Virus record (IMG/VR): IMGVR_UViG_3300042290_000495
Span: 1 to 31,457 of that record
Source: a virus
Direction: 5' to 3' (one strand)
DNA length: 31,457 bases
Shown here: piece after piece, positions 1 to 31,457 of the stretch
Layout of the letters: each line of letters opens with the position of its first letter
Numbering within the stretch: the first letter of the stretch is position 1
Made by a program: the position numbers and the translations under genes
The notes under the pieces: model-generated
The model's input: only the letters and a program-made list of their open reading frames with translations
The model's database searches: none
What the model was told of the DNA's origin: nothing

Positions 1-64
1 GAACAACAATCACTCCAACTAACACCAATATAATGATAATGAAGAAATTTGCTTTAGTAATCAT
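1..64 (-). CDS. Partial small membrane protein (N-terminus only)
   Basis: An ATG at 64 opens a frame that runs off the left edge of the window. The 21 visible residues begin MITKANFF and continue as an unbroken run of Ile, Leu, Val and Gly, which is a transmembrane segment or an uncleaved signal anchor. It starts 12 nt after the stop codon of the zinc-ribbon/ParB-like gene, with A-rich sequence (AATAAAG) before the ATG, and so continues the same operon. Family and function cannot be told from this fragment. Confidence 0.6.
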   Translation of the reverse strand, partial: MITKANFFIIIILVLVGVIVV

Positions 65-76
65 ATCTTTATTGTT

Positions 77-1351
77 TTACCATTTTTTACAAGACCAATA
101 ATTAGCTTTCCAACGTGGTCCTGGATTGCTACAATTATGTCTTGCTCTATACGCTGCACGGCGTTTTGGATTTTTAGCTTTAATAACCATTCGTTTACCT
201 TTAGCTGATTTACCTCCAAAACCGAAGTTAACTTTTACAACTTTACCTTTAGCATTTTTAACGTATACTTTAAACTTTTTAATATCGCCTTGCATGATTT
301 TACCTAATTGGACTTTACGCCCACGGTATTCAGCTTCGGTTAATTTAGATTCAGTTAATTGACGAGAGTATTCCTTCATAAACATGATGAATCCCTCGTA
401 ATCCTCTTCACTTTCTACATCATATTCTTCAGTTAAATCAGCCCCAATATCGTTTACATCTTGGTATGCGTATTTATTTGAAGGTTCAATTGTAGCTAAA
501 ATTACTTGTGGGTTTATACCTTTTGCTCTAGCAACCATTAAACGAGTATTACCACCTACTAAATAATATTTATTCGGAGAATATTGGAGAATCAACGCGG
601 GAGGTGTTTTTTCAGCGGCTAATATGCTTTGAATATCTTTACCGTAGTGACGCGCCAATTCAATCGCTTCTTCCTCAGAATTTATATCGTATGAGTCGGT
701 ATTTTCTAAACGACTCCACATTTCATCAGTTAATGTAACTTCTTTACCACTTGCGAATGAATTATATACTACATCATATGGTAGACCTAATTCATCTGCT
801 GTACGTTCTATTTCCTCGTTTTCGGCTTGTAGAATAGGAATCCACAATAATGGAGATTTACTTTCTAAACGTACTTTAGCTTTATCTGTATTCGGAACAA
901 CACGATCGCCTTTACGATCAGCATTTGCTTTTTTACGAGCAGTAGCAGCACGTTCAGCTTTAGTTAATGAATTTGCTTTAGCACGAGGTAAACAACGAGT
1001 TGTTGCTTGTCCTTTTTTCATTGTGCCGCATGGACCTGTTATATTACCTTGAGTATCGATACGAACCCAATCTTCTTTTTGAAACCAATCACGTAGTGAT
1101 TCGTTCATATCATATTTTTCAACATTATCATGTCCGCATTTATGACAAACGAATGGATCTTTACCTCCATCTTCTAAATTCCATTCCCAACCGCAGTTTT
1201 CACATTCAACTGTTTCTTCATCTCCTTCCATTAACCCTTTACATACTTTAACAGCACGACCTGATAGATAAGCAGATGGCGATTCACCAGCTGCTATACG
1301 GCGATCATAATATGATCTACCTTTAGGACAGAGTTTTTTCTCTTCAATCAT
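77..1351 (-). CDS. Zinc-ribbon / ParB-like multidomain phage protein with basic C-terminus
   Basis: A 424-residue protein of several unlike parts. Residues about 50-75 form a zinc ribbon with two Cys pairs (CENC and CHKC). Residues about 85-160 are a Lys/Arg-rich segment with GPCGTMKKGQATTRC and AKANSLTKAERAATARKKAN, of a type found in other phage proteins. Residues about 245-290 resemble the ParB/sulfiredoxin core: a hydrophobic strand, then YYLVGGNTRLMVARAKG. The last 65 residues are very basic (FGFGGKSAKGKRM, NPKRRAAYRARHNC) and end in WSCKKW. The ATG overlaps the previous stop codon by 4 nt. Nucleic-acid binding is likely from the zinc ribbon and charge. A role as an injected or scaffold-associated polyvalent protein is only a guess. 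ParB-like folds can be nucleases, CTPases or kinases, so no reaction is assigned. Confidence 0.75.
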   Translation of the reverse strand: MIEEKKLCPKGRSYYDRRIAAGESPSAYLSGRAVKVCKGLMEGDEETVECENCGWEWNLEDGGKDPFVCHKCGHDNVEKYDMNESLRDWFQKEDWVRIDTQGNITGPCGTMKKGQATTRCLPRAKANSLTKAERAATARKKANADRKGDRVVPNTDKAKVRLESKSPLLWIPILQAENEEIERTADELGLPYDVVYNSFASGKEVTLTDEMWSRLENTDSYDINSEEEAIELARHYGKDIQSILAAEKTPPALILQYSPNKYYLVGGNTRLMVARAKGINPQVILATIEPSNKYAYQDVNDIGADLTEEYDVESEEDYEGFIMFMKEYSRQLTESKLTEAEYRGRKVQLGKIMQGDIKKFKVYVKNAKGKVVKVNFGFGGKSAKGKRMVIKAKNPKRRAAYRARHNCSNPGPRWKANYWSCKKW

Positions 1352-1551
1352 TTACCTTTATTCTTAATTTTATAATATATCTGTACTCCTAACCATCCAA
1401 TAGATAGGATATAAAATAGACCAGTAAGTACAGGATTTAACATAGAAAAGAAGCTATTAAATAATGCTATACACGTTGTTGCTACCCCGGCAGCATTTAG
1501 CTCATTTGATTGATGCATTTTGTTAAGAAGAGATAAAAATGTTATGACCAT
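1348..1551 (-). CDS. Small membrane protein, holin-like size
   Basis: A 67-residue protein with two hydrophobic stretches at about residues 20-37 and 39-58 and a short basic tail (YKIKNKGK). The size and two-helix layout fit a small phage holin or another small inner-membrane protein, but no diagnostic motif is visible and no endolysin lies next to it, so holin is only one option. The start ATG sits in ATATTTATG, directly after the upstream gene, and the stop overlaps the start of the following gene by 4 nt (ATGA), so translation of the two is probably coupled. Confidence 0.65.
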   Translation of the reverse strand: MVITFLSLLNKMHQSNELNAAGVATTCIALFNSFFSMLNPVLTGLFYILSIGWLGVQIYYKIKNKGK

Positions 1552-1556
1552 AAATA

Positions 1557-2144
1557 TTAACTATTTAACTTAGCACGTGATTCTTCTACGTCTTTCATTA
1601 CTTGTTCACGTATTTTCTGTTTATCTAAAGCTTTAACATGCCAATCTTCAATATCACCTTGTTCAGTTACGAATCCATTATTTGAATCCATCGAATCTAA
1701 AAATGAATCAAATCCATTTACAAATTCATCTAATGCAAAATTAGCATTAGCTTTAATGATTTTATCTTCGTATTCTTGATATTTACCTTCTATTTTAAGT
1801 TGTGATTCCATTTTAATCACACAATCAAAACATTGATTATGAATAAAAAACATTTTCTTATCATATTCGGTTTTCATTGGCTTAGAACATTCAGGACATA
1901 ATAAAGGAGCAAATACAGCTTTTTTAGCTCTGTCTAATTTGGTGACACTCATTTTAATGCCATTCTTTACAGTCCATTTTCTACCGAATTCTTCCCAAAC
2001 ATCACCTTCGTTTCGGTTAATATGTTTAGTAGTATATCCTACTTGAGTTTGGGTAGCATCACCTTGTTTACCTGATAGTAAATTACGAATACGTTGTACG
2101 TCTCGTTTTTCAAATTCTTTTTGTAATAGCGTTTCTTTAGCCAT
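1557..2144 (-). CDS. Zinc-cluster protein of unknown function
   Basis: A 195-residue, charged, soluble protein. A CPEC pair and a CFDC pair (about residues 83-110) form a probable treble-clef or zinc-ribbon metal site. The N-terminal 40 residues are rich in Lys, Glu and Gln and predicted helical, and the C-terminus (DIEDWHVKALDKQKIREQVMKDVEESR) is a helix with coiled-coil character. It starts 1 nt after the stop of the kinase-phosphatase gene and is clearly in the same operon. The family is not recognised. Its position beside nucleic-acid enzymes suggests nucleic-acid binding, which is inference only. Confidence 0.7.
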   Translation of the reverse strand: MAKETLLQKEFEKRDVQRIRNLLSGKQGDATQTQVGYTTKHINRNEGDVWEEFGRKWTVKNGIKMSVTKLDRAKKAVFAPLLCPECSKPMKTEYDKKMFFIHNQCFDCVIKMESQLKIEGKYQEYEDKIIKANANFALDEFVNGFDSFLDSMDSNNGFVTEQGDIEDWHVKALDKQKIREQVMKDVEESRAKLNS

Positions 2145-2145
2145 A

Positions 2146-3381
2146 TTATAACCCTAATTTTTGTAGTTGTTTTATTGTTGATTCTGTAGATGTATGGCGA
2201 ATACCAATACCACCTGCATCTATCCATTGTTGGATATTATCTTTTCTATCATCAATTAATATAGCATTTGGTTCTGCTAAATCTTTTTTATCTTTTGCTT
2301 GTCTGAATACAACTGGAGTTCCAGATATATTTTTATCAATCCATTCTTTTTTACCTATTACTGATGAATGTTCTCTAGAAGGTGCTGTTAATAATTTAGG
2401 ATTGTATTGTTTAATATAACCCCATAACTGCTGACCATCAGACATCCAATTTAAGTCTGCCCAAAATTTAGAGCCTGCTTTAGTGATTGCTCCCCAAAAA
2501 TCTTCTTTATTGTATGTTGAATTAACACCAGGTGCTTGCTTACCTGTTAAGTCGTTATATCCACGTTCAAAATCAACAATAACACCATCCATATCACAAT
2601 ATAATTTATATTGTTGTTGAGCTTCAGCTAACATAGCAATTTTAGATTTAGCTGAATCTAATGTATCTGTTTGAGGTATTTGTTTAACTAATGAAATAAT
2701 ATCTTGATTTAATTGTTCTGCATCTGCTTTACCTTTTGCTTGTTCCTCTGGGGTTTTAGGTTTGCTGGTGAATTTAGCAGTATCAAAATATAATTTTTTA
2801 ACTTCAGCAGGATCAAATGTTTTATTAGCATCTTCAGGATCGTTATTAATTAAAATAAAACGATCACCAAATTCTTGACGATAAACATCTATATTTTTAT
2901 TTGTGTCTCTCCAAGTACGTAATACGATTTGAGGTAATAATGAACGTTCGCGTTCAGCATTACGCTTTAAAGATGTCATAGGAGAAACATATAACATCAA
3001 CATCATTGTATCGTATCCTAATGCTTCTAATTCTGCTTTTTTCTTTAATAATGGTTTAGATGCAGCACCTGTACCATCAATAATAACATTATTTAATCCT
3101 TCAAGTGCTTTAGCATATTTTTCCTTAGTAGCTCCTTGGGCTTGACCCATTAATTTAGCTGCTTGAGATAATTCTTCGGGACCGAAATCTTTTAAGTTAG
3201 TACCTAAACCAGATGACTTAAGTAATTCTTCGTATGTATCGTCTACATTTATTACTTGATATTTTTCAACTGGAAGTAATTGTTTTAATGTATAAGTTTT
3301 ACCGGATCCAGCAGGGCCAGCTAAAAATATTGCTTTTGGTTTTCCAGTTATTTCTTGTAATATATCAAATAGTTTTATCAT
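2146..3381 (-). CDS. P-loop kinase / HAD phosphatase fusion (Pnkp-like or zeta-toxin-like kinase)
   Basis: A 411-residue two-domain enzyme. Residues 1-200 form a P-loop kinase: Walker A GPAGSGKT at about 22-29, a VNVDDTY-type strand at about 45-50 as in zeta-toxin/AAA_33 kinases, then IIDGTG near 100 and an Arg-rich lid (RNAERERSLLPQIVLRTWRDT). A charged linker (about 200-255) leads to a HAD phosphatase: motif I DMDGVIVD at about 263-270 and motif IV LIDDRKDNI near 375. The kinase-then-phosphatase order is that of T4 polynucleotide 5'-kinase/3'-phosphatase, although T4 Pnkp is shorter (301 residues) and the HAD half here looks more like a 5'-nucleotidase. Substrates could be DNA or RNA ends or small nucleotides. 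It overlaps the upstream nucleotidyltransferase gene by 4 nt. Confidence 0.85.
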   Translation of the reverse strand: MIKLFDILQEITGKPKAIFLAGPAGSGKTYTLKQLLPVEKYQVINVDDTYEELLKSSGLGTNLKDFGPEELSQAAKLMGQAQGATKEKYAKALEGLNNVIIDGTGAASKPLLKKKAELEALGYDTMMLMLYVSPMTSLKRNAERERSLLPQIVLRTWRDTNKNIDVYRQEFGDRFILINNDPEDANKTFDPAEVKKLYFDTAKFTSKPKTPEEQAKGKADAEQLNQDIISLVKQIPQTDTLDSAKSKIAMLAEAQQQYKLYCDMDGVIVDFERGYNDLTGKQAPGVNSTYNKEDFWGAITKAGSKFWADLNWMSDGQQLWGYIKQYNPKLLTAPSREHSSVIGKKEWIDKNISGTPVVFRQAKDKKDLAEPNAILIDDRKDNIQQWIDAGGIGIRHTSTESTIKQLQKLGL

Positions 3382-4253
3382 TTTATAATAAACATTTCAG
3401 GTCGCATTTGAGCGAAGTTTCTCATCATTATAGCGGCAGCAGCATTAGCTTCATTTTCATGAGCATGTCCTGTTTTGCCCGATTCAGGCGTTAACCTATT
3501 TTGTATGTCTTGTTTGTAATGAACTAATTCATGTGCTAATGTTCTAAAAACATCAGCTTGATGACGATTAGCTACACTTAATTCAATACTTTTATTATTT
3601 GGATCATATCCACCAAATGAACGTCTTGATTCTGCAGTTGTAGGATCATAAGACATTTTTAATGGAGGTAATGATTTTAATTTTAAATATTCTTTACAAT
3701 ATCCAACAAATTCTTTTAATAACGGGAATTGATTCTCATATAATGATTCATGTATTGGTTCTTCATTATTATTATAAACGCTACCGTATGCATCAAAGAA
3801 TTTCTGTGTTGTAATACCAGCAGGTAAAAAATTAGATATTTGTTTTACATTACGTGCTTGAATAGCATCTCTAAAATCAGTAGCTGATATATTTTCAAAG
3901 TTACCAGCGTCAAATACTTCTACTTTAGGATTGTCAGCTAATGAAGCAAAACGTGAACTTTCTTCTTTACCGAATACAACTACAAAATCTTGATCAGGAT
4001 TATTTTTAATCGATGATAATGTATAATATACAGGAGAGCCTTCAGATGGTATAACTTTAACTTTAGGACCTAATATATTAGTATACAATTCCCAAACCTT
4101 TAATGATTGTTCTACTGATACCCCACCACGTTCTTTAGACGAAACGGCAACTACCACCTCAGAAATATCATCTCTGTCAACTAATAATTTGACTACTTGG
4201 AAATGACCTTTGTGAGGTGGTTTAAACGCGCCTGGATAAATTGCTATCTTCAT
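3378..4253 (-). CDS. Cytidylyltransferase-like nucleotidyltransferase fused to an HEXXH zincin domain
   Basis: A 291-residue fusion. Residues 1-155 carry the nucleotidyltransferase signature: GAFKPPHKGH at 8-17, where HKGH is the HxGH nucleotide-binding motif, and ISATDFR at 122-128 as the ISST/R-type second motif. This family includes NMN and phosphopantetheine adenylyltransferases and phage cytidylyltransferases. After a linker (about 156-195), residues 195-291 contain HELVH at 241-245, a classical HEXXH zinc-protease site, with HAHENEAN at 263-270 offering a third acidic ligand (E266 or E268). Both active sites look intact. The first domain probably transfers a nucleotide to a small phosphorylated substrate, and the second would be a metallopeptidase. 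It precedes the kinase-phosphatase gene with a 4-nt overlap and is separated from the upstream gene by a 33-nt AT-rich gap. Confidence 0.85.
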   Translation of the reverse strand: MKIAIYPGAFKPPHKGHFQVVKLLVDRDDISEVVVAVSSKERGGVSVEQSLKVWELYTNILGPKVKVIPSEGSPVYYTLSSIKNNPDQDFVVVFGKEESSRFASLADNPKVEVFDAGNFENISATDFRDAIQARNVKQISNFLPAGITTQKFFDAYGSVYNNNEEPIHESLYENQFPLLKEFVGYCKEYLKLKSLPPLKMSYDPTTAESRRSFGGYDPNNKSIELSVANRHQADVFRTLAHELVHYKQDIQNRLTPESGKTGHAHENEANAAAAIMMRNFAQMRPEMFIIK

Positions 4254-4286
4254 TAATTAATATACAGTATAATATACTAATAAATA

Positions 4287-5078
4287 TTAACTTTCTGCAT
4301 TTAATTTAACTGAAGTAGGTAATGTTTCAGTATATGGAGAAGCATTTGGATTTTCTAATTTATATATGTCTTGTATTTTAGTAAACATAGTAAAATTCTT
4401 TTCAATATCATCAACTATCTTAACTTGCCACCCTTTACCTTGCATTTGACCTTCTTTACCTTCTCTATGTGTTTTAGCTTTTAACCAAATAATACCAGTA
4501 CGTGTAACGTGTTCGGTATGAGTTTCATTCCAAGCCTGCGCATAAGCCGCGAGTTGTAAGTCATATGATGTATGTAGTGAATTTGATGTTTTAATGTCTA
4601 ATAACCAAAGTTCCCCGTTGATTCTCACAATTAAATCAGCCGTACCGGCATATTCATATTGATCAGAAAATAAATGATACTCTTTAGATACTAATTCTGG
4701 TTTTACTTGGTTCCAAAAATCAGCAAATCGTAAAATCATCTTCCAAACATCTAATTGATATCTAGCAGTTCCGTATTGATCAATCCAGGTAATTTCTTTT
4801 CCACCTAAAAAATCTTCAATAGCATCATGTACTTGTGTTCCTTCATTAGCTGCTTTACGCATAATAATTTCACTATTATGACCAACATCTTTTAACCATG
4901 AATGAAAGAAATTGTTTTTAGGAAAATAATTCAATATGGAAGTAACAGATGGGTAGTACTTATCACTACGTCTGTAGAAGCGACTATCTAAAATATTTAT
5001 TTGTTTAGAATTTGCTGTGTGTTCGACAATCCGTTTAATATTTGGATCATTGATCACATTTGAATGTTGTTCAATCAT
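4287..5078 (-). CDS. RecB/Cas4-like PD-(D/E)XK exonuclease
   Basis: A 263-residue nuclease with the full RecB-family active-site order. GTQVHDAIED has His84, KEYHLF has Glu133, AGTADLI has Asp148, WLLDIKTS has Asp161 and Lys163 (the D-x-K of the motif), and DLQLAAYAQAW has the motif-IV Gln175 and Tyr. The N-terminal segment YPSVTSILNYFP is typical of phage members of this family. It probably degrades or trims DNA ends during phage replication, recombination or host DNA breakdown. The ATG overlaps the primase stop by 4 nt (ATGA), so the two are translationally coupled. No Cys cluster is seen, so it lacks the iron-sulfur site of true Cas4/AddB proteins. Confidence 0.9.
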   Translation of the reverse strand: MIEQHSNVINDPNIKRIVEHTANSKQINILDSRFYRRSDKYYPSVTSILNYFPKNNFFHSWLKDVGHNSEIIMRKAANEGTQVHDAIEDFLGGKEITWIDQYGTARYQLDVWKMILRFADFWNQVKPELVSKEYHLFSDQYEYAGTADLIVRINGELWLLDIKTSNSLHTSYDLQLAAYAQAWNETHTEHVTRTGIIWLKAKTHREGKEGQMQGKGWQVKIVDDIEKNFTMFTKIQDIYKLENPNASPYTETLPTSVKLNAES

Positions 5079-6016
5079 GTGATTTTTAGTTTTATACCCA
5101 TTATTTTTTCAAATGTTAGTGGGTATGTGTTTTCAATTATATTTAAGAAATTCTTAAATCCGATTTCATTTGCATCTTTACCGTCCATTTCAACTAAGTA
5201 AACTTCTTTACCATAGTTCATTAATGTTTGACAGTGTTGTAATGCTTCACGTTGCGCGTCTTTATCTAAAGCAACGTATACTTTTTCTACATCTGAAGTT
5301 ACTAATCGTTTCATTAGTGCTTCAGAGAGTACTTTACCAAATAATGGAATAACATTTCGTTGTATTGTTAAGGCATCAAACATACCTTCAACTAATACTA
5401 CTGGTGCATCCCAATTTACAAAATATTCTAATCCAATTATGTTTTTATTCTGTACTGATGGATTCTTGTATTTGCGAGGTGAGTCTTGATCGAATGAACG
5501 AGCAATAAAATAATTTAATTGTCCTTCTGAATCATATGATGGTATGATTACTCGTCCATTATATTCGCCTTCAGTACAGAATCCAATATTATATTTTCTA
5601 ATGTGGTTGTCTGTAATATTTCGTTTATGAAGAAAATGCAATGCTTGTTTAGCATATATTTGATCCATTTTAGATAATAGAGTAACGTCAATCAGCGTTT
5701 TGAATTCTTTAGGTAATGTTATTTGATTATAAACAATAACTTGGCGTTTACCAGGCACAATAATAACGTCTAATTGTTCTACTTTAGAACGATCGACTTT
5801 CATTGCTTTAAATAATGAATGAATTGATTTACCTTTAGTATTGCATACCCAACAGTGCCACGGATTTTCTTTCTTCTCGTTAGTGACTACATTGATTTCT
5901 AATTTCGGCTTATGGTGCTTACAAAATGGGCAATGGAATGAATGATTGCCTCGTGATGTAGGTTTAGATTTACCTAATACATTTTCCAATAAGTTTATCA
6001 AAACTAGATTTTCCAT
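5075..6016 (-). CDS. DNA primase, DnaG/T4 gp61 type
   Basis: A 313-residue primase. A zinc-binding domain at the N-terminus has CPFC (29-32) and CWVC (55-58). A TOPRIM domain follows at about 205-275, with its Glu in VVLVEGMFDALTIQ and the DxD-like metal site in VYVALDKDAQ. The zinc-finger-then-TOPRIM order, and the length compared with T4 gp61 (342 residues), fit a phage primase that makes RNA primers for lagging-strand synthesis with a replicative helicase. No helicase domain is fused, and the helicase must lie outside this window. It is preceded by the SegE-like gene (26-nt gap) and overlaps the nuclease gene by 4 nt. Confidence 0.9.
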   Translation of the reverse strand: MENLVLINLLENVLGKSKPTSRGNHSFHCPFCKHHKPKLEINVVTNEKKENPWHCWVCNTKGKSIHSLFKAMKVDRSKVEQLDVIIVPGKRQVIVYNQITLPKEFKTLIDVTLLSKMDQIYAKQALHFLHKRNITDNHIRKYNIGFCTEGEYNGRVIIPSYDSEGQLNYFIARSFDQDSPRKYKNPSVQNKNIIGLEYFVNWDAPVVLVEGMFDALTIQRNVIPLFGKVLSEALMKRLVTSDVEKVYVALDKDAQREALQHCQTLMNYGKEVYLVEMDGKDANEIGFKNFLNIIENTYPLTFEKIMGIKLKIT

Positions 6017-6042
6017 ACTATAACAATAACTAGGAAATAATA

Positions 6043-6489
6043 CTATATCAAATCCTTACGAAAGAATTTACCAGCTATATTATCGTTATATGAATTAATT
6101 TCTAACACATCGTATTCGAATTGTGCTTTTAATTCAAGATATGTTAGTTGTTTTTTACCTTTAGCTAGATATATAATTTCGCGACGAAATTTTTCAATTC
6201 CAAGTAATTTAATATCTGCTATTAATTCTTTAGATGAGCCATAATAAGTCTTCCAATCAGATTCTACGTGTAGTACCTCATGAGTAGCTTTTCTACCACG
6301 AGTAACTGGTTGTTCATCTAATTGTTTTTTGGTTAACTTATGTTTTTTATTATGGTATAGTGATTTTTTACCAATATATATTTTATTGGTATCTACATTG
6401 ATGATTTTATAAATAAAACCAAATGTGTTTTCGGGAAATTGATCAATCGTGTTGATCTGTTTTTTAAATAATAACCAATTAGGTGTCAT
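6043..6489 (-). CDS. SegE-like GIY-YIG endonuclease
   Basis: A 148-residue protein with the GIY-YIG nuclease core. GFIYKI at 24-29 and KIYIGKK at 36-42 are the two signature strands, followed by WKTYYGSS, the helix FRREIIYLAKGK (Arg), and a Glu in the C-terminal helix LELKAQFEYDVL. Related proteins in T4-like phages are annotated as SegE-type putative endonucleases. Some are homing nucleases and others are fixed phage genes. No intron or intein is seen around it. It begins inside the end of the upstream 104-residue structural gene (11-nt overlap), at the junction of the adhesin cassette and the replication operon. Confidence 0.8.
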   Translation of the reverse strand: MTPNWLLFKKQINTIDQFPENTFGFIYKIINVDTNKIYIGKKSLYHNKKHKLTKKQLDEQPVTRGRKATHEVLHVESDWKTYYGSSKELIADIKLLGIEKFRREIIYLAKGKKQLTYLELKAQFEYDVLEINSYNDNIAGKFFRKDLI

Positions 6490-6793
6490 AACGTATTAGG
6501 AAGGTCATGTCTGTTTCTACTGATATAGGAACAGGTTGACCAAATTTTGCAACCATTAATAATTCATTATCATCATTATATAATCCAAGTGTAGTTGCAT
6601 ATGGAGCAAAATCAGAACCAGTAGCAAAGTTTTTTATTTCAGAATAAGCATTTGAGCCTGTCTGACGTAAAGATGGATTATATGATAAATTAAATTCGTT
6701 TTCTTTAATTTGAGCAGTAATGTAATTTTCATACACTGTATGTTCGTTAGTGAATGATAATTTAAAACTATTTTTATTTACTATTGCTGCCAT
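6479..6793 (-). CDS. Small structural protein, paralogous to the C-terminal domain of the 13376-14377 gene product
   Basis: A 104-residue protein. Its body closely repeats the last ~90 residues of the 333-residue structural protein across the adhesin cassette: KENEFNLSYNPSL against KNNEFNYTTNPSV, TTLGLYNDDNELLMVAKFG against TTVGMYNDNNELLAVAKLS, and similar ends (FLIRYDT against LIRVKLDY). It therefore looks like a stand-alone copy of a tail or fibre module, perhaps capping or connecting the fibres encoded just upstream. Function is inferred from this likeness and from position. The start is preceded at 6 nt by the A/T motif shared with other structural genes, and the stop overlaps the SegE-like start by 11 nt. 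Confidence 0.75.
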   Translation of the reverse strand: MAAIVNKNSFKLSFTNEHTVYENYITAQIKENEFNLSYNPSLRQTGSNAYSEIKNFATGSDFAPYATTLGLYNDDNELLMVAKFGQPVPISVETDMTFLIRYDT

Positions 6794-6795
6794 AT

Positions 6796-6809
6796 ATTAT
6801 AAATATTAA
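6796..6809 (-). promoter_or_regulatory. A/T junction motif TTAATATTTATAAT
   Basis: Second exact copy of the 14-mer at 23692-23705. It begins in the stop-codon region of the 1214-residue adhesin gene and ends 2 nt before the ATG of the 104-residue structural gene. Close variants occur at 10456-10466, 1549-1560 and near 4281-4290. Confidence 0.35.
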
Positions 6810-9800
6810 CAAGAACAATATGGATCATCGTATGTAAAGAATTCAGTTCCTGTTGGAGAAAATGTCTGACCAGAGTATATATAACACTCACCAGCAACTC
6901 TTAATGATGAAGGATACCCAACACCTTCAATATAATATGGTGCTCCTGCTGAACATCCATAGAATTGTGCATATTCAGGTCCTACTGGAGTAGGAGTTGG
7001 AGTCGGCGTAGGTGTTGGTGTAGGTGTTGGAGTTGGTGTTGGAGTTGGTGTTGGAGTCGGTGTTGGAGGAGGAGGTGGGATACAAACAACTTTATTTGTT
7101 ATTTGTCCAGTATTAACATAGTATTTCCAAGTTCCATCCCTATAAGTTCCAGATGATAATGGATCTCCTGTATTTTGAGATGCATATAAATTATCATTTA
7201 TTTCAAGTGATCCACCACTAGTTTTATAAGCTGTTATATCACCGCCAGCAGTAGTACAATAAGCATCATCAGATACTGGGGTTAGATTATACCCAAACCA
7301 ACTAATTGTTGGAGTTGGAGTAGGTGTTGGAGTTGGAGTAGGTGTTGGTGTTGGAGTCGGTGTTGGTGTTGGAGTCGGTGTTGGAGTAGGTACTACCGGA
7401 GTAGGAGTTGGAGTCGGTGTTGGTGTTGGAGTCGGTGTTGGAGTAGGTACTACCGGAGTAGGAGTTGGAGTCGGTGTTGGAGTTGGGGTAGGAGTTGGAG
7501 TAGGTACTACCGGAGTAGGAGTTGGAGTCGGTGTTGGAGTTGGGGTTGGGGTAGGAGTTGGTGTTGGAGTTGGGGTCGGAGTAGGTACTACCGGAGTAGG
7601 TGTTGGAGTTGGAGTAGGAGTTGGAGTCGGTGTTGGAGTCGGTGTTGGAGTTGGGGTAGGAGTTGGTGTTGGTACTATATTAACACAATTAATAAAACTT
7701 CCAGTTACATATTGAATTCTATTTATTGGATTAGTAGAATCTATTGAAGATATTATAATTGAATCAACAGCGTTCGAAGATGAAATTTGATTAGGGTATG
7801 GAATATAAGTTTTACTTTGATCAGCAGATGATGTTACTCCATAAGTAGCAAGTAATATACTTGCAGAATATATTTGTGTTGTTAATTTAACTTCATTGTA
7901 TAGTGGAGTAGCTAAACTAGAAGTAACACCAGCAATATAGAAACCATATAATTGGCCATTAAGTGGAAGTGATGTATAACATATCTCTTCAATATTAATG
8001 TTAATTGTTTGTGGTGTGTTGTAATAGAATGGGCTAATATTTTTCCATTTAGTTAATGAATTATACCATCCAGTTGATGCTGAAATAATAGATCCAGTTG
8101 ATGTATTTGGTGAATATAAGAAAAATGAACTTGAATCAGGAACTACATATCCTTTTCTAACTCGTGAGTCTGAAATTAGAGTATTAGGATCATAACATCT
8201 TGGTGTTCCTACTTCTAATACATAATTTGTTATATTACTATCATCTAATGAATAAAAATACCAATCACTAGTATGATTTAAACTACTAGTAACAATATTA
8301 AATGAACTACTAGATGAATTTGTAACAGTAGAACTACCTGAAGTAGTCATAGTATATATATCAACAACAGCTCCATTAGATGTTTGATAAAAAGTTCTAT
8401 AAGGAGAAGCACTCGATGTAGCATAATATCCATCTAAAGCTTCATATCTACCTTCAATATCAAAAAATACTTTTTTACCTATTGTTAATCCATTACTAGC
8501 AGTGTTATTAAAGAATAAACTAACATTATTTGGAGTATTTTCTATTTTTAATTCATGGGTAAAATCCCCATTTAAATTACCTAAACCACTTCCAGTTAAT
8601 ACTGATGAATAATTATATTTACTTCCAGTTACTAAATTTTTAATTTTATTCCAATGAGGCAATGCTTTATTATTAGCATCTAATAAACTAACACAACTAA
8701 AAGATGAACTAGCATCTAAAGTAATACTAACAGTTCCTGGATTTGATACCAATTCAGCACATTCTGTTAATGTTAATGTTTCTGTTTTTTCCTCACTATA
8801 GTATATAGGATTACCTTCACCACAATATGGAACTGGTTTACCTGAAGTATATGGGAGTAATAATAATTTATTAGTTGCTTGGACTAATGTAGGAGAATCA
8901 GCTTGCAATGAAACTTGAGCACCTAATTGGAGTGGATTTTCTTTAGCTAACCCTCCAGTGATAGATGACACATTTTTACTTGTTATAACTCCACCAGATT
9001 GTTGATAATGATATACACCATCACTATAATATCCATTATTATTAGTTAATAAATCAACAGTTCTAGATAACGCACTGCTAGTTTCAATGTATGGAGTTGT
9101 AGTATAATGATGGAGGAATGAAACACATCCACTTTCATTATAATCTTTAAAATCATTCCATTTAAATAAAGCAACAAATAAAGCAATTATTCCTATAGCA
9201 ATTAATATAGGTCCTAAAACAGCACCTAAAGCAGCAGCAGCAGCTAATGTAAATACACCGGGACAAGCAGCTGCAGTACCCGTTACTGCAAATACACTTA
9301 AAATAGAACCTGCAAATGCTCCTGCTATTATTGGTATGCCGGCAGCTATAGCTAATGATGTTTGACCCCCTAATTTGGTAGTAGTATCAAATCCATTAAC
9401 AAATCCTTCAGCTAATTTAACAGTTGCGTGTGTTTCTCCAGTTACTGGATAATATTGTTGTTGAGTAGGTAGGTATTTTTTAAAATAATTGTTATTTGAG
9501 GAATTAGCACTAGAGGCGTTATACCCCATATAATATTTATATTTTAATGGTTGGATTAGTGTTGATGCAGTAATTACTTCTTTTACTTTCCCTATATCGG
9601 TCATCAATACATTAACACAAGCATCTGTACTATCAGTACCACTATTTGACCATTTTTGAGGACCATAAGTATACTCTTTTATTTCCGGATTTTTACCTGT
9701 TATACTACCCCACAATGATTGGTATACAGTTGTACGTTTCTTAATACCATATTCTCTATTAAATTCTCCTCCTATTTTATATACTTTAGTTCCATAACCA

Positions 9801-10450
9801 TAATAATAAGGATAAGCAGGATGACTAAAACTAGCATTAGACCATACTTTAGTATCAGTAGTCCATGAAGTTATAGGAGTATCAGAATATAAATAGGTGG
9901 TTAATTTTGAAGAATTAATAGAATCATAAGGAGAATAAACATGAACTCCAGTTAAATAACTATACAGAGGATTAGAACATTGATAATCACAAGTTATAGT
10001 ACTACCAGCAGCACTAGCTCGTGAACCTGAAGTTCCTACACTAGCGTGGATTTGTAAGTAACTTGATTTTTTTGTTTGATCTCCATTTACTATAACATAT
10101 ATTTTCTTAGTTGACCCATTAGTTAATTTAACATCATAACCACCAATTGGAGAACCATCTGAAAATGGTACAAATAAATCAGATAAACTAGTACCAACAG
10201 CAATTGGAGATTTATTAGTAGTAGAAAAAGAAATTGCAGCTAAATCAGCTGATCCACTATATGTAACATCAAATTCAATATAACCATAATCTGTTGTTGT
10301 TAGATTAAGAGTTTTAGATATATTACCATACGATTTCCCAATATAATTTTTAATTAAATCAGCATTACCTCTAGGCATGTATGATGGTAAACTTCCAGTA
10401 AAATTAGAAGATGTAGGAAATGAAAATAATGTTGTGTTACTTAAAGGCAT
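6806..10450 (-). CDS. Giant adhesin-like tail protein with Pro-Thr repeat linkers and internal hydrophobic segment
   Basis: A 1214-residue protein rich in Ser, Thr, Asn and Tyr, probably a receptor-binding or adhesin fibre. Residues 1-360 look like β-rich globular sequence. Residues about 362-432 are an Ala/Gly/Ile-rich hydrophobic stretch (ending [10 protein letters not shown]) with room for two to three membrane-type helices. Residues 433-925 are again β-rich with many Ser/Thr. A (PT)n array fills about 926-1046, interrupted four times by VVP, followed by a Cys-containing module (about 1047-1122), a second PT array (about 1124-1156) and a terminal Cys module (CSAG...YY...CSC). It is the last of three PT-repeat genes in a row. 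The protein family is not recognised, and the adhesin role rests on composition, repeats and position after the baseplate genes. Confidence 0.8.
6982..7077 (-). repeat. Pro-Thr coding tandem repeat (distal array of the 1214-residue protein)
   Basis: About 96 nt of alternating Pro and Thr codons, a 6-nt unit of the form CCN ACN on the minus strand. It starts with a run of six Pro codons before the PT pairs. It joins the two Cys-containing modules at the C-terminus of the protein. Third codon positions vary from unit to unit. Confidence 0.9.
7312..7673 (-). repeat. Pro-Thr coding tandem repeat with 57-bp higher-order units
   Basis: About 360 nt coding for (PT)n. The PT run is broken four times by PVVP, at plus-strand GGTACTACCGGAGTAGG beginning at 7389, 7446, 7503 and 7584. 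The spacings are 57, 57 and 81 bp, all whole codons. The blocks following the first three copies are near identical for more than 30 bp, which shows recent block duplication on top of the basic 6-nt repeat. Confidence 0.9.
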
Positions 10451-10481
10451 ATCGTTTATAAATATTCATTTATACTAAACA

Positions 10482-12002
10482 TTAACAATAAATTGATCCG
10501 CTATTACAAGTTCCGTAAAGACTTGACGAACCATTAGTTAAACTATATATTTGATTACTTATAGTAGTTCCACTAACTGGGAGTATTTTATAATAACCAT
10601 TATCTACTGATGAACTTAAAGCCGCATCTTTATACCATGTAGCATTAAATCCACTACCTGTATAAATTGAAGTATTAAAGTATACTGATGCTGTTGTTAA
10701 ACATGTTGAGCATATACTATTTTGTGGTGTTGATCCTGTATAATAACAGAATGTTAATGTTGTTGTATTAGGTTTTTTAACAGCAGCATATATAATTTCA
10801 TTGTTATTTAAGAATTGATGAGAGTATGTACTACCTGTTGTGATAAATTGACTGTTTTCTGCGTTAGATCCAAATAAAGTCCATCCTAATAAATTACTTC
10901 CACTAGTAGCACTTGCCGTTACTGGGTATAAACTATTATAAGATTGGGTTACACTAAATGAACTAGTTGTTTGTCCTACTGATCCAGTTATATATCCTGT
11001 ACCAGCATTGTCTACTGATAATAATACGAATTGAACAGCTATATTACAATCAATTTGTGGAGAAGCTACTACAACACCTCTAGAATCTCTAACTTTAGGA
11101 AGTATAGATCCGCTTACACCTGTAAAGATATAAGTTGTACTAGAAGTAGCCGCAGTATATGTTACACCATCATTTATACTATATTCATAATTTGGAACAC
11201 CACCAGAAGCAAATAAACTAGCTGTAGAATTAATACAATCTGCAGATGCGCTTAATGTAAACTCTGGTATTGGAGTTGGTGTAGGTGTCGGTGTTGGAGT
11301 TGGTGTTGGTGTAGGTGTTGGAGTTGGTTCTATTGGAGCAGGTGTAGGTGTAGGTGTTGGGGTTGGTTCTATTGGAGCAGGTGTTGGTGTAGGTGTTGGA
11401 GTTGGTGTTGGTGTAGGTGTAGGTGTTGGGGTTGGTTCTATTGGAGCAGGTGTTGGAGTTGGTATTGGAGTTGGGGTAGGAGTAGGTGTTGGAGTTGGTG
11501 TTGGGACTACTGGAGTAGGTGTAGGTGTAGGAGTTGGTGTAGGAGTTGGTGTTGGAGTTACTGGTGATGGAGTAGGAGTAGGTGCTACTGGAGCAGGAGT
11601 TGGAGTAGGAGTAGGTGTTGGAGTTGGGGTTGGTACTGTAGGTGTTGGGGTTGGTGTTGGAGCTACTGGGGCGGGAGTTGGGGTAGGAGTCGGTGTTGGT
11701 GTAGGAGTAGGAGTCGGTGTTGGCGTAGGAGTTGGAGTTGGAGTAGGAGTGGGGGCAGGTATTGGGTAAGGTGTACTTACAACTTCATTACAAGTTGGTT
11801 TATTATTTATTACATCAATAGTAGTTAAATTATCACTAGTATATATAGAAAAACCACTAGTTAATTGAGCTGCACTTATGTTAGTTGCTGGTGAAAGATC
11901 AGATTCTTTTAAAGCAATATAAGTCCCAGTCGGATCAATATAGTATATATCGAAGGGACCGGAATTATTATTGACTGTAAGTGTTACTGTAAATCTTTTC
12001 AT
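10482..12002 (-). CDS. Adhesin-like tail protein with a long Pro-Thr linker
   Basis: A 506-residue protein in three parts. Residues 1-76 form a small N-terminal domain ([20 protein letters not shown]) that ends with a Cys and STPYPIPAP. Residues about 77-245 are a (PT)n linker broken by APVAP, APIEP and VVP blocks. Residues about 246-506 are a β-rich, Ser/Thr/Gly-rich region with several Cys residues, ending in CNSGSIYC. The layout suggests a stiff extended stalk holding a distal binding domain away from the baseplate. It has no relative recognised by name. It lies 7 nt after the 450-residue PT protein and 31 nt before the 1214-residue one, so all three are probably co-expressed. Confidence 0.8.
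11268..11770 (-). repeat. Pro-Thr coding tandem repeat (506-residue protein)
   Basis: About 500 nt of CCN ACN units. It is interrupted by APIEP blocks (plus-strand GGTTCTATTGGAGCAGG at 11326, 11365 and 11434; spacings 39 and 69 bp, both in frame) and by APVAP and VVP variants. It is the longest of the arrays in the window. Confidence 0.9.
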
Positions 12003-12009
12003 TTATGTA

Positions 12010-13362
12010 TTAATAGCATCCATCAGGACAATTATTTATAGTACCGTATATTGGATATAATCCAGTTAAATCATTTGTTGATCCTCCATTTACATAATAA
12101 CAATATCCACCACCAGACCAAACTGTAGCACCACTATCTAAAATTCCATCACCAGCCCAATAATATATAGTATCACCAGCAGCACATCTTGTTAATAATT
12201 GATATGATGGTGGGGTAGGAGTTGGTGTTGGTGTTGGAGTAGGAGTTGGAGTAGGAGTTGGTGTAGGGGTAGGTGTTGGAGTTGGTGTTGGAGTTGGAGT
12301 AGGTGCTACTGGAGCAGGAGTTGGAGTAGGAGTTGGTGTAGGGGTTGGAGTTGGTATAACTGGAGTTGGTGTAGGGGTTGGGGTAGGTGTTGGTGTAGGG
12401 GTTGGTGTTGGAGTTGGGGTAGGGGTCGGTGCAGGTGTTGTTTCAGTAACTGTAACATTAAATCCACAATTACATCTTATTATAATTTCTAATATTCCTT
12501 GATTGCTAGTAAGAGTTTTATTTTCTTCCCCACATGAAGAATCAATTACTATAGCATCAAACGTATAATAAATTGTATAAATTCCAGGATCTGTACTATT
12601 AAATGTTAGAACTCCAGTAGGAGAAATAGTACATAAACTAGCATATGGTCCTGAAACTTCTAAAGATGTTAAATCAACTTGACCTCCCCTCCCATCAATA
12701 GATGTACTTAAATCTACTGTTTTTGTAGCATCAGTATCTAAAAATGAAGCTTGAATAAATTGGGCCAACGGTGGTAAAGGCCACATCAATTGATAATCCT
12801 GATGTGTTATCACAGCAAGACCATGAGAATAAAAAATATTACCAATATAGGTATTAGAATTTTTATAATCAATTAAGTTACCTATACCGTCATCTTTAAC
12901 ATAATAAACAGAAGATGATAATTCAAATGCATATGGTAATACTTGTTGGCCGTATAAATCTTGATTTATAGCTAATATACGAATACCTTCCATAGCACCT
13001 GTAGGAAGAGTTCTAATTAGTCCTGGGTTATCGTTATAGTTAAAATAAGATCCAGTTGATCGGTTTTGAGAAGCCCCATCATAATATAATGACGATACTA
13101 GAGAACTAGTATTTAAATTTTGATTACTAGATGAGTAATTTTGGTAGAATAAATGATTTATCTGTGAATAGATTAGTCTTTCATATTGGCCTTCTGTAGT
13201 TGGATCACGTTTAGTTGAAAAGGAACCAGTTACGTTGGTTCCTTTGTATAACTTAATATACTGATCTTTAGGGTAGGGACAATATTCAAAAACCCAATTT
13301 TTATTGGCTACATATGGAACGGAAATTACATCCGATCTCTTCAATCTTTTAAATGAAGCCAT
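12010..13362 (-). CDS. Virion structural / adhesin-like protein with Pro-Thr linker and Cys-rich end module
   Basis: A 450-residue protein. Residues 1-200 look like a virion-attachment domain (opening [20 protein letters not shown], ending in a [18 protein letters not shown] segment) and contain no repeats. Residues about 200-305 resemble a β-sandwich, with Cys residues near the end (CSC-like pattern in [12 protein letters not shown]). Residues about 308-385 are (PT)n, and 386-450 form a Cys-containing cap that begins [16 protein letters not shown] and ends CPDGCY. The cap resembles the last module of the 1214-residue protein. As the first of the three PT proteins and the one with the best virion-type N-terminus, it may connect the fibre to the baseplate. 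That role is inferred. Confidence 0.8.
12205..12437 (-). repeat. Pro-Thr coding tandem repeat (450-residue protein)
   Basis: About 230 nt of CCN ACN units, interrupted once by PVIP and once by APVAP. It separates the β-rich body from the Cys-containing C-terminal cap. Confidence 0.9.
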
Positions 13363-13375
13363 TTATAATAGTTTT

Positions 13376-14377
13376 TTAATAGTCTAATTTAACTCTAATT
13401 AATGCTTCTTTAGTAAAGTCTTTAATTAAAGGACGAGATAATTTAGCAACAGCTAATAATTCATTATTATCATTATACATACCTACAGTAGTCATATAAG
13501 TCTGTGGGTTGTCAATTAATGTATCATATAATAAACTACCACTGTCATTTATAACTGATGGGTTTGTTGTATAATTAAATTCGTTATTTTTAACTCTAGT
13601 AAAGAAATAACGTGATGACACGGTTTCTTGTGATTGTAATGTAAATGATTTAGCAGCCGAACCACTAATAGCCTTATACATGCTTATTAGATTTGGATTA
13701 CTTGAAGTACCATTACCTGTATTTACACTTAGACCTATACCTCCTGAGCCTGAATTTAAAGATAGTGCTTTTGGATTTAATAAAATAACACCTAAATCAG
13801 GAAATAATAAACCATAACTACCAGAAACACCAGCTAATGATGCAGCCGCAGTACCTGTACTGCCTGAAATTAAGGTATAATAACGATTAGATCCAATAAA
13901 ATTAGTAACAGATCCATTTGTTATACTATCATCAGTTAGACTAAGCATTGTTCTGCCGTAATCCGAACCAGATAATTGTAAAGTTAATGAACCCGGCTTA
14001 ATTGATTCTTTAAAACGAGAACGAGCAATATTTAAAGCAAAGAAATGTTCTGATGTAATTCCGTTAAAAGTAAATGCAGAATTTTCATCATTGTAAATCA
14101 AACTTCTATATTGACCATAAGTAATACGAGTTGGAGTAATATCAGCTACTGATGAATTTATATCTGATGAACCACTTCCGCTAACATGTCCATATTGAAT
14201 AGCAAATTGGAGAGATGAAGTAGTTGATGTATCATATACATTTAAGTAATATAAACTTGTAACTAAACTAGATGTAAAAAATGTAGTCAAACTAGCAGTA
14301 TCTGCTGTCCACATCCCTCTTACTACTGTTTCTGAACTTATTACTGAATCATCAGTATTATATCTAACAAATGACAT
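13376..14377 (-). CDS. Tail/fibre structural protein
   Basis: A 333-residue protein rich in Ser, Thr and Gly without PT repeats. The N-terminal 240 residues include a conserved-looking block (ITYGQYRSLIYNDENSAF, HFFALNIARSRFKESIKPG, SLTLQLSG) of the kind seen in structural proteins of large environmental myoviruses. The final ~90 residues are a separate module (FTRVKNNEFNYTTNPSV, MTTVGMYNDNNELLAVAKL) that recurs as the stand-alone 104-residue protein at 6479-6793. It lies 1 nt after the 220-residue fibre-type gene and 13 nt before the first PT adhesin, so it probably forms part of the baseplate-fibre junction. The exact role is unknown. Confidence 0.75.
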   Translation of the reverse strand: MSFVRYNTDDSVISSETVVRGMWTADTASLTTFFTSSLVTSLYYLNVYDTSTTSSLQFAIQYGHVSGSGSSDINSSVADITPTRITYGQYRSLIYNDENSAFTFNGITSEHFFALNIARSRFKESIKPGSLTLQLSGSDYGRTMLSLTDDSITNGSVTNFIGSNRYYTLISGSTGTAAASLAGVSGSYGLLFPDLGVILLNPKALSLNSGSGGIGLSVNTGNGTSSNPNLISMYKAISGSAAKSFTLQSQETVSSRYFFTRVKNNEFNYTTNPSVINDSGSLLYDTLIDNPQTYMTTVGMYNDNNELLAVAKLSRPLIKDFTKEALIRVKLDY

Positions 14378-14378
14378 A

Positions 14379-15041
14379 TTATATGTTGTTTACTTTAATT
14401 ATGTTTACTGGGATTGTAATTCTAGCACCAGAATCTCTACCAATTACAGTTATTGTAGTTGATAATTGAGTAGCTGAAGTACCAAATAAGGTATTAACTG
14501 TAGTACCGGTTAATGTAAATGAAGTTCCAAGAACTGATTTACTTAATTTAGTACCAGTAGTTGTATTAGCATCTGTTGTAGGAGTAGTAGTTGTAACTCC
14601 AACTCCACTAAAATCAGATAATAATCTAATATCTGAAATTGTTGCTGTGTATCCGTTAGCTTCAAATGTTGAAGTAGCTCCTAAATAATTTAATGTTTGA
14701 GGAGTAATTGTTAATGAAGCACCTTGACGTAATGATATTGTGTTGTAACCTAATGAAATAACAGGTAATTTTGAAGTACCACGAGGTAAAGTAACCAATT
14801 TATAACGCATGATTTGCGCCTCATCAGGAAATGCTTCTAACATAGGCATAGCTTCAATAGCTTCACCATAAAATGCTGATCCAGACGGGTGAGTAGGATT
14901 GTATAGAGTATAATCGATTTCATCATCAGCTAATGAAAATTGGGTAATTTGGAAAGAACCGTCATTTCTAGCTAGTAACTCACGTCCCTTTTTAGTTAAT
15001 ATAGCATCTACGGTTACGGTAGTGTTATTTAAAATTGCCAT
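14379..15041 (-). CDS. Tail-fibre/baseplate-associated structural protein
   Basis: A 220-residue protein. The N-terminal ~80 residues (TVTVDAILTKKGRELLAR, FQITQFSLADDEIDYTLYNP) match a family common in large myoviruses, where it heads tail-fibre or tail-associated proteins. The remainder is β-rich and Thr-rich, ending in a probable Ig-like strand pattern (TITVIGRDSGARITIPVNIIKV). This gene follows a 50-nt AT-only gap, the longest inside the structural cassette. That gap holds TATATATATTTATA, a candidate late promoter element (see the findings). It probably belongs to the distal tail or fibre attachment site. Confidence 0.8.
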   Translation of the reverse strand: MAILNNTTVTVDAILTKKGRELLARNDGSFQITQFSLADDEIDYTLYNPTHPSGSAFYGEAIEAMPMLEAFPDEAQIMRYKLVTLPRGTSKLPVISLGYNTISLRQGASLTITPQTLNYLGATSTFEANGYTATISDIRLLSDFSGVGVTTTTPTTDANTTTGTKLSKSVLGTSFTLTGTTVNTLFGTSATQLSTTITVIGRDSGARITIPVNIIKVNNI

Positions 15042-15060
15042 AGTTTATCTGTTATTTTCG

Positions 15061-15070
15061 TATAAATATA
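15061..15070 (-). promoter_or_regulatory. Candidate late promoter element (ATATTTATA)
   Basis: In the 50-nt gap before the 220-residue structural gene the minus strand reads TATATTTATACG, about 20-29 nt before the ATG. The same ATATTTATA core lies upstream of several other structural genes. No TTG lies at a matching -33 distance and the TTTCC box is absent, so this would be a different promoter class from the early-type ones, possibly read with the phage sigma factor. It could also simply be AT-rich leader sequence. Confidence 0.35.
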
Positions 15071-15091
15071 TATATTTTATAATTTTTTTAA

Positions 15092-18000
15092 TTAAAATGT
15101 ACCCCCACCATTAGTTGTTCCTAAATCAATTAATTTTTGTTTTACTTCTTTAGTTATAACATCTATATTAGCTAATACACTAGGATGAAGATTATTAGGA
15201 ATAATAAATCCTAAAGATGTATCTCCTGGTTTTTTGTCAAATGTTAATATTAAATTAGTTTCATCATTTACTTTACTTAATATTAAAAATTTAGTTATAT
15301 CAGTTTCATTGTATGCTGGTTTATTCAAATTGCTAGGTAATTCTGATGATAGGGTTAGGTTGAGTTTCTTTGATGTTGAATCCGTAAAAACATTTGATAT
15401 AGTAGATTCAAAATATCCTCCATTATAGTATATAAGTATAACATCTCCAAATTTTGGGCTAAAATTATACTCAACTTCACCATAAGTATTATATAAATTA
15501 TTTTTAGTTATAGGAGCACTTCCACTAGGCATAAATAAATAATCTTTAAAATAACTTAAAGAACTATTAAATATTAAATTATTATTTAATGAACCCGATA
15601 TAAATGGAGCTGGTGCATTATTAAAAGAAGATGTAGCAAATGGATTATTTCCTACTTGATATTCAGCTAATTCATTGGAGAAAAATCCTCTTTCTGGATT
15701 AGAAGTATAAGGTTTTATAGATGCGGTAAAATTATTAGTATTAAATCCTCCACTTCCTGTTATAAACTCATAACTGATTTTATCACCTACTGCAAATGGA
15801 GTATAATTGGTACTTACATTGAAAATTAAAGTATCTGATAATTTACTAGTAGGTGCATCATACACCTCAGCATTAAAATATTGATATGTTGATTCACACC
15901 CTGGAGATAAATTTGAGGGGTTAAAAATTCCATAATAATCTTCATCAGTCATATATAATGTAATAGGATTAATAAGATCACATCCTGGACTGTTAATATT
16001 TTCAGCTGCTGAAATTAAAACTAGTTGAGTACCTGGGGCTAATACGGTAGGGGATAAAGTTCCATTTGTATTGTAAATCTTAGTTTCTACATCTATAAAC
16101 AAAAAAGTAGGAGAAAAATCTACTTGGAAATATTTGTAATTTGTATATTTAATTGTTGATTTACCTGATGCTATAAATTTTGTTTCAGTAGCTATTGGAT
16201 TTTGGGTCCCACCAACTTTATTAATATTAAATGTAAATGATCCTGAAAGATTAATTGATGGGAATGAAACTTCAACATCAAATTTAGCATTAAATCTTTG
16301 ATTACTAGTTTCTTGAATACTATAAGTTGAGAATGTATTTAAATTATTATTATCTACTTTATAAAAAATATTACCATCATTAAATGTAGTATCAAATGTA
16401 TCTGTAAGGTTTTGAAAAATTTTATGTATTTTATCACCATTAGTAATAGGATATTTTAAAGTACTATCACCATATATAAATCCTCCAGAATTCTTTATTT
16501 TAAATAATTTAGATTTAGTATCTCCAGTATAGTTAAAATATAATTTTGAATCTGAACTACTAGCATACATTATAGGGAAGTATGAATAGCCACTATCGTA
16601 TATAGGTTTAGAACCATCTGTGGATTTTTGGGATTGATTAGTTGTAGTAGAATTTCTAGAGCTATCAAATTGAGATACGGTTAAAGATTCTCCAGCTTTA
16701 AAAATATTTTGTACTTCATTCCAATTTTTATTCTTTTTATTTAATTCTGTTAAATTTCCATTTTCATCAACGAGATATTTTATAAAAACATTATTTCTAA
16801 AAGGGAAATTAAAATATGCATTATTACTAATTTGATAAAATAAACCTAATTTTCTAGTATTATGTTCAATAACAGCCGTCTTACCATAAGAAGAATCCCC
16901 AGGATAAGTACCAGATGCTGAGCTATATGTATTAAGTTTTAAACTTGATGCTTTAGTTCCATCATAACGTGAATTTTGAAATCCTCTTAATGATAAATTA
17001 CTTTCTTGTAATTCAGCATCTGATGTATATTCATTGAACGAACTTGATAAAAAAACATTATTATTTAAAGTAACATAAATTTTTTCAAGTTTTTTCCTTG
17101 AATTAGATAATACACTTGAAGAAACATTGTTTAAAGTTACATTAAAATCAGTATGATTAAATTCATTTATGTTAATTGAATTTGTTGGATGAAGATATGG
17201 GTTAGGATTTGAATTTTCAAATGTATCATTTATATTAATATATGAACCTGTAAATTCACCAGTATAAAATGATGATTTACTACCTGTTACTTTATTATAA
17301 TAGTATGTTTTATCTTCTGTAATGGTTGGTCCACTATATTTAGCATCATATGTTGTTTCTTTTGTTACTTTAGGATGATATACTGGTACTTTATTACGTT
17401 CTAAAACTGGTGATTTAATTGTTATACCTGTTAAAGCATTTGTTCTGGCAGGAACAAAATCTTTTAACATCTTAAATAAACTATTATCAAAATATTTTAC
17501 TAATTCAATAAATCCTTTATAATCTAGACGTTTTGCACTACCAGATATAGCGGAGCTAGCAGAAGTAAAATAGTTCTGTTGGTTTATTAAGTCATCATAT
17601 GATGATGAAGCCATTAATCTAGGATCTCCTATATATTCATCTAGTGAAAATGTAGGATAAGTTACTGCAACTGATGCTGATATTCTAGAATTTAGTTCTG
17701 TTTGAGGGCTAAATGATAAGTCAACAAAATGTAAATCTGTTGATGTAAAATCTGATGAAGATGTAGATGGTTGTTGTAATGATATAAATGGGGATAAAAC
17801 ACTACCAGTTATAGTATTATTTTGGATTGTTATTTTATCGTTATCATATCCTTTTAATTGGTTTTTCTTTGTAGAACCACCAAATTCATTTGGAGAAAAT
17901 ATACTACTAGTAACACCGAATGTAGTTATTAATTCTTGTAAACCAGTTGATGTACCCTTTGTTTTAGATAATAAAGGTATATTATGGTATATTCTTTTAA

Positions 18001-19750
18001 ATGTTTCAGCTAATAAATCTTTTTTAGGTACGTTATTTAAATAACTACTTGTTACTGAAAAGTCATCTGTAAATAATGTACTTCCATTATTTGATCCTCC
18101 AATATAGTCTTCAAAGTCATTATCTCCTTTACTGTTATATAATTTAACACCTAATGAACGTAAAGCATCATATACTATATCTTTAGATACACCTTTTTCA
18201 AGATTATTATCAGCATTATATAATTCATTAATTGATGTAATGTAAATCCATATATTATCAAAATAATGACCAATCATATCAGTAAAATCATAATATGGCT
18301 GATAATTTAATGGATCATTCTTTACATAAGCTGGAGCGATATTATATAAATGATCTAAATTATTTTCATCATATGATAATGCTGATGAAGTATAATTAGT
18401 ATACCAAGTAGATGCACTAGGAGAGGATAATATGACATAACCACTAGAAATAGCATTATTAAAAGTTAAAGATAAAGTATTAGTTCCTATAACAGAAGAT
18501 TGAGTTGTTAATAACTGCCCAGATCCTGAATATATGGCTATTACTGTTGGGGTTTCATTTAAACTATGAGTGAAATTCCATATGGATGATGTTGTTAGTT
18601 GATAAAATCGTTTGTTAATGAATTTATTTTTATATGGTTTAATATTATTAGTTTTAGGCCAAGTATATGAACTTGATTCAAAATATAAATAATTTTCAAA
18701 TCCATCAAAATTTTTAGTAATATTATCTATTTTTAACTTAATAGACGCTGTTTCTTCATTTTTTAATATAGAATTAGATAATAATAAAGTACTAATATCA
18801 GTATCATAACTTTCAATTTGATTTATTTTATTAAAAAATATTTCTAAACGTTTTTTAGCTGAGCTAAAATGGATGAAATTTTCAAATGAAGTATAATCTA
18901 TATTTAAATCATATGAGTTATCATTCATATAATTTAATACTTGACGATAAGATGAACCAGTCAACGAAGATACTAATGATGAATAATTTTCATACTTAGT
19001 TCCTAAATTCTGTTTTATATCTATATCAATATCAAAATTTGGACCTTTTAATTGAGGAGTAGGGGCAGGAATTATTGAGGTGTCTAAGTTTATATTAAAG
19101 ACATAAGGTTCAATAATTTCTTCTGTTACCCATGCTGTTGATTTTAAATCAACATTTAACGGTAAAGGTTCATATAATTTTAATAATATACTAGGAGTTT
19201 GAGAGTTTTCATCTATTATAGCATTAACTATTAATATTTGAGTATTATTAGATTGGTTTAATAAAAATGATTTTTGTTCTACTGAATTGGTTAATGAATC
19301 AATTATAGAATTTCCCCTAGTAACTAAATTATCTGATGTTATATCAGCTGAATTAATTCTTATTTCAGTACGATCATCAGATATTTCTTGGATAAATAAA
19401 TTTATAGAAGGGTCTAATGAAGTGGATTTAAAGAAATTATATTGAGATAAAAACTCACCTGAAATATAATTTAGGGATTGGATATCATTAACAGGATCTA
19501 TTTCTATTACAGGAATACTTCCATTAGGATTTAAACTAAAATTATTAGCAGATTTGAAATTTTTATAATCTAAATTAGAATATACTAAATTTTGATTCAG
19601 ATCATATATAAATAATTCTATATAATCTTTACTATACCCAAACGTTTGATTAATGGTTTGAGTATTTAAAAGATTTTGGTCTTCATTTTTTATTCTAGAT
19701 ATTCTTTGAATATCATTTATATTCCCTATAATTTTAATATTATCGGCCAT
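15092..19750 (-). CDS. Very large baseplate/tail structural protein
   Basis: A 1552-residue protein rich in Asn, Ser, Tyr, Ile and Lys, with no signal peptide. Visible landmarks are an N-terminal region rich in YIELFIYDLNQNLVYSN-type strands; a compact β-domain at about 390-450 (IWNFTHSLNETPTVIAIYSGSG...GYVILSS) resembling small domains repeatedly inserted in phage tail proteins; and a block just after it (LDHLYNIAPAYVKNDP, MIGHYFDNIWIYITSI) typical of large myovirus structural proteins. Its place two genes after gp6 is where T4 encodes gp7, another long wedge protein, so it may be a functional counterpart. Sequence likeness to gp7 is not evident to me. The ATG overlaps the previous stop as TAATG. 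Confidence 0.75.
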   Translation of the reverse strand: MADNIKIIGNINDIQRISRIKNEDQNLLNTQTINQTFGYSKDYIELFIYDLNQNLVYSNLDYKNFKSANNFSLNPNGSIPVIEIDPVNDIQSLNYISGEFLSQYNFFKSTSLDPSINLFIQEISDDRTEIRINSADITSDNLVTRGNSIIDSLTNSVEQKSFLLNQSNNTQILIVNAIIDENSQTPSILLKLYEPLPLNVDLKSTAWVTEEIIEPYVFNINLDTSIIPAPTPQLKGPNFDIDIDIKQNLGTKYENYSSLVSSLTGSSYRQVLNYMNDNSYDLNIDYTSFENFIHFSSAKKRLEIFFNKINQIESYDTDISTLLLSNSILKNEETASIKLKIDNITKNFDGFENYLYFESSSYTWPKTNNIKPYKNKFINKRFYQLTTSSIWNFTHSLNETPTVIAIYSGSGQLLTTQSSVIGTNTLSLTFNNAISSGYVILSSPSASTWYTNYTSSALSYDENNLDHLYNIAPAYVKNDPLNYQPYYDFTDMIGHYFDNIWIYITSINELYNADNNLEKGVSKDIVYDALRSLGVKLYNSKGDNDFEDYIGGSNNGSTLFTDDFSVTSSYLNNVPKKDLLAETFKRIYHNIPLLSKTKGTSTGLQELITTFGVTSSIFSPNEFGGSTKKNQLKGYDNDKITIQNNTITGSVLSPFISLQQPSTSSSDFTSTDLHFVDLSFSPQTELNSRISASVAVTYPTFSLDEYIGDPRLMASSSYDDLINQQNYFTSASSAISGSAKRLDYKGFIELVKYFDNSLFKMLKDFVPARTNALTGITIKSPVLERNKVPVYHPKVTKETTYDAKYSGPTITEDKTYYYNKVTGSKSSFYTGEFTGSYININDTFENSNPNPYLHPTNSININEFNHTDFNVTLNNVSSSVLSNSRKKLEKIYVTLNNNVFLSSSFNEYTSDAELQESNLSLRGFQNSRYDGTKASSLKLNTYSSASGTYPGDSSYGKTAVIEHNTRKLGLFYQISNNAYFNFPFRNNVFIKYLVDENGNLTELNKKNKNWNEVQNIFKAGESLTVSQFDSSRNSTTTNQSQKSTDGSKPIYDSGYSYFPIMYASSSDSKLYFNYTGDTKSKLFKIKNSGGFIYGDSTLKYPITNGDKIHKIFQNLTDTFDTTFNDGNIFYKVDNNNLNTFSTYSIQETSNQRFNAKFDVEVSFPSINLSGSFTFNINKVGGTQNPIATETKFIASGKSTIKYTNYKYFQVDFSPTFLFIDVETKIYNTNGTLSPTVLAPGTQLVLISAAENINSPGCDLINPITLYMTDEDYYGIFNPSNLSPGCESTYQYFNAEVYDAPTSKLSDTLIFNVSTNYTPFAVGDKISYEFITGSGGFNTNNFTASIKPYTSNPERGFFSNELAEYQVGNNPFATSSFNNAPAPFISGSLNNNLIFNSSLSYFKDYLFMPSGSAPITKNNLYNTYGEVEYNFSPKFGDVILIYYNGGYFESTISNVFTDSTSKKLNLTLSSELPSNLNKPAYNETDITKFLILSKVNDETNLILTFDKKPGDTSLGFIIPNNLHPSVLANIDVITKEVKQKLIDLGTTNGGGTF

Positions 19751-20082
19751 TATTTTTTATTTAAATCTAATAATGTTTTATTAGCATCTAATAACTCACT
19801 TCTTAATGTTGTAATTTCATTTAATAAAGCTTGAACATCATTTTCTTCGCTTAGTTTAATTCCTAAAAACTCAGCAGTTTTATTTAAAATGTATTTATGA
19901 GATTCTATATCTCCTTCTTTAGGGATTTGAAAAAATAAATCTTCATATATTTGAAAAAAATCACTCAACGTGATATCTCCTTGAGATTGTTGAGTTCCTA
20001 CTAATTGTTTGAATCTAGTATCAACTACTTTTTCAAAGTTGTTTTTTCCAAAAACATTTTTATCAAAAGATATTTGAGTCAT
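19750..20082 (-). CDS. Small structural-cassette protein with C-terminal coiled coil
   Basis: A 110-residue protein. Residues 1-75 are mixed (FDKNVFGKNNFEKVVDTRFKQL, LSDFFQIYEDLFFQIPKEGDI), and residues 78-110 form a heptad-type coiled coil (NEITTLRSELLDANKTLLDLNK). It lies between two structural genes and is joined to each by a 1-nt stop-start overlap, so it is probably produced in fixed ratio with them, as an oligomeric baseplate component or an assembly chaperone. Family not recognised. Confidence 0.7.
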   Translation of the reverse strand: MTQISFDKNVFGKNNFEKVVDTRFKQLVGTQQSQGDITLSDFFQIYEDLFFQIPKEGDIESHKYILNKTAEFLGIKLSEENDVQALLNEITTLRSELLDANKTLLDLNKK

Positions 20083-21158
20083 TATCTTATTACTTTGAAA
20101 TAATTATTATCTTCATGTACTATTGTACTTCCACTTATTATAGATTTAATTATTATACTGTAGTATCTTTCAGGTTGTAGACCGTTTATATATAAATCAA
20201 AATAATTACCAGTTAAATCAGCTGATAATTTGGTAAAAGTAGTATCAAAATCAATTATAAATTCTTCAGTTTTAATATCTTTAATAGCATAATATGAAGA
20301 AGTTGGTAATAATTTATTATTTAAGTATAATGAAGATGTTTGAAACGTTCTAGTTGGAAATTTATCTCTTACATTTACTCTAAAACGATTAACTGAATCT
20401 TCTTGGAATTCACCTTTATTATTTGATAAAGAGATTAATACTTTATCTGATTGGATTGTAGATAAAGAACCAGTAGAATAAGAAAAATCATTCCATCTAA
20501 ATTCTAAACATGGAGGGTAAATTGTATGAGTATCAGTAGAAAAATACTTAAGTTCAAATGTAGAACTAGTTGAAAATTCTAAAGAGCTAGAATGTTTAAT
20601 AATAAATCCATTTTGATAATAACTAGAACTAATAGCATTAGTTACATCTAATTCAATATCTTTATTAGTTATATAATTAAAAGATTGAGTAGCAACTAAA
20701 TTACTTCCAGTCCACCAACTACCACCTCCAATGTTATTTCCATTGTATGAACTGGTAGAATTTGCAATATATAAATTAAATAAACTTCCACTTAAAATAT
20801 CTCTATATTTCCAACTCACACCATTTGTAGTTGAAGGTACATTAGCAGCACGTCCTATTCCCATATCCCAAGAACCTGATATTGGATGACAATATAAAGT
20901 ATAATCTAGTGGAATTTCAGATGCATTTGCTAAATATAATTTTAAATATGCTTTATATGTAGAAGGAGTAATTTTATTAGTTAGTAAATCAGATATTTCA
21001 GTATTAGAAAATGCTAGTAATGCTCTAGAAACTTCCCCTGTACTTTCAATAGATTCATATAAACTTATGTCTAATATTTCATCTAATCCAGCATTTTTAG
21101 TTGGATAGTATGAATATATAGAAGCGTCTTTTGTGGGGAAAATTTTATATACTGCCAT
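20082..21158 (-). CDS. DNRLRE-like baseplate/tail structural protein
   Basis: A 358-residue protein. The first ~200 residues have the pattern of a DNRLRE/disaggregatase-type β-sandwich: KDASIYSYYPTKNAGLDEILDIS, then SRALLAFS, then paired strands ending in ELKYFST and PCLEFRWND. Such domains bind surfaces or polysaccharides in other proteins. The C-terminal 140 residues are also β-rich (RFRVNVRDKFPTRTFQTSSLYLN, YYSIIIKSI). It lies 2 nt after gp6, in the place where T4 has further wedge genes, so it is probably a baseplate or short-fibre protein. Enzyme residues are not seen. Confidence 0.7.
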   Translation of the reverse strand: MAVYKIFPTKDASIYSYYPTKNAGLDEILDISLYESIESTGEVSRALLAFSNTEISDLLTNKITPSTYKAYLKLYLANASEIPLDYTLYCHPISGSWDMGIGRAANVPSTTNGVSWKYRDILSGSLFNLYIANSTSSYNGNNIGGGSWWTGSNLVATQSFNYITNKDIELDVTNAISSSYYQNGFIIKHSSSLEFSTSSTFELKYFSTDTHTIYPPCLEFRWNDFSYSTGSLSTIQSDKVLISLSNNKGEFQEDSVNRFRVNVRDKFPTRTFQTSSLYLNNKLLPTSSYYAIKDIKTEEFIIDFDTTFTKLSADLTGNYFDLYINGLQPERYYSIIIKSIISGSTIVHEDNNYFKVIR

Positions 21159-21160
21159 GT

Positions 21161-22966
21161 TTAATATGTAATTATTCTACCGTTTATATCATTATCTGGA
21201 AAACGAATTTCAAATATACTAGGATCTATTGATGGATATACAATATTATTCCTAGTAGCTGAAGTGATGTCATACCCATATGGAGAATAGTCTCCTCCTT
21301 GCTTATTTGTAATTTCTATCTTATGGACTGATCTAACGCCAGGTACCTTTAATAAAAGCGCATTAATCTCGGATATAATCACCGGTTGATTTATTTGCCA
21401 TGAGTCTATGTTAAAATAATCTTTTATTTGAGATATGCAATTAGATAATAATTCTTTATTATTATAGCTTGGATCAGCATTAATTTCAAAATCAACTCCT
21501 ATATTAATATAAAATGCGTTTTTAATGTTTATAGCATCAGTAATCATTCTATATTGATTAAGATATGTTTTTAAATTATTTTTTAATGTATTATTAGCAC
21601 TTATTAACTTTTTTGTTGAATTATATCCTAAAACATATAGGTCTAAACTCAATGGATTACTATTTAATAAATTACCTGTTGAATTAAATATCTCTTGTGT
21701 GATATATGCTTTTGCTATATTACCATATTGAGGAGGTAAACTTAAAGTCCTAATTATATAATCTTCTTTAGTTACAGCTCTATTTTGCGCAGTATATGCA
21801 CTTAATGTATTTAAACGAATTTCTTCTACTGTATCCCCTCCTCTACCCCCAGTAGCTGGGGATGGGTTATTAACTAATAAATTACTAATTATTAAGGTTT
21901 TTATTCCAGCATCAGAAGGGCTATATTTAAACCATCCTGAAGACAGTGTAGTATCTAATGTAGTTAATGAATTTGCAGGAATATTTGCTTCTATACCACC
22001 ACCAACTAAATATTTTATATTTAAATTAGTAGAAGGAGCTATACCGTAGCTTTTAGTATAAAAAATAGAAGCTTTATTATAATCATCTGCAGTATCAGCT
22101 ATGCTAGGTATTAATCCTAAATTAATATTATTCGGAGTAGGAATAATATTTGTATCCGTTTTATTAGAAACTCCAGCCCCAAATTGTAATTCAACTGAAC
22201 CTGAATTTTTTATTCTAGTAACAAATCGTTTTGGGACTTGTTGGAGATTCATTAAATAGTTAATTCCATCACTCCCTGATGTTGGATTTAATGATCCTGA
22301 AAATATAATATTTTGAGCTAGATAAGGAACTTCATACCATTTATCACCATCACTACCTGTAACAGCTAATATCTGAATTATATTATTATCACTTATTGTA
22401 ACTGAGTTGAATTTTGTAGGAGAATTAAATGGTGCTGTGTACTCTTTTATTTCCGCAGATATTACGGGTGCCGATTTTTTTATTAAAAAATAATTAGCAT
22501 TATAATAAGTTATTTCTGCGGATGAGGTGTATGAAAAATCAATATCTTCTGTAGTAATAAATTTAGAAAAATCGGTATTACTAGTTACTGTAGTGTTAGC
22601 AGGGATTAAAAGAGAATATGATAAATCTGGGGACCCACCTACTGAAGGAATTAATTGGTAAACATCAATATTTGTAGTTGATGCATATGATGATTTTGGT
22701 CTATAACCAAATGAATAAGCTAAATTATATAAGCTTTCCTTTTCTTTAGCTAAATTTAAAAAGTTTTCTTGAATTTGGGAATCAATATAAAACGAAGAAA
22801 CATCACCAACATATGATGCCATTTCAATAAACATACTTCCTGGGGATGCATCTGAAAAATCATTATATGTTTCTGGAAAATATGTTTTAGCAAATTCTTG
22901 AAGAGATGCTTTAAAATCACTAAATGATTTATTTACATATTTAATATTTTTATCTTCGTTTATCAT
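21161..22966 (-). CDS. gp6: Baseplate wedge protein gp6 (baseplate J-like)
   Basis: A 601-residue protein (T4 gp6 has 660). The N-terminal part has the family's usual opening: YVNKSFSDFKASLQEFAKTYFPE, then DASPGSMFIEMASYVGDVSSFYID and an ENFLNLAKEKESLYNLAYSFGYRP helix. The middle and C-terminus contain the baseplate-J core: GGRGGDTVEEIRLNT, AVTKEDYIIRTL, and a final IGVDFEINADPSYNNKELL segment with INALLLKVPGVRSVHKIEI. In T4 this protein forms the inner ring of the baseplate that switches conformation during sheath contraction. It overlaps the gp25 gene by 4 nt, the conserved gp25-gp6 pairing. Confidence 0.92.
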   Translation of the reverse strand: MINEDKNIKYVNKSFSDFKASLQEFAKTYFPETYNDFSDASPGSMFIEMASYVGDVSSFYIDSQIQENFLNLAKEKESLYNLAYSFGYRPKSSYASTTNIDVYQLIPSVGGSPDLSYSLLIPANTTVTSNTDFSKFITTEDIDFSYTSSAEITYYNANYFLIKKSAPVISAEIKEYTAPFNSPTKFNSVTISDNNIIQILAVTGSDGDKWYEVPYLAQNIIFSGSLNPTSGSDGINYLMNLQQVPKRFVTRIKNSGSVELQFGAGVSNKTDTNIIPTPNNINLGLIPSIADTADDYNKASIFYTKSYGIAPSTNLNIKYLVGGGIEANIPANSLTTLDTTLSSGWFKYSPSDAGIKTLIISNLLVNNPSPATGGRGGDTVEEIRLNTLSAYTAQNRAVTKEDYIIRTLSLPPQYGNIAKAYITQEIFNSTGNLLNSNPLSLDLYVLGYNSTKKLISANNTLKNNLKTYLNQYRMITDAINIKNAFYINIGVDFEINADPSYNNKELLSNCISQIKDYFNIDSWQINQPVIISEINALLLKVPGVRSVHKIEITNKQGGDYSPYGYDITSATRNNIVYPSIDPSIFEIRFPDNDINGRIITY

Positions 22967-23382
22967 TGTAATGTTGAAAAGTCAATTATAATATTATCCG
23001 TTGTTCCTGAAAGTTTTAACTGATAAATAACATTAACATATATTGTATTTTCATCAGTATCTGGTGTTATTTCTATATTAGTTATGGTAATTTCAGGAAT
23101 ATAAGTAGATACACTAGTTACTATTTGATTTTCAATTTTTACTAATGTATCATTATTTATGGGTTCAAATAATAATCGAGGCAAATCAGCACCAAATTGA
23201 GGATTTAATACTCTTTCTCCTTTATACGTTAATAAAAGATTAATTAAATTAGATTTAATTTGATCTTTAGTAGAAAATGTACTTTTAAAAACCCCACCCC
23301 CATTAAAAGGAATAGATACCCCTATAGCTTTATTTTTGTCTAAATCCCTAGGATCTATTCTTACTACTTGAGGTATTGGCAT
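22963..23382 (-). CDS. gp25: Baseplate wedge protein gp25 (GPW/gp25 family)
   Basis: A 139-residue protein, close to T4 gp25 (132). It shows the family core: GVSIPFNGGGVFKSTFSTKDQIKSNLINLLLTYKGERVLNPQFGADLPRLLFEP, where the final ERVLNPQFG-type segment with its Glu, Arg, Phe and Gly is the most recognisable, then a β-α-β end (IPEITITNIEITPD, IYVNVIYQL). gp25 initiates sheath polymerisation and holds the wedge to gp6. It lies 2 nt after the 101-residue gene and overlaps gp6 by 4 nt. Confidence 0.93.
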   Translation of the reverse strand: MPIPQVVRIDPRDLDKNKAIGVSIPFNGGGVFKSTFSTKDQIKSNLINLLLTYKGERVLNPQFGADLPRLLFEPINNDTLVKIENQIVTSVSTYIPEITITNIEITPDTDENTIYVNVIYQLKLSGTTDNIIIDFSTLQ

Positions 23383-23384
23383 AA

Positions 23385-23690
23385 TTACTCGTTATATTGT
23401 CTCATTGCAGCTAAATCTTGGGAAGTCATAGTAGAAGCTGTTTCAGCTATAATATCTAAATATGGATTTCCGGTTGATTGAACTTTTGATTTTAAATTAG
23501 GTTGAGATGGAGGTGTCAAACCCATACTAGCTGCTAGGTTTTGTCTATACGCTACCATATCAACATCCTGAGTTGTAAAACTCATTGTTCTATTTTCTTG
23601 TATTTGAGTAGGATTTGTTTGTGACAGTTCTTCTCTTAGAACTTCACGAACAGCTTCTTTAATAAGTTTTTTGAATACGTCTACTTTCAT
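23385..23690 (-). CDS. Small tail/baseplate-associated protein with N-terminal helix
   Basis: A 101-residue protein. Its first 25 residues form a strongly charged amphipathic helix (FKKLIKEAVREVLREEL), a feature repeated at the head of many small virion proteins of large myoviruses. The rest is polar and probably disordered (NPTQIQENRTMSFTTQ, GLTPPSQPNLKSKVQSTGN). It lies between the 415-residue coiled-coil protein and gp25, so it is probably a baseplate-hub accessory or assembly factor. The start is preceded by the TTAATATTTATAAT sequence that also includes the stop codon of the gene before it. Confidence 0.65.
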   Translation of the reverse strand: MKVDVFKKLIKEAVREVLREELSQTNPTQIQENRTMSFTTQDVDMVAYRQNLAASMGLTPPSQPNLKSKVQSTGNPYLDIIAETASTMTSQDLAAMRQYNE

Positions 23691-23691
23691 G

Positions 23692-23705
23692 ATTATAAAT
23701 ATTAA
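23692..23705 (-). promoter_or_regulatory. A/T junction motif TTAATATTTATAAT
   Basis: This 14-mer (minus strand) contains the TAA stop of the 415-residue gene and ends 1 nt before the next ATG. The identical 14-mer recurs at 6796-6809. It could be a translation-initiation enhancer, since Bacteroidota ribosomes favour A/T-rich leaders, or a late promoter giving a nearly leaderless transcript. Confidence 0.35.
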
Positions 23706-24949
23706 GCTACGAGACCCTTTTGGTCTATTTGTAATTTTAATTCTTCAATTAATACGTCTGGTTCTAAAGTGAATGATGATGAACTTTGTAATATATCATT
23801 TCCATCTTTATTAACTGCGGTTGCATATCTGCGTTTATTTCCTTTAACAACAAAATTTGGATTATTTTCTTCTTTTATAAAAAATTTAAATCCTTTATAA
23901 TCATACCCACTTAAATAACCTAACCCTTGAGAAGAAGATAATAATAAATCGTTTAAATCATTAATCGATAAATTATCTAGATTTTGTTCTAATATATTAC
24001 CTACTTGATTTAATCTACTTTCTTGGTATTCTAAATCATCTATTAATTTAGAAACAACACTACTTAAAACAGAAACGATAGATAAAGATGAATCTATAAT
24101 ATCTTGTAATTTTCTAGTTTTATCACTTATTGTTGTAATCGTGCCTAAAGGAACACCAACCCCAGGAGGAACAGCTGATGGGATAGGATTTAATTTAAAG
24201 AAAGTAACAATAGGGGTAATTAAAGGAGCTAATAAATTTAAAATATCTATTACTTGTTGGATTGTAATAAGACGTTTTCTATTAGCTGATATTACTACTA
24301 ATGCATTATTTCTAAATAATTTAGCTTTTTCAATATCTTGTTTTGTAGTAGCATTTTCAATTATAGTAATAGTATCATCAACTAAAGTTTCTATTTTTTT
24401 ATTACCAATAGCTATATTTGATATAATTACATTAGCAAATGAGCATATAAATCCTATTATTTCTGTTGGTTTAGGTCTATTTACTTTATCTTTATTAGAA
24501 GTTTTTTCAGCTTGACGTTGTTTTAATTTTCGTTGAGCTGCTTCTCTATAAGTTTTAGCTAATAATTCATTATATGATGATTTTAATTGATCTTTATCTT
24601 CTTTTAAAGTTTCAAGTCTATCATTATATATTTTTTCTCTAGCATCGTATATTCTATTTACTTCTTTTAATATACCTTTTAATTCTTCATCCTTAATTTC
24701 TTGCTTTTCATACCTTTTATTATAAAATTTTATAGCTTGATCACGATCGATTTCAAGACCCTTTAATAAAAGTCTAGTTGCTACTTCTTCTTTTATAATA
24801 GCTTCTCCCCGTTCATATCCTGATTGGGTAGCTATTACTATTTGGTTTAAATTATTTATAGTTTTACCAACACGCTCTAATCCACTTTGAATTAAACCTC
24901 CAACTTTTTTAGTTGATTTTACAACTTTAGAATTTTTTAGATCCGTCAT
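23702..24949 (-). CDS. Coiled-coil / hydrophobic hub-associated structural protein
   Basis: A 415-residue protein. Residues about 60-155 form a long Lys/Glu-rich coiled coil (EELKGILKEVNRIYDAREKI, YNDRLETLKEDKDQLKSS). Residues about 165-180 and 235-265 are hydrophobic (IIGFICSFANVIISNIAIG and DILNLLAPLITPIVTFFKL), followed by a Pro/Gly turn, another helix pair (about 275-325) and a small C-terminal β-domain (YKGFKFFIKEE, SSSFTLEPDVLIEELKLQ). The helix-plus-hydrophobic layout and place next to the spike gene suggest a hub or tail-tube-tip component, or a short tape-measure-related protein. It is short for a contractile-tail tape measure. The ATG overlaps the spike gene by 4 nt. Confidence 0.65.
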   Translation of the reverse strand: MTDLKNSKVVKSTKKVGGLIQSGLERVGKTINNLNQIVIATQSGYERGEAIIKEEVATRLLLKGLEIDRDQAIKFYNKRYEKQEIKDEELKGILKEVNRIYDAREKIYNDRLETLKEDKDQLKSSYNELLAKTYREAAQRKLKQRQAEKTSNKDKVNRPKPTEIIGFICSFANVIISNIAIGNKKIETLVDDTITIIENATTKQDIEKAKLFRNNALVVISANRKRLITIQQVIDILNLLAPLITPIVTFFKLNPIPSAVPPGVGVPLGTITTISDKTRKLQDIIDSSLSIVSVLSSVVSKLIDDLEYQESRLNQVGNILEQNLDNLSINDLNDLLLSSSQGLGYLSGYDYKGFKFFIKEENNPNFVVKGNKRRYATAVNKDGNDILQSSSSFTLEPDVLIEELKLQIDQKGLVA

Positions 24950-26118
24950 ATTGTATATACTTTTTTAGATTTAATACCTTCTAATTGTTTAATTATAGCA
25001 TCCATAGAACCTTCTAATGAACTTGCAGGAGCTGAAATTGAAATTAATGGGCGGGATGAATTATCAATAGCATTATTTAATGCTGAGGAGAATGTTTTTA
25101 AATTAGTTAATAAATCATTAAGTAAAGTTATAGTTTTATCACCTAATAATACAGGTTCTGTTGGAAGTTTTCCATTATTACTATTTAATCCTAAAAATAT
25201 ATATTGTCCACCATTTATCAATACATTTTGGGTAGCAGATATAAAAGTTGTATTTTTTGACGATATACTTGTATTTGTTTTAGAATATAATAATATTTCG
25301 TCTTTATTTGAATTAATTAATATACGATTTGCACTTAATATAACTTGAGAATCATAATATTTTTCAGGAGATTGTGAAGCAAATAAAGGATTGACTATAT
25401 TATTATCTATCTGGATAGGGATAGCTTGAGTTGATGTTAAATATAATGATGATTTATCATTATTTATATCTTCAACATATGGTTTTCCCTTTAAATCAGG
25501 AGTAAAATTATATCCATTAACTAATAATGTTATAGGATCTCCATTTTTGCCTGTTATACTCCAAAAATTTTCAAGATTATTTTCATTTAATGTACTACTA
25601 AATCTTAAACCATTTCCCCATCGTCCATATAATATATGATCGCCTTCGAATGGAAATAAATTACCTACAGTTGAACTTTCAGTAATACTTTTACCTAAAT
25701 TAGCAGATCCATCTTCTTTTATATTATATACTGCTTGGGAATTATGATTAGTATTATTATATAAATTAATAGGACTTAAATAATATAATTGTTTTTTATT
25801 TTGTATGTCTGAAGAATCAGAAGATGGTAAATCAAATAATAAAATTATCTCCTCATTTAGTGGGAGATAACTATGATAAGGAAATAAGGGTTTAGCAAAA
25901 TTATATGATTTTAAAATATCATTATTTATTTCTGTTGGAGGGGATGTTTTAGGATCAATATAATAAGTATTTCCTATACTACTCCAATCAGTAAACCCAG
26001 CAGAATTAATATCAATTACTACATGGAATACCCTTCCCGTAGTAGAAGATTGAGATAAACTCCCACCAGTTGAACCTAATGTATTATAAAATGAACCTTG
26101 ATTATTCCTTACTATCAT
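24946..26118 (-). CDS. OB-fold baseplate hub/spike-like protein (gp5-like)
   Basis: A 390-residue protein. Residues about 28-135 look like an OB-fold of the gp5/VgrG type: RVFHVVIDIN as first strand, then PYHSYLPLNEEIILLFDLPSS, where the LPLNEEI turn corresponds to the P-x-G-D-E of the family. A later segment (about 285-340: DEILLYSKTNTSISSKNTTFISATQNVLINGGQYIFLG, then EPVLLGDKTI) has the short repeating strands of a β-helical spike stem. A C-terminal helix region (LLTNLKTFSSALNNAID) follows. It probably forms the central spike or hub of the baseplate. No lysozyme motif is seen, so it is not a full T4 gp5. It begins 17 nt inside the preceding gene. Confidence 0.7.
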   Translation of the reverse strand: MIVRNNQGSFYNTLGSTGGSLSQSSTTGRVFHVVIDINSAGFTDWSSIGNTYYIDPKTSPPTEINNDILKSYNFAKPLFPYHSYLPLNEEIILLFDLPSSDSSDIQNKKQLYYLSPINLYNNTNHNSQAVYNIKEDGSANLGKSITESSTVGNLFPFEGDHILYGRWGNGLRFSSTLNENNLENFWSITGKNGDPITLLVNGYNFTPDLKGKPYVEDINNDKSSLYLTSTQAIPIQIDNNIVNPLFASQSPEKYYDSQVILSANRILINSNKDEILLYSKTNTSISSKNTTFISATQNVLINGGQYIFLGLNSNNGKLPTEPVLLGDKTITLLNDLLTNLKTFSSALNNAIDNSSRPLISISAPASSLEGSMDAIIKQLEGIKSKKVYTI

Positions 26119-26467
26119 TTATTAGGAGGGGTTTATCTATTTCAGCACCAATTTTTTGAACTTCACCTCTTATTTGATCTAATTCAGCTTCGCTTAAAAA
26201 ATCATCAGAATTACCTCCACTATTATTCATAGCACGTTGTACAATTCCTGCCATTTTAATTAATGAATCATCATTTTTAACAGATACGTCAAGATATTCT
26301 TTAATTAAGGGAACAACCATAAGAGCTGATTGAGTATCAGTTACAAGTGGTTTAAGGCTAGAAATAAGATCTTTTATTTGTTTTTCTTTTTCTTTAGAAT
26401 TATCATAGATATTTTTTAAAATATCGGAAAATGATTTATTACCAAAGATTTTTTGTTCAAAATCCAT
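26102..26467 (-). CDS. Small helical protein opening the structural cassette
   Basis: A 121-residue, mostly helical, acidic protein (FGNKSFSDILKNIYDNSKEKE, LIKEYLDVSVKNDDSLIKM, LSEAELDQIRGEVQKIGAE). Family not recognised. It is the first gene after the sigma-factor gene and overlaps the spike-like gene by 17 nt, so it is probably a hub-associated virion or assembly protein. A TATATTTATA element lies 14-23 nt before its ATG. Confidence 0.65.
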   Translation of the reverse strand: MDFEQKIFGNKSFSDILKNIYDNSKEKEKQIKDLISSLKPLVTDTQSALMVVPLIKEYLDVSVKNDDSLIKMAGIVQRAMNNSGGNSDDFLSEAELDQIRGEVQKIGAEIDKPLLINDSKE

Positions 26468-26480
26468 AATATTTATTTAT

Positions 26481-26490
26481 TATAAATATA
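26481..26490 (-). promoter_or_regulatory. Candidate late promoter element before the baseplate cassette
   Basis: The minus strand reads AATATATTTATAATAAATAAATATT between the end of the sigma-factor gene and the ATG at 26467. A TTG lies 16 nt upstream of TATATTTA, which is shorter than the 19-20 nt spacing of the clear promoters, and there is no TTTCC box. Its position at the sigma-factor/virion gene boundary makes it the most likely place for a late promoter. Confidence 0.35.
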
Positions 26491-26495
26491 TTTTT

Positions 26496-27251
26496 TTAGA
26501 TTTTTACAAAACCTGTTTCATAATATTCATTATATAGATTATAATATACTTTTTTTAACACTTTTATTACTTTAGTTATTTGAAAAGTATCAACATCTAT
26601 CATTTCACGAATGTAAATATAAATGGCTTTTTTATTAAATATTTCTAAATTTTCACGTTTACGAAATAATTCTAAAATTACATCTGCTGTTTTTTGATCT
26701 TGAATTCTTGGAAAATATTTTTCAAGATATGTGTCCATATAACGAACAAAATAAGAAATAAAATCATTTAAATCAGCATCATTATTTGATTCACGGACTA
26801 GATCTTCAACTATTATTTTATCCTCATCTACTTCTTCTAAAGTACCTTTACCTTTAATTTTTTTATAATTTTTTTCATTATAAATAATTAAATAACGTTT
26901 AGCGATTGTCCCAAAATAAGAATACGCTTTACCTTTAGATTGATCATATAAATGAAGTTTCTCTAAAAGAAAAGCAACTACTTCATGTTTTAACTCATTT
27001 ATAGTATCAACATCAGTATAATAAAACTTAAACGTATGGATAATATTTTCTGCTAATTTATGAAAGGCATAGTCGATACGTTGATCAAATATGTGATTGC
27101 GATTATCTTGATCTTTAGAGGCTAAATATTCTATAATTGCCTCTTCAGTATCTGAAGTAAAATATAAAATTGATTTTTTAGGTTTACGTTTCCGTATTGT
27201 TCCTTTTTTAGTTAAAAGTACCTCTTCTTCTGGATGGGATATTAAATCCAT
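26496..27251 (-). CDS. RNA polymerase sigma factor, T4 gp55-like (late transcription)
   Basis: A 251-residue protein. Residues about 55-135 resemble sigma-70 region 2 as reduced in T4 gp55: a helix with FHKLAENIIHTFKFY, then ELKHEVVAFLLEKLHLYDQSKGKAYSYFGTIAKRYLIIYNEKNYKKIK, in which the LHLYDQSKGKAYSYF block parallels gp55's NFDETK...HAYITQ region. The N-terminus is basic (KKGTIRKRKPKKS) and the C-terminus helical (VTKVIKVLKK-type end). T4 gp55 is 185 residues, so this protein has extra N- and C-terminal parts. It would direct host RNA polymerase to late promoters. Its place directly upstream of the baseplate genes is consistent. No region 4 is recognised. Confidence 0.75.
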   Translation of the reverse strand: MDLISHPEEEVLLTKKGTIRKRKPKKSILYFTSDTEEAIIEYLASKDQDNRNHIFDQRIDYAFHKLAENIIHTFKFYYTDVDTINELKHEVVAFLLEKLHLYDQSKGKAYSYFGTIAKRYLIIYNEKNYKKIKGKGTLEEVDEDKIIVEDLVRESNNDADLNDFISYFVRYMDTYLEKYFPRIQDQKTADVILELFRKRENLEIFNKKAIYIYIREMIDVDTFQITKVIKVLKKVYYNLYNEYYETGFVKI

Positions 27252-27252
27252 A

Positions 27253-27537
27253 TTAATTGTTTCGAGTTTTAAAAGAATTCAATTGAGTTTGAATTTCTTG
27301 TAATGTCTCAAAGAAAAAACCAATATCATCATCTGCTTTAAATGCTTGCGCAACTTCAGACTCCCCTATTTTTTTATTTGATAATTCTATAAGTTCAGAA
27401 ATATTAGTAATGTATTGATTTTGTTGATCAACTATTTTTTCTAATCGTTCCATTTTCCAAAACATATTAATAGTAGCATAACACGCCGCTATTAATAAAG
27501 TAATAGTAATATATATTATTAGTTCCATATTATTCAA
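27253..27537 (-). CDS. Membrane-anchored coiled-coil protein
   Basis: A 94-residue protein with one N-terminal transmembrane helix (MELIIYITITLLIAACYATI) followed by a heptad-rich stretch (MERLEKIVDQQNQYITNISELIELSNKKIGE) and a second short helix near the end. The N-in or N-out topology is uncertain. The ATG at 27537 lies 8 nt inside the HD-hydrolase gene; a second in-frame ATG at 27528 would avoid the overlap and is equally possible. It lies 1 nt before the sigma-factor gene. Function unknown; a spanin-like or superinfection role is conceivable but unsupported. Confidence 0.7.
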   Translation of the reverse strand: MNNMELIIYITITLLIAACYATINMFWKMERLEKIVDQQNQYITNISELIELSNKKIGESEVAQAFKADDDIGFFFETLQEIQTQLNSFKTRNN

Positions 27538-28297
27538 AGAAAGTACTCATTATATCTTTTAGATTTGAACTTTCTGGTATCGATATTTGAGGTTGTTGTT
27601 TATATTTTTGATTTGAAGTAATAGGTTTAGGTTGTTCAACCGGAGTTCCGTTTAATTTATCTAACCATTCACGTTCAAATTCAATACGTGCTGCTAATAA
27701 ATCAGCCTGGTGGATAATGAATGGTAATGATGTACGTAATTTAGTTTCTGGACCCCACGATAGTAAATAAGATTTATTAGATTCATCATATAAACCATCA
27801 TGTAGTTTAATAGCTAACCATTCATTTTTAGAAACTTCAATACCTAATTGAGATAATAACCATAATCCACGATCTGGAACAGTCATATAGTCCATCTGAG
27901 TGTTGAAAGTATAAATTTCACCTCTATTCTTAACATGCCATTCAGATGGATTTGGTAAAACGGCTTCATGTTCAAATGTACCGAATTTACCTAAATCATG
28001 ATTTAAAGCAGAAAACACTACCTCTTCAGTAGTATATGTAGGTTTAACATCAAATTTTCTCCAAACCGAATCTATCTCCAAACTAGCTGATACCACACGA
28101 TTAACATGTTCGATATATCCTCCAGGGAAACAGTTGTGATATGCTGGTTTATGCGATGCAGGTAATAATATAAAGCGTTCTTCATACTTATTATAAAAAT
28201 CAATCAACCGTTTTTGGCGATCACCAGTAATATATTGTTCAATATAACCTAAAAATTGTTGCCAGTTTTCTAGCAATTGCTCTTCATTTAATACCAT
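27530..28297 (-). CDS. HD-domain phosphohydrolase
   Basis: A 255-residue metal-dependent hydrolase. The HD signature is complete: PGGYIEHV with His64, the SALNHDLGKFG pair His100-Asp101, and a C-terminal FIIHQADLLAARIEFE segment giving the last metal-binding Asp. These enzymes remove phosphate from nucleotides or cleave phosphodiesters; some phage and bacterial members act on RNA 3' ends (YhaM-type) or on (p)ppGpp, but there is no nucleic-acid-binding OB domain or relA-type context here. Residues 1-45 are an extra N-terminal helix pair, and a Gln/Pro-rich tail (KPITSNQKYKQQPQIS) leads to the end. It follows the 63-residue coiled-coil gene by 14 nt. Confidence 0.8.
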   Translation of the reverse strand: MVLNEEQLLENWQQFLGYIEQYITGDRQKRLIDFYNKYEERFILLPASHKPAYHNCFPGGYIEHVNRVVSASLEIDSVWRKFDVKPTYTTEEVVFSALNHDLGKFGTFEHEAVLPNPSEWHVKNRGEIYTFNTQMDYMTVPDRGLWLLSQLGIEVSKNEWLAIKLHDGLYDESNKSYLLSWGPETKLRTSLPFIIHQADLLAARIEFEREWLDKLNGTPVEQPKPITSNQKYKQQPQISIPESSNLKDIMSTFFE

Positions 28298-28311
28298 AAC
28301 CTATTTTTTAT

Positions 28312-28503
28312 TTAAACGTATGTAGAAAACTCATCGTGTTCTAAAGAAACAGTTGAGCGTAAATCCTCAATTTTTTCCTTCATATCAGATAATGTTTGCA
28401 TTACTTCTTGAAGATTTTCACCTCGTGAAAGTTGGAAATCAATTGTACGATTTAGATTTTCTAATTGATTTATTTTATTTAAGACTTGATCCTTATACCT
28501 CAT
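28312..28503 (-). CDS. Small coiled-coil protein
   Basis: A 63-residue protein made almost wholly of two amphipathic helices (VLNKINQLENLNRTIDFQL and LQEVMQTLSDMKEKIEDLRS), which predicts a helical hairpin or an oligomeric coiled coil. It has no catalytic or metal-binding residues. Its ATG overlaps the stop of a 28-residue upstream reading frame as ATGA, which suggests translational coupling with that short frame. Function unknown. Confidence 0.7.
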   Translation of the reverse strand: MRYKDQVLNKINQLENLNRTIDFQLSRGENLQEVMQTLSDMKEKIEDLRSTVSLEHDEFSTYV

Positions 28504-28586
28504 ATTTTAATACATTTATACGTATATACGCGTTTGGTGTGATGTTTGGTCAACGTTTGCAAACGTTTGTAACGTTTCGCGTTCAT
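28500..28586 (-). CDS. Very short basic peptide / possible leader ORF
   Basis: An ATG at 28586 opens a 28-codon frame rich in Lys, Arg, His and Thr (MNAKRYKRLQTLTKHHTKR...). It ends in TGA that overlaps the ATG of the 63-residue coiled-coil gene as ATGA, the commonest coupling arrangement in this genome. A good promoter lies about 40 nt upstream. The frame also covers the AACGTT palindromes, so its residues may simply reflect a DNA site. It could be a real basic peptide, a leader controlling the next gene, or chance; I lean slightly toward a translated leader. Confidence 0.4.
   Translation of the reverse strand: MNAKRYKRLQTLTKHHTKRVYTYKCIKI
28552..28567. promoter_or_regulatory. 16-bp perfect palindrome AACGTTTGCAAACGTT, likely protein-binding site
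   Basis: A perfect 16-bp palindrome with two AACGTT half-sites. Two more AACGTT palindromes are nearby, at 28571-28576 and 28617-28622. The last starts directly downstream of the -7 box of the promoter at 28623-28653, about where transcription would begin. The cluster looks like an operator array for a dimeric repressor or a replication-protein site. Part of it lies in the 28-residue frame. Confidence 0.5.
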
Positions 28587-28622
28587 TTTCCAATTGTTTG
28601 GGCTTCAAACCCTCCCAACGTT

Positions 28623-28653
28623 TAAATATACGTGAGAAAGTTCCGACGCCAAA
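28623..28653 (-). promoter_or_regulatory. Bacteroidota-type promoter TTTG-N19-TATATTTA
   Basis: On the minus strand, TTTG at 28653-28650 is followed after 19 nt by TATATTTA at 28630-28623. A TTTCT lies 4 nt before the -7 box, which matches the TTTCC box of the other promoters here. It would drive the 28-residue frame, the coiled-coil gene and possibly the HD-hydrolase and sigma-factor genes. An AACGTT site abuts the -7 box. Confidence 0.6.
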
Positions 28654-28938
28654 TTATTTTTTAGATTTTTTTAGTAATTTTTTAGATTCCCTAATCATTT
28701 CTTGTAAATCGATCGAACGAAATGGAAATGTAAAATATTTTTTATTTTCAGCATTTTTCAAAATATCGTCCTCTTGTGGATCATCAGTAATATAGAATGT
28801 AAACTCGGCCTTCCCAGGCATTGCATCCAGTAAATCGGTTGAAGAAATCTCACGATCCAAACCGTTATCTTTAAATAAATTGTTTACACCGTTAACAAAA
28901 GCTGCTTTATTAGCATCTTTAAATAGATATGTTGCCAT
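28654..28938 (-). CDS. Small protein of unknown function
   Basis: A 94-residue soluble protein with mixed α/β character. It begins ATYLFKDANKAAFVNGVNNLF, has a strand pair (KAEFTFYITDDP, KKYFTFPFRS) and ends in a Lys-rich helix (MIRESKKLLKKSKK). No catalytic motif or Cys cluster is seen and the family is not recognised. A TATATTTATTATTG sequence lies about 25-40 nt before its ATG without a good -33 partner. It is set between the GIY-YIG gene and the coiled-coil gene in the accessory region. Confidence 0.65.
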   Translation of the reverse strand: MATYLFKDANKAAFVNGVNNLFKDNGLDREISSTDLLDAMPGKAEFTFYITDDPQEDDILKNAENKKYFTFPFRSIDLQEMIRESKKLLKKSKK

Positions 28939-28982
28939 ATTAAAATTTTATTTGTTCAATAATAAATATATAAATTGATAAT

Positions 28983-29453
28983 TTACGCGAGATCCTCGTT
29001 AGGTATGCCTAAAACTTTAAAAATCACGTCACGCGCAACTATAAAATTTACCGCAAAACCTTCGCGATTATCCTCTACTCTATAATCTGAAAGTAAATCG
29101 TGAATTTCTTGTTCGGCTAAATAAGGTTCCTGGGTAAACCAAAAATCACGTATTTGCCATGGTGTAATCACACCCGTAGCAGAGTTAATTTCGTTTAAAC
29201 GATCGGCAACCGAACGCTCAGTGAATCCAATCTTAAAAATACCGGGCACCGACGTATTTTGTAAAATATAGATGTGACCCGTAGAAAATGGTGATTTTTT
29301 AGAACCATATTTCTTTTTAAAATAGCGCACATTCCATGCGTTTTGTCCATCATCAACAAAATCGTAACCTCTAGCTGATCGAACGTTATCTCGCACTTGT
29401 TGAGCGTTCATCTCGTAAAATTCGGACGTGTCCTTACCTGTTAAATTTTCCAT
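28983..29453 (-). CDS. T5orf172/MUG113-type GIY-YIG domain protein
   Basis: A 156-residue protein. After an N-terminal ~55 residues of unassigned sequence, residues 59-140 form a T5orf172-type GIY-YIG domain: GHIYIL at 59-64 and FKIGFT at 73-78 are the signature strands, RLNEINSATGV holds the conserved Arg, and PYLAEQEIHDLLSDYRVE contains the Glu-containing helix. The end (REGFAVNFIVARDVIFKVL) is the usual closing helix. Proteins of this family cleave DNA or are fused to DNA-binding domains; here a free-standing nuclease is likely. It has its own strong promoter 20-50 nt upstream. Unlike the genes to its left, it has many GC-containing codons. Confidence 0.82.
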   Translation of the reverse strand: MENLTGKDTSEFYEMNAQQVRDNVRSARGYDFVDDGQNAWNVRYFKKKYGSKKSPFSTGHIYILQNTSVPGIFKIGFTERSVADRLNEINSATGVITPWQIRDFWFTQEPYLAEQEIHDLLSDYRVEDNREGFAVNFIVARDVIFKVLGIPNEDLA

Positions 29454-29471
29454 TTTAAATTAATTATCTAG

Positions 29472-29501
29472 CAAATATAATTAGGAAACTCGTATATACA
29501 A
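29472..29501 (-). promoter_or_regulatory. Bacteroidota-type promoter TTG-N19-TATATTTG
   Basis: The best promoter in the window and an exact match to the Bacteroidota consensus. On the minus strand TTG (29501-29499) is followed after 19 nt by TATATTTG (29479-29472), with TTTCC 4 nt before the -7 box. It lies 19 nt before the ATG of the GIY-YIG gene. Its -33 end is part of one arm of the 13-bp inverted repeat. Confidence 0.75.
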
Positions 29502-29590
29502 TTGGGTTTACCAAAAATTTTATAGAGGTTAAAATTGCGGGTCCCGGATTTTGAATGCAAAAGGGTTATTTTGAAATTTGTATATACGAG
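29489..29590. repeat. 13-bp perfect inverted repeat CTCGTATATACAA
   Basis: CTCGTATATACAA at 29489-29501 and its exact reverse complement at 29578-29590, with 76 bp between. The left arm covers the -33 box of the promoter before the GIY-YIG gene. Each arm contains the palindrome GTATATAC, and a similar CGTATATACG occurs at 28521-28530. Paired binding sites for a dimeric regulator, or DNA looping, are plausible. Confidence 0.6.
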
Positions 29591-29599
29591 GGTTGGGGT

Positions 29600-29782
29600 G
29601 TAAAATCGTATACGTGTTGAGAGTGCGTGGGGTTAAGACACGCGCCTACCCGCCGCGCATAGGGACCGCGGCCAGCGTGGGAGCAATCCGCACACGAGTC
29701 GCGGTCGACCCGCTATCGTCCGTCTCTTTTAAGATTTTTTTGACAACCGCGTCTCTTGCGATTTTTTTGTGACACGCGCAGG
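29600..29782. other. GC-rich gene-free island with repeats and a GC hairpin
   Basis: The region 29454-29782 (329 bp) contains no gene I can support. Its left part carries the promoter and inverted repeat. About 29620-29725 is far richer in G+C than the rest of the window. It has a GCCGCG/CGCGGC hairpin (29652-29657 with 29667-29672), a GGTCGACC palindrome near 29703, a GACACGCGC direct repeat (29637-29645 and 29771-29779), and an imperfect tandem pair built on CGTCTCTT...GATTTTTTTG (29721-29745 and 29750-29773). It may be a replication origin, a structured RNA or imported DNA. A 46-codon frame without a start codon (29646-29786) also runs through it on the minus strand. Confidence 0.5.
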
Positions 29783-29935
29783 CTACTTAACCTTTGTGTA
29801 ATACGTCACATTTCCATTATCATCCATGTGAAACGCGTGAACATGGGCTTCAATTTGATATTTGGCTACCCTATGGAATGAACTGAATTGAATCGCACGA
29901 TATGATCTATGTTTGGATGATTTTAATTTGGTCAT
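29783..29935 (-). CDS. Small basic protein of unknown function
   Basis: A 50-residue protein from ATG at 29935 to TAG at 29783. It is basic and His/Tyr-rich: MTKLKSSKHRSYRAIQFSSF, then HRVAKYQIEAHVHAF and a β-strand pair with DDNGNVTYYTKVK at the end. That final pattern (strand, D-D-N-G-N turn, strand) looks like real protein rather than chance. It lies 49 nt after the AT-hook gene, beyond a hairpin terminator, with no clear promoter of the local class. The family is not recognised. Confidence 0.6.
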   Translation of the reverse strand: MTKLKSSKHRSYRAIQFSSFHRVAKYQIEAHVHAFHMDDNGNVTYYTKVK

Positions 29936-29976
29936 GTGTTATTGGGTTGAGTGTGATTACTTAGGCAGATTAAATT

Positions 29977-30000
29977 GGTAATGGCTATTCAGCCATTACC
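29977..30000 (-). terminator. Candidate intrinsic terminator after the AT-hook gene
   Basis: A perfect 10-bp stem (GGTAATGGCT / AGCCATTACC) with a 4-nt loop. On the minus strand it begins within the last codons of the AT-hook gene, holds that gene's TAG near the loop, and is followed by AATTTAAT, a weak U-rich tract. It fits a terminator but the T-run is poor, so it could instead stabilise the mRNA 3' end. Confidence 0.5.
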
Positions 30001-30374
30001 TTTGCTTTCACTTTGCTCTTAGCCTTAGTAGGCACTTCAATCACAATCGCTTTAGGACGTCCTAACTTTAATGTCCCGTTTGCACGACGAGCTTCTAAAT
30101 CAGCTATACGTTTTGCTCTAGCGCTTTCTGGATTGACTGGACGTCCACGCTTAATATCTAGACCCTGTTGGATCTTGAAATTACGCTCATACATTTTCAT
30201 TTGATTAGCTGAACCTGGAACTGATGGACGACCACGCTTAATTAAACCTGCTTCACGCTTTGCTTGAATTTCAGCTAATCGAATTTGTCTTGCTGAAGTT
30301 GGATTAACTGGACGACCTAATTTTTCACCTGTAGCTGAAGCGTGTTTTGCGATTGTGTTCTTTGAATTTTTCAT
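29985..30374 (-). CDS. AT-hook repeat DNA-binding protein
   Basis: A 129-residue very basic protein built of three repeats of 28-29 residues plus a fourth partial one. Each starts with an AT-hook-like core: KLGRPVNP (about 18), KRGRPSVP (about 46), KRGRPVNP (about 75) and KLGRPKA (about 103). The core is followed by a charged helix such as SARQIRLAEIQAKREAG. The end is Lys/Val-rich (KAKSKVKAKV). The Gly-Arg-Pro cores would insert in the minor groove of A/T-rich DNA, which suits this genome. It may be a nucleoid-like protein or transcription modulator. It is preceded by its own promoter and followed by a hairpin. Hook cores are a short motif, so specificity is unknown. Confidence 0.8.
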   Translation of the reverse strand: MKNSKNTIAKHASATGEKLGRPVNPTSARQIRLAEIQAKREAGLIKRGRPSVPGSANQMKMYERNFKIQQGLDIKRGRPVNPESARAKRIADLEARRANGTLKLGRPKAIVIEVPTKAKSKVKAKVMAE

Positions 30375-30416
30375 AATACTTTTTTGTTTGTTAGTTATTA
30401 ATTATTTATTATGTTG

Positions 30417-30448
30417 TAAATGTAACCTGGAAACTTATTTAAGCCTAC
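30417..30448 (-). promoter_or_regulatory. Promoter GTAG-N20-TACATTTA with TTTCC box
   Basis: Minus-strand GTAG (30448-30445), 20-nt spacer, then TACATTTA (30424-30417), with TTTCC 4 nt before the -7 box. It lies 42 nt before the AT-hook ATG. The -33 box departs from TTTG and includes the TAG stop of the upstream membrane-protein gene. Confidence 0.55.
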
Positions 30449-30651
30449 TTATCTAAATTAACTACACCGTAAACTGTTACTGCGAATCCAAACACTAGAA
30501 CGACTACCCAATCAATGTCTTGGTTATATAGGAACCCATAACATGCAATTGCTGATACTGTTACTCCTAATTTCATGATTAATGCAGCACCGTTTTTCTT
30601 CTTTTGAGCTTGCTTACGTGCGATTTCTTGGATTTGGTCTTGATTTAACAT
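30445..30651 (-). CDS. Small two-helix membrane protein
   Basis: A 68-residue protein. A polar, basic N-terminus (NQDQIQEIARKQAQKKKNG) precedes two transmembrane helices, about 22-41 (AALIMKLGVTVSAIACYGFL) and 47-65 (DWVVVLVFGFAVTVYGVVN), separated by a short NQDID loop. The positive-inside rule places both ends in the cytoplasm. Function unknown; such small early proteins often alter the host envelope or exclude other phages. It is preceded by a TTTCC-box promoter. Confidence 0.7.
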   Translation of the reverse strand: MLNQDQIQEIARKQAQKKKNGAALIMKLGVTVSAIACYGFLYNQDIDWVVVLVFGFAVTVYGVVNLDK

Positions 30652-30689
30652 ATCTTGTTTATTTATTAGTTATACGTTTTATTATGAGG

Positions 30690-30721
30690 TAAATGTAATC
30701 TGGAAACGGGTTAATCCCTAA
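30690..30721 (-). promoter_or_regulatory. Promoter TTAG-N20-TACATTTA with TTTCC box
   Basis: Minus-strand TTAG (30721-30718), 20-nt spacer, TACATTTA (30697-30690), followed by CC, with TTTCC 4 nt before the -7 box. It lies 38 nt before the ATG of the 68-residue membrane protein. The -33 box covers the TAG stop of the 55-residue gene. Confidence 0.6.
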
Positions 30722-30885
30722 TCAGCCCATTCGGCTATGTACTTTACTTCCTCAGGTGTTAGGTTATCCACCATCTCATCTAAGCGATCCGCCTTAGCAA
30801 TGGTTGTGTAACCGATCTGATCAATGTCTGAATTGATGTCCCACTGTAATTTCTTGAATTCGATGCACTTTTGAATGTTAAGCAT
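30718..30885 (-). CDS. Small acidic helical protein
   Basis: A 55-residue protein from ATG at 30885 to TAG at 30718. It is acidic and mostly helical: MLNIQKCIEFKKLQWDINSD, then IAKADRLDEMVDNL and TPEEVKYIAEWAD. No domain is recognised. It has its own TTTCC-box promoter 25 nt upstream and its stop codon lies within the -33 box of the next promoter. Codons are balanced and unlike chance AT-rich sequence. Confidence 0.6.
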   Translation of the reverse strand: MLNIQKCIEFKKLQWDINSDIDQIGYTTIAKADRLDEMVDNLTPEEVKYIAEWAD

Positions 30886-30909
30886 GTTCGTTTGTTTTTA
30901 TGTACAGGG

Positions 30910-30941
30910 TAAATATAGTGAGGAAATTATTCGACTTCAAA
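30910..30941 (-). promoter_or_regulatory. Promoter TTTG-N20-TATATTTA with TTTCC box
   Basis: Minus-strand TTTG (30941-30938), 20-nt spacer, TATATTTA (30917-30910) followed by CCC, with TTTCC 4 nt before the -7 box. It lies 24 nt before the ATG of the 55-residue gene, in the 3' end of the preceding 53-residue gene. The leader CTGTACATAAAAACAAA is almost identical to that of the 53-residue gene. Confidence 0.7.
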
Positions 30942-31088
30942 TTCAGCTACTTCCATCTCCCATCCACCACTTTCTTCTTGATACTGTTTACAGTATGCTT
31001 CAGCGGCCTCCCGGGTAGTAAATACCTTACTACTAGACGTATCCCATAATCCGTAATCACCGTATTCGAATGTTAAATATACTTTCAT
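30927..31088 (-). CDS. Small acidic protein of unknown function
   Basis: A 53-residue protein from ATG at 31088 to TAA at 30927. It looks like a small β-β-α domain: MKVYLTFEYGDYGLWDTSSS, KVFTTREAAEAYCKQYQEES, then a GGWEMEVAEFEVE strand. The layout, in which a strand is followed by a TREAAEAYCKQ helix and a final strand, resembles small phage proteins of unknown function. It has its own TTTCC-box promoter and ends within the promoter of the next gene. Confidence 0.65.
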   Translation of the reverse strand: MKVYLTFEYGDYGLWDTSSSKVFTTREAAEAYCKQYQEESGGWEMEVAEFEVE

Positions 31089-31112
31089 GTTCTTTTGTTT
31101 TTATGTACAGGG

Positions 31113-31144
31113 TAAAGTTAATTAGGAAACTCGTTACTTACTAA
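31113..31144 (-). promoter_or_regulatory. Promoter TTAG-N20-TAACTTTA with TTTCC box
   Basis: Minus-strand TTAG (31144-31141), 20-nt spacer, TAACTTTA (31120-31113) followed by CCC, with TTTCC 4 nt before the -7 box. It lies 24 nt before the ATG of the 53-residue gene. The -33 box lies within the last codons of the preceding gene. Confidence 0.6.
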
Positions 31145-31298
31145 CATCATAATAAGTTATACCATTAATTAAGATAAAGTTATCGTGTTTAACTGTACAG
31201 TAACTGTAATGTACATACTTAACACCATTAATTTTCCTAACTGGTATTAAATTTACATTTGAATTTTTAATGTAGGGGTTCTTAATTGTAGCTGACAT
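31134..31298 (-). CDS. Small basic protein of unknown function
   Basis: A 54-residue protein from ATG at 31298 to TAA at 31134. It is basic and β-rich: MSATIKNPYIKNSNVNLIPV, RKINGVKYVHYSYCTV, then HDNFILINGITYYDVSK. Repeated strand-turn pairs with N-G turns suggest a small β-barrel or an OB/SH3-like fold. The family is not recognised. It has its own TTTCC-box promoter 34 nt upstream. Confidence 0.6.
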   Translation of the reverse strand: MSATIKNPYIKNSNVNLIPVRKINGVKYVHYSYCTVKHDNFILINGITYYDVSK

Positions 31299-31332
31299 AT
31301 TTTGTTTGTTTAGTTAATTATTTATTACATGG

Positions 31333-31364
31333 TAAACGTAATTAGGAAAGGTTAGTTATTCAAA
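31333..31364 (-). promoter_or_regulatory. Promoter TTTG-N20-TACGTTTA with TTTCC box
   Basis: Minus-strand TTTG (31364-31361), 20-nt spacer, TACGTTTA (31340-31333) followed by CC, with TTTCC 4 nt before the -7 box. It lies 34 nt before the ATG of the 54-residue gene and its -33 box covers the last codons of the gene entering at the right edge. Confidence 0.65.
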
Positions 31365-31457
31365 CTTAACCTCTACATTTAAATCGTATAATATATCGAG
31401 AAACCCACCACCCCAAAATTCAGTATCACCTTCGGTCCATCTGTATTTTATAAGTAA
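31356..31457 (-). CDS. Partial small protein (C-terminus only)
   Basis: The last 33 codons of a gene that enters at the right edge and stops at TAA (31356-31358). The visible end is YRWTEGDTEFWGGGFLDILYDLNVEVKFE, an acidic and aromatic stretch with two probable β-strands. Too little is present to name a family. Its last codons contain the -33 box of the next promoter, the same arrangement as the other small genes here. Confidence 0.5.
   Translation of the reverse strand, partial: LLIKYRWTEGDTEFWGGGFLDILYDLNVEVKFE

Follow-up and report, generated by a model that had tools for sequence, protein, structure and literature searches.

On the strength of sequence comparison, the five-base box TTTC[CT] (TTTCY) is a core part of a class of putative phage promoters, in which it holds a fixed place and orientation and is as well conserved as the -7 box itself. 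It is inherited throughout one phage clade and is absent from a second class of predicted promoters. The viruses of this clade probably infect Bacteroidota, and the small genes behind their TTTCY promoters are probably early genes. Since relatives of the clade bear other letters near the position of the box, the spacer of these promoters seems to hold a code that varies from one phage lineage to the next.

Seven TTTCY sites in the window

The window is the whole 31,457-nucleotide stretch of viral DNA that we analyzed (IMG/VR record IMGVR_UViG_3300042290_000495). The initial annotation described seven minus-strand -7 boxes, at 31333, 31113, 30910, 30690, 30417, 29472, and 28623, and all seven are present. 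It also described TTTCC, or TTTCT once, ending exactly 4 nt 5' of each -7 box; the spacing is correct at all seven sites, and the letters are TTTCC at six and TTTCT at one (28639). A TWG at -33, separated from the -7 box by 19-20 nt, was likewise found at every site, the spacer being 20 nt in the five rightmost promoters, A through E, and 19 nt in F and G.

Promoter A (31333..31364, minus strand, as are all seven) consists of a -33 TTTG at 31361-31364, TTTCC at 31345-31349, and the -7 box TACGTTTA at 31333-31340, and lies before an open reading frame (ORF) at 31134-31298. Promoter B (31113..31144) has a -33 TTAG, TTTCC at 31125-31129, and TAACTTTA at 31113-31120 before the ORF at 30927-31088, and promoter C (30910..30941) has a -33 TTTG, TTTCC at 30922-30926, and TATATTTA at 30910-30917 before the ORF at 30718-30885. 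The overlap of -33 boxes with the ends of upstream genes that had been proposed is borne out: in A, B, and C the -33 box lies within the last codons of the upstream gene, and in D and E that gene ends with the TAG of the -33 box as its stop codon. Thus promoter D (30690..30721) combines TTAG at 30718-30721, the stop of ORF 30718-30885, with TTTCC at 30702-30706 and a -7 TACATTTA before the ORF at 30445-30651, whose own stop lies in the GTAG (30445-30448) of promoter E (30417..30448). Promoter E has TTTCC at 30429-30433 and the same -7 box, TACATTTA, and precedes a gene for a GRP-repeat protein (29985-30374). Promoter F (29472..29502), with a -33 ATTG, TTTCC at 29484-29488, and the -7 box TATATTTG, is the single site with G at -5 and precedes a T5orf172 gene (28983-29453). 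Promoter G (28623..28653) has a -33 TTTG that adjoins a stop codon, TTTCT at 28635-28639, and TATATTTA; the first ORF of at least 35 amino acids (28312-28503) lies 119 nt downstream, and similar sites occur at the corresponding place in contigs G003, G030, and G001. Across the clade, 11 of 30 TAG-type -33 boxes double as the stop codon of an open frame.

A search of the window for TTTCY-N4-TANNTTTR (TTTCYNNNNTANNTTTR) returned seven matches, all on the minus strand and identical with the seven sites. Shuffled versions of the window gave a mean of 0.55 matches, and none of 100 reached seven. TANNTTTR by itself is not enriched (175 observed, 165 expected), indicating that the signal lies in the TTTCY box. 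We infer that these sites act as promoters from their position, orientation, conservation, and gene context. Comparison of the region with phage records by nucleotide search gave no match.

The TTTCY class and its relatives

The initial annotation expected the box to be enriched elsewhere, and it does recur in related, larger contigs. In five such contigs of the same clade, the pattern occurs on the two strands 1/37, 0/19, 19/0, 1/16, and 12/2 times, respectively, and reversed controls gave 0. Matches on the plus strand, such as that at 18345 in G001, which lies antisense over the start of a T5orf172-type gene, were treated as coincidence. The class with its extra fixed box is therefore real as annotated, but it is the form of one phage clade and does not extend the Bacteroidota consensus in general.

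Orthologous promoters, which were not chosen for the box, conserve TTTC at 88-100%, compared with about 50% at most upstream flank positions; per-position identity is 0.97, 0.88, 1.00, and 0.99 at -21..-18 versus about 0.5 upstream, and 226 of 230 keep at least four of the five box letters. Among unselected intergenic -7 boxes, TTTCY with at most one mismatch stands at a gap of 4 nt in 30 of 45 (G001), 22 of 34 (G002), and 28 of 47 (G024). The count at a gap of 3 nt is smaller and matches the expectation from matches shifted by one base.

To describe the class, we collected 113 nonredundant sites, selected for TTTCY and retained after dropping sites more than 75% identical. The -33 TWG peaks at spacers of 20 (51 sites) and 19 (13 sites), with 1 to 7 sites at most other offsets. 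About 43% of the sites have no recognizable TWG at -33, and a part of them may be something other than promoters. G is avoided at -10 and -9, which were not selected for (1 and 10 of 113), and the last letter of the -7 box, at -5, is A in 108 sites and G in 5, so that the clade consensus is TAHHTTTA, compared with TAHHTTTG in the host. The clade also carries T-N-A-T at -16..-13 and a conserved TGTA/CATA/TATA stretch 3' of the -7 box. The extra CC or CA reported 3' of the -7 box is present at the five rightmost window sites but is not a feature of the clade, in which position -4 is A in 48 sites, C in 32, T in 26, and G in 7. The overall layout is thus T[TA]GG near -33, a spacer of 20 or sometimes 19 nt, TTTC[CT] at -21..-17, and TA[TC][AC]TTTA at -12..-5. 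Behind these promoters lie DNA-metabolism genes and small ORFans. Structural genes are preceded by a second class, TATATTTATA lacking TTTCY, which looks like a set of late promoters. In the window this second class occurs on the minus strand at 15061..15070, before a structural gene (14379-15041) homologous to gp107 of the Flavobacterium phage immuto (70%), and at 26481..26490, before a gene at 26102-26467.

TTTCY marks a single clade (support 100/99). Its sister lineages retain a -33 TTTGG or TAGG, a spacer of about 20 nt, and TATATTTA, and the letters abutting their -7 boxes are ATGT, GTCG, TTCG, TTCN, or AACT. When these spacer motifs are placed on the tree as labels, they require 7 changes, fewer than the 14.4 that shuffled labels need, and TTTCY arises once. 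One phage, L276, mixes ATGT and NTTCT-TTAT promoters.

Candidate readers of the box

We consider it probable that TTTCY, as a core element of phage early promoters, is contacted directly by host RNA polymerase carrying the primary sigma factor. The seven sites would then be promoters of early-type gene cassettes in an Immutovirus-like myovirus, at which the sigma-A (sigma-ABfr) polymerase of the host would start transcription. TTTCY would add a contact just 5' of the -7 box, in a register comparable to that of the extended -10 and spacer elements of other bacteria. This contact would offset a -33 box that in many cases is weak or fused to a stop codon, and a strong promoter could thereby fit between small genes that lie tens of bases apart. 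In sister lineages, the same need may have been met with different letters beside the -7 box. In F. johnsoniae promoters, an AT-rich motif centered at -18 is more pronounced than the -33 box (PMC6847099), which suggests that the polymerase may read this stretch. Further, the clade contigs are almost devoid of -33/-7 promoters lacking TTTCY (in G001, 28 have the exact box, 4 have one mismatch, and 1 has no TTTCY), so the first-expressed genes must use this class, unless another route is supplied by a protein of the virion or by genome sequence outside the sampled contigs.

It is also possible, though considerably less likely, that a phage-encoded or virion-carried factor reads TTTCY and redirects host polymerase, in the manner of MotA/AsiA of T4, with the motifs following the divergence of the factor. 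The tree is consistent with this explanation, as the motif is invariant inside the clade, arose once, and differs in each sister lineage, and such lineage-specific motifs would be the expected product of a co-evolving phage factor. The box is not a general host feature: in 12 Bacteroidota genomes, TTTCY at a gap of 4 nt is not enriched (352 versus 406 in reversed controls; at a gap of 7 nt, 446 versus 379), and the full pattern in 257 Gb was found in 67 scattered bacterial or archaeal stretches with one match each. This result, together with a -7 box that ends in A, unlike that of the host, would also agree with an alteration of the polymerase by a phage protein. Against such a factor, immediate-early promoters must work before phage proteins exist, unless the virion carries the factor, and one phage can mix variants, as L276 does. 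Moreover, a sigma-70 region 2 (PF04542) was recognized in none of seven records (six clade contigs, which are incomplete, and immuto) by a search that was positive in control genomes and that distant sigmas may escape. A candidate DNA-binding partner, as a lead only, is the 129-amino-acid GRP-repeat, AT-hook-like protein encoded in the cassette region (29985..30374, minus strand), which has no Pfam match and is encoded in the clade's cassettes as well as in those of several phages with a TAGG -33 box. However, it is also present in L377, which has TTCG promoters, and its distribution thus does not follow that of the box; as it co-occurs with AACT and ATCT promoters as well, its role as the TTTCY reader is unsupported. 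We are slightly more doubtful still of a broader proposal, in which Immutovirus-like phages possess a fast-evolving code, each lineage having switched essentially its whole early set to its own motif (TTTCY, ATGT, GTCG, TTCG, TTCN, or AACT); a phage factor specific to the lineage would read the motif, steer the unusual Bacteroidota polymerase, and discriminate against host promoters.

Three further explanations fare much worse. Inverted repeats adjoin the box at 28 of the 113 sites, versus 6.6 in shuffles (GGGGCTTCGGCCCC-TTTTCC in G001 is an example), and immuto intergenic units show, by eye, stem-loops 5' of the -7 box, as if TTTCY were mainly the U-rich tail of the upstream gene's intrinsic terminator, adjacent to the promoter by chance. 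This is very unlikely, as three quarters of the sites are stemless and yet show no change in the distance of TTTC from the -7 box, a U-tract needs neither the C at -18 found in effectively all orthologues nor an exact spacing to the -7 box, and a terminator scan of the window finds no stem next to any of the seven boxes. A recent duplication of a single cassette, as opposed to selection on the box, is more improbable still and is largely refuted: small-gene cassettes could multiply through recombination, and immuto promoter units look near-identical over tens of bases, but the 113 distinct sites have flanks of near-zero information around a fixed box (TTTCY being the selection criterion), and orthologue pairs conserve the box, unselected in the second genome, far better than the flanks. 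We give equally little credence to the idea that the box is an operator, bound by a repressor or activator of the phage, that overlaps the promoters without belonging to their core. Its constant presence in one promoter class and its absence from the late-looking class would suit an operator, but operators usually tolerate other spacings, whereas here a single spacing and a single orientation relative to the -7 box prevail, and TTTCY lacks dyad symmetry.

Comparison with known promoter systems

Bacteroidota recognize their promoters through an unusual primary sigma factor. Each genome of these phages supplies dozens of natural promoters in which a -33 box, a -7 box, and a third element stand in exact register, and relatives add several natural alternatives to the third element. 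Spacer contacts in Bacteroidota thereby become directly testable. The -33 box of F. johnsoniae is hard to see even genome-wide (PMC6847099). A limited search of the open-access literature found no paper on early promoters of Bacteroidota phages. The sites are also candidate strong, compact promoters for Bacteroidota hosts, and they allow early-type and late-type classes to be called by sequence alone in uncultured phages.

With the Bacteroidota primary-sigma promoter (TTTG at -33 and TAnnTTTG at -7, with transcription starting 4-5 nt 3' of the -7 box; TAHHTTTG in F. johnsoniae, PMC6847099), the TTTCY class shares TTG or TAG at 19-20 nt, the TA..TTT core, and the avoidance of G at -10 and -9. 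It differs in having A for G at -5, an invariant TTTCY at -21..-17, and a -33 box that is often TAG. The early cassettes of immuto (Immutovirus) occupy the corresponding place in its genome and likewise consist of small genes, each with its promoter, that share the -33 TTG, the 20-nt spacer, TATATTTA, and a -7 box ending in A; they differ in a constant AGTTG at -33 and TTCN at -16..-13, and TTTCY at -21..-17 is absent from them as a class.

In sigma-70 promoters, extended -10 and spacer elements (TRTGn and the Z element) provide a contact 5' of the -10 box that offsets a weak distal box. The proposed sequence-specific contact 5' of the -7 box would be alike in kind, although its letters and place (-21..-17) differ. 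TG directly 5' of the -7 box is not found in the TTTCY clade; ATGT occurs only in sister lineages, and in G027 it puts TG at -15/-14, like the classical form. A phage-sigma promoter would be marked by an encoded protein with sigma-70 region 2, which was not recognized in the seven records searched. In T4 middle promoters, a MotA box near -30 replaces the -35 box beside a host-like -10 box, and MotA and AsiA are phage-encoded. The TTTCY class also pairs an extra, phage-specific box with a host-like -7 box; it differs from the T4 middle promoters in that its extra box lies at -21..-17 and the -33 TWG is kept in over half of the sites.

Recurrence of the TTTCY box

The initial annotation described seven predicted minus-strand promoters (-7 boxes at 31333, 31113, 30910, 30690, 30417, 29472 and 28623) in which TTTCC or TTTCT (TTTCY) lies 4 nt upstream of a TANNTTTR -7 box, and all seven are present in the window as described. 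TTTCYNNNNTANNTTTR has exactly seven matches in the window, which are these sites, on a single strand; the shuffled window yields 0.55 matches, and none of 100 shuffles reaches seven. By itself, the -7 pattern shows no enrichment (175 occurrences versus 165 expected), so it is the box that sets the class apart.

The annotation also proposed searching the whole phage genome for the box, and we find that it recurs, strand-biased and absent from the controls, in larger contigs of the TTTCY clade, the Immutovirus-like phages with such promoters. For comparison, 42 loci encoding the baseplate wedge were taken from viral contigs. Forward and reverse matches to TTTCCNNNNTANNTTTR number 1 and 18 in contig G001 (122 kb) and 1 and 10 in G002 (108 kb), with none in reversed controls. 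A second count in larger contigs, which required TTTCY and an A at -5, gave 1 and 37 in G024 (139 kb), 0 and 19 in G020, 19 and 0 in G021, 1 and 16 in G026, and 12 and 2 in G030, again with none in controls. The baseplate gene is absent from G020, G021 and G026, which seem to be other portions of the same kind of genome.

The box also appears where it was not selected for. When sites were picked only by T[AT]G, a 19-20 nt spacer, TANNTTTR and an ORF close by, the pentamer 4 nt upstream of the -7 box differs from TTTCC in no more than two letters at 16 of 22 sites in G001 and at 15 of 19 sites in G002. When intergenic -7 boxes before ORFs were taken with nothing else required, TTTCY (at most one mismatch) peaks at a gap of 4 (30/45 in G001, 22/34 in G002, 28/47 in G024), and counts at a gap of 3 are what one-base-shifted matches predict. 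The box is exact at 28 such sites in G001 and has one mismatch at 4; a TTG -33 box without it occurs at only 1, versus 24 in Flavobacterium phage immuto. Finally, TTTCY sites in one genome were compared with promoters of orthologous genes in another, where the box was not required. At least four of the five letters are kept at 226 of 230 orthologous promoters, with identities of 0.97, 0.88, 1.00 and 0.99 at -21 to -18 and 0.72 at -17; most upstream flank positions show 0.4-0.6.

Promoter anatomy and packing

We examined 113 nonredundant sites for which TTTCY and the -7 core had been required; numbering follows PMC6847099 and places the T of the -7 box at -12. At unselected positions these sites favor T at -35, T/A at -34, G at -33 and -32, T at -16, A at -14, T at -13, T/C at -10, A/C at -9 and A at -5 (108/113), and a TA-rich stretch lies at the predicted transcription start region. 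TTG/TAG peaks sharply at spacers of 20 (51 sites) and 19 (13 sites), with other spacers near background.

The upstream ORF ends within 10 nt of the box at 50 of the 113 sites, and 11 of 30 TAG-type -33 boxes double as ORF stop codons. Perfect or near-perfect inverted repeats adjoin the box at about a quarter of sites (28/113 versus 6.6 in shuffles), and thus some units probably combine a terminator with a promoter. Such stems do not account for the box, since it is just as fixed at sites that lack one. In immuto (NC_055915.1, about 67.6-75 kb), the cassette promoters vary very little from AGTTG...TATATTTAGGTATCAATAATTAAAA; several carry a stem-loop between the -33 and -7 boxes, suggesting combined terminator-promoter units there.

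Relatives, lineage dialects and a second promoter class

The window, an IMG/VR virus record of 31,457 bases, carries genes for T4-type baseplate wedge proteins, for a primase and for an exonuclease. Among cultured phages, those most closely related to it are the immuto Flavobacterium phages (160 kb), with 46% identity in both the baseplate wedge (full length) and the primase. The small-gene stretch at its right end is the positional counterpart of immuto 66-77 kb, where small genes of similar size precede a T5orf172 gene and a phosphohydrolase gene. The baseplate of Microcystis phage Mel-JY01 (PP395634.1) is also related to that of the window; its recorded host is the cyanobacterium Microcystis elabens, and several of its genes have Bacteroidota-type TTG-N20-TAnnTTTG promoters upstream. 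The recorded host may be wrong; the phage could instead infect, for instance, a Bacteroidota bacterium that accompanied the cyanobacterium in culture.

Relatives approximately 44-60% identical in marker proteins share a scaffold of TTTGG (or TAGG) at -33, a spacer of about 20 and TATATTTA, without TTTCY. Directly adjoining the -7 box, these phages carry dialects, each a lineage's own motif: GTCG in G033 (17 sites), ATGT in G027, L273, L276, L158, L301 and L337, TTCG in L291, L294, L314 and L377, TTCN in immuto, and AACT in L330, L373 and L375. In a tree of the neighboring phosphohydrolase, TTTCY phages form one clade (support 100/99), and the dialect labels require 7 changes versus 14.4 when shuffled. 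The box may have begun as a minor variant that later spread, since ATGT and GTCG phages hold one or two TTTCT-type promoters.

TTTCY lies upstream of small ORFans and of genes for ssDNA-binding protein, FolE, a PD-(D/E)XK nuclease, DUF932 and T5orf172. A second motif, TATATTTATA, lies without TTTCY upstream of genes for the portal, tail tube, baseplate hub, tape measure, head completion and other structural proteins; a few sites, such as the portal gene of G026, have both motifs. Judged from gene content, this split suggests early versus late expression. TATATTTATA precedes structural genes family-wide, as well as some immuto genes, and occurs in the window at 15061-15070 and 26481-26490 without TTTCY or a -33 box. 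It is probably a late promoter and recalls the late box of T4, TATAAATA.

On the minus strand at 29572-29783 lies a noncoding stretch of about 200 nt, whose GC content is visibly above that of the AT-rich genome and whose identity among clade members is 76-92%. It has no match in Rfam; its fold z-score is -2.2, and in a few pairs both sides have changed with pairing kept. It may be a structured RNA or else a DNA element, an origin for instance.

Candidate readers of the box and known promoters

We saw no enrichment of the box across 12 Bacteroidota genomes (352 versus 406 in reversed controls; 446 versus 379 with the gap changed to 7), and the full pattern gives only scattered matches in bacterial and archaeal genomes totaling 257 Gb, which speaks against its being a general regulatory signal of the host. 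Host polymerase may still contact the box, given that the 12 genomes are not known to include hosts of the clade and that most genome matches are not promoters. A phage-encoded factor could instead read it. A search for sigma-70 region 2 proteins was negative in the clade contigs, which jointly cover 62 of 86 selected immuto genes. A candidate reader, only a lead, is a GRP-repeat protein conserved in the TTTCY clade, of 107-151 aa and built of AT-hook-like [RK]xGRP repeats, encoded in cassettes of the window (29985-30374) and of phages L330, L365 and L371-L375. It is also encoded in phages of other dialects, and several of its carriers outside the clade have TAGG, not TTTGG, at -33. The clade contigs yielded almost no -33/-7 promoters of any other class; the first transcripts would therefore come from TTTCY promoters, unless a virion factor is involved or an unsampled region differs, and this favors direct contact by the host holoenzyme over a phage-encoded reader. 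We regard host holoenzyme contact as fairly probable and a phage-encoded reader as less likely.

In a limited search of the open-access literature, we did not find the fixed TTTCY box, the A at -5 or the lineage-specific alternatives. The scaffold itself is the known Bacteroidota primary-sigma promoter. Flavobacterium johnsoniae promoters are reported to have TAHHTTTG, a -33 box that can hardly be seen, and AT-rich motifs at -18 and at -28 (PMC6847099), so that TTTCY occupies a stretch that is already distinctive in a Bacteroidota host; it is chiefly the A at -5 that sets the TTTCY class apart from the host promoter.
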